Assembly: GCF_016019885.1 (NCBI RefSeq)
Contig: NZ_JAEANY010000001.1
Coordinates: forward strand, 310,001-374,000
Source: Aurantiacibacter sediminis
GTDB taxonomy: Bacteria > Pseudomonadota > Alphaproteobacteria > Sphingomonadales > Sphingomonadaceae
Reading direction: 5' to 3'
Length of the DNA: 64,000 nucleotides
Both the position numbers and the translations under genes were made by a program. A model generated the notes under the pieces. It ran no database searches and was not told the origin of the DNA. It was given only the letters and a program-made list of their open reading frames with translations. This document shows positions 1 to 64,000 of the stretch, in pieces (position 1 is the stretch's first letter; each line of letters begins with the position of its first letter).

Positions 1-1406
1 TTCAGGATGTCCCGCTGGTCGAAGTGACGGGCAGCAATTTCGCCCCGCTCACCATCGGCGATATTGAACTGGAACACGGCAGCGAATGGGTTGGCGTGTC
101 CTACCCACTGGTCGAGCGCACCGAGCTCACTGACAGCGAAGTCGTGTTCGTCGGCTACGGCATCAATGCGCCCGAGCGTGGCTGGAACGATTACGAAGGC
201 CTCGACATGGAGGGCAAGACCGCGCTCATCCTCGTGAACGATCCGGACTATATGGAAGAGGGGCTGGACGGGACCTTCGGCGGCCGCGCGATGACCTATT
301 ACGGGCGCTGGCGCTACAAATATGAAGAGGCTGCGCGGCAGGGTGCTGCCGCTGCCATCGTCATCCATGAAGACTTTGCCGCAAGCTATGGCTGGAATGT
401 GGTCGAAGGCGGCTGGACCGGCGCGCAGGCCTATGCCGACACCGGCGATGGCGGGGCAGGCAATACCGACATGAATGGCTGGATGACTCAGGACGCCGCG
501 CGCAGAGTTCTGGCCGCCGAAGGCCTCAATCTGGACGAGTTGGTCGAAGCTGCGAGCCAGCCGGGGTTCGAGGCGATCCCGCTTGGCCAAACCGCCTCCA
601 CCAGTTTCGACAATTCCATCCGCCGCTTCACGTCGCAGAACGTCATCGGCGTGCTGCCGGGCAACCAGCGGCCGACCGAATATATCCTACACACCGCGCA
701 TTGGGATCACCTCGGCATTTGCGGCGAGGAAGGCGATGAAGACATGATCTGCAACGGCGCGGTGGACAATGCGACCGGCACTGCCGCGCTCGTCGCTTTG
801 GCCGAGGCGCATGTCGCTGCCGGGCCGACGCAGCGCACGCAGGTTTTCCTTGCCGTGACGGCAGAGGAATCGGGCCTCCTCGGCTCCGAGTACTATGGCG
901 CGAACCCGGTCTATCCGCTCGATCGCACGGTGGGCGGGGTCAATATCGATGCGCTCTATGTGCTGGGCGAAGCGAGCGATGTGACGGTGATCGGAGGCGG
1001 CAAGAGCGAGCTGGATGCCTACCTTGCCGATGCTCTCGAAGCGCAAGGCCGAAGCCAGACCGCTGACGCCGCACCGCAGGCAGGACGCTACTACCGTTCG
1101 GACCACTTCAGCCTCGCCAAGCGCGGCGTTCCGATGTTCTATGTGAAAAGCGGCCAGACACTGTCCGAAGGCGGCGCAGAGGCTGGCGAAGCGGCTTATC
1201 AGGATTACAACACTAATCACTATCACGCCGCGAGCGATGAATATTCCGAAGATTGGGACTGGGCCGGCGTGATGCAGGATTTGGAGCTGTATTTCATGCT
1301 CGCCCGCGCGCTGGGTGACACCGGCGAATGGCCGAACTGGAACGAGGGCGATGAATTCCGCGCCACCCGCGATGAAAGCTGCGCGCTGCGCGACGATGGC
1401 TGCTGA
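1..1406 (+). CDS. M28 family zinc metallopeptidase, 5' end outside window
   Basis: The reading frame is open to the first base of the window, so the N-terminus, including any signal peptide, is missing; the GTG at 24 is internal. The visible part fits an M28 aminopeptidase with an inserted PA domain (roughly nt 100-500) and a C-terminal catalytic domain. The metal-ligand motifs of the family are in order: AHWDHLG near 696, AVDNATG near 760, AEESGLLGS near 863, NID near 943 and NHYHAASDEY near 1216. Such proteins are usually exported and release N-terminal amino acids from peptides. The stop is followed at once by the agmatine deiminase gene, so the two are probably cotranscribed. Confidence 0.88.
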   Translation, partial: QDVPLVEVTGSNFAPLTIGDIELEHGSEWVGVSYPLVERTELTDSEVVFVGYGINAPERGWNDYEGLDMEGKTALILVNDPDYMEEGLDGTFGGRAMTYYGRWRYKYEEAARQGAAAAIVIHEDFAASYGWNVVEGGWTGAQAYADTGDGGAGNTDMNGWMTQDAARRVLAAEGLNLDELVEAASQPGFEAIPLGQTASTSFDNSIRRFTSQNVIGVLPGNQRPTEYILHTAHWDHLGICGEEGDEDMICNGAVDNATGTAALVALAEAHVAAGPTQRTQVFLAVTAEESGLLGSEYYGANPVYPLDRTVGGVNIDALYVLGEASDVTVIGGGKSELDAYLADALEAQGRSQTADAAPQAGRYYRSDHFSLAKRGVPMFYVKSGQTLSEGGAEAGEAAYQDYNTNHYHAASDEYSEDWDWAGVMQDLELYFMLARALGDTGEWPNWNEGDEFRATRDESCALRDDGC

Positions 1407-1410
1407 TCCG

Positions 1411-2394
1411 ATGACAGCGCGCATGCCCGCCGAATGGGCGCAGCAGGACTGGATCTGGATTGGCTTTCCCGCTCATGCCGATTTGTGGGAAGAAGATCTC
1501 GCGCCCGCGCAGGAGCAGATGGCAGCCTTCGCCAATGCGGTGTCCGAAGCCGGGCAGGATGTGCGGCTGGTGGTGCGCGACGATGCAGCGGCAGAGGCCG
1601 CGCGCAAGCTCGTCTCCGCCAAGGTCGCGATCGAGCGGCATCCCTATGGCGACATCTGGATACGCGACACCGGCCCGCTGATCCTGCCCGATGGCAGTGG
1701 CGCTCGCCGCGCGCAGGGCTTCGGGTTCAACGGATGGGGCGGCAAATACCTCCTGCCGGGCGATCAGGAGACCGGACCTTCGCTCGCCGAGGCGGGGAGC
1801 TTTCCATATTCGCGAGCGGGCTGGATCCTCGAAGGCGGGGCGGTGGAGACCGATGGCACCGGGCTGGTCGTGACCACTGAGCAATGCCTGCTCAATCCCA
1901 ACCGCAATCCTGATCTTACACGCGAACAGATCTGGGCGAACCTCCAACGCGATCTCGGTTTCGATCGGATCTTGTGGCTGGGCGATGGGCTGCTGGGCGA
2001 CCATACCGATGGCCATGTCGACAATCTTGCGCGCATGGTCGGCGAAGACGTGATCGCTATTCCCAGCGCGACCGAGCGAGACGATCCCAATGCCGAGGTC
2101 TACACCGATGCGCGGCTGCGGGCGCGGGAATTCGGTCTGGAGGTGCGCGATATCCCTTCCCCCGGTCGCATGGGAGAAGGCGAGGATGTGGAGCCTGCCA
2201 GCTATATGAATTTCGCCGTGACCAATGGCGTGGTCGTGGTGCCGACTTATTGCTCGCCGCTCGATGCCGATGCGGTCGCGGCGATAGGCGCCCTCTTCCC
2301 CGACCGCGATGTCGTTGGCCTGCGCGCCGACGCTGTGCTGACCGGCGGTGGAAGCTTTCACTGTGCCAGCCAACATGTGCCGGCGGCCGGCTAA
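1411..2394 (+). CDS. aguA: agmatine deiminase / peptidyl-arginine deiminase family protein
   Basis: A 327-residue protein of the guanidino-group-modifying superfamily. AguA converts agmatine to N-carbamoylputrescine and ammonia in putrescine synthesis. Visible signatures are WIRDTGP (about 83-89), EGGAVE (about 141), the catalytic HTDGHVD (about 198-204) and the C-terminal nucleophile in GGGSFHC (Cys about 318). The frame stays open further upstream, but family members begin near the MPAEW block. ATG 1411, 4 nt after the M28 stop, is therefore preferred over ATG 1396, which overlaps that stop. The length is a little short but acceptable. The substrate could be another arginine derivative. Confidence 0.88.
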   Translation: MTARMPAEWAQQDWIWIGFPAHADLWEEDLAPAQEQMAAFANAVSEAGQDVRLVVRDDAAAEAARKLVSAKVAIERHPYGDIWIRDTGPLILPDGSGARRAQGFGFNGWGGKYLLPGDQETGPSLAEAGSFPYSRAGWILEGGAVETDGTGLVVTTEQCLLNPNRNPDLTREQIWANLQRDLGFDRILWLGDGLLGDHTDGHVDNLARMVGEDVIAIPSATERDDPNAEVYTDARLRAREFGLEVRDIPSPGRMGEGEDVEPASYMNFAVTNGVVVVPTYCSPLDADAVAAIGALFPDRDVVGLRADAVLTGGGSFHCASQHVPAAG

Positions 2395-2403
2395 GAGGAC
2401 ATC

Positions 2404-2418
2404 TTAACTTTTCGTTAG
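2404..2418 (+). promoter_or_regulatory. CtrA-like binding site (TTAA-N7-TTAG)
   Basis: TTAA at 2404-2407 and TTAG at 2415-2418 are separated by exactly seven bases, matching the alphaproteobacterial CtrA consensus TTAA-N7-TTAA with one mismatch. The site lies 10 bp after the agmatine deiminase stop and 24 bp before a small ORF, in a promoter position for that ORF. Binding is an inference from the consensus. Confidence 0.4.
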
Positions 2419-2441
2419 GAATTTGGGCGGACAATGGCCGT

Positions 2442-2564
2442 ATGGCCAGAACAATCGCCTTCACTCGCACCCGATTCGCTTCCGCGCAGGAATATGCGCG
2501 CCTTGCGATCGTGAGCTTCTGCGGTGTCGCGCTGATCGCCGCCGGCCAGTTCCTGCCGCTCTAA
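2442..2564 (+). CDS. small membrane peptide, 40 residues, unknown function
   Basis: An ATG-initiated 40-residue frame with a basic N-terminal half (several Arg, an ARTIAFTRTRF start) and one hydrophobic stretch at about 22-38 (VSFCGVALIAAGQ) that could cross the membrane. It ends head-on with the permease gene on the other strand, overlapping by four bases. A TTAGGA stretch about 20 bp upstream overlaps the CtrA-like site. No family is recognised. The short length limits confidence, but the composition and the promoter-like site argue for a real small gene. Confidence 0.45.
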   Translation: MARTIAFTRTRFASAQEYARLAIVSFCGVALIAAGQFLPL

Positions 2565-3298
2565 GCCAGCAGCTTCCACACAGCTCCCAATGCAGCCCCG
2601 CCCAGAACCAGTGCTGTGGTGACTTGCCATTGTGTCTTGCTGACTCTGCCGAACGCGCGGTGGCCGAACCAGTCTCCAAAGAGCACGGCGGGGAATAACA
2701 GCGCGGCAAGCTCCATCTCATCCCAGCCGCCGATGTCCTGCCAGACGAAGAACAGCGCAGAGAGCGGTGTCACCACCAGAAAGATCGCCATCATGCTCGC
2801 GCGCGCCACGCGCGGCTCCAGCCGCCCGCGCAGATAGAAGGGCGCCATGCCGGGTCCGGGCATGCCTGCGAAACCACCGAAGAAGCCAGTGAAGAACCCT
2901 GACAGGCCCATCGCCGGATAGCGGGGCAAGGCGATCTTGCCGAGTGGCACTACAACCAGCACGAATGCGCCAAGCGAGACCATGGCAATCAGCACCCGCG
3001 CCCAAGCCGGATCGAGAGAGACGAGCGCCCACAGCCCAAGTGGCATGCACGCCAGTGCGATAACGGTGATGGGAATGGCGGACCGGTCCGCCTCTCGGTG
3101 GATGCGCCCGATATCGGTTAGGCCAATCAGGAATAGCGAAATGATGCCGACCAGAACCGCGGCGCTGGGCTCTATGGCGAGTTGCAGCACCGGCACCAGC
3201 ACCACCGACAGGCCAAACCCCGCCAGCCCGCGCACGAAACCAGCCGCAATCGCAGCCACGATCGCCACCGCTATCGCCTCTGGAGAAAATCCGAACAA
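2561..3298 (-). CDS. TauE/SafE (TSUP) family permease, copy 2
   Basis: A 245-residue polytopic membrane protein of the TSUP family, whose members export sulfite, sulfonates or related anions. The family repeat signature is visible as VRGLAGFGLSVVLVPVL at about 23-39, and a GFFTGFFGGFAGMPGPG motif marks the second half. The start is read as TTG 3298 because no ATG or GTG lies between it and the upstream stop at 3312; a CAGGG stretch sits about 7 nt ahead. It is the distal member of a thrS / TSUP / TSUP run. The substrate cannot be read from sequence. Confidence 0.85.
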   Translation of the reverse strand: MFGFSPEAIAVAIVAAIAAGFVRGLAGFGLSVVLVPVLQLAIEPSAAVLVGIISLFLIGLTDIGRIHREADRSAIPITVIALACMPLGLWALVSLDPAWARVLIAMVSLGAFVLVVVPLGKIALPRYPAMGLSGFFTGFFGGFAGMPGPGMAPFYLRGRLEPRVARASMMAIFLVVTPLSALFFVWQDIGGWDEMELAALLFPAVLFGDWFGHRAFGRVSKTQWQVTTALVLGGAALGAVWKLLA

Positions 3299-3311
3299 AT
3301 GCGCGCCCTGT

Positions 3312-4055
3312 CTAAAGTTTCAGCAGCGCTGCCACAGCGGCTCCGCCCAGCACAATACCGACAAAGGCGCGCCATACGGGATCACTCACGCGGCCGAACA
3401 CCAGCGAGCCGATCCAATTGCCGAGCGCCATGACCGGGAAGAGCACCAGACCGAAAGCGACCAGATGCCATTCGAGCAGTCCCGTTACCGCGCCCGATGC
3501 CAGGCTGGCCAGCGCGGATACGCCGAACACGCCGATCATGGACGCCTTTGCCATGACCCGCGGCAGGTCCTGCCGAACGTAATAAGGCACCACCGATATG
3601 CCTGGCATGGCGGCAAATCCGGTCATCAACCCTGCGATAAGGCCGGTCGCGCCTGTGAGCGCAGGGCCGGGTTTCAGCGCCTTTCCGCGGCGCGGCAGGA
3701 CGACGATCAAAAACGCGGCAAGCGCTGCCAGCGCGATAAGGACGCGCGCGATACCGGGCGGGGTCGCCGCAAGAAGGAGAAGTCCCGGCGCAGTGGTGAG
3801 CACTAAAGTCGCCATGATCCAATAGGCCGATTTATCCGCCTCGCGCAGCACATAGCGTATCTCGCTCAGCGCCAGCATGAAGGCGAGGATATTGATCAAA
3901 AGGATGGCTTCGATCGGGGCCAGCGCCAGCGCGAGGATCGGCGCGAGCAGGAACCCAAAGCCGAACCCTGTCAGCCCTCTGACGAACGCTGCGCCGAGCG
4001 TAGCGAGACCCGCCGCGACGATTTGCTGCGTCGAGAAGTCGGCGGCGAGCTCCAA
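3312..4055 (-). CDS. TauE/SafE (TSUP) family permease, copy 1
   Basis: A 247-residue membrane protein related to the following gene. It shares the VRGLTGFGFGFLLAPIL block (about 23-39) and the GLMTGFAAMPGISVVPYY block in the second half, so the two look like a tandem duplication or the halves of a heteromer. The start appears to be TTG 4055, 4 nt after the thrS stop, which suggests translational coupling to thrS. About eight membrane segments are expected for the family. The transported anion is unknown. Confidence 0.85.
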   Translation of the reverse strand: MELAADFSTQQIVAAGLATLGAAFVRGLTGFGFGFLLAPILALALAPIEAILLINILAFMLALSEIRYVLREADKSAYWIMATLVLTTAPGLLLLAATPPGIARVLIALAALAAFLIVVLPRRGKALKPGPALTGATGLIAGLMTGFAAMPGISVVPYYVRQDLPRVMAKASMIGVFGVSALASLASGAVTGLLEWHLVAFGLVLFPVMALGNWIGSLVFGRVSDPVWRAFVGIVLGGAAVAALLKL

Positions 4056-4059
4056 ACGG

Positions 4060-6072
4060 TCAGGCTTTCAGATCGGGCGGGGTTGCGGCGTTTTTCAGCA
4101 TGGAAATGGCTTCATCGAGGCTCATCACCCGCTGTTCTTTCTCGCCCAGCGTGCGGACGGCTACGGTGCCTTCCTCCGCCTCGCGCTTGCCGACGACGAG
4201 CAGATGCGGGACCTTGGCGAGCGAATGTTCGCGCACCTTGAAGTTGATCTTCTCGTTGCGCAGATCACTTTCGACTCGGATGCCCGCAGCTTCCAGCTTG
4301 GCGACAGCGTCCTTCGCGTAATCGTCCGCATCGGAAACGATAGTCGCGACCACTGCCTGCACTGGCGCGAGCCATACCGGCAGGCGACCGGCAAAGTGTT
4401 CGATCAGAATGCCGATGAACCGCTCGTATGAGCCGAAGATCGCGCGGTGCAGCATGACAGGGCGATGCTTGTCGCCATCCTCGCCCACATAGGTCGCATC
4501 GAGGCGATCGGGCAGCACGCGGTCGCCCTGGATGGTGCCGACCTGCCAGGTGCGGCCGATGGCATCGGTGAGGTGCCACTCGAGCTTGGGCGCATAGAAC
4601 GCACCTTCGCCCGGCAGTTCTTCCCAGCCATATTCGTCATTATCCATGCCCGCTTCGGCCACGGCATCGCGCAGTTCCTGCTCAGCCTTGTCCCAATCGG
4701 CATCGCTGCCGAAACGCTTTTCCGGGCGCAGCGCCAGTTTCACGTCATAGGTGAAGCCGAAATCGCTGTAGACTTCATCCGCCAGCTTGCAGAAGGCGCG
4801 GACTTCCTCGACCACTTGTGCCTCGGTGCAGAAGATATGCGCATCGTCCTGCGTGAACTGGCGCACGCGCATCAATCCGTGCAGCGCGCCGTGCGGTTCA
4901 TTGCGGTGGCAGCAGCCCATTTCGCCAAGCCGGATCGGCAGATCGCGATAGGAGGTGATGCCCTGCTTGAAGACGAGAACGTGCGCAGGGCAGTTCATCG
5001 GCTTCATCGCCAGCCAATCAGCATCCTTTGCGACGGTGGGAGAGCTTTCGCCGCTTTCCTCGTCCACTTCGGGCACGATATCGGGAACTGCAAACATGTT
5101 TTCGGCATATTTGCCCCAGTGGCCGGACTGGGTCCACTGCTTCACGTCCATCAGCTGCGGCGTCTTAATCTCGCGATAGCCCGCGCCATCCATCTTGCGC
5201 CGCATATAAGCCTCAAGCTCACGCCAGATGCGATAACCCTTGTGGTGCCAAAAGACCGATCCGTGCGCCTCTTCCTGCAGATGGAAAAGGTCCATCTCGC
5301 GGCCCAGCTTGCGATGGTCGCGCTTGGCGGCCTCTTCAAGCCGGTGGAGATGCGCGTTCAGCTGCTTCTTGTTGAGCCAGCCGGTGCCGTAGATGCGCGT
5401 GAGCTGCGCATTGTTCTGATCGCCGCGCCAGTAAGCGCCCGCGACGCGCATCAGCTTGAAGGCCTGCGGATCGAGCTTGCCGGTGCTGGCGAGGTGCGGG
5501 CCGCGGCACATGTCGAGCCAATCATCGCCCGACCAATAGACCGTCAGCTCTTCGTCCTCGGGCAATTCCTTCGCCCATTCGGCCTTGAAGGTTTCGCCCT
5601 CGGCTTCCCATTTGTCGATCAGCTGCTGGCGGCTCCAGACTTCGCGCTTCAGCGGCTTGTCGGCCTTGATGATCTCCCGCATCTTTTCTTCGATCGCGGG
5701 CAGATCTTCCGACGAGAACGGATCGCGCGTATCGGGCGCTTTCACATCGTAGTAAAAGCCATCGTCGGTCGCCGGGCCGAAAGTGATCTGCGTGCCGGGG
5801 AAAAGCTCCTGCACCGCTTCGGCAAGGATATGGGCGTAATCGTGCCGCGCGAGCTCGAGCGCTTCTTCCTCGTCCTTCGAGGTGATCAGCGCCAGCTCGC
5901 TATCGCAATCGAATGGGCGATTGATATCGCGCACTTCGCCATTGACGCGCGCTGCCAGCGCCGCCTTGGCGAGACCCGGTCCGATAGCGGCTGCGACATC
6001 GGCAGGTGTCGCGCCCGGCTCCATCTCGCGAACGGATCCATCGGGGAGGCTGATCTTGAGTAAATCGGTCAT
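4060..6072 (-). CDS. thrS: threonine--tRNA ligase
   Basis: A 670-residue cytoplasmic class II aminoacyl-tRNA synthetase that charges tRNA-Thr. Domain order is standard: N-terminal TGS domain (about 1-60), editing domain with the zinc-type HDYAH motif (about 79-83), a catalytic core with the MNCPAHVLVFK segment carrying the zinc-binding Cys, and a C-terminal anticodon-binding domain ending near a VGKREAEEGTV motif. ATG 6072 is chosen because the TGS domain begins directly after it; the frame stays open 12 codons further upstream. It is divergent from the alpha/beta hydrolase gene and heads the run with the two TSUP permeases. Confidence 0.98.
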   Translation of the reverse strand: MTDLLKISLPDGSVREMEPGATPADVAAAIGPGLAKAALAARVNGEVRDINRPFDCDSELALITSKDEEEALELARHDYAHILAEAVQELFPGTQITFGPATDDGFYYDVKAPDTRDPFSSEDLPAIEEKMREIIKADKPLKREVWSRQQLIDKWEAEGETFKAEWAKELPEDEELTVYWSGDDWLDMCRGPHLASTGKLDPQAFKLMRVAGAYWRGDQNNAQLTRIYGTGWLNKKQLNAHLHRLEEAAKRDHRKLGREMDLFHLQEEAHGSVFWHHKGYRIWRELEAYMRRKMDGAGYREIKTPQLMDVKQWTQSGHWGKYAENMFAVPDIVPEVDEESGESSPTVAKDADWLAMKPMNCPAHVLVFKQGITSYRDLPIRLGEMGCCHRNEPHGALHGLMRVRQFTQDDAHIFCTEAQVVEEVRAFCKLADEVYSDFGFTYDVKLALRPEKRFGSDADWDKAEQELRDAVAEAGMDNDEYGWEELPGEGAFYAPKLEWHLTDAIGRTWQVGTIQGDRVLPDRLDATYVGEDGDKHRPVMLHRAIFGSYERFIGILIEHFAGRLPVWLAPVQAVVATIVSDADDYAKDAVAKLEAAGIRVESDLRNEKINFKVREHSLAKVPHLLVVGKREAEEGTVAVRTLGEKEQRVMSLDEAISMLKNAATPPDLKA

Positions 6073-6157
6073 GCGACGCCACCTAGTGCGTATCCGCCCT
6101 GTCGCCAAGTGGCATCATGCCTTGAAGTCGGCGGTATGTGGCCCCTACACATCGCGC

Positions 6158-6898
6158 ATGACAGACACGCAAACCATGCCATCAGCTGAAGGCATCACGC
6201 TCGCTTTCCGTCACACGCCCGGCAGCGGCCCTGCTGTGGTTTTCCTGCCCGGCTATATGTCGGACATGGCGGGCAGCAAGGCGACTGCGATTTTCGAGCA
6301 TTGCCGGGCGCAGGGGCGCGAATGCCTGCTGCTCGATTATTCTGGCTGCGGGGAAAGCGACGGCGATTTTGCCGATGGTACGCTTGGCATCTGGCGCGAC
6401 GAAGTTTTGCTGCTGATCGCCAACCAGATTGATAGTGAGCAAGTGATCATTGTCGGCTCCTCCATGGGCGGCTGGCTTATGCTGCTTGTCGCGCTGGAGC
6501 TGGGAAACAGGCTCGCCGGCCTTGTCGGTATCGCCTCGGCGCCCGACTTCTCAGAATGGGGCTTTGACGAGGCGCAAAAGGTGCAGCTGCGCGCAGGTGA
6601 GACCATATTTGAAGACAGCGATTACGACTACGACCCGATGCCAACGCATGGCAAGTTCTGGCACGATGCGGAGAAGCGCAAATTGCTGGATGGGCCCATC
6701 CCCGTCACTTGCCCTGTCCGGTTGCTCCACGGGCAAGAAGACAAGGACGTGCCGCCGGAGATTTCGCTGCGCCTTGCTACGGCTATCGCCAGTGAAGATG
6801 TGCAGGTCACGTTAGTCAAAGGCGGCGATCACCGGCTCTCTCGGGAAAGCGATGTCGCCCTGCTCCTGCGCACAGTGGATGGGACACGCTCAATTTAG
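6158..6898 (+). CDS. alpha/beta hydrolase
   Basis: A 246-residue soluble alpha/beta-fold hydrolase without a signal peptide. The nucleophile elbow is GSSMG at about 100-104 with Ser102. The acid is likely Asp in HGQEDKDVP and the catalytic His is in KGGDHRLS near the C-terminus. The oxyanion region FLPGYMSDM (about 29-37) resembles carboxyl-ester hydrolases of the palmitoyl-thioesterase-like group. ATG 6158 gives the normal family length; the 85 bp between it and the thrS start must hold both divergent promoters. The substrate is unknown. Confidence 0.85.
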   Translation: MTDTQTMPSAEGITLAFRHTPGSGPAVVFLPGYMSDMAGSKATAIFEHCRAQGRECLLLDYSGCGESDGDFADGTLGIWRDEVLLLIANQIDSEQVIIVGSSMGGWLMLLVALELGNRLAGLVGIASAPDFSEWGFDEAQKVQLRAGETIFEDSDYDYDPMPTHGKFWHDAEKRKLLDGPIPVTCPVRLLHGQEDKDVPPEISLRLATAIASEDVQVTLVKGGDHRLSRESDVALLLRTVDGTRSI

Positions 6899-7033
6899 TT
6901 TCGATTGAAACATTTTTGATGCAAGCCGTTTCGCGCTGCGTTAGAGGCTTGCGCGATGTTGCGCTAGGAAGGGCAACGATAAGACGAGTCGAAGCGCCGG
7001 CCAACTCGGATCGGCGAAGGAGAACCGGACGCC

Positions 7034-10000
7034 ATGGCCACCACGAAGCGCAAGAGTGACGCTTTTTCCGACCTTTCCAAGCAGGAGCGTGGCTTCGCCA
7101 AGACGCTGAAGGATCGCATCAGCGGCTCCATCCTGCCGGGCGAAACTTCGCTTGAAGGGGACAAGCTTGATCACGCAGCGGCCTTCATAGTCGAGGCCGC
7201 GCGTCACCGCGAAGACGGCAAGCCGTCGATCCTCACGCGCTCTGCCACCAATGGCCACCGCATCATGCGTATCGCGGTAATCAACAAGGACATGCCTTTC
7301 CTGGTCGACTCCATCGCGGCAACGATGGCTGCGCGTGGCCTTTCGATCGACCGGCTGGTCCATCCCATCCTTCCCGTGCGCCGCAATGATGGCGCGCTTG
7401 CCGATGTGCCCGAAGGCGATGGCACGGGCGAGAAGAAAGAAAGCTGGGTCTATGTCGAAACCCCGCGCGTCGATGCGAAAGATCGCCGCGCGCTGGAAAA
7501 GGATCTGGAGACCGCCATCCTCGATGTGCGCGCGACCGTGGCCGACTGGCCCAAAATGCGCGAGCTCATGACGGACGATGCCGATCGCATGTCAGATGCC
7601 GAGGGCGCGGCTCTGCTGCGCTGGCTTGCGGGGGGGATGCTGACCCAGTTGGGCCATGTCACCCGCACGCGCGACGGAAAACAGTCCGACATGCTCGGCA
7701 TATGCCGCCGCTCCACGCCGGATTTGCTGGCCGATGCCGCCTATAAAAAGGCTTTTGCGTGGTTCGATGGTAAGGATGGCAAACCCGGCAAGGCGCCATT
7801 GATCATCAAGGCCAATCGCATCAGCAATGTGCATCGCCGTGTGCCGCTGGACCTCTTCATTGTCCCGCTGATTGAAGATGGCCGGGTGGCTGCCCTTTCC
7901 GTGCATGCCGGCATCTGGACGAGTGCTGCGTTGGTCGCACCGCCCGCGACCGTTCCTGTGCTGCGCCAGCAGCTGAAAGCGATCATGGAGCGGCTCGATT
8001 TCGAGACCGACAGCCATGATTACAAGGCTCTCGTGCACGCGCTCACCGCGCTGCCGCACGATCTGATTATCAGTTTCTCCGATGACGACATTACGCGCGT
8101 CTCGACCGCGATGATGGGCCTCGCAGAGCGCCCGCGCCCACGCTCCACTTTGGTGACTGCGCCTCTCGGTCGGCATATTTTCGGCTTCGTATGGCTGCCG
8201 CGAGACATGCTCTCCACCACCGTGCGTCTGCAGGTGCAGGATTTGCTGGAGAAGGGCACCGGCGCAACAACTCTCGACTGGAGCCTGATGGTCGAAGGCG
8301 GCGCGCTGGCGCTGCTGCGCTATGTGATGGATTATCGCGGGGAACGCGATGAGCTGGACACCGCCGCGATCGACCGTTCGCTGCAGGACATGCTGCGTGG
8401 CTGGTCTGATGCGGTGGAGGATGCGCTGGCGGAGGGCGAGGAAGCCAGCCGCGCACCAGCGCTTGCGGCGCGCTATGCTGGCAGTTTCCCGGCCTTTTAC
8501 CGCACTGAATATGGCGCCGCAGAGGCTGCGCGCGACATCTCTCGCCTGCGCCAGCTGGCCGCCCATGTGGAGGAAACCGGCCTAGAGCGTGATGCGCGTC
8601 TCTACCGCGCCCAGCAGGATGAGGACGACCGTCTGCGGCTGAAAGTCTATCAGCATTCAGGCTCGCTTCCGCTTTCCGATGCCGTTCCGGCGCTCGAAAA
8701 TTTCGGTTTCCGTGTGCTGTCAGAAATACCTACCGACCTAGGCGGCGAAGATAGCGGCACCATCCACGATTTCATTCTCGGCCTGCCGGCTGGCATGTCG
8801 ACCGATGCGCTGCTCGAACGTGCCGAGACAATCGAGGCGGCGATTACCAGCGTCCTCAACGGCAAGGCGGAAGATGATGTTTTCAATCGCCTCGTCATCT
8901 CCAGCGGTCTTGACGCTCAGGAAGCAGACTGGTTGCGCGCTTTCTATCGCTATCTGCGCCAATCCAATATCGCTTTCACCATCTACACGGTGGTCGACGC
9001 GCTGGCGGGTGCGAGCAAGGTCACCCGCGGGCTGATTGACCTCTTCCGCACGCTGCATGATCCCGCTTTCGATGGCGACCGCGAGCAAGTTGCTGGCGAC
9101 ATCCACGCCGATATCCGGTCCAATCTCGCTGCCGTGCAGGCCATCAACGACGATCGCCTGCTGCGCCGTTATTGGTCTACGATCAAGGCAATCCTGCGGA
9201 CCAACGCCTTCGCCCCGGCGGCTGAAGAAGCGCTGGCATTCAAGCTCGACAGCTCGCTCGTCCCCGGCCTGCCAAAGCCCGTGCCGTGGCGTGAAATTTT
9301 CGTCTATTCGCGGCGCGTCGAGGGCGTGCACCTGCGCGCCGGGCCTGTCGCCCGCGGCGGTCTGCGCTGGTCTGACCGGCGCGATGACTTCCGCACCGAA
9401 ATCCTTGGCCTGATGAAAGCGCAGAAGGTGAAGAACGCCGTAATCGTGCCGACCGGCGCGAAAGGCGGCTTCTATCCCAAGCAACTACCCAGCCCGGCTG
9501 TTGATCGCGACGCTTGGTTTGCGGAAGGCAAGGAAAGCTACAAGCTGTTCATCCGCACGCTGCTCTCGATCACCGACAATTATGCGGGCGACAAGGTCGT
9601 TCACCCGCAGGACGTAGTGATCCATGATGGCGAAGACCCCTATTTCGTGGTTGCGGCGGATAAGGGCACGGCGACATTCTCCGACACGGCCAATGCCATC
9701 GCGATGGAGCGCGATTTCTGGCTGGGCGATGCCTTCGCCAGCGGCGGCTCCAATGGCTATGACCACAAGGCGATGGGCATCACCGCAAAAGGGGCGTGGG
9801 TCTGCGTACAGCGGCATTTCCTCGAAATGGGTGTCGACGTACAGAAAGACCCGGTCCGCGTGGCAGGCTGCGGCGATATGTCGGGCGATGTCTTCGGAAA
9901 TGGCATGCTGCTTTCGAAGTCGATCAAACTTGTCGCCGCATTCGATCACCGTCATATCTTCATCGATCCCGATCCCGATCCGGCAGCAAGCTGGAAAGAG

Positions 10001-11764
10001 CGCAAGCGCCTGTTCGATCTCGAGCGATCGAGCTGGGAAGATTACGACAAGAAGGTGATGAGCAAAGGCGGGATGATTATCCCGCGCACTACCAAACGTA
10101 TCGAACCGACGAAAGCCGCCATGAAGGCTCTAGGTATCGAGGAAAGCGACCTGAAGGAAGGCGCGCTCGATCCTGACAGCCTGATTCACCTCATCCTGAA
10201 GAGCCCTGTCGATCTCATCTGGTTCGGCGGCATCGGCACCTACATCAAGGCCAGCCACCAGAGCAATTCGGAAGTGGGCGATCCTGCCAACGATGCCCTT
10301 CGCGTCGATGCGAAGCGCATGCGCGCCAGGGTAATCGGCGAAGGCGCCAATCTGGGCGCAACGCAGGCGGGCCGAGTCGAATTCGCGCTTCACGGCGGGC
10401 GGGTGAATACCGACTTTATCGACAATTCGGCAGGCGTCGATTGCTCGGACAATGAAGTGAATATCAAGATCGCACTCGCCGCTGCACGCGAAGCCGGTCG
10501 CCTTTCCGAAGAGCGCCGCAACGCGCTCCTGAAAGATATGACCGACGAAGTTGCAGAGCTGGTGCTCGAGGATAATCGGCTACAGGCACTCGCGCTCTCG
10601 ATTGCGGAGCAGGGCGGCAGCCGTTCGGTCGGTGCGCATGCGCGCCTGATCGAGATGCTCGAGGAAATGGGCGGGCTCGACCGCGACAATGAAGGGCTAG
10701 GCGATAATGAAACGCTGGGCAGGCGCGCGGCGGACGGCAAGGGCCTCACACGGCCCGAACTCGCCGTGCTTCTGTCGCATTCCAAGCTGGTTCTGCAGGA
10801 TGCGATTGAAGCGAGTTCGCTTGCTAAAGATGACGCAGCCGACGTTCTGGTACTCGGCGATTTCCCACCGCAGCTGCAGGATCAATTCAGCAAGCAATTG
10901 CTTGATCACCGCCTGCGCAATGAGATCGTGGGTACGGTCGTGGCAAACCGCATCGTCAATCGCATGGGCATGCTGCATCCCTTCGAATTGTTCGAAGAGG
11001 AAGGCGCTGGGCTCGATGCCATCGGCGCGGCCTTCGTCACTGCATCGCAGCTTCTAGGCATGGAACAGATCTGGCACGCGCTCGATACGCAGGACATGCC
11101 GGAAAAAGCCCGTCTGATGGCGTTCGACCAGGCGGCTCTTGCCCTGCGCGGCCACATGGCGGACCTGCTTCGTGCGGGCGGAACGAAAATCTCACCGTCC
11201 AAACTCACCGACGAAATCGGCGACATGGTGCGCCAGCTTGTCGACGAAGTGGAAACGTTGATGGGCGATGAGGCGCGCGCCAATGTCGAAGCGATTTCCG
11301 CGCGCCTGATCAAGGCGGGGGCCAGCCAAAAGCAAGCCGCCATGGTTGCGCACCTCTTCGCTGTCGACGGCGCGATCGGGCTTGCCAAGCTCTCTGCCGA
11401 TAGCGGGATTGCCCCTGCATCGCTGGTGGGCGCTTTCATCGATCTGGGCGAATTGCTTGGCATAGACTGGGCACAGGGCCGCGCTGCGACCATGAGCCCT
11501 GCTGACCCGTGGGAGCGTTTGCTGGTGTCCGGCCTTGCCCGCGATTTCCAGCAGATGCGGGTCGATTTCTTGCGCGGCCTTGCACGAAAGCGCGGCAAGG
11601 ATGCCGATGAGCCGCAGGCGATGATTCAGGCGTGGGCCGAGAAGCGCGGCCCGGCAATCGAGCAGTTCCGCCGCATGATCGAGCGGGCGCAAACCGCAAG
11701 CCCTGTCGCGCCTGCGATGCTCGCCCAGATCGCCAGCCAGGCGCGCAACCTGCTGCAAAGCTGA
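7034..11764 (+). CDS. NAD-specific glutamate dehydrogenase, large 180-kDa type
   Basis: A 1576-residue enzyme of the large bacterial NAD-GDH class that oxidises glutamate to 2-oxoglutarate and ammonia, usually for amino-acid catabolism. The long N-terminal half carries ACT-like regulatory regions. The catalytic domain starts at about residue 770 with [19 protein letters not shown], followed by the TGAKGGF segment and a nucleotide-binding part with [12 protein letters not shown] 7034 is preceded by AAGGAG about 11 nt upstream. The gene is monocistronic: a 135-bp leader precedes it and a GC hairpin with a T run follows the stop. Confidence 0.96.
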
Positions 11765-11775
11765 GCATGTGCAGA

Positions 11776-11806
11776 GCCGCTGCCGCTTGACGGCGGCGGC
11801 GGTTTT
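11776..11806 (+). terminator. Rho-independent terminator after the GDH gene
   Basis: A 10-bp G+C-rich stem (11776-11785 with 11791-11800, one G-T wobble) with a 5-base loop is followed by GGTTTT. It begins 12 nt after the glutamate dehydrogenase stop codon and lies just before the next gene. Confidence 0.6.
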
Positions 11807-11822
11807 GCGCAGGCCTTCCGCC

Positions 11823-13046
11823 ATGACGCGTCATGATGTTGTAATTGTCGGGACTGGCCATGGCGGCGCGCAAGCTGCCATCGCCCTCCGCCAGCAGGGC
11901 TTCGAAGGCTCGATCCTGATGATCGGGCGCGACCATGTCCCGCCTTACGAACGGCCTCCACTGTCGAAAGAGTATCTCGCCGGCGAAAAGCCATTCGAAC
12001 GCGTACTGATCCGCCCGGAGAAATTCTGGGCCGACAAGAATGTCGAATTGCTGCTCGGCAAATCGGTGACGAAAATCATGCCCGAAGAGCGTGAAGTGCA
12101 GCTGAGCGGCGGCGAAACGATCGGCTACGGCCGGCTCATCTGGGCGGCGGGCGGCGATGCGCGGCGTCTGTCATGCCCCGGCGCGCATCTCGACGGTGTG
12201 CATGCCGTGCGCGATAAAAGAGACGTAGACGCGCTGCTGAAAGACATTGAAGGCGGTGCCAAGCGCTTCGTGGTGATCGGCGGCGGTTATATCGGACTGG
12301 AAGCAGCCGCCGTGCTGCGCAAGCTCGATCGCGAAGTCGTGCTGGTCGAAGCGCTCGACCGCGTGCTCAGCCGCGTTGCGGGCGAGCAGTTGTCGCGTTT
12401 CTACGAGGCGGAGCATCACCGCCACGGTGTCGAACTGCGTCTCGGCGTCGGTGTCGAGCGGTTGGTGGGCGAAGAACGCGTGACCGGCGTTGTGCTCAGC
12501 GATGGCGAAGAAATCGCCTGCGATGCTGTCGTCATCGGGATCGGCATCGTTCCTGCGGTTGGCCCCCTGATCGCTGCCGGAGCGGCTGCTGCGAACGGCG
12601 TCGATGTGACCGAAATCTGCCACACCAGCCTCGATAAAATCTACGCCATTGGCGACTGCGCGGCGCACGCCAACCCTTACGCCGATGGCGCGGTAATTCG
12701 CCTCGAAAGCGTGCAGAACGCCAATGACATGGCGACCACGGCGGCAAAGGCCATTTGCGGCAATCCTGAGCCTTACAATGCGCTGCCCTGGTTCTGGTCG
12801 AACCAGTATGATCTGCGCCTGCAAACAGCCGGCCTGAGTATCGGCCACGACCAGACAGTGCTCCGCGGCGATCCCGACGAGCGCAGCTTTTCGGTGATCT
12901 ATCTGAAAGATGGCCGGGTGATCGCCGTCGATGCGGTCAATCGCACCAAGGACTATGTGCAGGGCCGCAAGCTGGTGGAAGCCCGCGCCGAGGTGGACCC
13001 GGAAGAGCTGGCCGACACAGAGAAGCCTCTCAAGGAGATGCTGTAA
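11823..13046 (+). CDS. FAD-dependent ferredoxin/rubredoxin reductase-like oxidoreductase
   Basis: A 407-residue pyridine-nucleotide-disulfide-type flavoprotein of the ferredoxin reductase group that serves Rieske oxygenases and cytochromes P450. The N-terminal FAD-binding motif is [13 protein letters not shown], followed by the [13 protein letters not shown] signature. The NAD(P)-binding motif [13 protein letters not shown] lies near residue 150, and the second FAD contact is YAIGDCAAH near 280. A reductase C-terminal domain follows. ATG 11823 is used because the FAD motif starts 5 residues later. The partner ferredoxin or oxygenase is not in the window. The end overlaps queG head-on by 17 bp. 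Confidence 0.9.
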
Positions 13047-14091
13047 GTTCAGCCTTGGCCCATTGCGCAGCCTCGGCGACGACTTCGTCCTCATCTCGGC
13101 ATAAAGCAGCGACCTGCTCCAACAGATCGACATTGCCGCTGTTCCCGGCGGCGATCAGGCAATTGCGCACGAAGCGGTTGCGGCCGATACGTTTGATCGG
13201 GGAGCCGGAAAACTTCGCGCGGAAATCCGCATCATCGAGCTGAAGCAGTTCGGCGAGTTGGGGCTCGACCAGCCCGTCGCGCGGAGCGAAGGCTTTGTGC
13301 CGCGCGGCGGTCTCGGCGAACTTATTCCATGGGCACACGGCAAGGCAATCATCGCAACCATAGATGCGATTGCCGATGGCTTTGCGAAATTCCTCCGGGA
13401 TCGGCCCTTTGTGCTCAATGGTGAGATAGGAAATGCAACGCCGCGCATCGAGGCGGTAGGGCTGCGGGAAAGCATCGGTGGGGCAGGCATCCTGGCAGGC
13501 GCGGCATGACCCGCAGCGGTCCGTTCCTGGCGCATCGGGTGTGAGCGGCACTGTCCAGTAAATCGCACCGAGAAACAGCCAGCTGCCATGCTCGCGGCTG
13601 ACGAGATTGGTGTGCTTGCCCTGCCAGCCCAGACCGGCCGCCTCGCCGAGCGGTTTTTCCATCACCGGTGCTGTATCGACAAAGACCTTGAGCTGGCTGT
13701 CCGGCTCCTGCTCCACCATCCAGCGGGCGAGCGCCTTGGCAGCCTTTTTCAGCACGTCGTGATAATCGCGCCCCTGCGAATAGACCGAAATGCGCGCCTT
13801 TTCGGCGTCGCCTTCCAGCGCCAGCGGATCGACGTCCGGCGCGTAGGACATGCCAAGCGCGATAACGCTCTGCGCTTCCGGCCACATGCTGCTGGGCCCC
13901 TGTCGGACATCGGCGCGGTCCTCCATCCAGCCCATGGTGCCGTGAAGACCCTCGCCCAGCCATTCGTGTAGGCGCTCTGCGCGCACCGCATCATCATCGG
14001 CAGGCGCAACGCCCACGGCGGCAAAGCCCAGCTCGCGCGCTTTGGCCTTCAGGCGATCCTCAAGTGAGAGAGTTGACGGCGTGTTAACCAT
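13030..14091 (-). CDS. queG: epoxyqueuosine reductase
   Basis: A 353-residue cobalamin-dependent iron-sulfur enzyme for the last step of queuosine synthesis in tRNA. Two [4Fe-4S] ligand sets are visible: [14 protein letters not shown] (Cys193, 196, 199, 203) and Cys219 with CDDCLAVCP (Cys246, 249, 253). The [10 protein letters not shown] block (about 138-147) holds the conserved Asp near the cobalamin. The C-terminal HEAT-like part has normal length. The start codon ATG 14091 overlaps a TTAACCAT sequence. It is divergent from the ABC transporter operon. Confidence 0.96.
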
Positions 14092-14136
14092 AAAGCGAGT
14101 GCGGCTCGTTCATCCTATCCGTGTAGCGGCATCGGC

Positions 14137-15129
14137 ATGGATATGGCGACAGGTGAATTCAATTCGAGCGAAAACGCTGGTGCAGGCGATCCGCGCCCGC
14201 TGGCGATCGAGGCGCGCGGCCTCGTCAAACGGTTCGACCAGACGCTGGCGGTCGACGGCGTCGATATCGCCATTCCCGAAGGCGCGATTTACGGCGTGCT
14301 CGGCCCCAATGGCGCGGGCAAGACGACCACGCTGCGCATGCTGCTGGGCATCATCGATCCCGACGCGGGCTATCGCCGGATCCTGGGCGCAGACGATCCG
14401 CAGGATGTCGCCCGCCGGATCGGCTATCTGCCCGAGGAGCGCGGCCTCTATCCTTCGATGAAAAGCTATGAGGCGATTGCCTTCATGGGCGCGCTACGCG
14501 GTGTACCGCTGCCGGAAGGTCGCGAGCGGGCCAAGCAATTGCTGGAAGAGCATGGCCTTGGCCACGCGATCGACAAGCAGATCCGCCAGCTTTCCAAAGG
14601 CATGGCGCAGACCGTGCAATTGCTCGGCACTTTGGTGCACGATCCCAAGCTGGTCGTTTTCGACGAGCCCTTTAGCGGTCTCGATGCGATTAATCAGGGC
14701 AAGCTGGAAGTGCTGATCCGCAATCTGGCGGACAAGGGCACGACTGTCATTTTCTCGACCCACGTGATCCATCATGCGGAGCGCCTATGTGAAGGCGTGG
14801 CCATTATTGCAGGCGGGAAAGTTCCTTATGCGGGCAGTGTCGAAGTCGCGCGCGACAGGATCCCTGCACAAGTGCGGCTGGAGACCCGCGCGCGGGACGG
14901 CCGATGGCGTGCTGCCTTGCCCGATGATGCGCGCCGTGTCGGCGACTTCTGGCAATTCCCGCTTCCCACGAGCGGCGTCGAACCTCTGCTCAAGGCATTG
15001 ATTGAAGGTGACGCAGGCATTCTCTCGCTCAGTATTGAGCGAGCAGGCCTGCACGATGCATTTGTCGCCATCGCCGGTGAAGCCGCCGCACGCGACATGG
15101 TTTCGCAGAACGCAGGAGAGCAAGCATGA
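14137..15129 (+). CDS. ABC transporter ATP-binding protein, NatA-like
   Basis: A 330-residue ATPase. The Walker A motif GPNGAGKT is at about 56-63, the signature LSKGMAQ at about 152, and the Walker B FDEPFSGLD at about 174. The signature LSKGM in place of LSGGQ is usual in the NatA/exporter branch. The C-terminal 90 residues form the accessory domain of that branch. The stop overlaps the permease start (ATGA), so the two are translationally coupled subunits. NatAB-type systems export sodium or other small substrates; the actual substrate is unknown. ATG 14143 is an alternative start. Confidence 0.92.
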   Translation: MDMATGEFNSSENAGAGDPRPLAIEARGLVKRFDQTLAVDGVDIAIPEGAIYGVLGPNGAGKTTTLRMLLGIIDPDAGYRRILGADDPQDVARRIGYLPEERGLYPSMKSYEAIAFMGALRGVPLPEGRERAKQLLEEHGLGHAIDKQIRQLSKGMAQTVQLLGTLVHDPKLVVFDEPFSGLDAINQGKLEVLIRNLADKGTTVIFSTHVIHHAERLCEGVAIIAGGKVPYAGSVEVARDRIPAQVRLETRARDGRWRAALPDDARRVGDFWQFPLPTSGVEPLLKALIEGDAGILSLSIERAGLHDAFVAIAGEAAARDMVSQNAGEQA

Positions 15130-16394
15130 GCCAGTCGGCGATCGAAACCGGCGGACGCCTCTCCATGTGGCGCGGAGCCTTTGTCATCGCGCGGCGCGAT
15201 TTCACCGCTATCCTGTTCAGCCGCGCCTTTATTTTCTTCCTGCTCGGCCCGCTCTTTCCTGTTGTCGTGATGGGGCTTGCGGGCGGCGTTGGAGCACAGG
15301 TGCAGAGCGAGGCAATGGTCGCCGATGTCGGCATTGCCATGGAAGGCGAGGATGTCGATGCGATGCTCGAGGCCCGCGACGCGCTGGCGAACCAGCTTCC
15401 CGGTACTGTGCCGCCGATGGTTGAGCTGGAACGGTTGCAGCCGGGCGAGGATTTTGATGCGCGAAGCGTGCTTGAGAACGCAGAAGGCAGTCTCGCCGCC
15501 GTTGTCACGGGCTCACTCGACGCGCCGGTGCTCACCGCTACCGAAGGGCGCATTGCGCGCTGGCAAGGCACGGTCGGCATGGTTGCTGGCTATGCCCGCG
15601 ATGGTGCGAGGCCCACCGCGCCGCCTGTTGGGACGAGCGTGGTCGTGACCAGCGGCGCACAGGAGAACACCGGCCGCCTTCGCACGGCGCAGGGCGGGCA
15701 GGTACTGCTCTTCCTGCTGATCATGCTGCTCGCCAGCATGGTGCTCTCCAACCTCGTCGAGGAAAAGGGCAACAAGATTATCGAAATTCTTGCCGCCGCC
15801 ATTCCGATGGATGCGGTGTTTCTGGGCAAGCTGTTCGCCATGCTCGGCATCTCGGTGGTCGGCATCGCCGTATGGGGCGGAGCGGGCGCGAGCATTCTAT
15901 TTGCAGGCGGCATGTCGCTTTCCGATTTCGCCAATCCGGGTGTCGGCTGGCCAATGTTCTTCGCGCTTTTCGCCGCCTATTTCGCGATGGGATACCTGTT
16001 GCTTGGCTCGATCTTCCTGGCGGTCGGCTCGCTCGCCACGACGGTGCGCGAAGTGCAGACCCTGTCCATGCCCGCTACCATGTTCCAGATCCTGGTGTTC
16101 TTTTTTGCGAGCCTCGTTGTAACCGATCGCGGGGGTATCATCGAATATAGTGCCATGGCATTCCCGCTGAGTTCGCCTTTCGCCATGGTGGCGCGGGCGG
16201 CGGTAGAGGAAGCGCTGTGGCCGCACCTGCTGGCGCTTGGCTGGCAGGCAATGTGGGTGGCGATTTTCGTGCGCACGGGTGCGGGCATGTTCCGCCGCCG
16301 GGTGATGAAATCGGGCCCGCGCGGTACGGTGCGGCGTGGTCCTCTGTCAGCTCTGCTGGGTGTGTTCAGGAACCGTTCGACACCGACTGGATAG
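15126..16394 (+). CDS. ABC transporter permease, NatB / ABC-2 type
   Basis: A 422-residue permease with one N-terminal membrane segment (about 35-56), a long extracytoplasmic region (about 60-190) and a cluster of about five segments from about 195 on, beginning with VLLFLLIMLLASMVLS. NLVEEKGNKIIEIL between the first two of these is typical of ABC-2 exporters of the NatB group. It overlaps the ATPase gene by 4 nt, and the msrB gene starts 10 nt after it, so the three probably form one transcript. Confidence 0.9.
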   Translation: MSQSAIETGGRLSMWRGAFVIARRDFTAILFSRAFIFFLLGPLFPVVVMGLAGGVGAQVQSEAMVADVGIAMEGEDVDAMLEARDALANQLPGTVPPMVELERLQPGEDFDARSVLENAEGSLAAVVTGSLDAPVLTATEGRIARWQGTVGMVAGYARDGARPTAPPVGTSVVVTSGAQENTGRLRTAQGGQVLLFLLIMLLASMVLSNLVEEKGNKIIEILAAAIPMDAVFLGKLFAMLGISVVGIAVWGGAGASILFAGGMSLSDFANPGVGWPMFFALFAAYFAMGYLLLGSIFLAVGSLATTVREVQTLSMPATMFQILVFFFASLVVTDRGGIIEYSAMAFPLSSPFAMVARAAVEEALWPHLLALGWQAMWVAIFVRTGAGMFRRRVMKSGPRGTVRRGPLSALLGVFRNRSTPTG

Positions 16395-16404
16395 AGTCCA
16401 TGCT

Positions 16405-16905
16405 ATGGCTGATACAAAGATAATCCGCCGCTCCGCCCTCGCCTGGCTGGGGGCTGGCGCATCCTTGCCTGTCATTTCCGCCTGCGGAGGCAGCGAAGCG
16501 CAGGCGCGGCAGAACTTTCCCGTGTCTTATAGCGAGGCCGAATGGCGTCGCCGGCTGACCCCGATGCAGTTCCGCGTGCTGCGCGAAGAAGCAACCGAAC
16601 GCCCTTACAGCTCGCCGCTGAATGATGAGACGCGGCGCGGCACCTATCACTGCCAGGGCTGCGGCAATCGCCTGTTCTCCAGCGCACATAAGTTCGACAG
16701 CGGCACCGGCTGGCCGAGTTTCTGGCAGCCGATCGATAGCGGCGCCGTCGGCTATTCGACCGACTACAACCTCGGATATCCGCGCACCGAAGAGCATTGC
16801 GCCGATTGCGGCGGGCACCTCGGGCATCGCTTCAACGATGGCCCACGCCCGACCGGCCACCGCCATTGCATAAACGGTGTGGCGATGGAATTCCGCCCCG
16901 CTTAA
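16405..16905 (+). CDS. msrB: peptide-methionine (R)-S-oxide reductase, exported Tat lipoprotein form
   Basis: A 166-residue MsrB that reduces methionine-R-sulfoxide in proteins. The N-terminus has a twin-arginine start (IIRRSALAWLG, Arg8-Arg9) and a lipobox ending at Cys27 (VISAC), so the enzyme is probably exported folded and lipid-anchored. Zinc ligands are CQGC (Cys83, 86) and CADC (Cys132, 135), and the catalytic Cys155 lies in HRHCINGVAM. ATG 16405 is chosen because it gives a complete signal sequence. The gene follows the ABC permease by 10 nt and its end overlaps the next minus-strand gene by 4 nt. Confidence 0.94.
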   Translation: MADTKIIRRSALAWLGAGASLPVISACGGSEAQARQNFPVSYSEAEWRRRLTPMQFRVLREEATERPYSSPLNDETRRGTYHCQGCGNRLFSSAHKFDSGTGWPSFWQPIDSGAVGYSTDYNLGYPRTEEHCADCGGHLGHRFNDGPRPTGHRHCINGVAMEFRPA

Positions 16906-18647
16906 TCGACCCGGTAAACGCGCAAAACACCGCTTTCGAAACCGGCGACAGGCGTGAGCCAATTGGGCACCTCGCCACTCGCGAGAGCATTGGCGAAATT
17001 ATCGTCCGAAGCGGTGCGATACAGGCCGAGGTCACCGGCTGAGAGGCAGGCGACCACGTAATCGACGTCGTAGTTTGCGATGATGGAGCGGGCGTCTTCG
17101 ATCTCGCCGGTAAAGGCCTTAATCGTCGCCACCATCGCTTCCTGATTGCGGTGATAGCTTGCCGCGACAACACTGTGCCGCGTCTGGCCGAGAATTTCGG
17201 GCGCACTGTCCATGGTGACGAGAAGGAGACCGGGCGCAAGCGCATCGAGTTCTGCAAATTCGCATTCACCCGTAGCAATGGGCGCCGCTGCTCCGCGCGC
17301 CATGGTCGGTGTGGGGAAGAGCGGATCGAGCGGCTTGGTGAGCGCGCTCACGAATACAGGTGTCGCGAGGAAGATGCAGCCCAACGTCGCGCCGAGGCGC
17401 GGAAGGAGCGAGGGTATCGCGCGCGCCTGTGGAAGCAGCAGCGCCAAAGTGACGGCGGCAAACGGGATGATGAGCAATTGCGCGATCACTGCAGCGCGCA
17501 TGATGAAAAGGCTGTATCCCCATGCCGACAGCGCCAGCACGAACAGCATCACCCAGCCCATCCCCGCGCCATCCGCAAAGGCTCCTCCGCGTGCAGCGAG
17601 CCAGAAACCGCCGACGAGCGGGATCAGCGTCCAGATCAGCATCGCGGCGACCGATACCGGCTGTTTCCAGAACGGCAGGCCTTCGGTGATGTAACCATGC
17701 CACCAGCTCGCCAGCACCGGATCGAGCCCGGCCATCGGATTGCTCGCGCAATCGCCAAGGAAGCTGAAGGCAAAAGGCAGCGCGGCCAGCGGAATGAGCA
17801 CAAGCGCACCTGTGCGCCCGGCTGCATGCTGCTGGAACGGCAGGAAAGGCACCATGCCCGCCACCACTGCCGCCACGCCAAAGCTTGCGATATGGCCGGG
17901 CCGCAAAATGTCGCAATAGGCACCAAAAAGCTCCAGATTGGAGCGCGTGCTGAACGCCAGCAAGGCGGCGCAAATGGTCAGCGAGAGCAGGAACCACGGT
18001 AGGAGCCGCCGCTCTTCCGCGATATATTGGAGGCCGTAGAGTGCCGCGACCATCGCGACGAGCGGCAGGCCTTCGATCGAAATGGTCAGCCAGATTGCCG
18101 CCATCGCGCCCGCCCCTAATGCTCCCCACCGACGCGGCGAAAGCATCAGCGCGGCTGTCGCCAGCGCGAAGACCGCCTGCGGTGCATGATGATCGATCCG
18201 CATCGGCGCGAAATTGCCCGGCAGCAGCGGGAAGAGCGGCAGGATGACAAGCCCGAACCCCATCGCCGCGTTGGAAAAGCCCAATCGCAGCATGATGGAT
18301 CGCAGCGCAAATAGCGCAGGCAGCAGCCAGAAAAGCGGCACCAGCGCCATGCCCCAGCGCTCGCCGAAAAGGGTGATGAACAGCGCCAGCGGCAGGTCCA
18401 CCAGCCGTGACCAATGCATCGAAAACCCGTCAGGCGGGTTCATCCGATATTGCGTGCCATCCCACCAGCTCTGACCGTCCAGCAGCGCGCGGACCTGCAA
18501 AAGGCGAGTCCAGTCATCGGGACCGACAGGCTGCCAGCCGATTAGTGGATGGATGCCAAGGCGCACGGCGCAATAGATCGCCCAGACGGCCAGCACCGCC
18601 CATGCCGAGCGCATCAGCGCACCACGATCTGCCCCTCTTTTTGCCAT
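16902..18647 (-). CDS. polytopic membrane protein, GT-C glycosyltransferase-like
   Basis: A 581-residue protein with about ten to twelve membrane segments and a soluble C-terminal domain of about 130 residues. The first extracytoplasmic loop after segment 1 carries an acidic pair in VGPDDWTRLLQ (Asp44-Asp45), the position where GT-C glycosyltransferases keep their catalytic Asp; MNPPDGFSMHWSRL follows. The family is not recognised with certainty. It is the last gene of a minus-strand run after a UDP-galactopyranose-mutase-like flavoprotein and GtrA, which supports a role in transferring sugars from a polyprenyl carrier outside the cytoplasm. Confidence 0.7.
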   Translation of the reverse strand: MAKRGADRGALMRSAWAVLAVWAIYCAVRLGIHPLIGWQPVGPDDWTRLLQVRALLDGQSWWDGTQYRMNPPDGFSMHWSRLVDLPLALFITLFGERWGMALVPLFWLLPALFALRSIMLRLGFSNAAMGFGLVILPLFPLLPGNFAPMRIDHHAPQAVFALATAALMLSPRRWGALGAGAMAAIWLTISIEGLPLVAMVAALYGLQYIAEERRLLPWFLLSLTICAALLAFSTRSNLELFGAYCDILRPGHIASFGVAAVVAGMVPFLPFQQHAAGRTGALVLIPLAALPFAFSFLGDCASNPMAGLDPVLASWWHGYITEGLPFWKQPVSVAAMLIWTLIPLVGGFWLAARGGAFADGAGMGWVMLFVLALSAWGYSLFIMRAAVIAQLLIIPFAAVTLALLLPQARAIPSLLPRLGATLGCIFLATPVFVSALTKPLDPLFPTPTMARGAAAPIATGECEFAELDALAPGLLLVTMDSAPEILGQTRHSVVAASYHRNQEAMVATIKAFTGEIEDARSIIANYDVDYVVACLSAGDLGLYRTASDDNFANALASGEVPNWLTPVAGFESGVLRVYRVD

Positions 18648-18660
18648 AGCGGGAGGGTGC

Positions 18661-19062
18661 TTAGCGGAAAACGACGCGGCTGCGCAGTAGCCAAGTTGCG
18701 AAAAAACTCACTCCGATCGCGGCAAGCTTGGCAAGGCGCGGATCCATTCCGCTGGCATCGCCGGCCCAAACGATCGCGGTGGTCAGGGCGAGCCCGACCA
18801 GGGCCGAAATGACGAACAGCGCCTTTTGCCGCGTCCGCTCGGCGCCGCGCTCGGCGACATTGCCGATAAAGACCGCGCGACTGCTCATCAGCCAATGCGC
18901 AATGATTCCGAGAGAATAGCCGACCGCCGAAGCGCCTGCCGCCCAAATGCCCACGGAAAGCAGCGCGAGGAACGTGCCGACATCCACCGCGAGCGCGCCG
19001 ACGCTCGCCAGCAGGTAACGGGCGAAGCGCCAGTCTGTCAGTCGCTGGAAAGCGGCGATCAT
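18661..19062 (-). CDS. GtrA family membrane protein
   Basis: A 133-residue protein with four membrane segments and the GtrA layout: an RYLLASVGALAVDVG start, YSLGIIAHWLMSSRAVF in the middle and FFATWLLRSRVVF at the end. GtrA-type proteins are thought to help flip undecaprenyl-phosphate-linked sugars across the inner membrane. It starts 2 nt after the stop of the flavoprotein gene and precedes the GT-C-like gene by 13 nt, so these three act as one operon. Confidence 0.9.
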   Translation of the reverse strand: MIAAFQRLTDWRFARYLLASVGALAVDVGTFLALLSVGIWAAGASAVGYSLGIIAHWLMSSRAVFIGNVAERGAERTRQKALFVISALVGLALTTAIVWAGDASGMDPRLAKLAAIGVSFFATWLLRSRVVFR

Positions 19063-19064
19063 GG

Positions 19065-20657
19065 TCAGGCGGCTTCCTTGTCGCCGACACGCTGCGGCAC
19101 ATCGCGAAGCGAATTCAGCGCAGCGGCCTGATCGGCTGTGACACCGCGCGATGGCAGGCTGGCTTCAGCGCCTTCATCGCCCGCCTCATGATATTCGGCA
19201 TCTTCATTGACGCACCACGTGTCGTAGATGCGTGTCCCGGTAAGGATGTTCTCCACCGTCAGCATGGCGGTCATCATCGCGTGATCCTGGTTGTTGTAGC
19301 GGTGCATGCCGTTGCGGCCGACGAGGTGGAGCGTCGGATGCTTGGCTTCCAGCTCCTCGCGCATGGCATCGACATTGGCCGCATAATCCTCGTCATAGAC
19401 GGGATAGGCCTTCTCCTGCCGCACCACTGCGCCGCCAACTACCTTGCCGGGAGAAACGAGGCCGAGAATGTCCATTTCTTTTTTGGCGAGCTCGACAAGA
19501 TCTTCGTCTTTCATCGACCACAGGCCATCGCCTTCGAAGCAGAAATATTCGAGGCCGACACAGGCGACATCCTCATCCGGCACCATTTCGGGCGACCAGC
19601 TGCGGAAGTTCTGCACGCGGCCGACTTTCACCTTGTCGTCATGGATGTAGATCCAGTTGTCGGGGAAAAGGTCTTCCGATTTGATCATCAACGCGACCGT
19701 CAGGAAGTCGCGATATTTGAGATTGCTTGCGTTGATCGTTGTTTCGGGCAGCGGATGCAGGCGCGCTCCCAGCTGACGCATCGGCGCAGAGCTGATCGCG
19801 TGTGCGGCATTGATCACCACTTCGCCTTCGACCCCGCTGGCCGTCATGCGCCAGCCGCCATTGCCATCATCGGCGAGCTGTTTGAGCTCATGCCCCATGA
19901 TCACTTGGCCGTGGCCGCTGGCGATAATCTTGTCGCGCGCAGCTTCCCACATCATGCCGGGGCCAAGGCGCGGATAGCGGAAGGTTTCGAGCAGGGTCTT
20001 GGCCTGCGTGCCGCTGCCATCGTTCAATTTGTTGAGGCCTAGCGAACGCTTCAGACCGTCCACGACTGCGCTCCAGAGCGAAAGGCCCTTGATGCGCTGC
20101 GCCGCCCAATCCGCGCTCATTTCATTGCACGGCATGCCCCACACTTTCTCGGTGTAGGTCTTGAAGAAGATCGAATAGAGTTTCTTGCCGAACTGGTTGC
20201 TCGTCCAATCCTCGAAGCTTTTGATATCGCGATTGGGAAACGCCTTCGCCTTGCCGTAGCTCAGCATGCACATGGCGCTGCGCCACAGCCCCAGATTGCG
20301 CAGCGCCTCGAATGCGCGCAGCGGGTAGGAGTAGAATTTGCCTTCATAATAGATGCGGCTCATCCGCGGGCGCTGGATGAAATCATCCGGAAGGATTTCA
20401 TTCCACAAATCCACCACCTGTTGGCTTTTTGAAAAGAAGCGGTGGCCGCCGATATCGAAGCGATAGCCTTCGTGCTCAACCGTGCGGCTGATGCCGCCAA
20501 CATAGGTCGCATCCTTTTCAATGATCGCGACGGTTTTGCCCGCCTTCGTCAGCAGATATCCAGCCGTCAGGCCCGCCGGTCCTGCGCCGATAATGGCCAC
20601 ATCGACCTTGATTTCGCCCGATTGTTTGACTGTGTCAGGCGTTATGGATTGCGACAT
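19065..20657 (-). CDS. FAD-dependent oxidoreductase, UDP-galactopyranose-mutase-like
   Basis: A 530-residue flavoprotein of the amine-oxidase / UDP-galactopyranose mutase superfamily. The dinucleotide motif is VAIIGAGPAGLTAGYLL (about 20-36), followed by EKDATYVGGISRTV and GYRFDIGGHRFFSKS, the second FAD contact typical of this group. It is longer than classical mutases (about 370-400 residues), with a roughly 60-residue tail, so the reaction is uncertain. As first gene of the operon with GtrA and the GT-C-like protein it probably makes or alters a sugar donor or lipid-linked glycan. Confidence 0.85.
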   Translation of the reverse strand: MSQSITPDTVKQSGEIKVDVAIIGAGPAGLTAGYLLTKAGKTVAIIEKDATYVGGISRTVEHEGYRFDIGGHRFFSKSQQVVDLWNEILPDDFIQRPRMSRIYYEGKFYSYPLRAFEALRNLGLWRSAMCMLSYGKAKAFPNRDIKSFEDWTSNQFGKKLYSIFFKTYTEKVWGMPCNEMSADWAAQRIKGLSLWSAVVDGLKRSLGLNKLNDGSGTQAKTLLETFRYPRLGPGMMWEAARDKIIASGHGQVIMGHELKQLADDGNGGWRMTASGVEGEVVINAAHAISSAPMRQLGARLHPLPETTINASNLKYRDFLTVALMIKSEDLFPDNWIYIHDDKVKVGRVQNFRSWSPEMVPDEDVACVGLEYFCFEGDGLWSMKDEDLVELAKKEMDILGLVSPGKVVGGAVVRQEKAYPVYDEDYAANVDAMREELEAKHPTLHLVGRNGMHRYNNQDHAMMTAMLTVENILTGTRIYDTWCVNEDAEYHEAGDEGAEASLPSRGVTADQAAALNSLRDVPQRVGDKEAA

Positions 20658-20702
20658 GAAAGCCCCCGGTTGTTGGTCCTGACCGGGAGTGAACGAAAAT
20701 GG

Positions 20703-20717
20703 TTAGGGGATGGTTAA
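20703..20717 (-). promoter_or_regulatory. CtrA-like binding site before the flavoprotein / gtrA operon
   Basis: On the minus strand the site reads TTAACCATCCCCTAA. This is TTAA, seven bases, then CTAA, one mismatch from the CtrA consensus, and it contains the frequent half-site TTAACCAT. It lies 46-60 bp upstream of the ATG at 20657 and between the PilZ gene and that operon. Confidence 0.4.
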
Positions 20718-20737
20718 TTCGCTACCGCAGCGCGCTT

Positions 20738-21364
20738 TCATGGCCGTCGCTGAAGGTCTCGCGCTATGCGCGCCAGCTCTTCGAATTGCAGCGTTTCTTC
20801 AAAGACGAGGCCGCAAGTCCCATCGCGCCGCCAGCGTACCTTTGCACAGGTGCCGGGCAGTCCTGCGGCGCTGAGCTTCACGCGCTGATCGGTGGCGAAG
20901 CTGCTGGAACAGGCGACCTTTGCACCCTGCTGCGAAATATCCTGGATGGTCGCATATTCGCGGTGGCCAAGGCATTCCACCTCTGCAGCGGCGGTCAGGT
21001 TGAGGCGCACCGGGCGCTTGGCAAATCTTGAGGGGCTTTCGATAATGCGCTTGATATCGGCAGGCGAAGCGAAGCGAAAGCCGGCGCGGTCGCCATCCTG
21101 CCATCTGAGCTCGACCCCGTAGCGATCTCCATTTTGCAGTTCGAGCCAAATCGAGCCGCAATCGGGCATGCGATGAAAAATACGCATCGAAATTCCCGTT
21201 TCCGATGCATCGCGGATAACGCCGAGGAATTCGCCGCTGGGGGTAACCAATTTGGCCGCACGAATGAGCAGTGTGTAACGCTTCGCCCGGCGCTGTTCGA
21301 CTGAGGTGGCCGGCTGTTCGACCATATCAAGGTTGTCTGCATTGCGATATAATTGCTCTGCCAT
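20738..21364 (-). CDS. protein with two PilZ domains (c-di-GMP receptor candidate)
   Basis: A 208-residue soluble protein consisting of two PilZ domains. Domain 1 has RRAKR (about 23-27) followed by DASETG, and domain 2 has RFAKR (about 112) followed by DISQQG. Both keep the RxxxR and DxSxxG elements that contact c-di-GMP in PilZ proteins, so both may bind. There is no attached enzymatic or membrane domain, so it would act as an adaptor. ATG 21364 is preceded by GGGGAAAG at good spacing, which decides it against starts up to 21532. It lies 80 bp upstream of the flavoprotein operon on the same strand. Confidence 0.87.
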   Translation of the reverse strand: MAEQLYRNADNLDMVEQPATSVEQRRAKRYTLLIRAAKLVTPSGEFLGVIRDASETGISMRIFHRMPDCGSIWLELQNGDRYGVELRWQDGDRAGFRFASPADIKRIIESPSRFAKRPVRLNLTAAAEVECLGHREYATIQDISQQGAKVACSSSFATDQRVKLSAAGLPGTCAKVRWRRDGTCGLVFEETLQFEELARIARDLQRRP

Positions 21365-21595
21365 TGCTTTCCCCAAACGCGGCGAACGGGCCGACAATGC
21401 GGCACGCTTTATCCTGGGATGGGATAGCCGGCATTGGATGAGCAATTGCGACATGCGGCATCGGTGTTTCCCGCAGGCAATTCTTACCGGGGGCTTTACT
21501 ACTCGGATTATTGGGGGACGCGAGCGCAGCACTGCGCTGTCGCTTTCGAGTTTTCGGCCACATCAGTCCCCCGGACTGGATCGTGTCACAAAAAC

Positions 21596-21682
21596 TGGTG
21601 CGGGCGGTGGGACTCGAACCCACACGATCTATAGGATCAGGGGATTTTAAGTCCCCGGCGTCTACCATTCCGCCACGCCCGC
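21596..21682 (-). tRNA. tRNA-Leu (anticodon TAA)
   Basis: The minus strand folds as a class II tRNA. The acceptor GCGGGCG pairs with CGCCCGC, followed by discriminator A and an encoded CCA (21596-21598). The anticodon stem is GGGGA/TCCCC with loop CTTAAAA, giving anticodon TAA. A long variable arm (TGATCCTATAGATCG) precedes the T arm with GTTCGAGTCC. All features fit tRNA-Leu reading TTA. Confidence 0.97.
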
Positions 21683-21825
21683 GCCGGTAAGCTGCCTAAA
21701 CGGATGGCGCGGACCAAAGCAATCGCGTTTTCTTGGATGCGACCGAAATTTTTTCAGCAGTGCAAGGACAAAAATGCCCGCCCTTGCGTCGAGCAAAGGC
21801 GGGCTGATTTGAGCCGAAAATTCTA

Positions 21826-22062
21826 TCAGACGGAGGAGGTGGTCCTTGTGCCGGGTGGCGGCGTTGTTGCTGCTTTTTCCTTATCCGCGAATTTCTTCAC
21901 AAGATAACCACCCGCTCCAAGCGCGAGAAGCGTCGGAAGCCGCAGGCGCGAAATGATCGGGACTGCGAGTGCGCCAAGCACTGCACCACCGGGTCCCTCG
22001 ATACTGCGAACGTTTTGAGCAGCGCGCGCGCCGACCATTGCACCGATAATTTTGCCAATCAT
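21826..22062 (-). CDS. small glycine-rich membrane protein, unknown function
   Basis: A 78-residue protein beginning MIGKIIGAMVGARAAQ with Gly/Ala spacing like glycine-zipper proteins. A hydrophobic stretch at about 27-55 (AVLGALAVPIISRLRLPTLLALGAGG) is followed by a charged tail rich in Lys and Thr/Pro. ATG 22062 has an AGGAG site 8 nt upstream. No enzyme motif is visible. It sits alone between tRNA-Leu and ihfB. Confidence 0.75.
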   Translation of the reverse strand: MIGKIIGAMVGARAAQNVRSIEGPGGAVLGALAVPIISRLRLPTLLALGAGGYLVKKFADKEKAATTPPPGTRTTSSV

Positions 22063-22153
22063 GAAATATCTCCTGTAATTACAAGAGATACTCCCCAAGC
22101 TGGCGACATGTTCCGCAACTTATCGCAAATTGCGATCAGCCGATCAGGATCCA

Positions 22154-22435
22154 TCAGCTGGGATTCAGCCGTTCGCGCATTTCCTTGCCTGGCTTGAAAT
22201 AGGGGACGCGCTTTGCCGGCACGTCTACCGCTTCACCGGTGCGCGGGTTACGGCCGGTGCGCGCTTCGCGCTGGCGCGTGGTAAATGTGCCGAAACCGCG
22301 CAATTCGACCCGGCCACCTTCCGCCAAGCGTGCGGTGATCTCATCGAAGAAGATGTCGACAACCTGCTCAACCTCATCGGGCTTTAGGTCTGGATTGTCC
22401 GCACAAAGCGCCTGAAGAAGCTCGGACCTGATCAT
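22154..22435 (-). CDS. ihfB: integration host factor subunit beta
   Basis: A 93-residue DNA-bending protein of the HU/IHF family. The dimerisation helices run from MIRSELLQ to about residue 40, then come the beta-arm block VELRGFGTFTTRQREARTGRNPRTGE with the intercalating Pro region, and VPYFKPGKEMRERL at the end. The sequence fits the beta rather than the alpha subunit or HU. The partner ihfA is not in the window. It has a 187-bp upstream region of its own. Confidence 0.96.
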   Translation of the reverse strand: MIRSELLQALCADNPDLKPDEVEQVVDIFFDEITARLAEGGRVELRGFGTFTTRQREARTGRNPRTGEAVDVPAKRVPYFKPGKEMRERLNPS

Positions 22436-22601
22436 GTTTCCTCCCGATTGGGTAACGTAACGGTGCGACCCGCATCAATTGCAAACGATGTGCCGTCCAA
22501 AGCACATTGACATTTGTTAATTGCCAGATATCGCCTCGCGGCGCAATCCTGAGCCTGAATTTTTGCAAGTTTTTTCTGTTGTTAGTCGTGACGACGCTGA
22601 C

Positions 22602-22619
22602 AAAAGCGCTGTTCGCGCT
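22602..22619 (-). terminator. short hairpin with T run after the GntR gene
   Basis: On the minus strand AGCGC (22619-22615) pairs with GCGCT (22609-22605) around a 5-base loop and is followed by TTT. It begins 4 nt after the stop of the GntR gene. The stem is only five base pairs, so termination may be weak. Confidence 0.4.
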
Positions 22620-22622
22620 GCG

Positions 22623-22961
22623 TCAGGCGGTCTCGGCCAGATCGGCGACCGAAAGGTTCAGACGCGTCATTTTCTGCTGAATATCCGGCCATTCTTCACG
22701 CAGAAACGCATCGCGCTCGCTTTCCAGCAATTTGGCAGAAGCGCCTTCGCGTACAAACATGCCGACCCCGCGCTGGACGCGGATCAGGCCGTCTGCCTGG
22801 AACTGCTGGTATGCTTTGGCAACTGTCAGCGGATTGGCGCCTTGTTCCGCGGCAAATGCTCGCACGGAAGGCAACATTTTTCCTTCGGCATAGCGCCCAT
22901 CGATGATGGCGGCGGCAATCTGCTCTCGCAGGCGAAGGTAAACGGGTTTCGTATCGGCCAT
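22623..22961 (-). CDS. GntR family transcriptional regulator, YtrA subfamily
   Basis: A 112-residue regulator with an N-terminal winged helix of the GntR type (PVYLRLREQIAAAIIDGRY, LPSVRAFAAEQGANPLTVAKAYQQFQADGLI, RGVGMFV). A short C-terminal helical dimerisation tail of about 40 residues is typical of the YtrA subfamily. These proteins often control neighbouring ABC transporters, but here the neighbours are ihfB and a divergent POT transporter. The target is unknown. The 183-bp gap to the transporter could hold an operator; no clear palindrome was found. Confidence 0.9.
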   Translation of the reverse strand: MADTKPVYLRLREQIAAAIIDGRYAEGKMLPSVRAFAAEQGANPLTVAKAYQQFQADGLIRVQRGVGMFVREGASAKLLESERDAFLREEWPDIQQKMTRLNLSVADLAETA

Positions 22962-23144
22962 GGTGGTGCATCACTGCCATAATACAGCGCGTCAGGTCAA
23001 GTAGGCTAAAGGCCTGTATCAGACCACGCGGGAGGCCGAAAACGGCTTCACATCGTTGAAACAAACGCTAGGGTGCGCGCCTAACACGGCATGACCGGTG
23101 ATATGGTCACAGCCGATAAGTGTCGGACGGGGAAATCGCATATA

Positions 23145-25019
23145 ATGACTGAATTGAAAGAGCTTGCGCTGTGGAACTATGCGGATTGGGCGGCGGCCAT
23201 ATCCGTGCTCGTCCTGGGAGCGTTTCTTGTAGGCGGCGCCTTGGCCATCACGCGGCCGCAGGAAGAGGTGCTGGGCCATCCCAAAGGCCTCTACATGCTG
23301 TTCTTCGCGGAAATGTGGGAGCGTTTCTCCTATTACGGCATGCGTGCGCTGCTGACGCTCTATCTCGTCAAGCACTGGCTATTCGACGATAGCAATGCGA
23401 ACCTGATTTACGGCGCCTATACCAGCCTTGTTTACATCACGCCGGTGCTGGGCGGCTGGCTGGCTGACAAATATCTTGGCCAACGAAAAGCGGTGCTGTT
23501 CGGCGCAGTGCTGCTGACAGCTGGCCACTTCTTCATGGCCTTCGAAGGGGATGGTTCGGGCTACTCTAACGACAGTACGGTCAATATCTTCTGGCTCGCT
23601 CTGGCGCTGATTATCGTCGGCTCAGGCTTCCTGAAAGCCAATATTTCAGTGATGGTCGGCCAGCTTTATCCGCGGACCGATATTCGCCGCGATAGCGCCT
23701 ACACCATTTTCTACATGGGCATTAACTTGGGCGCGGCCACGGGCGTGCTGATCGCTGCCTATATCGGTGAGACGGTGAGCTGGGCTTGGGGCTTTGGCCT
23801 TGCCGGCTTCGGCATGCTGCTGGGTCTCGTCGTTTTCGTGCTCGGCAAGTCGCTGCTACGCGGAAATGGCGAATCGCCTGTACCCGCCAAGCTCAAGGAG
23901 AAGGTTGCAGGCCTTAATCTCGAATGGCTGCTTTATGTCGTCGGCCTCGTCGGCGTAGCGGTGATCTGGGTGCTGATCCAGTATCAGGAAGCTGTCGGCT
24001 GGATCTTGCTGCTCTCGGGCATTCTTTTGCTGGGCTATGTACTCCAACAGGCGCTGTACAAGCTGCCGGGTGAAGACGGCACGGTAAGCAAAGGCTCCAC
24101 GACCGGCATCTTCTACGGCGGTGTCGCGGCGCTGCTGGTGGCTGCCGCACTGATGTTCTACCAGAATGGCACGAGCCTGATTTCCAATGCAGTGGGCGGA
24201 CTGGGCCTGATCCTGGTCATCGCAGCAAGCGCAATGGAAGCGAAGAAAAGTGAGAACTATGCGCGTGACCGCGTATTCGCGATGATCTTCGTCATCCTGC
24301 TCATGCCGCTGTTCTGGGGCCTGTTCGAGCAAGCCGGTGGCTCGATGAACCTCTACACCGATCGCCATGTCGATCGCGGAGGCATCCCGACCACATTCTT
24401 CCAGTCGATCAACCCGATCTACATCATTGTGCTTGCACCGCTGTTCGCCGCCGCATGGCAGTGGATGGCGCGCGGCGGGTGGGAGCCTTCGGCCATCGCC
24501 AAGATGGGTCTCGGCATCGTGCAGATGGGCCTCGCCTTCGTTGTCTTCGTCTGGGGTGCAGAGCAGTTCAGCGTTACGGGAGAAGCTGGCGCGTTGCTGA
24601 CGCCGGTGCTGTTCCTGTTCCTCTTCTACCTGCTGTCGACCACGGGTGAGCTCTGCCTCAGCCCGGTTGGCCTTTCGGCAATCAACCGCCTTTCGGCACG
24701 CCACATGGCCAGCCTGATGATGGCAGCCTTCTTCTTCGGCACTGCAGGCGGCAATTATGTCGCGGGCTTCATGGGATCGCTCATGGGTGAAGGCGAAGGC
24801 GGCGATATGACGCGCGAAGCGGCGCTGGAAGTCTATTGGGCCATGGGCCTTGTGGCTGTCGGCATCGGCGTTTTCGTCACTATCGTCAGCCCGCTGGTGA
24901 AGAAGCTGATGCATCTCGACAAGCTGAAAGACGACAATGTCGGCGATGACCTGGCCGGGCAGTCCGAAGGACCGGGCGAGCCACAGGGCGCAGGCATCCA
25001 TCCTGAAGTGAAGGGATAA
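23145..25019 (+). CDS. proton-dependent oligopeptide transporter (POT/PTR family)
   Basis: A 624-residue MFS-fold protein with about fourteen membrane segments that imports di- and tripeptides with protons. The POT signature ExxER is at residues 56-60 (AEMWERFSYYG), the loop motif GGWLADKYLGQRKAV lies near 105, and the PTR2 signature FYMGINLGAATGVLIAAYIGE near 190. ATG 23145 is chosen because the first conserved residues follow it; earlier in-frame codons reach 23091. Two amidohydrolase genes follow at 7 nt and with overlap, which suggests a peptide-uptake and hydrolysis operon. Confidence 0.93.
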   Translation: MTELKELALWNYADWAAAISVLVLGAFLVGGALAITRPQEEVLGHPKGLYMLFFAEMWERFSYYGMRALLTLYLVKHWLFDDSNANLIYGAYTSLVYITPVLGGWLADKYLGQRKAVLFGAVLLTAGHFFMAFEGDGSGYSNDSTVNIFWLALALIIVGSGFLKANISVMVGQLYPRTDIRRDSAYTIFYMGINLGAATGVLIAAYIGETVSWAWGFGLAGFGMLLGLVVFVLGKSLLRGNGESPVPAKLKEKVAGLNLEWLLYVVGLVGVAVIWVLIQYQEAVGWILLLSGILLLGYVLQQALYKLPGEDGTVSKGSTTGIFYGGVAALLVAAALMFYQNGTSLISNAVGGLGLILVIAASAMEAKKSENYARDRVFAMIFVILLMPLFWGLFEQAGGSMNLYTDRHVDRGGIPTTFFQSINPIYIIVLAPLFAAAWQWMARGGWEPSAIAKMGLGIVQMGLAFVVFVWGAEQFSVTGEAGALLTPVLFLFLFYLLSTTGELCLSPVGLSAINRLSARHMASLMMAAFFFGTAGGNYVAGFMGSLMGEGEGGDMTREAALEVYWAMGLVAVGIGVFVTIVSPLVKKLMHLDKLKDDNVGDDLAGQSEGPGEPQGAGIHPEVKG

Positions 25020-25026
25020 GAAGCGA

Positions 25027-26430
25027 ATGGACCGTCACTATTGGAAAGGCGGTCCAGCCGCCGCGTTCACCAGCATCGTCGCGCTGGCGCTGACCGGCTG
25101 CGCAGCGGCATCGGGCGCCACCGGCCCCGAAACCGCCGCTGCTCCTGCCGCCAGCGACGCATCGAGCGAGCCCTATGCGTCGACCTATGAGCGCTATCCG
25201 GGCGTGCCCACTGCATTGGTAGGCGCTACCATTTATGACGGCGCTGGCGGCCGGATCGAGAACGGCGTGGTACTGTTTGCGAACGGCGAAGTGGTGGGCG
25301 TGGGCGATTCTAGCCTCACCATCCCGGACGGCTATCTGGAAATCGACGGCACCGGGCGTTTTGTAACTCCCGGCATTATCGATATCCACTCGCACCTTGG
25401 CGATTACCCTTCGCCGAGCGTGCCTGCCCATGCCGATGGCAATGAGGCGACCAGCCCGACCACGCCCGAAGTGTGGGCCGAGCATTCGGTTTGGCCGCAG
25501 GATCCGGGCTTCAGCCGCGCGCTCGCGAACGGCGGTATCACCTCGCTGATGATCCTGCCGGGATCGGCGAACTTGATGGGTGGCCGCACGGTGACGCTCA
25601 AGAATGTGCCAAGCCGCACTGTGCAGGGCATGAAATTCCCCGGCGCACCCTATTCGATGAAAATGGCCTGCGGTGAAAACCCCAAGCGCGTCTACGGTGG
25701 CCGGGGCCGCATGCCCTCCACCCGCATGGGCAATTTCGCCGTCAACCGCGAAACATGGATGGAAGCGCAGGCGTGGATGGAGCGGGACAATCCTAGTCGT
25801 GATCTCGCCATGGAAACGCTTGCGGGAGTGCTCGATGGCGAAATCGGCATCCAGAACCACTGCTATCGCGCTGATGAAATGGCGCTCGTCCTCGATATGG
25901 CGGATGAATTTGGATACCAGGTATCCGCATTCCACCATGCTGTCGAAGCGTACAAGATCGCCGATATTCTGGCAGAGCATGATGTCTGCGCGGCAGTCTG
26001 GGCGGACTGGTATGGCTTCAAGATGGAAGCTTATGACGCGATCCCCGAAAACGCCGCGCTGCTGCACAATGCGGGTGCCTGCGTCGTCATCCACTCGGAT
26101 GATGAAAACGGCATCCAGCGCCTTAACCAGGAGGCCGCAAAGGCACAGGCCGATGGCATCCGCATGGGGTTCGACATTTCTGACGCCGATGTAATTGGCT
26201 GGATCACTCTCAACGCCGCGCGCGCCATGGGCATCGACGAGATGACGGGCAGCCTTGAGGAAGGCAAGATGGCCGATATCGTGTTGTGGAACGGCGATCC
26301 GCTCTCGGTCTATTCTCGCCCCGAAATGGTGTGGATCGATGGTGCACTCATGTACGATATGAACAATCCGCTGATGCGCCCGGTAAGCGATTTCGAGCTT
26401 GGCCAGCCCGGTGAAGGAGATGTGAAATGA
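25027..26430 (+). CDS. amidohydrolase, lipoprotein, metal motif intact
   Basis: A 467-residue amidohydrolase-superfamily protein. The N-terminus is a lipoprotein signal ending in LTGC, so it is membrane-anchored outside the cytoplasm. The beta-sandwich TIYDGAGGRIENGVV block and the HxH motif in GIIDIHSHLGD (His121, His123) are typical of imidazolonepropionase-like dipeptidases. Further His (AFHHAVE) and Asp (VVIHSDDENG) metal-site candidates follow in order. It lies between the POT transporter and a paralogue that overlaps it by 4 nt (ATGA). Confidence 0.9.
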   Translation: MDRHYWKGGPAAAFTSIVALALTGCAAASGATGPETAAAPAASDASSEPYASTYERYPGVPTALVGATIYDGAGGRIENGVVLFANGEVVGVGDSSLTIPDGYLEIDGTGRFVTPGIIDIHSHLGDYPSPSVPAHADGNEATSPTTPEVWAEHSVWPQDPGFSRALANGGITSLMILPGSANLMGGRTVTLKNVPSRTVQGMKFPGAPYSMKMACGENPKRVYGGRGRMPSTRMGNFAVNRETWMEAQAWMERDNPSRDLAMETLAGVLDGEIGIQNHCYRADEMALVLDMADEFGYQVSAFHHAVEAYKIADILAEHDVCAAVWADWYGFKMEAYDAIPENAALLHNAGACVVIHSDDENGIQRLNQEAAKAQADGIRMGFDISDADVIGWITLNAARAMGIDEMTGSLEEGKMADIVLWNGDPLSVYSRPEMVWIDGALMYDMNNPLMRPVSDFELGQPGEGDVK

Positions 26431-27797
26431 AGCGCCTCCTGACTTTCGCCGCCTCGGCCATAGCGCTCGCCGCCAGCCCGCTCGCCGCGCAGGATATCGC
26501 GATCACCGGCGCGACTGTCGCGACGGGCGACGGCAGCGATCCGATCGAGAATGCCACTGTCGTCGTGCGGGGTGGCCGTGTGGTTGCTGCTGGCGCCGGC
26601 GTGCAGGTGCCTGCGGGCATTCCGGTGCTCGATGGCACGGGCGCATGGGTGACACCCGGCATCTTCGCCTCGATTACCAATATCGGGCTGGAGGATGTCG
26701 GCGCAGTTTCGGCCAGCAACGATATCGATGCGGACGATTCGCCGTTCAGCGCGGCATTGGACGTTGCGCCCGCCATCAATCCGCAGGCGCAGGATTTCAG
26801 CTATAGCCGCGCGGGCGGTGTGACGCGGGCGAGCGTTACGCCGGGCGCAGGCTCCTCCATCTTTGCAGGCCAAGGCGCGATTATCGATCTGGGTGCAGAT
26901 TTTGACGCTGTGCGTGAGGCGCGCGCTTTCCAGATGGTCGAGATGGGTGAACGCGGGGCGCGTTTGGCCGGTGGCAGCCGCACCTCTTCGCATGCCCTGC
27001 TCCGCAATGCCCTTCGCGAGGCGGCCGATCTCGATGACGTGGGTCGGCTACGCACAGTGACGGACAATGGCCGCGTGCGCAGCGGCGATGATCTCTCGAT
27101 CGATCCGCGTTTGGCTGGTCGGGCAGAACGCGAAGGCGATGTGCTGCTATCCCGCTTCGATGCCGCCGCACTGGTCCCTGCCCTGCGCGGTGAGCAGCAG
27201 CTTTACGTCCGCGTCGAACGTGCGAGCGATATTTTGGCAGCGATTGCCCTGCGCGAAGAATTCCCCTCGCTCGACATGGTGATCGTGGGCGCAACTGAAG
27301 GCTGGATGGTCGCAGACCGAATCGCCGCGTCGGGCATTCCGGTGATCGCCGCTGCCCTGCGCGACTTGCCCGCCAGCTTCGAGCAGCTTGCAGCCACGCA
27401 GAGCAATGTCGGCCGCATGGTCGATGCAGGCGTCACCGTCGCCATCGCGCAATACGACAGCAGCGGAGAGCATCCGCGCAACCTGCCGCAAATGGCAGGC
27501 AACCTGGTAGGCATAAATAATGTGCCGGGGCACACGGGCCTCACTTGGGGTGAGGCATTTGCCGCGATCACATCGGTGCCTGCGCGCATTGCCGGCCATG
27601 CCAATGAAGGCGTGCTGCGAAACGGTGCGCATGGCGATCTGGTACTGTGGGATGGCGATCCGCTGGAAGTCAGCTCTGCCCCGGTCCGTGTGTGGATCGA
27701 CGGCGTGGAACAGCCGCTGGAAAACCACCAGACACGGCTGCGCGAACGCTATCGCACGCTGGACGAAAGCCAGCTTCCGCCAGCCTATCGGCGTTAA
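26427..27797 (+). CDS. amidohydrolase-like exported protein lacking the HxH motif
   Basis: A 456-residue protein with a cleavable signal peptide (ASPLAAQ end, about residue 21) and the amidohydrolase fold: an N-terminal beta-sandwich and a C-terminal GDLVLWDGDPLEVSSAPVRVWIDG block. At the place of the metal-binding D-x-H-x-H the sequence reads PGIFASITNIGLE (about 77-89), so both histidines are absent. It overlaps the active-looking paralogue by 4 nt and is probably its structural or regulatory partner, or has a metal-free function. The coding frame is intact, so it is not a pseudogene. The NnrU gene follows after 3 nt. Confidence 0.88.
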   Translation: MKRLLTFAASAIALAASPLAAQDIAITGATVATGDGSDPIENATVVVRGGRVVAAGAGVQVPAGIPVLDGTGAWVTPGIFASITNIGLEDVGAVSASNDIDADDSPFSAALDVAPAINPQAQDFSYSRAGGVTRASVTPGAGSSIFAGQGAIIDLGADFDAVREARAFQMVEMGERGARLAGGSRTSSHALLRNALREAADLDDVGRLRTVTDNGRVRSGDDLSIDPRLAGRAEREGDVLLSRFDAAALVPALRGEQQLYVRVERASDILAAIALREEFPSLDMVIVGATEGWMVADRIAASGIPVIAAALRDLPASFEQLAATQSNVGRMVDAGVTVAIAQYDSSGEHPRNLPQMAGNLVGINNVPGHTGLTWGEAFAAITSVPARIAGHANEGVLRNGAHGDLVLWDGDPLEVSSAPVRVWIDGVEQPLENHQTRLRERYRTLDESQLPPAYRR

Positions 27798-27800
27798 AGC

Positions 27801-28475
27801 ATGGAGCCGGCACTCACATCACTGATTGCCGCGAGCATCACTTTCGTCGGCACGCATTTCGCCCTCTCGCACCCGCTGCGCGCGCCTATCGTGCGGATGG
27901 CGGGAGAGCTCGGCTTTACCATCATCTATTCGATCGTGGCCTTTGCCGCGATTGCGTGGATGGCGCATGCCTTTGGCGAAGTGCAGAGCGGGTTTCTCGG
28001 TGGCAACGGCGATGTGGGCTGGATCATTGCAACTGTGTTGACCTTGCCCGCCATAGTGCTGCTGCTCGGAAGCTTCATCGCAAATCCGGCTCTGCCCGCT
28101 CCCGGCGCAGAGAAGGCGGCACGCAAGCAGCCTGCGGGCGCTTTCCTCGTGACACGCCATCCGATGATGTGGGGCATCGCGCTTTGGGCGGTCTCGCACA
28201 TCGTCATGTGGTGGAGCTGGCGCACCAATATCGTTGCGCTGGCGATCCTCATCCTCGCCCTCGTCGGCGCGCGTCTGCAGGATCGCAAGAAGGAAGCGCT
28301 CATGGGCGATGCCTGGGCCGAATGGGAAAGCAAGACCAGCTACTGGCCCAAATGGAGCGCATTGCCGAAAGCAGGCTGGAAACTCTGGCCGCTCGGCACC
28401 GCAGCATGGCTCGCCGCGACCTACGCCCATATCCACGTCGGCAATGTGCCTGCGGGGATCTGGCGCTGGCTCTAA
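27801..28475 (+). CDS. NnrU family membrane protein
   Basis: A 224-residue protein with about six membrane segments. The family block VTRHPMMWGIALWAVSHI (about 115-132) with conserved Arg-His-Pro matches NnrU and related isoprenylcysteine-methyltransferase-like proteins. NnrU was linked to nitric-oxide metabolism in denitrifiers, but no denitrification gene is nearby. It starts 3 nt after the amidohydrolase stop and overlaps the next minus-strand gene head-on by 4 nt. Confidence 0.85.
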   Translation: MEPALTSLIAASITFVGTHFALSHPLRAPIVRMAGELGFTIIYSIVAFAAIAWMAHAFGEVQSGFLGGNGDVGWIIATVLTLPAIVLLLGSFIANPALPAPGAEKAARKQPAGAFLVTRHPMMWGIALWAVSHIVMWWSWRTNIVALAILILALVGARLQDRKKEALMGDAWAEWESKTSYWPKWSALPKAGWKLWPLGTAAWLAATYAHIHVGNVPAGIWRWL

Positions 28476-28879
28476 CCGACCGGCCCCAACGATAGCCATT
28501 TCCCGAAGTTCCGGACCGTTGGTGGCCAATCCTTCGGCCAATCGGGAAGATCGCTTTCGTGAAAGCCCTGCTGCTCAGCCCAGTCCCTCGGCCAATCCGT
28601 GCTCCATTCCTCGGCTAGAATCGGAAGGTCCTTGGCCAGATCGTCATCGGGGTGTGGGGTAAGCCGCGGCCGTACAATGAAAAACGCCTTTCCCCATAAG
28701 AATTCAGAGGCTTCCGGCCCGACGTCAGGCGCCATGAGCGCAATGAACTCCTCGCGTGAAGGGTTCGGCCGGCGCTGTAAGAGCTTGTCGATTTGTTTGC
28801 GCGATTTCCGCCACGCGAATGCGCAAATGATGCCAAATCCGGCAAGGACAAACAGCGTACCCAACAGCCACTCCGGCAC
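28472..28879 (-). CDS. small membrane-anchored protein, unknown function
   Basis: A 135-residue protein with one N-terminal membrane segment (about 4-22), a basic turn RKSRKQ, and an acidic, Trp/Pro-rich soluble part with repeated DW-P elements (EWSTDWPRDW, DLPDWPKDWP). No known motif is recognised. It starts 9 nt after the hydrolase stop and is the distal gene of the dxs run. Confidence 0.65.
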   Translation of the reverse strand: MPEWLLGTLFVLAGFGIICAFAWRKSRKQIDKLLQRRPNPSREEFIALMAPDVGPEASEFLWGKAFFIVRPRLTPHPDDDLAKDLPILAEEWSTDWPRDWAEQQGFHESDLPDWPKDWPPTVRNFGKWLSLGPVG

Positions 28880-28888
28880 GGCCAGAGT

Positions 28889-29695
28889 CTACTCCGCAGG
28901 CTCGTTCAAGAATGCAGCAATCCGCTCCTGCACCGGCTCATGCACCACAAGATCATGCCCCCAGCCGGGATAGGTCTCGATCACCGTATCATCGCGCACT
29001 GATGCGAGTGACTGCGCCTGTTCCAGCGCGATCAGCGAATCCGCTTCGCCATGCAAGATCAGGATCGGTTCACCGATTTCGGGCAGTTTCTCGTCATTGG
29101 CGTAGCGATCGGTCAGAAGCATGCGCACCGGTAGCCAGCGCAGCTTGCGTGAAGCGGTTTCTTCGAGGCTGTCGAACGGAGAGATGAGCACAAGCGCCCG
29201 CGCTCGCACTTCGGTCGCCAGCTGCACTGCCACGCCAGCGCCGATGGAATTGCCCACCAGTACGATATCGCTTTCGGCAAGGCCCTGCTCTTCGCGCAGA
29301 TACTGCCAAGCACCGCGTGCGTCCTGATAGAGTCCATCTTCCGAAGGGGTGCCGGGATTGCCCGAATAGCCGCGATATTCCGCTGCGAGTACGCCGTAGC
29401 CCTGAGCGGCAAGCTCATCGGTCACCATGGCGGAAGCCTGCCAGCTGGAGGCATTGCCGTGGAAGAACAGCACTGTCGGCATGCCCTCACGCGCCGGCCT
29501 ATAGCCGGAAGTCAGCTCCAGCCGGTCAGGCGTTGCGTAGGTCACCCGCTCGAAGCCAGCAGGCACATCGCTGCGCGTGACGGGTGGAGCGTAAATCAGC
29601 CGATGTTGGTTCAGGTAAACGAGCGCGATCAGCCCGCCATAGATTGCGACGAGGATCAGGACGACGGTAGCGAACATCCTCAGCCCCCTTCGCAA
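28889..29695 (-). CDS. membrane-anchored alpha/beta hydrolase (BEM46-like)
   Basis: A 268-residue hydrolase with one N-terminal membrane anchor (about 7-27), followed by HRLIYAPP, the usual start of BEM46/YfhR-like proteins. The oxyanion motif is FFHGNASSW (about 77-85), the nucleophile elbow GNSIG with Ser150, the acid in HGEADSL and the His in GWGHDL. It starts 8 nt after the dxs stop, so it is likely cotranscribed with dxs. The substrate is unknown. Confidence 0.87.
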   Translation of the reverse strand: MRRGLRMFATVVLILVAIYGGLIALVYLNQHRLIYAPPVTRSDVPAGFERVTYATPDRLELTSGYRPAREGMPTVLFFHGNASSWQASAMVTDELAAQGYGVLAAEYRGYSGNPGTPSEDGLYQDARGAWQYLREEQGLAESDIVLVGNSIGAGVAVQLATEVRARALVLISPFDSLEETASRKLRWLPVRMLLTDRYANDEKLPEIGEPILILHGEADSLIALEQAQSLASVRDDTVIETYPGWGHDLVVHEPVQERIAAFLNEPAE

Positions 29696-29703
29696 CCGCT
29701 GGC

Positions 29704-31641
29704 TCAGGCCCGCGCCTCTTCCACGCCTGCCGAGTTGTGCCGCAGCGCGTTCAGCACCGTCTCAACGATATGCGGCGCATTCAGGCGTGCTTCGTCATAT
29801 TGCTTCATCGGATCGTCGTGATCGAGGAACAGGTCTGGCAGGCGCATGGTGCGGATTTTCAGCCCGCCATCGGTCAGGCCCTCATCACTAGCCATTGTGA
29901 GCACATGTGCGCCGAGGCCGCCGATGGCAGCTTCTTCCACCGTCACCAGCACATCATGCGTTGCGGCGAGTTTGCGGATCAGTTCTTCATCGAGAGGCTT
30001 GGCAAAGCGCATGTCGGCAATGGTGGTGGTGAGGCCCTTGGCTTCCAATTCCGCCGCAGCCTTTTTCGCCTCTTCGAGACGCGCGCCGAGCGACAGAATA
30101 GCGACTTTGCCGCCCTTGTCCGCATCGCCTTTCACGATCCGGCCTCTTCCGATTTCCAGCTTCTTGAACTCGGCCGGCATTTCTACACCTACACCGTTAC
30201 CGCGCGGGTAACGGAAAGCGATCGGACCGCTGTCATGCTCGACAGCGGTGTAGGTCATATGCGCAAGCTCGGCCTCATCCGCCGCCGCCATCACGACGAA
30301 ATTGGGCAGGCTGGCGAGATATGTGATGTCGAAAGAGCCCGCATGCGTCGCGCCATCGGCACCAACAAGGCCAGCGCGGTCGATAGCGAAGCGGACCGGC
30401 AGGTTCTGGATCGCCACATCGTGCACCACCTGATCATAGGCGCGCTGCAGGAAGGTCGAGTAAATCGCCGCGAAAGGTCGCATGCCTTGGGCTGCAAGAC
30501 CTGCGGCGAATGTCACACCATGTTGCTCTGCAATGCCCACATCGAAGCTGCGATCAGGATGCGCGGCTGCAAATTTGTCGACGCCCGTGCCGCTCGGCAT
30601 GGCAGCGGTGATGGCGCAGATGCGATCATCGGTCTCGGCCAACTTGGCGAGCGTTTCGCCGAATACGTTTTGGTAGGCGGGCGGACCTGCTGCGCTTTTT
30701 TTCTTCTCGCCAGTGACCACATCGAATTTGGGTACGCCGTGATATTTGTCGGCGCTGTTTTCAGCCGGATCGTAGCCTTTGCCCTTGGTCGTCACGACAT
30801 GGACGAGGATCGGGCCCTGCTCACTATCGCGCACATTTTCCAGCACCGGGATCAGGTGATCAAGATTGTGCCCATCGATCGGGCCGACGTAGTAGAAGCC
30901 CAGCTCCTCAAACAGCGTTCCGCCAGTGACGAGGCCGCGGGTATATTCCTCTGCCTTGCCGAGCGAGGAATGCACGCGGCGGCTTATCTTGTTAGCGACC
31001 TTTGACGCGAGATTGCGTAGGCCGAGATATTCGCTCGATGATACCATACGCGCGAGATAGGCTGACAGTCCGCCAACGGGAGGCGCGATCGACATGTCAT
31101 TGTCATTGAGAATCACGATCAAGCGGTTGCCCGCCTGTTCGGCATTGTTCATCGCCTCATAGGCCATGCCGGCGCTCATCGCGCCGTCGCCGATTACTGC
31201 AATCGCCTTACCCGGCTTGTCATTCAGCTTGTTGGCAACAGCAAAGCCAAGGCCTGCCGAAATCGAAGTTGAGGAGTGCGCTGCGCCGAAGGGATCGTAT
31301 TCGCTCTCGCTGCGCTTGGTGAAGCCCGAAAGGCCCCCGCCCTGACGCAGAGTGCGGATGCGGTCACGCCGCCCCGTCAGGATCTTGTGCGGATAGGCCT
31401 GGTGGCCGACATCCCAGATCAGCCGGTCATCGGGCGTGTTGAAAATGTAATGGATCGCCACGGTCAGTTCGACAACGCCGAGGCCGGAACCGAGGTGTCC
31501 GCCGGTCGAACCGACGGCGTCGATCATTTCGCTCCGCAATTCGTCGGAAAGTTGGCGCAATTGCTCCGTTTTCAGCTTGCGGAGATCTTCGGGCGTATCA
31601 ACCGTATCGAGCAACGGCGTATCGGGACGTGATGCAGTCAT
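29704..31641 (-). CDS. dxs: 1-deoxy-D-xylulose-5-phosphate synthase
   Basis: A 645-residue thiamine-diphosphate enzyme that joins pyruvate and glyceraldehyde 3-phosphate in the first step of the MEP isoprenoid pathway. Signatures are [16 protein letters not shown] and [16 protein letters not shown] at the N-terminus, the thiamine-binding [17 protein letters not shown] block, and the transketolase pyrimidine-domain segment [15 protein letters not shown] near 365. Length and order are normal. ATG 31641 gives the usual LLD start. It heads an operon with a hydrolase and a small membrane protein. Confidence 0.97.
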
Positions 31642-31672
31642 AACTAGAGGCTTTACACGCGATTTTATGGCC

Positions 31673-31695
31673 TGTCGATGAACGGTTTATCGACA
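31673..31695. repeat. perfect 7-bp inverted repeat between zur-like gene and dxs
   Basis: TGTCGAT at 31673-31679 and ATCGACA at 31689-31695 form a perfect inverted repeat around nine bases. It sits 31 bp upstream of the dxs start, in its probable leader. No T run follows on either strand, so it is not a normal terminator; it could be an operator or an RNA stem. Confidence 0.35.
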
Positions 31696-31717
31696 AAACT
31701 GCACGGACTGGCGCAGC

Positions 31718-32191
31718 TTAGCTCGCGCAGTCGCCGCAAAGGCCGCGCAATTCCACCACCGGGCGAACATTCGTGTAGCCATGCGCCTTACCGCCATCGC
31801 GCAGCGCATTGGTCAGCTTGTCGTCATCGAAATGCTCGGCCTGACCGCAATCGTCGCAAATCAGGAAGATGCAATCGTGCCGGCAGCCAGGATGCGTGTT
31901 GACGAGATAGGCATTTGCGCTCTCGATCCGCTTGGCGAGATTGGCGCGCACGAACAGGTCGAGGATGCGGTAGACGCTGTTGGCCGCAACGCGCTTGCCG
32001 CGCACCTTTCCCACATCTTCAGCGATGTCATAGGCGCTCGCCGGACGGGCCCTGTCTGCCAGCACGCGGAACACATCCTCGCGCATGGCCGTCCATTGCT
32101 CGCCCGCTTCGCGCAAAACGTCTGCCGCCTCTTCAACAAGCTGGTCGCCAGAGTGCTCGGAATGGTCGTGGTGCTTATGCTGTGTTGCCAT
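31718..32191 (-). CDS. zur: Fur family transcriptional regulator, probably Zur
   Basis: A 157-residue metalloregulator. The winged-helix part spans about 20-90 (YDIAEDVGKVRGKRVAANSVYRILDLF). The metal/dimerisation domain has HPGCRHDCIFLICDDCG and a C-terminal LCGDC, giving the two structural CxxC pairs. The N-terminus is His-rich (QHKHHDHSEHSGD). The missing LRLTRQR element of iron-type Fur and the His-rich head favour zinc sensing. ATG 32191 is chosen since the frame further upstream lacks family similarity. No zinc transporter gene is adjacent. Confidence 0.8.
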   Translation of the reverse strand: MATQHKHHDHSEHSGDQLVEEAADVLREAGEQWTAMREDVFRVLADRARPASAYDIAEDVGKVRGKRVAANSVYRILDLFVRANLAKRIESANAYLVNTHPGCRHDCIFLICDDCGQAEHFDDDKLTNALRDGGKAHGYTNVRPVVELRGLCGDCAS

Positions 32192-32226
32192 ACGCCCTAC
32201 ATAGATGCTGACGCAGCAAACAGCAA

Positions 32227-32904
32227 TCAGCCGGTGCGGAAGCGTGAACGGTAAAGCTGCGGAAAGTTGGACTGCAGCGCGCGCACCTTGGGCATATCCC
32301 ACCGGCGGATGTAAGAACTATTGGGATTACGCAGCAGGTAGTCCTGATGGTATTCCTCAGCCTCGTAAAACCGGCGGTAATTCTCGATGCGGGCGACGAT
32401 GGGATCATCCCATACGCCCGAACGCTCCATCTGGCGCAAATAGGCCTGCGCGACAGCGCGCTGCTCCCCGCTCATCGGGACGATGGCCGTGCGATAATGC
32501 GTGCCGCGATCGGGGCCCTGCCGGTTGAGTAAGGTCGGATCCGCGCCAACCGAGAACAGGATCTGGAGAAGCTGGTCGTAGCGCACGACCGACGGATCAT
32601 AAGTAACCCGCACGCTTTCTGCGTGACGGGTGTAGCCGCTGGTGACGCTGCCATAATTGGCGTTTTCAGCAGTGCCGCCATGATAGCCGGAAACTGCGCT
32701 GGTCACACCGCGCGTATGACTAAAGATCGCCTCGATGCCCCAGAAACAGCCGCCTGCAAAAACGGCGGTCTGCAATCCGCTTTCACTGGCCTGGCGCGCG
32801 GCGACGGGCGCGTCGAACACCTCTTCGGCAGAGGCGCTGGTGGCGGGCAATGCGCAGGCGCTGAGGCCCAGCGCGAGAGCGGCGAGAAATGGTTTGGCTT
32901 GCAT
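32227..32904 (-). CDS. msrA: peptide-methionine (S)-S-oxide reductase, exported
   Basis: A 225-residue MsrA that repairs methionine-S-sulfoxide in proteins. The catalytic motif GGCFWG is near residue 51, and the SGYHGG and GADPTLLNRQGPDRGTHYRTAI segments are conserved. The N-terminus is a signal sequence with a lipobox-like LGLSAC (Cys about 17), so the enzyme is probably an envelope lipoprotein. ATG 32904 is preceded by AGGAGG at 6 nt; a TTG codon lies directly before it. With the exported MsrB at 16405 the organism can repair both sulfoxide forms outside the cytoplasm. Confidence 0.94.
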   Translation of the reverse strand: MQAKPFLAALALGLSACALPATSASAEEVFDAPVAARQASESGLQTAVFAGGCFWGIEAIFSHTRGVTSAVSGYHGGTAENANYGSVTSGYTRHAESVRVTYDPSVVRYDQLLQILFSVGADPTLLNRQGPDRGTHYRTAIVPMSGEQRAVAQAYLRQMERSGVWDDPIVARIENYRRFYEAEEYHQDYLLRNPNSSYIRRWDMPKVRALQSNFPQLYRSRFRTG

Positions 32905-32974
32905 CAAGCTCCTCCTGAGTTCGGAAGGATATTCGCTGCCAGCAGGACAGCGGTTACTCCAAAACCCAGGAAAA

Positions 32975-33073
32975 ATGAGCGATACAGATCAGAAGAAAAG
33001 AGAGACATTGGTTTGTAGTCCAGCGGCGAATGATATTGGTAACGTTCGCTACGACTTAGCCGATGGTTACTGA
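32975..33073 (+). CDS. possible 32-residue peptide
   Basis: A short frame starting MSDTDQKKRETLVC with AGGA placed 3 nt before the ATG, in the 255-bp space between msrA and purH. It is hydrophilic and has no known motif. Only the ribosome-binding site and the start argue for it, so it may be chance. Confidence 0.25.
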   Translation: MSDTDQKKRETLVCSPAANDIGNVRYDLADGY

Positions 33074-33159
33074 CGACCGACTGAATTCGCGCGTTGCCAA
33101 TTGTTCATCTGCCGCTTGTCGCCGCACATGGTTAAATTGCCGCTAATGGTCTGCAAGTA

Positions 33160-34749
33160 TCAGTGCCTGAAGTGGCGCATCGCGGTGAAGACCATCGCAA
33201 TGCCCGCTTCATCCGCAGCCGCGATCACTTCTTCATCTCGCATCGAGCCACCCGGCTGGATGACCATTGTGGCCCCTGCTTCGACCGCGCTCAGCAAGCC
33301 ATCGGCAAAGGGGAAGAAAGCATCGGATGCGACAGCGCTGCCCTTGGTATGGGGCTCATCCCAGCCAGCAGCTTCTGCCGCCTCGCGCGCCCTGACAGCG
33401 GCAATGCGCGAGGAATCGCGTCGGTTCATCTGGCCCGCACCGATCCCCGCCGTCACGCCGTCCTTGGCGTAGACGATAGCGTTCGATTTGACGTGCTTGG
33501 CGACTTTCCAGGCGAATAGCGCGTCGGCAATTTCCTGATCTGTAGGTGCGCGCTTGGTGACAACTTTGAGATCGCTTTCGCCCACCACCCCATTGTCGCG
33601 CGACTGGAGCAGCATGCCGCCTGCAATGCTCTTCATTTCGAGACCCGGTCGCGCCGGATCGGGAAGATCATCCAGCATCAGCAGGCGCAGGTTCTTTTTC
33701 TTCGCAAACGCCTCGCGCGCTGCATCGTCTGCGCCGGGCGCGATGACAACTTCGGTGAAGATTTGCGTGATCGCTTCGGCTGTCGGCCCGTCGAGCGCTA
33801 CATTGCTGGCGACGATACCGCCGAAGGCCGAAACACTGTCGCATGCCAAGGCGCGCTGCCACGCTTCGAGCAGCGTATCCGCCACGGCCACGCCGCACGG
33901 GTTGGCGTGCTTCACGATCACGATCGCGGGCTTGTCTGCCGGGAACTCGGCAGCAAGGCCCAGAGCCGCATCGGCATCATTGAGATTATTGTAGCTGAGT
34001 TCCTTGCCCTGGACCTGCTCCGCCTGCGGGACACCGGGGCTTGCGGGGCCAGCCGGAAGGTAGAGCGCCGCCTGCTGGTGCGGGTTCTCGCCATAGCGCA
34101 AGGTGTTGCCGAGATTAGTCGCGACCGTCAGCGCCTCAGGGAATTGCGCGCCTTGATCGGCGAAAGCGAACCAGCTGCTGATCGCCGAATCGTAAGCCGC
34201 AGTGGCGGCGAAGGCTTTGGCCGCCATGCGCCTGCGGAAAGCGAGCGTCGTCGCGCCATTATGCTCGGCCAGCTCGTCATAGAGTTCCGAATAGTCACCT
34301 GGATCGGTGACGATCGTTACATAGGCATGGTTCTTCGCTGAAGAGCGCACCATGCTCGGCCCGCCAATATCGATATTCTCAATGATGGTGTCACGGTCTG
34401 CGCCGCTCGCCACCGTGTTCACGAAGGGATAGAGATTGACGATGACAAGATCGATCGCGCCGATATCGTGCGCTTCCATCGCGGCGGCGTGATCGGGATC
34501 GTCACGTACGGCCAACAGGCCGCCATGCACCATGGGATGCAGCGTTTTGACGCGGCCATCCATCATTTCGGGAAAGCCTGTCAGATCGGACACATCGCGC
34601 ACGTCCAGTCCGGCATCGCGAAGAGCGCGCGCCGTGCCGCCGGTGGAGACCAGTTCGACACCCGTCTTGGCCAGCCGTCCGGCGAGTTCGACAATACCGG
34701 TCTTGTCGGACACTGAAAGGAGTGCCCGCTTGATCGCAACGTCCGTCAT
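33160..34749 (-). CDS. purH: bifunctional AICAR formyltransferase / IMP cyclohydrolase
   Basis: A 529-residue enzyme for the last two steps of IMP synthesis. The N-terminal cyclohydrolase domain shows [27 protein letters not shown] and [16 protein letters not shown]. The C-terminal transformylase domain has KHANPCGVA (Lys-His catalytic pair) and [16 protein letters not shown], and ends with a [17 protein letters not shown] tail. It starts 10 nt after the heparinase-like gene stop and is the last gene of the rpe operon. Confidence 0.98.
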
Positions 34750-34759
34750 TGTGTGAATT

Positions 34760-36607
34760 CTATCCCATTTTCTTAAGCAGCCAGGCGAAATTGCCGCCCC
34801 CGCGCGAGGCGAGTCCCTGAATCACCAGCTGCTGTACCGGATGCGGGCGTCCGTTTCCATCGACCCACATGCTTTCTTCGATTTCGAGCTCTTCTGCGCC
34901 TGTCACGAATTGCCAAAGTGCGCCATCGGGCAGCAACAGGCTGGCGCCGCGCTTGTTGTCGGACAAAGTCGCCTCGACATGGCGGCCGAGATGGAAGCGG
35001 ATGGCGTAAGGCACCTTGCCGCGCTTGCCCTTGCGCCCCGAAGGCAGGAGAACATCCTCCCCGCGCAGTTCGCTGCCGTCATCGCGCAGTATCAGGATGC
35101 GCTTGTGCATCAGGCCGAAGCGCGAAGCATAGCCATCGTGGCTTGCCTCGAGCCGCCGCGCGCCGCCATTGTCGAGCTGCACTTCGCGCAGATCCACTTC
35201 GACTTCGGAAACGCCATTGCCCAGCTTTCCATCTAGCAGCACGGCGGTGGAATTGGCATCGCCGAGAACCAGGGTAGAATGCGCTGCGGTGGCTCTCAAC
35301 CCCTGTTCGATGCGGCTCGGCACCTGCCCTCCCGCAGCCGCCGCACCGCCACAATTGACGATCAGGCGATAGTCGCCATGGCTAAATTCAAACGCCAGCG
35401 TTGAAGCGCAGCCATTGCGCGCATGCCGGGCCAGAGCGGGCGGTGCAGCATCGACTTGCAGGACTGCGGGCTTTGCCGAGAGCCTCTGGTAGCCCCAGCC
35501 GCGCGCTTCCTTGAGTGGACGCGCACGCACGCCACTCGCTTCGATCAGCGCCGCGAGCCGGTCTGCGCGGACCGCAGGTGCACCCTGCCAACTGCCCAGC
35601 CCGCCATCGCCATGGGTTATCGCGAGCAGCGGCGGAACGAGCATCGCGAGAACCGTCTCGACAGCTTCTGGCACATCGCGGCGGGTGGCGCGATAGCAAG
35701 CCGACAGCTCGATCAGATTCTCGATTGTCTGAAGCTGGGCGAGCGGATTGCGCGAAAGCGCGCCGCCGTCATCGCCCACCAATTCGCCGAGCGCGCGGGC
35801 GAGGCCTGCTTCACCGAACAGTCGGCGCGGCTTGCCTTCGGGCAGCAGCAGGCCGGCGGCGATAGTGGCGCACCATGCAGCGACTTCGCCGTGACCGTCT
35901 GTCGCGCGCGACGCGTTGCGATCGAGCCAGCGAGCCGTGCTTTCGATCGCGCTCAATACCTTTTGCCGAAGCGCCTTGTCCTTACCGGACAGGATCAGCG
36001 GAGCATGGACCAGCCACCCCAATTGGCGCAGCGCAGCGTATTCCACCTTCCAGGCAGGCCCCTTGCCGGGTTTGGGATTAGCCGCCAGCCAGCTCGTCAG
36101 CACCCGCTCTGCCACGGCAGTGCATTGGTGACGCGGCGCACAGGCTTCCAAATCGCGAAGCCAGGTGAAGCCATGCAGCACGCGCTCGAATGGCGGAGTG
36201 ATTTTGGCCGTTGGGCCGAAATCCACCTGCGCGATCGGCGCTTTGACCCCGTAGATATAAAAATGTCCCGCCCGCAGCGCTGTCCCCGCAGCAGGCTCGC
36301 CACGGAGGGGACTTTCCACCGTCGCCAATAGCTTTGGCCGGGCGGGCTTGCGAAAGGGCGAAACCAGCGTGCTGCCTGAAACGCCCATGCGATAGGCCAT
36401 GCGCATGAAGCGCTCGCTCGCCGAAATGGCAGGCGGATCGAAATCGGTGACGACCAACGCGCGGTCGGGAGTCAGATCCTCGGTGCGCTCTTTATCGCTG
36501 ACAAGCGCCTCTTCAGATAAGCTATCGAGCGGCAGCGCCTGCTGGACCTCTCCGCCGGTTTCGCGCGTTTTTACATCGCGCTTCAGGCCGAGAGAATGCG
36601 CGTTCAT
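34760..36607 (-). CDS. heparinase II/III family protein
   Basis: A 615-residue protein with an alpha-helical N-terminal part (about 80-370) and a C-terminal beta-sandwich (about 385-600) that carries the heparinase II/III-like block [26 protein letters not shown]. There is no signal peptide, and the first 70 residues look disordered and polar. Classical members cleave acidic polysaccharides in the periplasm, so a cytoplasmic form is odd and activity is unproven. ATG 36607 overlaps the rpe stop (ATGA), and purH follows at 10 nt, so translation is coupled to both housekeeping genes. Confidence 0.85.
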
Positions 36608-37269
36608 TCGCCGCCCCCGCGAAGGGCTGCGATATTGGCGGCGTAGTGATCGGGGCCACCTTTGAAAGTGGCAGAGCCTGCCACCAGAACATCGGCACCT
36701 GCATCGACGCATTGTCGCGCGGTTTCCGGATTCACGCCGCCATCGACTTCGATCAGGACATCATGCCCCGCCTTGTCGATCATCTTGCGAACCGCTTCGA
36801 TCTTGCGCAACTGCGATGAAATGAAGCTCTGCCCGCCAAAGCCGGGATTGACGCTCATAATCAGGACAAGGTCGATTTCTTCGAGCAGGTAATCGAGCAT
36901 CTTGGCAGGCGTTGCCGGATTGAGCGAGATCCCCGCCTTTTTACCGAGGTTACGGATCTGCTGCACCGTGCGATGCACATGCGGGCCCGCTTCAGGATGA
37001 ACGGTGATGATATCCGCGCCTGCGTCGGCGAATTCCTCCACCCATTGGTCCACCGGAGAAACCATCAGATGCACATCGAAGGCCTTCTGCGTGTGAAGGC
37101 GCAAGGCTTTGACCACGGCAGGGCCGATGGTGAGATTGGGCACGTAATGCCCGTCCATCACATCGACATGCACCCAATCGCACCCTGCTGCGTCAATAGC
37201 GCGCACTTCCTCTCCAAGCTTCGCGAAATCGGCCGAGAGGATCGAGGGGGAGATTAGGGGATGTGCCAT
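36604..37269 (-). CDS. rpe: ribulose-phosphate 3-epimerase
   Basis: A 221-residue TIM-barrel enzyme of the pentose phosphate pathway that interconverts ribulose 5-phosphate and xylulose 5-phosphate. Key blocks are [16 protein letters not shown] at the start, [15 protein letters not shown] (metal-site Asp and His near 40), [13 protein letters not shown] near 142 and [11 protein letters not shown] near 175. It is the first gene of the operon with the heparinase-like gene and purH. Confidence 0.98.
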
Positions 37270-37490
37270 GGTTGCCGATTACAGTTAAAGATGCGCGAAT
37301 CGGGCAACAAGAAGCTAAAGGCGATTTTACCCGTTTCTTCGGGGAAAACTTCGCATTTTACGCTTGGAAAAGGGCGCTTCAGCCACGGTTAACTGGGCGA
37401 GATATAAAAGTGCAATCAACTATAGGAAAGTTGCGCAGCGGAGGCACTACTGCCGAGTTGCCAATTTCCAAGCCACTTATGGATGAGAAT

Positions 37491-37979
37491 ATGCGTACCA
37501 AGTTTCTACAATTCGCCGGTGCGGCGCTGATTGCGCTGGGGCTTTCCACCCCTGTGTCCGCGCAGCAATATCGGCAGGAATTGCGCCATTCGGTCGCCCC
37601 GTGTCAGGGCAATGGCCCGGCGGTATGGATCAACGTAACCGATGTCGAGGCATCGCGCGGCACGCTGCGCGTCCAGCTTTATCGCGGTACCGAGGGCGAC
37701 TGGCTTGAGCGCGGCCGCTGGCTGCACCGCATTGAACTGCCTGCACGCGCCGGCTCGCAGCAGGTCTGCATGCCCGTGCCTGCCACCGGCAATTATGCCA
37801 TCGCGATCCGCCACGATCTGAACGGGAATGGCCGTACTGACATCACCAGTGACGGCGGCGGCATGTCGAACAATCCCAGCATCAACATCTTCAACCTCGG
37901 TCGCCCGAGCATTGATCGCACGCGTTTCTCCATCGGCCGCGAAGTGAAGCCGATGACGATCCGCATGCGCTATATGTAA
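37491..37979 (+). CDS. DUF2141 domain exported protein, copy 1
   Basis: A 162-residue protein with a signal peptide (FAGAALIALGLSTPVSA, cleavage near residue 24) and a DUF2141 beta-sandwich. The family loop HDLNGNGRTD near 105 resembles a calcium-binding D-x-N-x-N-G loop. Two Cys (APCQGNG and QVCMPVP) could form a disulfide. It ends in TIRMRYM, as does the second copy at 58682. ATG 37491 gives the best signal peptide; ATG 37479 is an alternative. A 220-bp space separates it from the divergent rpe operon. Confidence 0.85.
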   Translation: MRTKFLQFAGAALIALGLSTPVSAQQYRQELRHSVAPCQGNGPAVWINVTDVEASRGTLRVQLYRGTEGDWLERGRWLHRIELPARAGSQQVCMPVPATGNYAIAIRHDLNGNGRTDITSDGGGMSNNPSINIFNLGRPSIDRTRFSIGREVKPMTIRMRYM

Positions 37980-37983
37980 GCCC

Positions 37984-38889
37984 TCATCCGGCGCGGCGTT
38001 TTGCGCGCCAGACCTTGAACAGGACACCCGGTGCCGAAAGGACTGGGTGTTTTTCGCGCCAAGGGGTGACTTCGACTTTCACACCCGTGTGCCGCTCCAC
38101 TTTCCAGGCCGCATAGCGTCCCGCGCCCTCGAAGGTCCTCGTCGCCCGCAAAAGCCGCGCGATATTGAGCGGTTTGCCCCAGCGTTTGGACCGGTTCCAG
38201 GATTTGCGAATTCGAGCGCGCTCGGCATCGGGCAAATCCGGGGTGAGCAAATCCCTTTCCCGATAGAAAGCGATGTCCATCGACTGTAGGGCATCAGGCA
38301 AGAGCCCGTCAAAATGCGCCTCATTAAGATCGAGTATCGAGTTCTCACGGCCCGGCTTTTCGACACGTAATTCGGCCTTGTAAGTCTCGCGAAATAGCGC
38401 GAGCCAGAATTCTCGCTCGGTACCGGTCGCAGGACCGAGCGCGACCGCGTGACGAGCCGCCGTGCAAATCGCTTTCCCAATCAGCTCGGCGATCTCGGCT
38501 TCGGGGATTTCTCGGTGGCCAATCGGCTCACTGCGCCAGACCAGAGTAGAGGGCTGCACAAAGCGTGCCCAGATGGTCGTATCGCGTGAATTCCCTTCGG
38601 CCGCATAGGCGAATTTCGCCGCTGTCATCGTCGCAATCTTTGCGCGGAGGGTCCGGCCACCATGCTGCCATTCGCGATAGGATACGGTCGGCCAGATGCC
38701 TTTTTCCGCTTCTCCGCGCGTGAGGACATAAAAGTCGAGCACGCCATCGAGCGAGCCGGTGCGCAAGTTCGATCCGTAAAATAATACGGCCTTGGCACTC
38801 GCTTCCTCACCCAGCCGCGCCGCAAAAGCGCTGATGGCCGGGTCGACTCCACGCGCCAGCGTCGCTTTGACGCGGGCTGTCAGATTCAC
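37984..38889 (-). CDS. unknown protein with nucleotidyltransferase-like motif, possibly Tam41-like
   Basis: A 301-residue soluble protein. Near the N-terminus it has LFYGSNLRTGSLDGVLDFYV (Gly-Ser 39-40, LDF 51-53), which resembles the hGS-x-D motif of nucleotidyltransferases, especially the YGS and LDF pattern of Tam41-type CDP-diacylglycerol synthases. The rest has conserved-looking ELRVEKPGRENSI and KSWNRSKRWGKPLNIARLLRA parts. It begins with GTG 38889, overlapping the stop of the diacylglycerol-kinase-like gene (GTGA), which supports a phospholipid role. The assignment is an inference from one motif and context. Confidence 0.6.
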   Translation of the reverse strand: MNLTARVKATLARGVDPAISAFAARLGEEASAKAVLFYGSNLRTGSLDGVLDFYVLTRGEAEKGIWPTVSYREWQHGGRTLRAKIATMTAAKFAYAAEGNSRDTTIWARFVQPSTLVWRSEPIGHREIPEAEIAELIGKAICTAARHAVALGPATGTEREFWLALFRETYKAELRVEKPGRENSILDLNEAHFDGLLPDALQSMDIAFYRERDLLTPDLPDAERARIRKSWNRSKRWGKPLNIARLLRATRTFEGAGRYAAWKVERHTGVKVEVTPWREKHPVLSAPGVLFKVWRAKRRAG

Positions 38890-39914
38890 GGAACGACGAA
38901 GCGCAGCGGTGTGCCCGCGCTGAGAATGTAATGCCCTGAAGGAAACGCCTCGCCATCGAGGATGAAGCTATCGGCAATGTCCACTTCGAGCGTTTCGTCG
39001 CCCACAAGATGCGCACCGCGGCGCAGCGTCGCATCGCTCGCATTGCCGCGCATCAGAGAGCCGATGCGCAGCAGCAGGCCGCGGCGCGGATTGTCGAGCA
39101 CCGCCATACGCAGCGGCTCTTCCATCCCGCGGAAGGGATCGAGCCCGGCAGGGAAGTTCGCAAGTGTCGATGCGAGCACAAGAAAACGCTCATCTGCAGG
39201 CAAGCCGCCAGCATGCGGGATCTCGGCGCCATCGCTGGTGCGCAGCTTCATGTAAGTGCCGCGCCGCCACGGATTTCCTGCTCGGCCCAACAGCGCCTGC
39301 AAAACACTCCAAGCCGCTGTCACGCCCACCGCCGCAGCGTTGAAAGCGCCGAGATCATGCGAGCGCTGGCCGAGCGCGATTGCGCGATTGAACACGCCTG
39401 CGCCCATGATGAAGCCGCGCACTTGCGCTGCAGGATTTTCGCGCTGCGCAATGACCATTGGCCGTCGGCGCACGGTATTGCCCCGCTTGACCGCCGCGAT
39501 CGCTTCGGCAAGGCTCCACCCCGGCGGCAGGCCAAGATCGAGGCCAAGCGCGTTGGTTTTGCCATTGGGCAGGATGATAAGATCGGGCCAGCTATCGCCG
39601 AAAACGCCCGCGCCGCAGGTAAGGATATCGCGGACCGTGCCGTCACCGCCATCGATGGCAATGCAATCCACTTGCTTGGCGGCAAAATCGGCGAGAATGG
39701 TGGGTAGCTCGCCGCGCTTTTCAGGTGTCGCCACAAGCACACCTGCAGGCAAATCACCGCTGGCATTTCCGTTATTGTTGCGATGGCTGCGCGCATTGCG
39801 GATTACGCCGATCAAAGGCTCCTTCCGCATCGATGGACGAACAAATTCCGTCTCCGCTTCCTCGCGAGCATCGACTTGCGGCAAGCGGTCGAAAAGGTGG
39901 ATAGTCTTGTGCAT
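38886..39914 (-). CDS. diacylglycerol/sphingosine kinase-like lipid kinase
   Basis: A 342-residue protein of the DAGK catalytic family. The nucleotide loop is IDGGDGTVRDIL (GGDGT at 89-93) preceded by GVIRNARSH, which takes the place of the usual NPxSG. A PNGKTNALGLDLGLP segment (about 116-130) corresponds to the family PxGTxNxxA motif, with Lys in place of the usual Gly-Thr. These enzymes phosphorylate diacylglycerol, sphingoid bases or similar lipids; sphingolipid-containing sphingomonads make a sphingoid substrate possible. ATG 39914 has AAGGCGAG upstream; ATG 39830 is an alternative. Confidence 0.82.
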   Translation of the reverse strand: MHKTIHLFDRLPQVDAREEAETEFVRPSMRKEPLIGVIRNARSHRNNNGNASGDLPAGVLVATPEKRGELPTILADFAAKQVDCIAIDGGDGTVRDILTCGAGVFGDSWPDLIILPNGKTNALGLDLGLPPGWSLAEAIAAVKRGNTVRRRPMVIAQRENPAAQVRGFIMGAGVFNRAIALGQRSHDLGAFNAAAVGVTAAWSVLQALLGRAGNPWRRGTYMKLRTSDGAEIPHAGGLPADERFLVLASTLANFPAGLDPFRGMEEPLRMAVLDNPRRGLLLRIGSLMRGNASDATLRRGAHLVGDETLEVDIADSFILDGEAFPSGHYILSAGTPLRFVVP

Positions 39915-40144
39915 CTCGCCTTCGCCTTACACATCGCCAGCCTGCGCTGGCTATGCATTTTTACACGAAAGCAGCCGCACTGTCATCGCAGTGCAACATA
40001 GCTAGCGCGCCATGGTTCCCTTCGCCCCCGCAAATGAAGCGGGTTACATTTCCCATCCGCTCGTGAGATAGTGAAGCTTTACGTCTCCGCAAGCTAGCGG
40101 GCCTCTTGCGTGACTTAAGACCAATGAATTACGGGAGTAATTGG

Positions 40145-41356
40145 ATGCTAACCGAAGCCCTGCTCGATACAGCGCGTGAGCACGAAGACGCAATCGTATC
40201 GCTGCGCCGCGCCATCCATCTGGAGCCCGAATTGGGCCTGGAAACGCCCAAGACGCTGGCCAAAGTCAAAGCCGCTCTCGCTGATCTGCCGCTCCACTGG
40301 CGCGAAGGGCCAAGCTGCACCGGTGCGGTTGCGGTCTTGAAAGGCGCGAAGCCGGGCCGCAGCGTGCTTCTTCGCGGTGACATGGATGCGCTTCCGATGA
40401 GCGAGCATACCGGCCTCGATTTCGCGTCCACCATTCCGGGCCGCATGCATGCCTGCGGTCATGATGCCCACACAGCCATGCTGGCAGGGGCCGCGCGCGT
40501 GCTTTGTGCCATGAAGGATAAGATCGAAGGCGAAGTGCGCTTCATGTTCCAGCCGGGCGAGGAAGGCTTTCACGGCGCACGCTTTATGTTGGAAGACGGA
40601 CTGCTGGGCGGCACGCAGGATTATCCGCTACCCGATGCAGCCTTCGCGCTGCACGTCTGGCCCAACGCCCCGCACGGGCGGATCGAGGGGCGCACGGGCG
40701 CAATGCTGGCCTCTGCCGACATGATCGAGATCACCGTCACCGGCAAAGGCGGGCATGCCTCGATGCCTTTCGATGCGATCGACCCCATCCCCGTCGCCGC
40801 TGAAATCGTGCTGGCGCTGCAGGCGATGATCACCCGCCGCTTCAATGCGACAGAGGCAAGTGTGCTGACTTTCGGCAAGATCGAGGCGGGCACGACAAAC
40901 AATGTCATTCCCGACAGCGCCTATCTGCTGGGCACGGCCCGCAATCTCTCGCCGGAACGCCGCGCGGCGGTGCAAGAAGCGATTGCCGAAGTGGCTGAAA
41001 ACATCGCCCGCGCCCATCGGTGCTCCGCCGAGATCACAATCACGCCAGGCTTCCCGCCGACCATCAACGATGCGCGCGCGGTAACTTTGGGCGAAAGCGT
41101 CGCCCGCACGCTGGGCGGTGACGAGCCTTGGGCCACGCGCCCTGCCCCAACGATGGGCGCAGAGGATTTCTCCTATGTAATCGAGAAGGTCCCCGGCGCT
41201 ATGTTCTTCCTCGGCGTGGCGGCAGAAGGCGTCGACTGGCAGGGCTGCTGCGGCCTCCATTCCAGCCACATGATCTTGGATGAGACGGTCCTACCAAAGG
41301 GAACCGCTTTCCTCTCCGGCTGCGCGCTTCAGTTTCTGGACCAAGGCTGGGAATGA
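40145..41356 (+). CDS. M20 family metallopeptidase / amidohydrolase (hippurate hydrolase type)
   Basis: A 403-residue cytoplasmic zinc or manganese hydrolase of the M20D group, which splits N-acyl or N-aroyl amino acids. Metal and catalytic blocks are LLRGDMDALPM, GRMHACGHDAHTAMLAGAA and FQPGEEGFHGARFM (general base Glu), followed by the dimerisation domain and APTMGAEDFSY with a C-terminal GLHSSHM His. ATG 40145 is preceded by GGGAG about 9 nt upstream; ATG 40124 is an alternative. An amidase follows after 47 bp. Confidence 0.93.
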   Translation: MLTEALLDTAREHEDAIVSLRRAIHLEPELGLETPKTLAKVKAALADLPLHWREGPSCTGAVAVLKGAKPGRSVLLRGDMDALPMSEHTGLDFASTIPGRMHACGHDAHTAMLAGAARVLCAMKDKIEGEVRFMFQPGEEGFHGARFMLEDGLLGGTQDYPLPDAAFALHVWPNAPHGRIEGRTGAMLASADMIEITVTGKGGHASMPFDAIDPIPVAAEIVLALQAMITRRFNATEASVLTFGKIEAGTTNNVIPDSAYLLGTARNLSPERRAAVQEAIAEVAENIARAHRCSAEITITPGFPPTINDARAVTLGESVARTLGGDEPWATRPAPTMGAEDFSYVIEKVPGAMFFLGVAAEGVDWQGCCGLHSSHMILDETVLPKGTAFLSGCALQFLDQGWE

Positions 41357-41403
41357 GCGCAACAGCACCTTCGCGTCGCCGGCTCGCGAAAGGCTGAGCG
41401 GGT

Positions 41404-42840
41404 ATGCCGCAAAATGACCATGAGGTAGGTCGCGGCCCGGTACGCCCTATGCTCGACCGGCAATTAGGGAGGATTGCGCGCCACAATTCGCAAGGCTTGG
41501 ACCTGAAAGCGGTGAGCTGGGTTTCTCCCGCAGCCTATGCACTGCGCGATGGCGAGGCAGAACCATCAAACGCGGGGGCGCTGCGAAACCTCTCCTTCGT
41601 GGTCAAAGACAATATTGATATCGAGAACGTGCCAACGACAGCCGGGTTCGCGCCCTTGCACGATGCAATGCCGGCCGGAGACGCACGACTGGTATCGCGG
41701 CTGCGCGAAGCTGGTGGCATCCTGCTCGGCAAAGCGAATATGAGCGAGCTCGCCATTTCTAATGATCGGCTGGGGTACTCTTCGACATTCGGGCTTACGC
41801 GCAATCCGCATGACACCAGCCGTAATGCTGCCGGATCGAGCAGTGGAGCCGCTGCCGCCGTTGCCGCAGGTTTTGCCAGCTTTGCAATTGGAACCGACAC
41901 CTCCGGCTCCATTCGCGCGCCGGCCGCGGCGACCGGATGCGTCGGCTTCAGGCCAACGCATGGCTCCGTGCCGCTTGATGGCATCGTCCCGCTCAGTCCA
42001 AGCCTCGATACGGCGGGCCCTATAGCGGCAAACGTAGACACCGCGGCGCGGGTATTTTCCGTCCTAAGGGGCGATGCCGCCCTGAAGACGGAAGATCTGT
42101 CGGCTTCGCTAGAGGTTTCTGGCGAAAAGCTGCTAGAGCAGTCCGCGATCGTCATGATGGCAGGTTTTGATGGTCTTCATCCTGAAATCGGCGCTGCGAT
42201 CAGCAATATATCACGCGAATTGTCGGCAGAGTTGGACATTGTCAGCCAGCATTACGCGGCTCTTTTCGAGCACTCGCCATGGCCGCGACTTGAAAAGCTT
42301 ATCTCGGCGGAATTTGGCTCCGCTCTCTCGCGCTACCTCTCCGGTCTGTCGCGGGGACCAAAAAACCTCAGAGAGCTGGAAGAGCGCCTGCGCTCCGGCA
42401 ATTTTCCGGCAACCAATCGTCTTCGTGTCGAACAGATTTTATCCGCGATTGCGCGGACACGAGAAACGCATGATGACGAGGATGTCTTCAGAAAATTCAA
42501 AGCTTTCCGCGCGCAGGCAAACACGGCCATCAGGCACGCGCTCGATGGGCACAATGCCAGCGTCTTGTGCTTTCCAACCATGCTTTGTCCCGCCTCTCCA
42601 GCCTATGACCAAACGGGCACACCGTATGAGTGCGCTGCGGCGGATCCTTACCTGCCCGGTTATCTCGCATGTGCTGCAGGAGCGCCGGAGATTGCAATTC
42701 CCATCGGGTCCACGCGCGCCGGATTGCCGATCGGCATGTCGATACTCGGCCCGGCAGGCAGCGACGACATGGTGCTACGCATCGCGTCACGACTGGAAGC
42801 ACTGATCGGGCCGCGCGTGGAGCCGCCGGAGCTAGAATAA
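41404..42840 (+). CDS. amidase signature family hydrolase
   Basis: A 478-residue enzyme with the Ser-Ser-Lys triad of the amidase signature family: Lys68 in FVVKDNIDI, the cis-Ser in NAAGSSSGAAAAVAAG (about 141-156) and the nucleophile Ser169 in GTDTSGSIRAPAAATG. Such enzymes hydrolyse many amides; this branch resembles allophanate-hydrolase-like or general amidases and not GatA, because gatB/gatC are absent. The gene has more A/T at third positions than the genes to its left. It ends in a 9-bp head-on overlap with the next gene. Confidence 0.9.
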   Translation: MPQNDHEVGRGPVRPMLDRQLGRIARHNSQGLDLKAVSWVSPAAYALRDGEAEPSNAGALRNLSFVVKDNIDIENVPTTAGFAPLHDAMPAGDARLVSRLREAGGILLGKANMSELAISNDRLGYSSTFGLTRNPHDTSRNAAGSSSGAAAAVAAGFASFAIGTDTSGSIRAPAAATGCVGFRPTHGSVPLDGIVPLSPSLDTAGPIAANVDTAARVFSVLRGDAALKTEDLSASLEVSGEKLLEQSAIVMMAGFDGLHPEIGAAISNISRELSAELDIVSQHYAALFEHSPWPRLEKLISAEFGSALSRYLSGLSRGPKNLRELEERLRSGNFPATNRLRVEQILSAIARTRETHDDEDVFRKFKAFRAQANTAIRHALDGHNASVLCFPTMLCPASPAYDQTGTPYECAAADPYLPGYLACAAGAPEIAIPIGSTRAGLPIGMSILGPAGSDDMVLRIASRLEALIGPRVEPPELE

Positions 42841-44112
42841 TTCGATCCAGCCGATCAGGTGTAAATCCACTATGACGCCCACTAGCGATACGAGCGCGAT
42901 CGCCAAGAGAAACAAATTGATTGCTCGGTCCGATCTTCGCTCCAACGTCATTTGACGCTCTTCTGCCGCAATCCGAAGGGCGCGCAGCAAATACTCGGCA
43001 TGATCCAGCACTTTGGCCACTTGCCACTGCTGGAAAAGCGCATCGCGGATCAGCAGGAACTCATAGCGATAGGTGAACGTCGGCAGGCGCAATTTGTGGT
43101 AATATACGCGCACCTTCGTTTCGAGCGCCCTGATATCAGCGCTTCGCGCTTTCTCTCTTTTCGATAATACGGCTTCGACTTCGCCACACAGCTTGTTCAG
43201 GCTGCCGAACAGCGAATGGGTGATACGGATGAGGAGCCCGTATTCGGCCGCGGCCCGCTCTGGATTGTCGGCGGATACCAGCGAAAAGGCATACCCGATG
43301 AATACAAACCTGTCCCGCGCATTGGACTGGTTCGCGATGGCCCCGCCGCTTGGCGCATAGAGCATGGCGCGGACGGGATCGCATATCATGTTATCGCGAA
43401 CATGATCGCCAAGGTCGCCTGCATACATGACATGCAGTGAATTGACTTCGGGCTTTTCAAAATCGGGCGGGCTTTGGAGCTTCCCGGCGCGGAAATCCTT
43501 CGCAATATTCTCGGACAGACGCGCTTGGAAATCGCCGATCAGCGGCCCCAACTTGCTGCAGAATTGCTCGGTCGATATGTTAATACGTTCATGGCCAAAC
43601 GCTTTGAAAAAGCGCTTATCGCGCCAGCCATCATCCCATTTGACACACACTCTGAGAGACATTTCCCCATTCAGGAATGGGATGATGTCGATGCTTTGAA
43701 GCTGCAATTCTTCAAATGAAAAGCCGTCTTCATCTTCTTGATCGCGCTCTTCGAGTGCGTCTCCGATACCTTGCACTAGCGCATTGCGAACACTGCTTAT
43801 GAGCAGACGCGAAGCCGGGTCTTCAGCTTCCAGGCTGTACCCCGCCAGCGCACCTGCAAGGTCTGAATCTATGAAAACCGCACGTCCGCTCGTCACCTCG
43901 CGCTCAAATGCAAGTTCGCGGCGGCGCCAACCCCCAAGCTCCGCGTAAGCATTGGATTGAATGATGTCCGACATCTCGGGCGGGAAATCTTCGGTACCGA
44001 TAAGGCCCGAATGGCTCGCGAAAATATGCAGGAACAGATCGTTCGCCTTTTCATCGCCGCGATTTTTCGCATCCGACTGACGACGATCACCAGACTTTCG
44101 TGTTTTCCGCAT
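42832..44112 (-). CDS. large protein of unknown function with C-terminal membrane anchor
   Basis: A 426-residue protein, mostly soluble and charged, starting with a very basic, polar head (MRKTRKSGDRRQSDAKNRG). A hydrophobic segment lies at about 399-417 (FLLAIALVSLVGVIVDLHL), so it is probably tail-anchored with the bulk facing the cytoplasm. A central block SLRVCVKWDDGWRDKRFFK and a helical coiled region before the anchor are visible, but no family is recognised. ATG 44112 has GAGGGG about 9 nt upstream. It is a lone gene between an amidase and a NUDIX hydrolase. Confidence 0.75.
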   Translation of the reverse strand: MRKTRKSGDRRQSDAKNRGDEKANDLFLHIFASHSGLIGTEDFPPEMSDIIQSNAYAELGGWRRRELAFEREVTSGRAVFIDSDLAGALAGYSLEAEDPASRLLISSVRNALVQGIGDALEERDQEDEDGFSFEELQLQSIDIIPFLNGEMSLRVCVKWDDGWRDKRFFKAFGHERINISTEQFCSKLGPLIGDFQARLSENIAKDFRAGKLQSPPDFEKPEVNSLHVMYAGDLGDHVRDNMICDPVRAMLYAPSGGAIANQSNARDRFVFIGYAFSLVSADNPERAAAEYGLLIRITHSLFGSLNKLCGEVEAVLSKREKARSADIRALETKVRVYYHKLRLPTFTYRYEFLLIRDALFQQWQVAKVLDHAEYLLRALRIAAEERQMTLERRSDRAINLFLLAIALVSLVGVIVDLHLIGWIELF

Positions 44113-44340
44113 CGATCATGCCCCCTCAAAGCTTGCGGCCTGCCTTGTGCCGAAAAGACTAGCACGCGCTCGCACAGAGACAATCGTAGGACGAAACTTT
44201 GCGGAGATTGCACTCTCGGCGAAACTCGATCGGGTCGTACGGGGCCTGGACCGCGGAAGCCGCCAGACGCGAGGCAAGAGCACGATTTGGCCGGATGCCG
44301 CCAGCTAAAGGTTAGGAAGTTTTTTGGACGAACGGCGCGT

Positions 44341-44763
44341 TTAGGGCCGGCGAGATGCCTGAAGGGTTCGCGCAATCGGAAGGACGTGATCACGGGTCAA
44401 TGGGGCGAGCGGTAGGTTAAGAGCGTCATCAGGGGAGACCCAAACGGCTTCCTCGATCTCTTCCTTCGCTATCGGCAAATGCGAATGACGGATATGGAAA
44501 AGCGCGGCGTCGACAACGCAGTCCGCTTCGTTTGCAGCCGGCGCGAAGAACGTACCGAGATAGCGAAGTCGAGCATCCTGAATCGATAATCCGATCTCTT
44601 CTTTCAGTTCTCTTCGAAGGGCATCCTGCGCCGTTTCTCCCGGCTCGATCTTTCCCCCGGCCTGCATGAACCATTTGGTGTTCCGCTTGCGGACCAAAAG
44701 CAAACGGCCCTTGTCATCGTCGATCAGTGCTGCAGCGATCGTGATAGGAGATAATCCACCCAC
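44341..44763 (-). CDS. NUDIX hydrolase
   Basis: A 140-residue pyrophosphohydrolase with a complete Nudix box GGKIEPGETAQDALRRELKE followed by EIGL (about 36-59), matching GX5EX7REUXEEXGU. The preceding RNTKWFMQAGG is typical of MutT-like proteins that clean nucleoside triphosphates, but the substrate cannot be read from sequence. A 76-bp space separates it from the metallopeptidase-like gene. Confidence 0.92.
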   Translation of the reverse strand: MGGLSPITIAAALIDDDKGRLLLVRKRNTKWFMQAGGKIEPGETAQDALRRELKEEIGLSIQDARLRYLGTFFAPAANEADCVVDAALFHIRHSHLPIAKEEIEEAVWVSPDDALNLPLAPLTRDHVLPIARTLQASRRP

Positions 44764-44839
44764 AGATGCAAATTCCTCGCCTCGAAGCCTTCTTTCAATC
44801 CAGCTGCTTAAATGGTGGTCGCTTTCAAGATCGATTGAT

Positions 44840-45802
44840 CTATCTGGCGGTCAGCAAATCCGTCGCGTTGTCGCCAAAGTGCTCTTCCAACGATGTCATC
44901 ACCGCGCTGTGCGTGATCGTACCGCCTGATGCTGTCAACTGTTCCATCCAAGCGTGCACGGCAGCTTGGCCATAGCGTGCCTCCAGCCGTCTGAAGGCCT
45001 CTTCAGCCGCAGCGTAGTTCGCGACCTCGTTACTCATATCCAGTTCGAAGTCGTCTTGAGTGAACGTGAATGGCCCAGGTGGGGTAAAGAGGGGATCTGT
45101 CTCCATTCTGGCTCGATCTTCAGGCGAAACCTGCCGCAAAATTGCCTCGCGCCTCGGACGTACGCTGCCCCAAGACGCCAAGTCTATTTCCTCATCGACC
45201 GCGGCAAGTCGTGCCATACCATCTGCAGCGGCATGCGCAGCGACAATTGGATCAAGCAGCGGCGCGATTTTGGAGGACACCCAAAACGCATGACCTTCGG
45301 AAACCCATCTCGGAAGCCGCGTACCGTTTCTACCCTGCCAATCGTGGACCTGTTCATGAGGCATCGTTCCGACGACCATCTCGTGGTTAGCTGCATCTAG
45401 CTCACCGTCCGGCTGAACATGGATTGGCCAGCGGACGGCCTGTCCTTCGATGCGGGGCGGGATGTAATCCTGGTCCTGCGTGAAGACGACGCTATGCCAT
45501 TCTGCTCCTTGACGAGCATCGCCGACAATACGTGCCACGGCCGCAATTTGCTCGCCGAGGCAGGCGGCACGTGCGCGAGCGATGCGCTCTGAGCCGGCGT
45601 CAGAGTAGATCAGCATGAAATGGTCGGTGCCTTTCACTATGACACGCAATCGACCCAATTCCTCATCCGAAGCCATATCCTCGATAATTGACAGGTTTGC
45701 TCGCTCCGGCTGCTGCCCGAGCGGCGCGGAGCAGGCGAGCAGGAGCTCGCTATCATATGGTGTCGTGAGCGCAGCCGCTGCGGCAGCCAAAAGAAGGTGC
45801 AT
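44840..45802 (-). CDS. exported gluzincin-like metallopeptidase candidate
   Basis: A 320-residue protein with an N-terminal signal sequence (MHLLLAAAAAALTTP) and a zinc-protease motif HEQVH at 149-153. A Glu at 169 in WVSEGHAFWVS fits the third ligand of gluzincins of the peptidase-MA type (EGxA). The C-terminal helical part NEVANYAAAEEAFRRLEARYG resembles the helix bundle of such proteins. No exact family is recognised. ATG 45802 is preceded by GGGAAAAG, which decides it against longer starts up to 45910. Confidence 0.7.
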   Translation of the reverse strand: MHLLLAAAAAALTTPYDSELLLACSAPLGQQPERANLSIIEDMASDEELGRLRVIVKGTDHFMLIYSDAGSERIARARAACLGEQIAAVARIVGDARQGAEWHSVVFTQDQDYIPPRIEGQAVRWPIHVQPDGELDAANHEMVVGTMPHEQVHDWQGRNGTRLPRWVSEGHAFWVSSKIAPLLDPIVAAHAAADGMARLAAVDEEIDLASWGSVRPRREAILRQVSPEDRARMETDPLFTPPGPFTFTQDDFELDMSNEVANYAAAEEAFRRLEARYGQAAVHAWMEQLTASGGTITHSAVMTSLEEHFGDNATDLLTAR

Positions 45803-45971
45803 GGCAGTCTTTTCCCAAAGGCGTGAGCAAACCGTTCGTCCTATGGCGTCGATCAATTTTCCCCTTCTTTTGTCCTTTTGCAATCCAAAGAACTCGTCCC
45901 GGAAATACATGGGCTTCGCGGTTCAAGTATGACCATTGAATAAGGAAACTTAGGGCGTCGGGTCTTGGTAC

Positions 45972-46679
45972 CTAAGTGCTCTCACACGACTGGCTGATTT
46001 CCTGGCGCAACGGCCCAGCGCCGGAGGCAAGTTCCAAAAAATTCGCTTGGCTAAACACGTAGCGCGAACGACGATTGGGGCTCGTACCGGCTTCCACGAA
46101 CCAGGCTGGCTCTGTGCCTTCATGGGTGCTGTATGGCCCGCTTCCTGACACCTCGATTTCGAATTCGCCGAAGCCGTTGTCATATTGCCAAATAGGTACT
46201 GTAAATTCAGCTCCACTTGCCAAAGGTAGCGAAGCGAAAAGTGGCCCCCAGAGATTGCCGTCCCAAACGGGCACGGAGGTGAGGACATCGATAGGCAGCA
46301 CGCCGCCTTTCGTTTCCCGCGTGCCCGAAATCCTGCCATCCTGATATGTGACCGAAATGCGCTGCCAGCTCTCCGCGTTCCGATCTTCGCCCCGCTCGCT
46401 AACCAGACTGATCGGCAGCAAGCTGCCTCTGTCTACGAAGAATTCATCGCGCATTTCGAACGACCGTGCTGGCACGGCCTGGTGAATCGTTATTCTCCAC
46501 GCGGGGACAAGATCGTGCTCCGCAGCCTCGATTATTTGGACTGTCGCGCCGATCTTTTCATTGTTCAGAAGGATGTCATAGCACGCGCGACCTTCACGGA
46601 GCCGATTGCCATCGACGTCGGAGGGGCTGGCTGGGTCCGCGCTGACGGCCTGAATCAAAAGTAGGACTTCTAACAACAA
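45972..46679 (-). CDS. exported protein of unknown function
   Basis: A 235-residue protein with a short N-terminal signal (LLEVLLLIQAVSADP) and otherwise a beta-rich sequence with two Cys (GRACYDILL near 33 and QSCEST at the end) that could form a disulfide. It loosely resembles DUF3108-like periplasmic proteins in length and pattern, which is only an impression. The start is read as TTG 46679 with GGGAG 7 nt upstream. It precedes the metallopeptidase-like gene on the same strand by 169 bp. Confidence 0.6.
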   Translation of the reverse strand: MLLEVLLLIQAVSADPASPSDVDGNRLREGRACYDILLNNEKIGATVQIIEAAEHDLVPAWRITIHQAVPARSFEMRDEFFVDRGSLLPISLVSERGEDRNAESWQRISVTYQDGRISGTRETKGGVLPIDVLTSVPVWDGNLWGPLFASLPLASGAEFTVPIWQYDNGFGEFEIEVSGSGPYSTHEGTEPAWFVEAGTSPNRRSRYVFSQANFLELASGAGPLRQEISQSCEST

Positions 46680-46770
46680 GGTCGTCTCCCATCACGAAAT
46701 GGACGAAGCGCTATTGGCACTATGGGTCGGGCCTGAAACGCAAACGTCGGACCAGCTGCTGATAAGTCCA

Positions 46771-46792
46771 CGATGTAAAGCGAACTACATCG
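46771..46792. repeat. perfect 7-bp inverted repeat upstream of the four-gene operon
   Basis: CGATGTA at 46771-46777 and TACATCG at 46786-46792 form a perfect inverted repeat with an 8-base spacer, in the 217-bp space before the DJ-1/PfpI gene. It could be an operator for the response regulator encoded in that operon. There is no T run after it. Confidence 0.4.
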
Positions 46793-46896
46793 GCTGCCCT
46801 CACTTGCGAAAGCATCCGCAAGGCAAATGCTGAGCTGCATCTCATTTGACTCAATAAAGGTATCAGCGACGCCAAGAGCTATTCGGAGTCCGACTT

Positions 46897-47943
46897 GTGA
46901 AACGATTTTTGAGAACCTTTTTCCGCATCAGCCTCGTTATAGTCGGTGTTCTAACCGTGACTTTCGCGGCGTGGTGGATCAGCATCGATCTTGACAGCCA
47001 GCCACTAGCAGATCCCGAAACCAGCCCCGGCGATCTCGCCTTCCTTGCGAATGCGGTCGAAGAAGACCGCGGCACCATCCTGGCGGTTGTGACCAGTACG
47101 GAACGTGCCGGAGACGGAATAAACGCGGGCTATGAGCTGACCGAAATGGCGCGCGCCTATTACGTGTTCCGAGCCAACGGTTACGACGTGGTGGTAGCGA
47201 GTCCGCAGGGCGGCCGGGCACCGGTGAACATAGACGAAGAACTGACGGAGTACGACTACGCATTCCTGAATGAGGCGGAGGCGCAAGGACTTGTCGAAGC
47301 GACGCTTCGGGTCGCAGATGTCGATCCAGCAAATTACGACGCGGTTTATTTCGTTGGAGGCAAGGGCGCGATGTTCGATTTTTCCGACAATCCAGACATC
47401 CAAGCTATTGCCTCGCAGATTTACGATACGGGCGGTGTGGTCGGCGCAGTCTGCCACGGCCCTGCCGCGCTCATCGGCGTCCAGCTCGCAGATGGTACAA
47501 CGCTTCTCGAAAACAAATCAGTCGCCGGCTTCAGCAATGAGGAAGAGCTTTTCATCATCCCGGATTCTCGCGACGTCTTTCCCTACCTTTTGGAGGACGG
47601 CCTGAGGGAAGCCGCGCAGAACTACAGCGAGGCGCCGAAATATCTCGACCATACAATAACGGACGGCAGGCTGGTCACGGGCCAAAATCCTTGGTCGACC
47701 TGGACGGTCGCCGAAGGCATGATCCGGGCGCTGGGACACGAACCGGTAGAGCGGGAGATTTCGTCGGAAGAAAAGGCAATTGCGCTGCTGGCAACCTATC
47801 ATGCGCAAGGAATGGATGCAGCGCTTGCGGACAGGGAAAGCCAATCGGGAAGCGACAAGCGCCTGATCTTGCTCCACGCTCTTATTGCCTTGATGGAAGG
47901 GCAACCCGGAGTGGCATTGCAGATACAAAGGCTCGCACATTGA
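46897..47943 (+). CDS. membrane-anchored DJ-1/PfpI family protein
   Basis: A 348-residue protein with one N-terminal membrane segment (about 10-28) and a class-I glutamine-amidotransferase-like DJ-1/PfpI domain (about 60-285). The nucleophile elbow is AVCHGPAAL with Cys186-His187, and the assisting acid is Glu80 in AGYELTEMARAYYVF; this resembles Hsp31-type glyoxalases and chaperones. A C-terminal helical tail of about 60 residues is extra. GTG 46897 has GGAG 8 nt upstream. Its stop overlaps the response-regulator start (TTGA). Confidence 0.88.
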   Translation: MKRFLRTFFRISLVIVGVLTVTFAAWWISIDLDSQPLADPETSPGDLAFLANAVEEDRGTILAVVTSTERAGDGINAGYELTEMARAYYVFRANGYDVVVASPQGGRAPVNIDEELTEYDYAFLNEAEAQGLVEATLRVADVDPANYDAVYFVGGKGAMFDFSDNPDIQAIASQIYDTGGVVGAVCHGPAALIGVQLADGTTLLENKSVAGFSNEEELFIIPDSRDVFPYLLEDGLREAAQNYSEAPKYLDHTITDGRLVTGQNPWSTWTVAEGMIRALGHEPVEREISSEEKAIALLATYHAQGMDAALADRESQSGSDKRLILLHALIALMEGQPGVALQIQRLAH

Positions 47944-48641
47944 ACCCAAGCTCTCCGCCGAATCTCAGGCTGTTACTTGTAGAGGACGATATCGATGTAG
48001 CGGCCAGCCTCGCGCAATACCTCGAGGCGCGCGACCTGCGCATCGATTTCGCCTACTCTTTGCAAGATGCTCGCCAGTCTCTCGCGGTGAGAACACCTGA
48101 TGTGATCGTACTGGATGTGGAGCTTCCCGATGGAAACGGGATAGACTTCTGTCGACAGCTGTCGGAGCAAGGGTCTCTTCCAGCACCTGTCCTGTTTCTC
48201 ACAGCTCGCGGAACGCTTGAAGACCGGCTTGCGGGCTTCGGGGCCGGTGCAGTCGATTATATCGTAAAACCGTTCGAGCCTGCCGAGCTCCTCGCTCGTA
48301 TCGAGGCGGTCCACCGACGGCCTGGATTGGGCCCTTACAAAGAGGTGATCGAAGCGGGATCTTTTACGTTGGAAAGCAATACCGGCCTGTTGCGGCGCGG
48401 CGAGGTACATTTGCAACTGAAGAAGAGCGCATTGCTCATCGTGCGATCTTTGATGGAAAACGCGCCCGGCACGGTCTCGCGCGACCAGCTCAGCGATCGC
48501 ATCTGGGAAGGAGAAGTGCCGGACAGCGATCCATTGCGCGCGCACATACATAGCCTGCGATTACAGTTGCGCGGAACGTTCGATTGTGACCCGGTCAAGG
48601 TCGTCCGGAACCTCGGCTATTGCTGGGATGGCCGGCCTTGA
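47940..48641 (+). CDS. OmpR-type response regulator
   Basis: A 233-residue regulator with a receiver domain (acidic pair in VEDD at 15-17, phosphorylated Asp59 in VIVLDVELPDG, Lys110 in YIVKPF) and a C-terminal winged helix (about 135-230, ending VRNLGYCWDG). No ATG or GTG lies near the domain start; the TTG at 47940 overlaps the previous stop as TTGA and gives an exact domain fit. It pairs with the histidine kinase that overlaps its end. Confidence 0.92.
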   Translation: MNPSSPPNLRLLLVEDDIDVAASLAQYLEARDLRIDFAYSLQDARQSLAVRTPDVIVLDVELPDGNGIDFCRQLSEQGSLPAPVLFLTARGTLEDRLAGFGAGAVDYIVKPFEPAELLARIEAVHRRPGLGPYKEVIEAGSFTLESNTGLLRRGEVHLQLKKSALLIVRSLMENAPGTVSRDQLSDRIWEGEVPDSDPLRAHIHSLRLQLRGTFDCDPVKVVRNLGYCWDGRP

Positions 48642-49843
48642 AGCGGCGCACACTTCGTTTCGCGCTCTTGCGTTACTGGATGGGGTTTGCCTTTTTGACA
48701 GGGCTGCTCACGATCCTATGCGCCGGTATCGTCGCCTATTTCGTTGAAGACCGCATTATCGATCACTTGGTGCAATCGACCGCCCGCGATCTAATTTCGG
48801 ACACGATTGAGCCCGGTGATCTGCCGTCCGGTTTCTCAATATACTCAACCGAGGCGGCCCCGCCAGAGATCGAGATAGCGATGGCGGAGAAGCAATCCGG
48901 CGAGGGCTCCGAGTTTCGCATGGCAGACGGATCCTATTTCCATGCGACCGCCATAAGCCGCGATGGAAATCGCCAATATCTGATCTACGATGCCTCGGAT
49001 GCGCTTGTCGTAACACCGATCGCCCTGACTGCGGCATGGATGTCGCTCGGGTCGCTTTTCACCTTTGTCCTTATCGCCGCAATCGTCGCAAACAGTATCG
49101 GTAGGCGTGTCGCGAAAAGGAGTGAGCGCCTGCTCAGCGACCTCCAACAGTGCCGAACGCCGGACGAAGTCTCCGCCCTTGCCGAGCGACAGGACATTGC
49201 AGATGTTTCCGCCTTCCTGACGGCGCACGCAGAGGTTTGGCACAAGCGCACGCAGGCCGTACGGCAACAGGAAAATACCGTAAGCTTCCTCGCACACGAA
49301 TTGCGGACGCCTCTGCAATCAGCGCGCGCGAGCATTGCTGTCATTCGCGATGATGTTCCGTCAAGCGCTGCACTCGATCGACTGGATCGCGCGATCTCGC
49401 GGCTTACGCGGGCATCGCAGGCGACCCTCTTTATCGGCGCAGATGTCGAACAACTGGCAAGTTCGAGGCTTTCTGTTTTCGCCATATGGGGAGACTTGCG
49501 AACTGAATACGCGCCCCTGGCAGCGCAGCGCGGCCAATATATCGCCGCTCCAAAAGGTTCGGACGCTTCCGTTGAAGCGCCTCGCGAGGCCGTCGAGGCA
49601 GCGATCGCTAACCTTGTAGGCAACGCGATTAGTCACGGGTCACCTGGGGAAATTTCATTAGTTGGCTTCCGGGACCACTTTGCCATCCGCAACCCCGTAT
49701 CTTCGTCACCCAATCCAGGCTTCGGCCTCGGCATGACAATCCTTGAGCGGTTGCTGGGCAAACTTGGGTGGAGACTTGAGACCGCAAGGTCCGAACAGGA
49801 ATTCGAAGTCCGGATCTTTTTCGAAAAGGCTATTACATCATGA
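48638..49843 (+). CDS. sensor histidine kinase
   Basis: A 401-residue inner-membrane kinase. Two membrane segments (about 13-36 and 125-150) flank a sensor domain of about 90 residues, followed by a HAMP-like linker, the H box SFLAHELRTPLQS with His220, the N box ANLVGNAISHG and a short G box FGLGMTILERLLG. The D/F box is reduced. TTG 48638 overlaps the regulator stop (TTGA), the second such overlap in this operon. The end overlaps the amidohydrolase start as ATGA. The signal is unknown. Confidence 0.92.
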   Translation: MKRRTLRFALLRYWMGFAFLTGLLTILCAGIVAYFVEDRIIDHLVQSTARDLISDTIEPGDLPSGFSIYSTEAAPPEIEIAMAEKQSGEGSEFRMADGSYFHATAISRDGNRQYLIYDASDALVVTPIALTAAWMSLGSLFTFVLIAAIVANSIGRRVAKRSERLLSDLQQCRTPDEVSALAERQDIADVSAFLTAHAEVWHKRTQAVRQQENTVSFLAHELRTPLQSARASIAVIRDDVPSSAALDRLDRAISRLTRASQATLFIGADVEQLASSRLSVFAIWGDLRTEYAPLAAQRGQYIAAPKGSDASVEAPREAVEAAIANLVGNAISHGSPGEISLVGFRDHFAIRNPVSSSPNPGFGLGMTILERLLGKLGWRLETARSEQEFEVRIFFEKAITS

Positions 49844-51333
49844 TTTGGCTAAAACGGATTCTGAAAGGTGTTGGAATCGCGTTAGCGACCGTGATTTTGC
49901 TTTTTGCGGTGGCGATATGGTGGCCGAAGCCATCGGCACCGCTTCCCGACGCTGCGCAGGACCGGCTGCTGATCAACGTTCGCATTGTCGATGTCGAAGA
50001 CGGTACCACGGGCGAATTGACACGACTGCGGATTTCGGCAGGCCGCATCGCTGCGATCGGACCTGGCCTTCGACCGATGGACGATGAGCAGGTCTTGGAC
50101 GGTGAAGGCGGATTTCTCATACCTGGCCTGTGGGACATGCATGTCCACACCTTCCAATCTTCTCCGCAGACACACTTTCCGCTCTGGATAGCCAACGGGG
50201 TAACACAGGTCCGGGACATGATGGACTGCCCGACGGACAGTGACAGCCTGATTGCTTGTTACGAAGACAAGCAGCGATGGAACGCGCAGGTGGCAGCCGG
50301 GAGCATGGCAGCGCCCACCATCGTGGAAACTGCGAGCTTCTATCTGGCCAATGCCGACCTTACGCCGCGCGAGGTCGTAAACCGCATTTCGAACTATGAC
50401 GAGCGTGGGCTCGAGGCGATCAAGGTCTACAATCAGCTATCGCGAGACGCGTATTTTGCAGCCGCGCGAGAAAGCCAGCGGCGCGGTCTGCGCCTTGTCG
50501 GCCATTTACCGCAAGCAGTATCGCTCGAAGAGGCATTGGAGGCTGGCCAAGACAGTTTCGAACATGCGCACCTGTTACCCCGCGCGTGCATGGAACAGGA
50601 GGCGGAATGGAGATCGGGAGAACTGGAGAGCCTTTCGCCGACGGAACGGGTAGAGACCTTCATCGAGGATCACGACACGGAGCGCTGCGGCGAACTGCTC
50701 GATGCGCTCTCCCGTTCCGGCAGTTGGTACGTTCCCACACATGTCACGCGTGAGGATGATGTCCGCGCTTTTGATCCGGCAGAAACCGAGAACCGCGCGC
50801 TCGCTTTTCTGGATCCGCTTTCGGCATGGGCCTGGAACGACGACCAATCCGCTCTGCGCAATTCCTATCCAGGAGAGCGCGGCGCGCAAGCAATCGACGC
50901 ATACTTCAAACACGGCCTCGACCTGACCGGCAGGGCACATGAGGCAGGGGTCCGAATCCTGGTCGGCACCGATACTATTGCCGGCGGGTTGAGGTATCAT
51001 GACGAGTTGGCGCATCTGGTGTCGGCGGGCATGGCCCCTGCAGAGGTATTGCGTGCAGCGACGCTCGAAGCGGCGCGCTATGCTGGCCAGGACCAAGAGG
51101 CCGGAAGCGTCGCTATCGGCAAACGTGGCGACCTGGTTTTACTGGAGGCTAATCCCCTGCGAGATATTCGGAACACGCAGACCATACGCGCAGTCTTGCA
51201 GGACGGCAGGCTTTATGACCCGGATACACTCGATGAACTGGCAGCCTTCGCCCACGAACAAGCAAATGCGCCGCACAACTGGGCGAAGCTCCTGTGGGGA
51301 TTTGCCCGCAGCTCAGTGAATGCTGAAATGTGA
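49840..51333 (+). CDS. membrane-anchored amidohydrolase
   Basis: A 497-residue amidohydrolase-superfamily protein with an N-terminal membrane anchor (about 9-27) that places the enzyme outside the cytoplasm. The metal motif is IPGLWDMHVHTF (His101, His103). Further candidates follow in order: Lys in EAIKVYNQL, His in LVGHLPQ and FEHAHLL, and Asp in ILVGTDTIAGG. It resembles the imidazolonepropionase-like prolidase and dipeptidase group. Start ATG 49840 overlaps the kinase stop, so it is the fourth coupled gene of the operon. Confidence 0.9.
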   Translation: MIWLKRILKGVGIALATVILLFAVAIWWPKPSAPLPDAAQDRLLINVRIVDVEDGTTGELTRLRISAGRIAAIGPGLRPMDDEQVLDGEGGFLIPGLWDMHVHTFQSSPQTHFPLWIANGVTQVRDMMDCPTDSDSLIACYEDKQRWNAQVAAGSMAAPTIVETASFYLANADLTPREVVNRISNYDERGLEAIKVYNQLSRDAYFAAARESQRRGLRLVGHLPQAVSLEEALEAGQDSFEHAHLLPRACMEQEAEWRSGELESLSPTERVETFIEDHDTERCGELLDALSRSGSWYVPTHVTREDDVRAFDPAETENRALAFLDPLSAWAWNDDQSALRNSYPGERGAQAIDAYFKHGLDLTGRAHEAGVRILVGTDTIAGGLRYHDELAHLVSAGMAPAEVLRAATLEAARYAGQDQEAGSVAIGKRGDLVLLEANPLRDIRNTQTIRAVLQDGRLYDPDTLDELAAFAHEQANAPHNWAKLLWGFARSSVNAEM

Positions 51334-51596
51334 TCGAGATGGGTTCACAGAGGAAACAGGCTAAGCGAACGAAGGATGCCGAGCAACACGCGGCCAGATC
51401 CGTCGTTTCTCTCTACGAGAATAAGGACGCGTCGTGGTCGCACAATGCCAGCCTGGAAAACCACTGGCTGGACCTTTCCTAGAAAAGCGCGAGCCATCAT
51501 CGAAGATTTTGGAGATAGCCACGGAATTCCCAAAAGGATCGCCAGCCATAGACTAGGCTGGGATGCACCTTGCCAAAAGTATGGGAAGCAGAAGCG

Positions 51597-52079
51597 ATGG
51601 AAATTTTCTCGATAAGGTTGGAAGACGGTCCTGAAGACCGCCAATTCGTTGAGAGCCTGGATGCGAGGTTGGTCGATGTCATTGATTTACACGCACGTAC
51701 GAGGGAAGAGATCGCTGCGTTCCAAGCGTCTTTCACCTCGACTGCTTGGAGCGAAGAGAATGCATCGGGTGCGACTTTCTTAGCCGAGAACGAAGCAGGA
51801 CATAGGGTCGGATACGTGCACGTTCGCGAGGGAGTTGACGACATCCTCGAAGAACCGTGCGGCTATATCGCTCTCTTGGCAGTCTCGAAGAATTGCGAGG
51901 GTAAAGGTGTAGCGCAGGCCCTCGTTCGGAGGGCGGAAGAATGGACAGCGGAAGCAGGTTTTTCACGCCTTACACTTGACGTCTTTAGCAGCAACACGCG
52001 CGCACTTTCCTTTTACGACCGACAAGGATTTCGGGCGGAGACTGTCCGCCTTGTCAAGACGTTGCGAGAGGCGAGATAG
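51597..52079 (+). CDS. GNAT family N-acetyltransferase
   Basis: A 160-residue acetyltransferase. The acetyl-CoA binding region is CGYIALLAVSKNCEGKGVAQ (about 91-110), with the Q/RxxGxG/A motif present in altered form as N-C-E-G-K-G-V-A, and the C-terminal LDVFSSNTRALSFYDRQGF is typical. ATG 51597 has GGAAG about 8 nt upstream. The acceptor is unknown; antibiotic or protein N-termini are possible. It lies 263 bp after the four-gene operon, in a loosely packed stretch. Confidence 0.88.
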   Translation: MEIFSIRLEDGPEDRQFVESLDARLVDVIDLHARTREEIAAFQASFTSTAWSEENASGATFLAENEAGHRVGYVHVREGVDDILEEPCGYIALLAVSKNCEGKGVAQALVRRAEEWTAEAGFSRLTLDVFSSNTRALSFYDRQGFRAETVRLVKTLREAR

Positions 52080-52132
52080 AAGCAGCTTTTCGCTTCAAGC
52101 CAAAAAATCTGATGTGGCCCTGGAGGTAGAGT

Positions 52133-52525
52133 ATGAAGCGACGCATTTCACTGACCGCGATCCTCGTCGACGAATATGATCGAGCGCTCGATTTCTTCGT
52201 CGGGAAGCTCGGCTTCGAGATCGTGCAAGACAAGCGCCTATCCGAAGAGAAGCGATGGGTGGTGATAACGCCGTCGAAGGGAGAAGGCGGCCTGTTATTG
52301 GCTCGCGCTTCCGATGATGAACAGCGCAAGGCAGTTGGAAATCAAAGCGGCGGCCGCGTTTTCCTGTTTCTCGAGACAGACAACTTTGACCGCGATCATG
52401 CCGAATTCTCCAGTCGCGGAGTCCATTTCGTCGAGGAACCCAGACGCGAGGAATATGGAAAGGTTGCTGTCTTTGAAGATTTATACGGCAATCGCTGGGA
52501 TCTGATTGAAAGCCCGACATCTTAG
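52133..52525 (+). CDS. VOC (glyoxalase/dioxygenase superfamily) protein
   Basis: A 130-residue protein with the paired beta-alpha-beta-beta-beta layout of the vicinal oxygen chelate fold: DEYDRALDFFVGKLGFEIV at the start and AVFEDLYGNRWDLIE at the end. Single-domain members act as homodimers in glyoxalase, fosfomycin-resistance or ring-cleavage roles; the exact role is open. It lies 53 bp after the GNAT gene and may share its transcript. Confidence 0.88.
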   Translation: MKRRISLTAILVDEYDRALDFFVGKLGFEIVQDKRLSEEKRWVVITPSKGEGGLLLARASDDEQRKAVGNQSGGRVFLFLETDNFDRDHAEFSSRGVHFVEEPRREEYGKVAVFEDLYGNRWDLIESPTS

Positions 52526-52572
52526 CCGGCAAAGGATAATGCGGCGGCCATCGCGTCAACGGTGATCGAAGA

Positions 52573-53127
52573 CTAATTTCGCTCGAATGATAGTCGAACC
52601 TCCTCGGTTGTCTTGAGCGTCGCAATTTTGCCCTCAAGATATTTCAGCGTCACGCGTCCATGCTCTTCATCTCCTGTGTCGACGCAATCTGTTACAACAA
52701 CCACTTCGAGATCTCTTTGATACCCGTCAATTGCTGCCATCCTGATGCATGCATGTGTATTTATTCCGCATAAAGTGATCTCCTCGATGGCAAGCGCTTC
52801 GAGATGTCGGTCGAGAGGCGTTCCGAAAAAGGCAGAGTAGCGTTTTTTGAGGATTACCTCGTCGGAATCCAAGCGATCAAGGTCCGAGTGGATCTTTGCG
52901 CCTTCACTTCCCTTGATGTTGATCCGGATATCTTTTTTACGCATCTCCAAAAATGCATCGCTTAGGTCCGGCTCGAACTCCTGCCTAACCCAAACCACCG
53001 GATATCCGGTGGCGCGGAAATGCTTGATCAGCAAGTTTATGCGCCGGATCAAAGCGCGCCTATCGGCTGCTGGCCATTCGTCAAGAAAATCGTTGAGCAT
53101 ATCAATTACGAGTAGCACCCGACGCAT
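52573..53127 (-). CDS. isochorismatase-like cysteine hydrolase
   Basis: A 184-residue hydrolase with the Asp-Lys-Cys triad of the isochorismatase superfamily: Asp9 in LLVIDMLNDF, Lys in VILKKRYSAF (94 or 95) and Cys127 in CGINTHACIRMAA with the usual cis-peptide context before it. Members hydrolyse nicotinamide, N-carbamoyl amines or isochorismate. Catalytic parts are intact. It is convergent with the VOC gene. Confidence 0.9.
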   Translation of the reverse strand: MRRVLLVIDMLNDFLDEWPAADRRALIRRINLLIKHFRATGYPVVWVRQEFEPDLSDAFLEMRKKDIRINIKGSEGAKIHSDLDRLDSDEVILKKRYSAFFGTPLDRHLEALAIEEITLCGINTHACIRMAAIDGYQRDLEVVVVTDCVDTGDEEHGRVTLKYLEGKIATLKTTEEVRLSFERN

Positions 53128-53728
53128 TATTCCTCCTCGCGACGACTTCGGGAAGGCGCGGGTGTTGACCCGCTTTCCCTGCCGGCGCAGTCATGAAAGA
53201 TCATAACGATCTCACTGGCCTGCCCAGAGAACTTAAATATTCTATAGTCTAGCGAGCAATCTGCAAACGAAACTACGGTAGCTATTCTTGCCAAAGAAGG
53301 CTCGACCGCAAATCGAATTTTTGGTCAGTGCGACTCATTTGACAATCCGTCGCTAGGCGGCGCGTGAAGTCGTGATTGATGAAGAGGGCTTGGCAGTTTT
53401 GAAACAAAATGCCTGGCACGTCCTCGATGCTCTTTTATCTCTGCCCGGCTTTGACGAGATGAAAATGATCAAGGCCACGGGTGGCACTTTGGAAGCCCTG
53501 TTTCTCGTTTGGACGCGATGACCTGCGTTCGCATTGCGTAGGGAGAGGAATCTGGGAGAACTTGCTCGATGATTGGTATCGGGAGACCGTTTCTGCGCCT
53601 GTATCAGACCACCTGGAAATGAATGTGCGCCATCGTCATTGGGGTTCGCCGATCATTCCTCGCCAGCCGATGACCGACGCTCAATGTTTATCAGTTGCGA
53701 AAAATCCTTGAGGAGCGGAGCGCTACCC
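53128..53728. other. 600-bp stretch without a convincing gene
   Basis: The stretch between two minus-strand genes is A/T-richer than the surroundings and holds only short open frames, one of 49 codons at 53372-53521 and an overlapping one of 76 codons at 53481-53711. Neither matches a known family. It looks like decayed coding DNA. Confidence 0.6.
53372..53521 (+). CDS. possible small gene or gene remnant, 49 codons
   Basis: A GTG-initiated frame reading VIDEEGLAVLKQNAWHVLDA and continuing as an ordinary-looking, amphipathic peptide to a TGA. The composition resembles real protein more than random translation. There is no ribosome-binding site ahead of the GTG, and no family is recognised, so a truncated remnant is likelier than a functional gene. 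Confidence 0.22.
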   Translation: MIDEEGLAVLKQNAWHVLDALLSLPGFDEMKMIKATGGTLEALFLVWTR

Positions 53729-54463
53729 TCAATGCCAAGCAAACGCTCGTTCCAGTTCGCGGACAGCATCGGAGCGGTAGCATTTGCCGTGCGAAAGGAT
53801 GATCTGTTCAGGATGCCAATCAAGCATCTGCTGAATGCCCTCACCCAGCGCGGATTTATGCTTTCGCGCGGCATGACGAATTTCCAATGACGGTTGGCCG
53901 CTGGGCCCAGTCGCACCACCCGCCTTGAGCAAGAACCGAGTCAGTCTCCTACTGGCCCTGCTCGCTTCAAAGTTCTGCATTAAATCGGTTACAATCAGCG
54001 TGCGCGAGGGTTCGTGGAAAAAAACTACTTCCTGGAAGTTCCCGAGATCGATGAGTTTCGAGGGAAGTCCAACCCGCGAGAGCACATCCGGATCATTTTT
54101 TATCACTTCACACTGAGCTTTCACATTTTTAGCCGCAGTGCGAGGAGCGAATACCGCGGCAGAGGCATGCGCCAACGCCCAATCGTCTATGTGAAGATAA
54201 TGATAGCTATTCGGGGCGACGAGCTTCGTTATGGTCCCAAGTGCAGCCAAGGCTGTGCTTAGCTGCTCGGAATGACATACCGGGGAGTGAAGTAGAAGAC
54301 TCCCATCATCATTGCGGACCACTGTCATCCTAGTGGGACACGGTATGGGTACTCCGGCCAGCCGATAGGTCACTTCTGGACCTTCGACAATCCAAATGTT
54401 TTCGCCCCATGCGATCGGTCGTAACTGAGGCTCGTACGGAGCATATCCTGGTGAGACAGACAT
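53729..54463 (-). CDS. DUF4336 domain protein
   Basis: A 244-residue protein matching the DUF4336 pattern, a divergent relative of the metallo-beta-lactamase fold: YEPQLRPIAWGENIWIVEGPE at about 11-31, PCPTRMTVVRNDDGSLLLHSP near 42-62, then APNSYHYLHIDDWALAHASA and a C-terminal ILSHGKCY. The usual HxHxDH motif of the parent fold is not visible, as is common in this DUF. ATG 54463 is preferred to the TTG just before it. Function unknown. Confidence 0.82.
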   Translation of the reverse strand: MSVSPGYAPYEPQLRPIAWGENIWIVEGPEVTYRLAGVPIPCPTRMTVVRNDDGSLLLHSPVCHSEQLSTALAALGTITKLVAPNSYHYLHIDDWALAHASAAVFAPRTAAKNVKAQCEVIKNDPDVLSRVGLPSKLIDLGNFQEVVFFHEPSRTLIVTDLMQNFEASRASRRLTRFLLKAGGATGPSGQPSLEIRHAARKHKSALGEGIQQMLDWHPEQIILSHGKCYRSDAVRELERAFAWH

Positions 54464-54629
54464 CAACCGAAACGCCGCCCGTCTGACTTTTCTCTAAAAC
54501 GCCCGATCTTTGGCATTGCACCTACCTTAAATATTTCGCCATCGAGATTGCGATGAAACATCAGCCAACGACCTCACTTGCGGTAGCAATCGCTCATTCT
54601 CGCGATGCCAAGCAGCGAATATCCAATCG

Positions 54630-55046
54630 CTACGTAAGCAGGAAGAAGAAGCAAACCGCGATGCTCGCGAGAAGCATCCAAACCGAGCTCCCAATCGCCA
54701 GGATCGAAACAACCCGCTCCTTCGCCTTGGAGCTGCTAAATCCCTTTCCAGCAATGGGCAGAGCTTCGCTTGCGCCAAAGGCCGCAGCTAGAAGCAGGCT
54801 AAGGATCAGAATACCGAATGATGCGATAAGCGATATCGCCAAGGGCAAAGATGCCCAATCGGCAATTCCAAAATGGGGCCAGAAAAGGCCGAACGCGACC
54901 AGCGCAATACCTGCTTGGACTGCAGTAGTATGTGCCGATAGTCCCATTCGCGGATTGCGGAAACGAGGGATCGCGGCGCCGATTGCCAGGCCAAGTGTGA
55001 AAACCATGAAGCCTGCCTTGCCAAGAAGGAGCTCGACCGCGCCCAT
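54630..55046 (-). CDS. four-helix membrane protein, hydroxylaminobenzene-mutase-like
   Basis: A 138-residue protein with four membrane segments. The block RNPRMGLSAHTTAVQAGIAL with its Pro-Arg-x-x-Leu-x-x-His pattern recalls the HabA/HabB hydroxylaminobenzene mutase family and related uncharacterised membrane proteins; the enzyme role is not shown. ATG 55046 is preceded by AAGGGG at 7 nt. The longer start at 55094 overlaps the -10 region of the shared promoter motif and is rejected. It is divergent from the TetR gene and carries the same upstream motif as the NTF2-like gene at 55847. Confidence 0.65.
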   Translation of the reverse strand: MGAVELLLGKAGFMVFTLGLAIGAAIPRFRNPRMGLSAHTTAVQAGIALVAFGLFWPHFGIADWASLPLAISLIASFGILILSLLLAAAFGASEALPIAGKGFSSSKAKERVVSILAIGSSVWMLLASIAVCFFFLLT

Positions 55047-55085
55047 ATTGAGACCCCTTGCAAACCTCGCTATCCCAAAAACCTC

Positions 55086-55120
55086 GGTCGGCATTTATTG
55101 ACCAGCGGTCGGTAAGTCAA
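55086..55120 (-). promoter_or_regulatory. promoter/operator motif copy 1 (TetR regulon candidate)
   Basis: On the minus strand the site reads TTGACTTACCGACCGCT, then 12 bases, then CCGACC. The same arrangement occurs at 55777-55811 on the plus strand, differing at two of the first 17 bases. TTGACT can serve as a -35 box with TAAATG 17 bases on. An imperfect palindrome GACC-AGC-GGTC lies inside it. It is 74 bp upstream of the membrane protein start and just ahead of the TetR gene. Confidence 0.6.
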
Positions 55121-55134
55121 GCGAGGAGTATTTG

Positions 55135-55722
55135 GTGCGGCAAGACGAGCGACGATCTCGAACGAGGGCTGCTATTCTGGCTGCAGCTAGACAGAATTTC
55201 GGAACCTTCGGTTTTTCTAAAACGACTGTCGATGCGATCGCCTCCGATGCATCGGTCGCGAAAGGCGCGGTTTACCATCACTTCCAAAGCAAGGACGAGC
55301 TCTTTGAACAGGTGTTTGAAAGCGTTTCAGCTGAGCTGGCGAAATCTGTCGCTTCCGGCATGCGGATGGACCAGGATCCGCTCGAAAACATGATCGAAGC
55401 TACACGCAGTTATTTCCGATTGTGTTCCAATCCTTCGATCGCTCGGATCACCCTCCAGGATGCGCCCAGCGTCCTCGGCAACGAGCGTTGGAGAGCTCTC
55501 GACGCGGCGCATTTCGGAGGCCTTGTTACCGGTGGATTGGCCTTTGCCATGCAAGCGGGAGCCATTGCGCCGCAACCTCTGGAGCCATTGGCCAATATCG
55601 TCCTCGCCGCGATACAGGCAGCGGCACTGGACTGTGCCGCGCAGAAGGATTTCGAAGCGTCAGCATCGATTTATGTCGATACGCTCGAAACTCTTCTCTC
55701 GGGGCTCGCCGCCCGCGCGTAG
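55135..55722 (+). CDS. TetR/AcrR family transcriptional regulator
   Basis: A 195-residue repressor with an N-terminal helix-turn-helix (TRAAILAAARQNFGTFGFSKTTVDAIASDASVAKGAVYHHFQSKDELF, about 9-55) and a helical ligand domain. GTG 55135 has GGAG 6 nt upstream and is preferred to the TTG one codon before. It sits between two genes that share an upstream motif, and one copy lies directly ahead of its own start, so autoregulation and control of both neighbours are likely. The inducer is unknown. Confidence 0.92.
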   Translation: MRQDERRSRTRAAILAAARQNFGTFGFSKTTVDAIASDASVAKGAVYHHFQSKDELFEQVFESVSAELAKSVASGMRMDQDPLENMIEATRSYFRLCSNPSIARITLQDAPSVLGNERWRALDAAHFGGLVTGGLAFAMQAGAIAPQPLEPLANIVLAAIQAAALDCAAQKDFEASASIYVDTLETLLSGLAARA

Positions 55723-55776
55723 CTCTAATGCTACCGAAAACCGGACAGGCCGCCGCGTGCTTATTCCCTGCCCACC

Positions 55777-55811
55777 TTGACAAACCGACCGCTTGCCGGC
55801 CATTACCGACC
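55777..55811 (+). promoter_or_regulatory. promoter/operator motif copy 2 (TetR regulon candidate)
   Basis: The site reads TTGACAAACCGACCGCT, then 12 bases, then CCGACC, the same layout as the minus-strand copy at 55086-55120. TTGACA is a perfect -35 box. It starts 70 bp before GTG 55847, almost the same distance as copy 1 has to its gene. Confidence 0.6.
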
Positions 55812-55846
55812 ATCAGTCGATATCTCGGATTTGCCGGAGAATTCTT

Positions 55847-56368
55847 GTGGCAAGGACCGATCGCAGTTCGCTTCAGCAATCCGGCAGGCCGGTTACTGCC
55901 GAAGACAGTGGTGGCCAAGGAAGCCGCCAGACCATTGAGCGGATGATCGAAGGATTCGCCAAGCAGGATATCGATTCGATCATGGCACTGATCGCAGACG
56001 ACGCCGTTTACTGCGATGTTCTGGGCGAAGGTCCACGGGGTGACGAGTATCACGGCAAAGAAGCGATAAGGGGCGCGTTCATTCGCCAGTTTGCGATGGC
56101 TGGACCGCACACTTACGTCGGCGCGAGCATCCTGCTCAACGATGACGCTGCTTTTGCGAGCTGGACCATGGTGCTCGGCGAAGCGAGCGATCCTACCGCG
56201 CCTCGTTTCGAAGGGATCGATGAATTTCGTCTCAATGCAGGCGGACAGGTCACGTTGAAGAAGGCGTGGCTTAAAGGCCAGCCCCGATTGCGGCGTTTGT
56301 TGATGCGGCGCAACCCTGGGGCGTTGCTGCGCCATTGGCGATATGTGCTGCGTGTATTGAGAAGCTGA
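55847..56368 (+). CDS. NTF2-like (SnoaL / limonene-epoxide-hydrolase-type) protein
   Basis: A 173-residue protein with an NTF2-like domain (TIERMIEGFAKQDIDSIMALIADDAVYCDVLG, YHGKEAIRGAFIRQF, about 28-140) and a basic, Arg-rich C-terminal tail of about 25 residues (PRLRRLLMRRNPGALLRHWR). Such domains bind or convert small hydrophobic molecules. GTG 55847 has GGAG 7 nt upstream and lies 70 bp from the shared promoter motif; ATG 55793 would fall inside that motif and is rejected. Confidence 0.75.
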   Translation: MARTDRSSLQQSGRPVTAEDSGGQGSRQTIERMIEGFAKQDIDSIMALIADDAVYCDVLGEGPRGDEYHGKEAIRGAFIRQFAMAGPHTYVGASILLNDDAAFASWTMVLGEASDPTAPRFEGIDEFRLNAGGQVTLKKAWLKGQPRLRRLLMRRNPGALLRHWRYVLRVLRS

Positions 56369-56699
56369 AGGTCCCGCAAATGGTGCGAACCGAATGGCTC
56401 GGCAGCATGCCGTCTGCAAATAATTGTGAGGGCGGGTATTTCGGCAGGAATCCTCCGAAGCGATTGCCGAGCAGCAGATTGCGCTGGCCAAGATTTCGCG
56501 GAGTTCGCCGGTCCCTATTGGTGCCAATTCGCAGTCAAAGGCGGAGCTTATAGCTGACTAGAGCGAAATACGGCGATGCATCCGGCATGCCGGTCGTGGC
56601 GCGGCGATCTGAGTACGTTAAGGCCGATTATCGATGTCAGCAATGACATCCGGGAATTGATCGAACCAGTTCCGAGATCAGACAAGATTTGAAGGGAAC
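56369..56699. other. 331-bp stretch without a gene, next to tRNA-Arg
   Basis: No frame with family similarity was found. A short translatable fragment DFAEFAGPYWCQFAVKGG near 56,490-56,550 looks like part of a broken protein gene. No repeat of the tRNA 3' end, integrase or insertion sequence is visible. Confidence 0.5.
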
Positions 56700-56776
<77 letters not shown>

Positions 56777-56894
56777 CGGTCAGAGCAGGTCGCCTAGCAA
56801 TGGCGGGCGCGTGCGCCAAGCGGAATTGTTGCGGGCCGGCGGCAGTTGCTCGCTAACGTCTTGGAAAGAGGTGCTGGGCTAAGCACCGCGCGTC

Positions 56895-57314
56895 ATGAGC
56901 GCAATGCCACAAATATTCGGACAGAATGTCCGGCACACCGGCGATATGTCGGCATCCGAAACGATGGCAAATGCGAGCGCACTCAGCATGCGCTGGGCGG
57001 CGCTCAGCGAGGCGGGCAAAGTCGTATGCATGCTCGCCGGGCAGGATGCAGAACCGGACGACAAGCGCGCGCGAAATTTTCCTGCGCTGATCCGCGATGC
57101 AGAGCCATGGCGCCGCGATCTGGCAAAAGATGGATGCGCCGATCTGGCCGCCATTATGGAGCCTGGCATTTCGGCTTTACTGGCAATCAATGCGCGCGGT
57201 GCGGATTGTACCGATGCCGCCAGCGCGTTGTGGAGCGAGTATACCGCTGCAAGAGCATCCATCCTCGATCTGCTGCCGCCTTCCGGCGAGATGGGCCCGC
57301 GCCGCAGCGCCTGA
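56895..57314 (+). CDS. hypothetical protein, 139 residues
   Basis: A soluble protein, helical in pattern and rich in Ala, Met and Asp, with segments like ALSMRWAALSEAGKVVCMLAG and ALWSEYTAARASILDLLPP. No known motif is recognised. It starts 119 bp after tRNA-Arg and precedes mmcB by 68 bp. Codon usage is like the core genes, so it is probably real; ATG 56946 is an alternative start. Confidence 0.65.
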   Translation: MSAMPQIFGQNVRHTGDMSASETMANASALSMRWAALSEAGKVVCMLAGQDAEPDDKRARNFPALIRDAEPWRRDLAKDGCADLAAIMEPGISALLAINARGADCTDAASALWSEYTAARASILDLLPPSGEMGPRRSA

Positions 57315-57382
57315 CCGTTTACGCACATTGAGACGACCGGGCACGGCTTGACCATGTTCCCATTTCGTTCCAACTTGCGGCG

Positions 57383-57904
57383 ATGACTGATTCGCTCGTT
57401 TCCCCAAAACCCACCGCCGCATCCTCCGACACCGTCTTTCCGTTGCGATCGCAGGCGGTCGTCCGCGGGATTTGCCGGCTGTTTGCGCGCAACGATATCT
57501 GGGTGCTCGGCGAGATGGTGCTGCGTAATGGCAGGCGCGCCGATCTGATGGGGATCGATGGCAAAGGAAAAATCGTCATCGTCGAAATCAAGACGGCGCG
57601 CGCAGACCTGCTGGGCGATGAGAAATGGCCTGATTATCTCGACTTTTGCGATCGCTTCTATTGGGGCCTGCCGCCGGAGCTCGATCGTGACGTTCTCGAA
57701 GGCGACGATTACCGGCCCGATTGCTGCGGCATTATCGTGGCCGATGAATATGATGCGGAAATCGTGCGGCCTGCGCCCAGCCACCCCTTGGCAGCTGCGC
57801 GGCGAAAAGCTGAAGTGGAACGGCTTGCACGCGCTGCGCTGCGCCGCCAGATCATCGCGGCAGACCCGCAATGCGCCAGCTGGGGCAGCGAAATAGCGGG
57901 ATAG
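57383..57904 (+). CDS. mmcB: MmcB family DNA repair protein
   Basis: A 173-residue protein of the alphaproteobacterial MmcB family (DUF1052), a nuclease-like repair factor first linked to mitomycin C resistance. The family blocks are AVVRGICRLFARND, LGEMVLRNGRRADLMGIDGKG and IVEIKTARADLLGDEKWPDY, where Asp, Glu and Lys (ADLM, VEIK) fit a PD-(D/E)xK active site. The C-terminal part is basic. Length is normal. Confidence 0.93.
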   Translation: MTDSLVSPKPTAASSDTVFPLRSQAVVRGICRLFARNDIWVLGEMVLRNGRRADLMGIDGKGKIVIVEIKTARADLLGDEKWPDYLDFCDRFYWGLPPELDRDVLEGDDYRPDCCGIIVADEYDAEIVRPAPSHPLAAARRKAEVERLARAALRRQIIAADPQCASWGSEIAG

Positions 57905-57968
57905 TCCGCAAAAATCGCGATTCGGGGTAGAGGATTGTTCACCGGCAGGGCATAGGGGCGACATCACC

Positions 57969-58709
57969 ATGCTGATCGCCATTGCCCTATCCGCCGTTTT
58001 GATGAGCGCGATCATCGCGGCACGCTATTTTCTTGCAGGTGGTTTCTTTGCTTGGGCGACGCGCCGCACGCGTCCGGGCCTTTATCGTGGATTGCAGCCG
58101 CAAATCGTCCGCGAGATCGGGTGGTCGATGGCCTCTGCGATTATTTACGGCGTGCCCGCGGGCATCATCGCCTGGGGGTGGCAAAACCACGGATGGACAC
58201 AGATCTATTCCGATATCGGCGCTTTCCCGCTGTGGTATCTGCCGCTTTCCGTTTTCCTTTACCTTTTCGCGCATGACACCTGGTTTTACTGGACGCACAG
58301 GCTGATGCATCGGCCCAAATGGTTCAAGATGGCGCATGCGGTCCACCATGCCAGCCGCCCGCCTACCGCCTGGGCCGCGATGAGCTTTCACCCTATCGAA
58401 GCGCTGACCGGCGCGATCGTCATCCCCGTGCTTGTGCTGCTTGTCCCGATTCATATCGGCGCTCTTGCGACAGTGCTCGCCATCATGACCGTCATGGGCG
58501 TTACCAATCATATGGGCTGGGAAGTGTTTCCGCGCCGGCTTGTTCATTCGCCAGCAGGGAAGTGGCTGATAACAGCCAGCCACCACCAGCGTCACCATGA
58601 TGCCTATCGCTGCAATTATGGGCTCTATTTCAGATTTTGGGATCACTTGTGCAAAACAGACAAAGGCCTAGCCGACCCGACATGGGATCAGCCCGCATCG
58701 CAATCCTGA
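57969..58709 (+). CDS. sterol desaturase / fatty acid hydroxylase family protein
   Basis: A 246-residue membrane di-iron enzyme with about four hydrophobic segments and the histidine boxes of the family: HDTWFYWTHRLMH (about 102-114), HAVHH (123-127), HMGW near 184 and SHHQRHH near 210. It may hydroxylate a lipid or carotenoid; the substrate is unknown. ATG 57969 gives the normal length. Its end overlaps the start of the DUF2141 gene by 28 bp. Confidence 0.9.
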   Translation: MLIAIALSAVLMSAIIAARYFLAGGFFAWATRRTRPGLYRGLQPQIVREIGWSMASAIIYGVPAGIIAWGWQNHGWTQIYSDIGAFPLWYLPLSVFLYLFAHDTWFYWTHRLMHRPKWFKMAHAVHHASRPPTAWAAMSFHPIEALTGAIVIPVLVLLVPIHIGALATVLAIMTVMGVTNHMGWEVFPRRLVHSPAGKWLITASHHQRHHDAYRCNYGLYFRFWDHLCKTDKGLADPTWDQPASQS

Positions 58710-59140
58710 GCGCCGCTTTGCTCACTGGCCTCGCCGCCGCACCATCGGCTGCAGGGCAGGAAGAAGGCGTGAGCGTGACTGTGCAGGTCACGAATATGCG
58801 CAATACGGATGGCGTTGTTCGCGCCTGCATGACGCGCGATGAGGAACGCTTTCCCCGCTGCCAGAATTCGGACCTGGGTTACCGCGTTGTGGTGCCTGCG
58901 GGCGAAGCGACTACTCTGCGGTTCCGCAATGTCGCGCCGGGCACCTATGCGATTGCGCTTCTGCACGACGAGAACGAAAATGGCCGTGCAGACCGCGCGC
59001 TGGGCATGATGCCTACCGAAGGGTTCGGCTTTTCCCGTGATGCCCGCGTCAGGATGGGGCCGCCCGATTTTGACGATGCTGCAATCGAAGTGGGCACCTC
59101 TGCCGTGCAGCAGACGATCCGCATGCGCTACATGCTGTAG
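58682..59140 (+). CDS. DUF2141 domain exported protein, copy 2
   Basis: A 152-residue protein with a signal peptide (ILSAALLTGLAAAPSAAG, cleavage near residue 25) and a DUF2141 domain. The loop HDENENGRAD near 97 and the end TIRMRYM match copy 1 at 37491. A family MPTEGFGFSRDA block follows the loop. ATG 58682 lies inside the desaturase gene, so the two are probably cotranscribed; a longer frame to 58637 lacks a signal-like start. Confidence 0.87.
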   Translation: MGSARIAILSAALLTGLAAAPSAAGQEEGVSVTVQVTNMRNTDGVVRACMTRDEERFPRCQNSDLGYRVVVPAGEATTLRFRNVAPGTYAIALLHDENENGRADRALGMMPTEGFGFSRDARVRMGPPDFDDAAIEVGTSAVQQTIRMRYML

Positions 59141-59261
59141 GTAATTATCATTTCCCGCAGGCTGACGCTGCAAAGCTGCGGGAAAAAGCCGCGCAACTTC
59201 ACGGAAAATTTACCACGTCGCGCCACAAGAGCCTCTGCATACCACGGAAAGGCTTTTCGGC

Positions 59262-60695
59262 ATGGACACTTTGCGGGACAATTTCGGACCGCTCGACGCA
59301 CTCGATCTGGACGGTTTTGCCGAGCCTATCGAGCCTGTGGATGAGAAAAACGAGACGGATGAAAGCGTGGATCACACGCCGCCTCCCGCCATCGGCACCG
59401 ATGAACGCCGTATGCAGGTGCGCGCTTACAATTTTTGGGCCGGCCTGCTGGAAGATCGCAACTTTCCATCGATCGAAGACCTCGATCCGACACTACTGCC
59501 GGATTTCGGCCCGAACAGCGTCCTGCTGGATTTTTCGACCGGCATCGAGGATCCCAGCATTAATTATATCGGCGCTGAACTCGCCGAGGAATGCCTCACC
59601 GCAAGCAGCGAAATGCCGAAACGGCTTTCAGAAGTGCCGCCGCGCTCTTTGCTCAGCCGGATTACCGATCATTACATGCAGATTCTCGCCAACCAGTCGC
59701 CGATTGGTTTCGAAGCGGAATTTGTAAACGGGACGGGCGCCACCATACTTTATCGCGGCATCCTGCTGCCTTTCTCCAGCGATGACGAAACCATCGATTT
59801 CATTTACGGCGTAATCAATTGGAAAGAGCTGGCCGATGCCCGCTCTGCCGATGAATTGCTGCTCGAAATCGATCAGGCGCTCGATATCGACCGGGGCGAC
59901 GACACGTCCGCGAGCGAGGAGGAAAGCCTGACGGATTGGGCCGATGGCCCCGCAGCTTCCTTTGACATTCCCTCGATCGTTGATGCCTTGAAGGGCGAAG
60001 GCGACGGTCAGGACGTGCGCCCATCTTTCGATCTTCCGGGACAATCTGAATCGAACGAAGATGTCGTTCCCGCGGCCGCCGTTGAGCCCTTGTCGCTTGC
60101 CGATTGGCTCGCCGCCGCTCGCGAAACCGCCCAGCAAGCCCGAAGCAGCGAAGAGCGGACACGCGCTGCGCTGTATGAAGCTGTCGGCCAGGCCTGGGAT
60201 TTTGCGATTGCGGCCAATGAAGCGCCGGAAGATTTTGCCGAACTGCTCGACGATGCAGGCATTGCAGCGCAGGAACGCGCGCCGATGACGCCTATTGTTA
60301 AGCTTGTTTTCGGTGTCGATTACGACAAGACGCGCCTCACCGAATATGCTGCGGTCCTGTCCTACGCGCAGCGTCATGGGATTGCGCAGGGTGCTCTTGG
60401 AGAGCATCTGAAAGCCGCTCAGGGTGGCCTGAAAGCAGTCGTCGCTGAAGAACGCGCTTTCCGCCGTGCCCAAAGCGGAGCGACCGTAAAAGCACCGCGC
60501 ACCGCGCCTCGCAAAGCCATCGCCAAGAAGCTGCGCGCACTGGCGCCGAAGCATTTGAGCGAAGTGCCTGCGAGCGGCGAGGAATTCGCGCTCGTCATGA
60601 TCCGCCGCACGGAAAATGGCGATGTCGTGATGCTTGGCGAAGTCGAAGGCGATGTGTCGCTGATCGAAAAGGCGGCGCGCAAAATCATCGACTAA
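59262..60695 (+). CDS. PAS_5-like domain protein with uncharacterised C-terminal region
   Basis: A 477-residue soluble protein. Residues about 45-190 fit the PAS_5 pattern (VRAYNFWAGLLEDRNFPSIE, DPTLLPDFGPNSVLLDF, LYRGILLPFSSDDETIDFIY). The middle is acidic and Pro-poor, and the C-terminal 200 residues form a helical region rich in Ala and Glu that ends in GDVVMLGEVEGDVSLIEKAA. No kinase, cyclase or output domain is recognised. It lies 121 bp after the DUF2141 gene and 57 bp before the phosphatase gene. Confidence 0.78.
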   Translation: MDTLRDNFGPLDALDLDGFAEPIEPVDEKNETDESVDHTPPPAIGTDERRMQVRAYNFWAGLLEDRNFPSIEDLDPTLLPDFGPNSVLLDFSTGIEDPSINYIGAELAEECLTASSEMPKRLSEVPPRSLLSRITDHYMQILANQSPIGFEAEFVNGTGATILYRGILLPFSSDDETIDFIYGVINWKELADARSADELLLEIDQALDIDRGDDTSASEEESLTDWADGPAASFDIPSIVDALKGEGDGQDVRPSFDLPGQSESNEDVVPAAAVEPLSLADWLAAARETAQQARSSEERTRAALYEAVGQAWDFAIAANEAPEDFAELLDDAGIAAQERAPMTPIVKLVFGVDYDKTRLTEYAAVLSYAQRHGIAQGALGEHLKAAQGGLKAVVAEERAFRRAQSGATVKAPRTAPRKAIAKKLRALAPKHLSEVPASGEEFALVMIRRTENGDVVMLGEVEGDVSLIEKAARKIID

Positions 60696-60752
60696 GCGCG
60701 CCTTCACGGGCCGCATTTAGGAACGAGCGGGAGGCTGAACCATTGCCTTGGC

Positions 60753-61856
60753 ATGGTCTTTTCCCGCTTAACCGACACTCGCATCCAACCTTATCTGGGC
60801 TTTCGCAACCGGGAGCGGCTCCGCCTTTCCGTGCGCGCATTGCGATCCCCGGCCCCGCGTTTTCACCGCCGTTCGCGCGTCGGCGCATTGCGAAAAATGC
60901 TGAGCCAATTCGCCAGCCGCGAAGTCGAAGGTGTCGAGGTCCGGCTCGTCCTGGAGCATGGCGATACGGTCCATTTGGATACGCGCGGCACGAGCGACAA
61001 AGAGGGCTTTGTTCATTTCGATCTCGAATTGGATGCCAAAGCGGATTTGCCGCAATCCACGGCATGGGAAAGCGCCCGCGTAGAATGGCTGAACGCCGAA
61101 GGGCCGCAGCAGGCAGATGCGAGTATCCTCGCACCCGCTGCATCGTCCGACATCGCGATTATCTCCGACATTGACGATACGATCATCGAATCCGGCATCA
61201 CTGGCGGCCTGCGCAATGTTGCGCGGAACTGGAAACGTGTCGTCGCACAAATGCCGAGCGAACGGCATACCGTGCCGGGCGCGCCCGAATTCTACGGAAA
61301 CCTTTCCGGTCCACGACACCACCTGCCTGAGGGCGCGCTACCAGCGAGCAAGCGACCGTTTTTCTACGTGTCATCCAGTCCGTGGAATATCTTTTCCTAC
61401 CTGCTGACATTCAAGCAGATCAACAATCTGCCGGTCGGCCCGATGATGCTGCGCGATTGGGGGCTGAATGCACAGACATTCGGCCATAGCAGCCATGGTG
61501 CGCATAAGGATTTGGCGATCGCTTCTATCTTGGGAATGTATCCGGACATGCGCTTTGCCCTGGTGGGCGACGACACGCAGGGAGACCTGCCTGCCTTTGC
61601 CAAGGCCGTTGCGGATTTCCCCGGACAGGTAGCAGCCATCTTCCTGCGCCGCGCGGCAGATGAACCATTCGACAGCGATGAACAGGATGCGAAGGCGATT
61701 ATCGAAGAGGCGGATGTGCCGCTTTGGCTGGGCGACGATTATTCGAAAGGCAAAGCGTTTCTCAGCTCGATAGGCTTGGCGCATGAAAGCGATGCGGAAG
61801 AAGTCGTACAGACAGTCAGCGGCGCGAAAGAGCCAAGTACGGCATCCGCCGAATAA
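60753..61856 (+). CDS. App1-type phosphatase domain protein (DUF2183)
   Basis: A 367-residue HAD-superfamily protein. The catalytic DxDxT motif is ISDIDDTIIESG (Asp139, Asp141, Thr143). Further blocks are FFYVSSSPWNIFSYLLTF, LRDWGLNAQTFG and GMYPDMRFALVGDDTQGD, as in the App1 phosphatidate-phosphatase family. The N-terminal 125 residues are a beta-rich domain. It probably dephosphorylates a lipid or sugar phosphate. The next gene starts 31 nt after its stop. Confidence 0.9.
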   Translation: MVFSRLTDTRIQPYLGFRNRERLRLSVRALRSPAPRFHRRSRVGALRKMLSQFASREVEGVEVRLVLEHGDTVHLDTRGTSDKEGFVHFDLELDAKADLPQSTAWESARVEWLNAEGPQQADASILAPAASSDIAIISDIDDTIIESGITGGLRNVARNWKRVVAQMPSERHTVPGAPEFYGNLSGPRHHLPEGALPASKRPFFYVSSSPWNIFSYLLTFKQINNLPVGPMMLRDWGLNAQTFGHSSHGAHKDLAIASILGMYPDMRFALVGDDTQGDLPAFAKAVADFPGQVAAIFLRRAADEPFDSDEQDAKAIIEEADVPLWLGDDYSKGKAFLSSIGLAHESDAEEVVQTVSGAKEPSTASAE

Positions 61857-61887
61857 TCTTCATTTCCCGTTCAGCGCCAGCAGCGCT

Positions 61888-63279
61888 ATGACAGCCCCGC
61901 TCATGCGCATGATCAAATCCCTGCTCGCCCGCTTGTTCGCGATATTGGCCGTGTTCGCCATGCTGGCCCAGCCGGCCTCCGCGCAGGGCATCAGCATCTT
62001 ACGCGATGCGGAGACAGAAGCGCTGTTGCAGGACATGATCGATCCACTTTCCGATGCCGCTGGGCTTGGTGAAGGTGCAGTCGAAGTTGTCCTGGTGAAT
62101 GAAAATTCGATTAACGCCTTCGTCGCCGGTGGACAGCGCGTCTATATCCATTCGGGCCTGATCAACGCCGCAGACAGCGCTTTGGAAGTGCAAGGCGTAC
62201 TCGCGCATGAGTTAGGCCATATCACCGGCGGCCATATCAATCGCTATTCCGAGGGGGCGGGCAATGCCACGCGCATCACGCTGCTCTCTGCGCTGCTGGC
62301 TGCAGCTGCGGCCTTTGCAGGCGGTGGCGGCGAAGCGGCGATGGGCATTATGGCAGCAGGCCAGCAGGCCGCGATGGGCAGTTTCCTTGCCTTCAGTCGC
62401 ACACAGGAAGCATCGGCCGATGCTGCAGGCGCGCAATATCTCAGCGATGCAGGCATTAGCGGTCGCGGAAGCCTCGACTTTTTCGCGAAGCTCCAGAATT
62501 ACGAATTCCGCCGCGGCATCAGCCAGGCGCAGGAACGCGAATATAGCCGCACGCACCCCTTGTCGGGCAACCGCATATCGCGGCTGGAAGCGATCTACCA
62601 AGCCGATCCGGCTTGGGATCGGCCCGTCGATCCCGACATTCAGGAGCGGTTCGAGCGCGTAAAGGCCAAGCTATTCGGCTTCCTTTCGACGCCGGAGCGC
62701 ACGCTGCAATTCTTCCCGGAATATATGGAAGGCGTCCCGGCCCGCTATGCCCGCGCTTACGCGTTCCACAAGGATGCACGGATGGACGAAGCGTTGCGGG
62801 AAACGGAAGCCCTGCTGGTGATGGAGCCGTCCAATCCGTATTTTCTGGAGCTGCAGGGGCAGATCCTGCTCGAATCGGGACGCGTCGCTCAGGCCCTGCC
62901 GCCGCTGCGCGAAGCGACACGCCTGACCGGATCGACCCCGTTGATTGCAACCCTCCTGGGCCATGCGCTGATTGCCACCGAAGACCCCGCCAATCTCGAT
63001 GAAGCAGAGGCTGTCTTACGCGCCGCTATCGGGCGGGACCGTGAGAATCCTTTTGCCTGGTACCAGCTGGGCGTAGTTTACGGCCAACGCGGCGATACCC
63101 CACGCGCGCGGCTCGCCAGTGCGGAACAGCAAATCCTTTCCGGCAATCCGCAGGGCGCGCTGGTGAATGCAAGCGCAGCAGAGCAGTCGCTTCCCACAGG
63201 CACGCCCGACTGGATCCGCGCGCAGGATGTGCAACTTCAGGCCCGCGCCCAGCTTGAACGGCTCGCCGAACGCAACTAG
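61888..63279 (+). CDS. exported M48 metalloprotease with TPR-like C-terminus (BepA-like)
   Basis: A 463-residue protein with a signal peptide (LFAILAVFAMLAQPASAQ, cleavage near residue 33), an M48 protease domain with HExxH in LAHELGHITGGH (His107, Glu108, His111), and a C-terminal helical repeat region (about 290-460) of TPR type. This layout matches BepA/YfgC-like periplasmic proteases that act in outer-membrane protein quality control. ATG 61888 is chosen because the signal follows it; earlier starts overlap the phosphatase gene. A DsbA-like gene follows at 9 nt. Confidence 0.93.
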   Translation: MTAPLMRMIKSLLARLFAILAVFAMLAQPASAQGISILRDAETEALLQDMIDPLSDAAGLGEGAVEVVLVNENSINAFVAGGQRVYIHSGLINAADSALEVQGVLAHELGHITGGHINRYSEGAGNATRITLLSALLAAAAAFAGGGGEAAMGIMAAGQQAAMGSFLAFSRTQEASADAAGAQYLSDAGISGRGSLDFFAKLQNYEFRRGISQAQEREYSRTHPLSGNRISRLEAIYQADPAWDRPVDPDIQERFERVKAKLFGFLSTPERTLQFFPEYMEGVPARYARAYAFHKDARMDEALRETEALLVMEPSNPYFLELQGQILLESGRVAQALPPLREATRLTGSTPLIATLLGHALIATEDPANLDEAEAVLRAAIGRDRENPFAWYQLGVVYGQRGDTPRARLASAEQQILSGNPQGALVNASAAEQSLPTGTPDWIRAQDVQLQARAQLERLAERN

Positions 63280-63288
63280 CGTCATTTC

Positions 63289-63984
63289 ATGCGTAGCTTT
63301 CTCATCACCGCCGCGATTGCGCTTCTCGCCGGTTTCGCCGGCGCGGCTGCGTGGGATTTTTCGGGGTTGGGGCCGGAGCGCACGCGCGATTACCTTATGG
63401 CGAACCCCGAAGTGCTGCCCGAAGCTATGGGCGAATTGCAGCGCCGTGACATGATGGCCCGGATCGAGCCGCTGCGTGATGAGCTGGAACAGCCCTATCC
63501 CGGTGCCGTGCTCGGCAATCCAGATGGCGAAATTACGCTTGTGGAATTCAGCGACTATGCCTGCGGTTTCTGTCGCCAGAGTCTGGAAGATGTGAATGAT
63601 CTGATTGCCAGCAATCCCGATTTACGGGTCGTTATCCGTGAATATCCTGTCCTCTCAGCTGGCAGCGCTGATGCCGCGCGGATGGCGCTGGCGGCCGCCG
63701 ATCAGGGCAGGTTTGAAGCGTTTCATAACGCGATGTTTGCGCAGGATGGTTTGTCTGCAGAGGCAATTGAAGCTGCAGCAGAGCAGGCTGGGCTCAATCT
63801 TGCAGCCGCCAATGCTGCTATCGCTGCAGGCGCCTATGAAACACAATTGCAAAACAATGTGTTCTTAGGTCAATCGCTGCGCATTTCCGGTACACCCGCT
63901 TTCATCGTCGGAGACCAGGTGCTCGATGGTGCAGTGGGCTTCGATCCGCTGAGCGAAGCCATCGCCGAAGCGCGCGATTCGTAA
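63289..63984 (+). CDS. DsbA-family thioredoxin-fold protein
   Basis: A 231-residue exported disulfide oxidoreductase. A signal sequence (ITAAIALLAGFAGAAA) is followed by a short helical region, then a thioredoxin fold with CGFC at 92-95 in VEFSDYACGFCRQSLEDV and the cis-Pro loop GTPAF near 202. The layout fits the BdbD/ScsC-like group of DsbA proteins. It lies 9 nt after the M48 protease gene, so both act together outside the cytoplasm. The window ends 16 bp after the stop. Confidence 0.93.
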   Translation: MRSFLITAAIALLAGFAGAAAWDFSGLGPERTRDYLMANPEVLPEAMGELQRRDMMARIEPLRDELEQPYPGAVLGNPDGEITLVEFSDYACGFCRQSLEDVNDLIASNPDLRVVIREYPVLSAGSADAARMALAAADQGRFEAFHNAMFAQDGLSAEAIEAAAEQAGLNLAAANAAIAAGAYETQLQNNVFLGQSLRISGTPAFIVGDQVLDGAVGFDPLSEAIAEARDS

Positions 63985-64000
63985 GGTGAAACACCAGCCA

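Follow-up and report, generated by a model that had tools for sequence, protein, structure and literature searches.

Positions 46897 to 51333 of the window (the whole 64,000-nucleotide stretch of Aurantiacibacter sediminis DNA that was analyzed) place a two-component pair between a DJ-1/PfpI gene and an amidohydrolase gene. This arrangement raises the question of whether the four genes form a functional unit and, if so, what such a unit would do.

Gene structure and predicted products

Four plus-strand open reading frames (ORFs) span 46897-51333 in the ORF list of the window, with the Pfam families DJ-1/PfpI, Response_reg plus Trans_reg_C, HisKA, and Amidohydro_1 in gene order. The junction overlaps read from the sequence were TTGA, TTGA, and ATGA; coordinates, junction letters, and Pfam families thus bore out the original prediction of a four-gene unit with 4-nt overlaps. 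The overlaps of the regulator and kinase genes depend on TTG starts, with alternative in-frame starts listed at 47691 and 48620. Short overlaps were also present in relatives, at -4/-4 in one locus (L223) and -8/-4 in others (L161, L165, and L243). The 5' neighbor (45972-46679) is on the minus strand, and the next plus-strand gene begins at 51570 after a gap of 236 bp. A single transcript over all four genes is plausible. A sigma-70 scan returned 0 promoter-like sites, including none in the presumed promoter region 5' of the DJ-1 gene (46680-46896, plus strand). Terminator-like sites numbered 11 compared to a shuffled mean of 5.0, and four on the plus strand lay within the regulator and amidohydrolase genes, for instance one at 49872-49899, where the amidohydrolase gene begins.

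The first gene (46897-47943, GTG start, 348 aa, PF01965) encodes a predicted exported, membrane-anchored, Hsp31/Glx3-like protein. A structure search with its model (pLDDT 96.6) gave 4p5p, 1u9c, yeast Hsp31, and C. albicans glyoxalase III as the closest folds. This DJ-1 fold, together with a Glu and a Cys-His pair, places the protein in the Hsp31/Glx3 class of the DJ-1/PfpI superfamily. The putative catalytic residues E83, C186, and H187 were invariant across 110 aligned DJ-1 rows, and the model has extra C-terminal helices at about residues 290-347. A hydrophobic N-terminal segment (best 19-residue mean of 2.06 in the window protein) was found in 110 of 110 DJ-1 proteins examined and in 0 of 6 soluble controls. 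Hydropathy was taken on up to 71 residues ahead of the first core strand, a span that may reach back beyond the true start. The catalytic part probably sits outside the cytoplasm, as judged from this segment. DJ-1 superfamily enzymes have been studied mostly as cytosolic glyoxalases, deglycases, or chaperones, and methylglyoxal glyoxalase activity is retained here only as an option.

The last gene (49840-51333, ATG start, 497 aa, PF01979) encodes an amidohydrolase, also predicted to be membrane anchored, with the motifs HVH (101), IKVY (194), VGHL (220), EHAH (241), and GTDT (376). We take these to supply the metal ligands HxH, Lys, His, His, and Asp, and with them the protein falls within the prolidase-like amidohydrolase superfamily. 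Its solved relatives include Xaa-Pro dipeptidase, arginine carboxypeptidase, and ochratoxinase, matching mostly over local stretches. The best 19-residue mean of its N-terminal hydrophobic segment was 2.42, and its catalytic part, too, is probably outside the cytoplasm. The segments in both enzymes agree with the earlier claim that each has an N-terminal membrane anchor and a catalytic part probably outside.

Between these genes, the response regulator (47940-48641, TTG start, 233 aa, 4-nt overlap; PF00072 and PF00486) has a receiver domain with phospho-acceptor D59, as well as K110, and a winged-helix output domain, and is of the OmpR/PhoB type. The sensor histidine kinase (48638-49843, TTG start, 401 aa) matched PF00512 at 26.8 bits, slightly below the cut-off of 26.9. 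H220 of HELRTP, the N-box, and GFGLG were all present and the model was complete, although Pfam detected no HATPase_c domain in the window kinase, whereas 39 of 45 kinase members show one. In the model (pLDDT 89.9), two predicted membrane helices flank a sensor of approximately 85 aa, with strands at residues 66-118 between both helices. The sensor matched no Pfam family when Pfam was run on 45 kinases; E37, D38, E92, and H102 were invariant in the 45 aligned kinases.

Recurrence of the pairing in other bacteria

Searching 60 relatives with the kinase gave mostly generic kinases at 18-32% identity; linkage was, therefore, traced through DJ-1. Among the best 80 named loci listed, 21 had a regulator and kinase beside DJ-1 and 41 had an AraC-type gene. 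The OmpR-type regulator and kinase occurred in 21 of 34 named Pseudomonadota loci; in Bacteroidota the neighbor was a membrane AraC-type regulator, at 39 of 44 loci. These counts do not represent independent events, since many loci are closely related (Colwellia, Aquimarina, and Pseudoxanthomonas). Of the 41 AraC-type genes, 39 encode at least 5 membrane-like segments, and all share the strand of DJ-1. The regulator and kinase were beside DJ-1 in 16 of 21 Lysobacteraceae matches. Among 43 gene orders counted, DJ1-RR-HK (RR, response regulator; HK, histidine kinase) accounted for 21, RR-HK-DJ1 for 16, and divergent arrangements for 6.

Co-occurrence elsewhere had been chosen beforehand as the test of the original prediction, and it was found: DJ-1, regulator, and kinase recur, and one genome (G336) has all four genes together. 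The window's own DJ-1-RR-HK order, which was to be sought in other genomes, was also present there. These results bear on the possibility that same-strand genes were juxtaposed by chance in an accessory region. The region does look accessory, with lower GC3, and the nearest homologues of its amidohydrolase sit in other contexts. However, DJ-1 with a regulator and kinase recurs in Lysobacterales, Burkholderiales, Alteromonadales, and Cellvibrionales, including in the window's order, and Trans_reg_C matches number only 9 in the genome that contains the window, which puts chance adjacency at an estimated near one percent. We consider chance very improbable for the unit, and for its first three genes it is already disfavored.

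The partners have not remained fixed. Kinases of two deep subfamilies accompany Lysobacterales-type DJ-1 genes (L098, L105, and L229); the DJ-1/kinase pairing has, therefore, been remade. Distance correlations were 0.45 for DJ-1 and regulator, 0.53 for DJ-1 and kinase, and 0.92 for regulator and kinase. On the DJ-1 tree, the two-component label needs at least 8 changes compared to a shuffled mean of 34.7, and the AraC label 3 compared to 33.8. The trees were of a quick type, with long branches flagged for the window regulator and for joins in the DJ-1 and kinase trees; the window regulator grouped with Lysobacteraceae cassettes in an 18-row clade, on such a long branch. The type of regulator is swapped between phyla, a point beyond the original prediction. 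No description of a DJ-1/two-component pairing was found in the titles and abstract openings of the literature matches listed, which came largely from outside subscription journals. The window unit is one version of this recurring, apparently undescribed module.

The accessory setting that had been proposed for the unit was supported by sparse matches in congeners and by the drop in GC3. Only 6 of 36 congeners had any DJ-1 match, at no more than 38% identity, and the three strongest matches examined had no two-component genes beside them. GC3 was 0.54-0.65 in the region and 0.66-0.75 to its left. A scan of viral contigs with the DJ-1 protein gave no match. In plasmid records, all relatives were below 60% identity, whether of DJ-1 (none covering more than 80% of the query), the amidohydrolase (88 records, of which 21 extended over more than 80% of the query), or the kinase (19 records).

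The amidohydrolase has a different history. Its closest homologues (5 genomes, 43-58%) had no regulator and kinase pair beside them. One homologue (L217) lies in an RR-HK-amidohydrolase unit opposite DJ-1, and the amidohydrolase adjoins such a two-component system in G336 and, more distantly, in G445. It was probably recruited to such cassettes twice, in the window and in G336, as two separate captures, and is probably a late addition to the module, which again goes beyond the original prediction.

A promoter box and the position of DJ-1 in the circuit

An 11-bp repeat, TTTSAC-N5-TTTSAC, counted as a pair at 10 or more of 12 positions, was present in 21 of 27 upstream regions of the units of one kinase subfamily, a count that is partly in-sample since the half-site was derived from part of these 27 promoters. 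At other spacings (8-10 and 12-15), the box occurred in 0-2 of the same 27 regions. There were 26 matches in 7.3 kb of upstream sequence compared to 22 in 402 kb elsewhere. Shuffling gave a mean of 0.1. As a control, the upstream regions of the other ORFs of these loci were examined; 17 of 380 had the box, among which there may be genuine targets or shared intergenic regions. Out of sample, 19 DJ-1 genes that lack an adjacent pair of this kind were checked and 13 had the box; two of the 19 (L097 and L124) have other-type kinase-like ORFs near. AraC-linked DJ-1 genes had it in 0 of 42 cases. The DJ-1-first operons alone were rejected as evidence for the box; 8 of 22 matched at spacing 11, yet 4-7 matched at many spacings in a 7-of-8 screen.

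Two genomes were scanned with the box, matches on the 27 promoters being in-sample and the others out of sample. The first gave 10 matches, of which 8 were at DJ-1/two-component promoters, 1 was approximately 40 bp before an amidohydrolase gene, and 1 was intragenic. The second gave 14, with 5 at DJ-1, 3 at YbbAP-like operons, 3 at a secreted protein, and 3 elsewhere; the reversed-pattern control gave 3. A shared DNA switch before these genes in some bacteria suggests a dedicated response to a cell-surface compound.

Because DJ-1 promoters carry the box even where no such kinase is adjacent, DJ-1 appears to be a target of the regulator and, from these sequence patterns, output is a likelier role for it than sensing. 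The alternative is that the exported DJ-1 belongs to the input side: as a periplasmic accessory, it would bind or convert a signal, for example via a reactive cysteine, and set kinase activity. DJ-1 is constant while its signaling partner varies (regulator and kinase, membrane AraC-type regulator, and, in L095, an adenylate/guanylate cyclase domain protein with a hydrophobic front part), as an input component might be, and small periplasmic accessories are known to act on two-component systems, as reported for DbfQ with DbfRS (PMC12714742) and QseG with QseE (PMC6075780). However, the box at 13 of 19 DJ-1 promoters lacking an adjacent kinase of this type and the invariance of the putative catalytic residues in 110 rows both indicate an enzyme under control, and we regard an input role as unlikely. 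Input and output roles are not mutually exclusive. The earlier suggestion of DJ-1 as a sensor partner is now less supported, a judgment that comes from the box of the other kinase subfamily.

The window regulator and kinase fall in the subfamily that almost lacks the box (found in 1 of 18 upstream regions, and not in that of the window). No 11-bp repeat pair at 10 or more of 12 positions precedes the window DJ-1 gene, where a lone half-site, TTTGAC, lies at 46845-46850. A de novo repeat search in the Lysobacteraceae-plus-window subfamily scored spacing 11 above 9, 10, and 12-14 and gave no convincing copy in the window. A direct-repeat operator at the target promoter is usual for OmpR/PhoB-type regulators but not strictly defining, and the window regulator may read a different sequence. 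Given this subfamily placement, autoregulation in the window is proposed only by analogy with the sister subfamily.

Candidate function and relation to known systems

The reading we favor, and hold to be somewhat probable, is that of a horizontally acquired, kinase-controlled envelope module whose two membrane-anchored hydrolases act against a compound. Via its small sensor domain, the kinase would detect a signal within the inner membrane or immediately outside it and phosphorylate the regulator, which would switch on its own operon. The products would be two hydrolases anchored on the periplasmic side of this membrane, one of DJ-1/Hsp31 type with a Glu-Cys-His site and one a metal-dependent amidohydrolase. 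We infer that they would break down a membrane-associated or periplasm-reaching compound, either a toxic amide or peptide or a reactive carbonyl. The original proposal that the unit senses and detoxifies an extracytoplasmic compound fits this reading in kind only.

The two hydrolases could instead serve nutrient scavenging, with the sensor detecting a peptide or amide to be degraded for food. Prolidase-like and arginine carboxypeptidase enzymes are among the solved relatives of the amidohydrolase, and an S41 peptidase-like gene precedes RR-HK-DJ1 in G040, G052, and G037 (Pfam on the G052 copy only). However, what recurs as an additional partner in the relatives examined is a permease, and YbbP, the one relative of it with a solved structure, is not an importer; scavenging seems to us quite unlikely.

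That partner, a YbbAP-like ABC transporter, lies beside DJ-1 in several loci (L077, L219-L222, L227, and L299) and is a commoner extra partner than the amidohydrolase in the relatives examined, which the original prediction did not include. The sole PDB match of the DJ-1-linked permease was YbbP, at 73-87 bits. The transporter is absent from the window unit and its DJ-1-linked form was not found in the window's genome, which has only a canonical YbbP-like gene adjoining a GDSL gene (194 bits to YbbP). In relatives, DJ-1 and the transporter together appear to be under a regulator of this type; by analogy with YbbAP-TesA, the transporter may extract the compound from the membrane and pass it to the DJ-1 enzyme; the window version would have the amidohydrolase in place of the transporter.

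More broadly, and with less confidence than in the envelope module itself, exported DJ-1 might be the periplasmic hydrolase of a second YbbAP-like class, an extract-and-break-down defense with its own two-component system and TTTSAC-N5-TTTSAC operator. DJ-1 would be replaceable or joined by an amidohydrolase or alpha/beta hydrolase, the two-component system would be replaceable by a membrane AraC-type regulator in Bacteroidota, and the window would be an ABC-less offshoot with an anchored amidohydrolase. Found in two phyla, this exported DJ-1 branch is linked to membrane signal transduction; in several lineages, position and a common promoter box also connect it with a YbbAP-like transporter. 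The role of exported DJ-1 proteins thereby becomes a directly testable question, and the module is a candidate for the work of YbbAP-like transporters with hydrolases other than TesA.

Among known enzymes, yeast Hsp31, C. albicans glyoxalase III, and Francisella REP24 share the fold of the window DJ-1, and their Glu and Cys-His align with it. In contrast, fold matches stop at window residue 276-280, near the ends of those chains, and the window protein is predicted to add a membrane helix in front and approximately 60 helical residues behind. The amidohydrolase shares the Amidohydro_1 family and metal-ligand motifs with prolidase-like enzymes but has a predicted N-terminal membrane anchor and lies in a two-component operon.

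In YbbAP-TesA, as described in PMC12646458, an ABC transporter is paired with a periplasmic hydrolase. The exported hydrolase of the relatives is likewise co-located or shares a box with a YbbP-related permease. However, that hydrolase is DJ-1/Hsp31-type rather than GDSL, its permease is related to YbbP only as a distant paralogue, and the arrangement includes a two-component system; the window unit is without the transporter.

Some relatives also genetically couple an OmpR-type pair with an FtsX-type ABC system, as do BceRS-BceAB-type modules, in which a two-component system is joined to an ABC transporter and the kinase lacks an extracytoplasmic sensor domain. The fold matches of the window kinase include a BceAB-S structure. 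In contrast, its modeled extracytoplasmic domain of approximately 85 residues sets it apart from intramembrane-sensing kinases, and the window unit carries no ABC genes, the constant partner being the DJ-1 enzyme.

Gene structure and setting of the unit

The four plus-strand genes at 46897-51333 encode a DJ-1/PfpI protein (46897-47943), a response regulator (RR; 47940-48641), a histidine kinase (HK; 48638-49843), and an amidohydrolase (49840-51333). Reading of the ORFs bore out the original prediction of four genes joined by three 4-base overlaps, and the Pfam families of the products were, in gene order, DJ-1/PfpI, Response_reg with Trans_reg_C, HisKA, and Amidohydro_1. A divergent gene borders the unit upstream and a 236-bp gap downstream. 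The two outer proteins, for which membrane anchors had been claimed, each have a strong hydrophobic N-terminal segment, and the catalytic parts of both are predicted to lie outside the cytoplasm.

Such a segment (best 15-residue mean of at least 1.8) preceded the DJ-1 core in 110 of 110 rows, including that of the window, and in 0 of 6 soluble controls. Residues E83, C186, and H187 were invariant in all 110 rows and aligned with the Glu and Cys-His of Hsp31-class structures. In the predicted model (pLDDT 96.6), a long first helix precedes the DJ-1 fold, and extra helices follow at the C-terminus. In the kinase, E37, D38, E92, and H102, located between the membrane helices, were common to 45 kinases, and Pfam gave no sensor family for this stretch in any of the 45. 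Pfam detected no HATPase_c in the window kinase (48638-49843), which possesses N- and G2-type motifs and reads IRNPVSSS at the position where DxGxG is usual; by eye, the Lysobacteraceae kinases displayed in the alignment resemble it.

Among measured genes, those as far as 41.4 kb had a GC3 of 0.66-0.75, and those from 41.4 to 55.1 kb had 0.54-0.65. The low-GC3 run at 42832-55101 is likely one accessory region; genes within it that have no Pfam family include 42832-44112, 44840-45910, and 54553-55101. The stretch from dxs to heparinase (29.7-36.7 kb), which lies to the left of the unit, aligned at 72% over 90% with a record of Qipengyuania citrea, with gene order conserved; on this basis the genome was assigned to the Sphingomonadales, and the term sphingomonad as used below depends on that assignment. 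Any DJ-1 match at E<=0.001 occurred in 6 of 36 congeners, a sample that includes several incomplete genomes, and none exceeded 38% identity. At 1e-40, 15 of 397 family genomes matched, the only one from the genus being the window's own. The cassette is thus accessory, as had been proposed.

Recurrence and kinship of DJ-1 with its regulators

DJ-1 adjoined RR and HK genes in four compared genomes (G046, G040, G052, and G037) among 60 relatives searched. In a scan of named genomes, covering the best 80 loci of at least 513 relatives of the query, an RR+HK pair lay beside DJ-1 in 21, all Pseudomonadota (21/34), and an AraC-type regulator in 41 (39 of 44 Bacteroidota and 2 without an assigned phylum). 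All 41 AraC-type genes were on the DJ-1 strand, and 39 encoded at least 5 membrane-like segments. By our criteria 18 loci had neither; among these, DJ-1 neighbored a MarR-like gene in L148 and L155 and an FtsX/MacB permease in L118, and in L123 an amidohydrolase separated it from an AraC gene. In another of the 18, from Ekhidna lutea (L095:9119-10201), an adenylate/guanylate cyclase domain protein with a hydrophobic front part is encoded directly behind an exported DJ-1 gene and is a third kind of signaling partner.

Among Lysobacteraceae, the family of Vulcaniibacterium, 21 of 247 genomes matched DJ-1 at 1e-60, with RR+HK adjacent in 16 of the 21. In the window's own family, the pair was adjacent in 7 of 12 loci examined, taken from 15 other matches (G359, G294, and G443 left out). 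The 43 linked loci were ordered DJ1-RR-HK (21), RR-HK-DJ1 (16), or divergently (6). RR+HK was absent beside all six DJ-1 homologues lacking a hydrophobic N-terminus (L083, L084, L088, L225, L226, and L228). Three DJ-1 genes encode an extra front domain (L085:5629-6753, L086:5603-6727, and L087:6260-7429), which was Lumazine_bd_2 in L085, the only copy scanned; the neighbor of this form is an AraC-type gene in G040, as it is in G052 and G046 judging by similarity.

The nearest kin of the window DJ-1, at up to 59%, came from Lysobacterales and Oxalobacteraceae, with own-family copies at 43% or less. In trees of a quick kind, where several long branches meet, the window RR and HK each fell inside one 18-row clade (SH-aLRT 100), whose other rows came from Lysobacteraceae searches and one unclassified MAG. 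Distances correlated at 0.92 for RR-HK, 0.45 for DJ-1-RR, and 0.53 for DJ-1-HK. Since Oxalobacteraceae loci L098 and L105 and Lysobacteraceae locus L229 combine a Lysobacterales-type DJ-1 with RR/HK of the other subfamily, the pairing has arisen or been re-formed on more than one occasion. In the most probable reading, the DJ-1 enzyme is the output that the kinase and regulator control.

A promoter box in the sister kinase subfamily

Repeats spaced by 11 bp were first spotted between divergent DJ-1 and RR-HK genes of sphingomonads. In subfamily B, sister to the window's subfamily A, a TTTSAC pair at 11 bp (TTTSAC-N5-TTTSAC, at least 11 of 12 matched) was present in 21 of 27 upstream regions; the shuffled mean was 0.1, and spacings of 8, 9, 10, 12, 13, 14, and 15 gave 0, 0, 0, 2, 1, 1, and 0. 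The same loci had 26 boxes in 7.3 kb upstream versus 22 in the remaining 402 kb. Of Pseudomonadota DJ-1 genes with no such RR+HK pair beside them, 13 of 19 carried the box (shuffled mean 0.2), as did 0 of 42 AraC-linked genes and 17 of 380 upstream regions of other ORFs in the loci. In subfamily A it was present in 1 of 18, and that one is not the window's; autoregulation of the window unit is thus putative.

A TTTGAC-N5-TTTGACR scan of nine sphingomonad genomes gave 10 matches in 8 genomes (reversed control, 0): 8 at DJ-1 or RR promoters, 1 within an ORF, and 1 in G280 that precedes an amidohydrolase gene by some 40 bp, on a different contig from that of its DJ-1. When 11 genomes were scanned with TTTCACNTTNNTTTCAC, 8 of them yielded a total of 14 matches (reversed control, 3): 5 at DJ-1, 3 at ABC-FtsX operons, 3 at a gene whose product, about 243 residues long, looks secreted, and 3 elsewhere. 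Such proteins of about 240 residues (L291:726-1454, L292:1567-2316, and L295:723-1454; homologue by eye, L097:9015-9734) had no Pfam family in the L291, L292, and L097 copies scanned. The gene carries a TTTCAC repeat in its promoter in three Colwellia genomes and adjoins DJ-1 in an Alteromonas.

The amidohydrolase and a YbbAP-like partner

The window amidohydrolase keeps its metal-ligand motifs and was most probably recruited to control by the kinase-regulator pair. Matches at 1e-60 occurred in 15 of 397 family genomes. In G336 (L217), DJ-1 faces an RR-HK-amidohydrolase unit; in G110, G235, G313, G072, and G180 the amidohydrolase has no RR+HK pair beside it, although near that of G110 a kinase-like ORF (52 bits) lies some 1 kb away on the opposite strand and one resembling an RR lies at some 4 kb. 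The window and G336 copies share a six-row clade (99) without being sisters, and the G336 copy pairs with that of G072 (94), so two captures by such cassettes are the simpler reading; a single ancestral link with later losses may also account for the distribution. In Aquimarina sp. AU474 (L123:9102-10661), an amidohydrolase gene lies 6 bp behind DJ-1, ahead of an AraC gene; it is that genome's best match to the window amidohydrolase (29%).

In G445 (L263:3847-9036), RR-HK-alpha/beta hydrolase-amidohydrolase faces a YbbAP-like ABC-FtsX pair, and the genome had no DJ-1 match at 1e-40. The hydrolase therefore seems exchangeable in such modules. An ABC-FtsX operon of G101, unlinked to DJ-1, has the box at 11 of 12, and in Alteromonas KUL49 (L299:37-4655) 12-of-12 boxes precede both the YbbAP-like ABC-FtsX operon and the DJ-1 gene that follows it, which is the second of the exported type in this strain. 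No box lay upstream of canonical-type YbbP in 16 loci scanned; L308 has one behind the gene.

The unit can be classed as a two-component system whose effector enzymes are predicted to be exported; among the papers listed by the literature searches, no title or opening of an abstract described its combination of genes. YbbP was the only match to the DJ-1-linked permease among solved structures. A search of the window's genome found no permease of this type. Its single YbbP is of the canonical type and is encoded next to a GDSL hydrolase gene, an arrangement reported for YbbAP-TesA (PMC12646458). Likeness to YbbAP-TesA suggests that such modules may hydrolyze membrane-associated compounds; for the window unit this is no more than an analogy, and both its chemistry and the detoxification originally proposed are putative.
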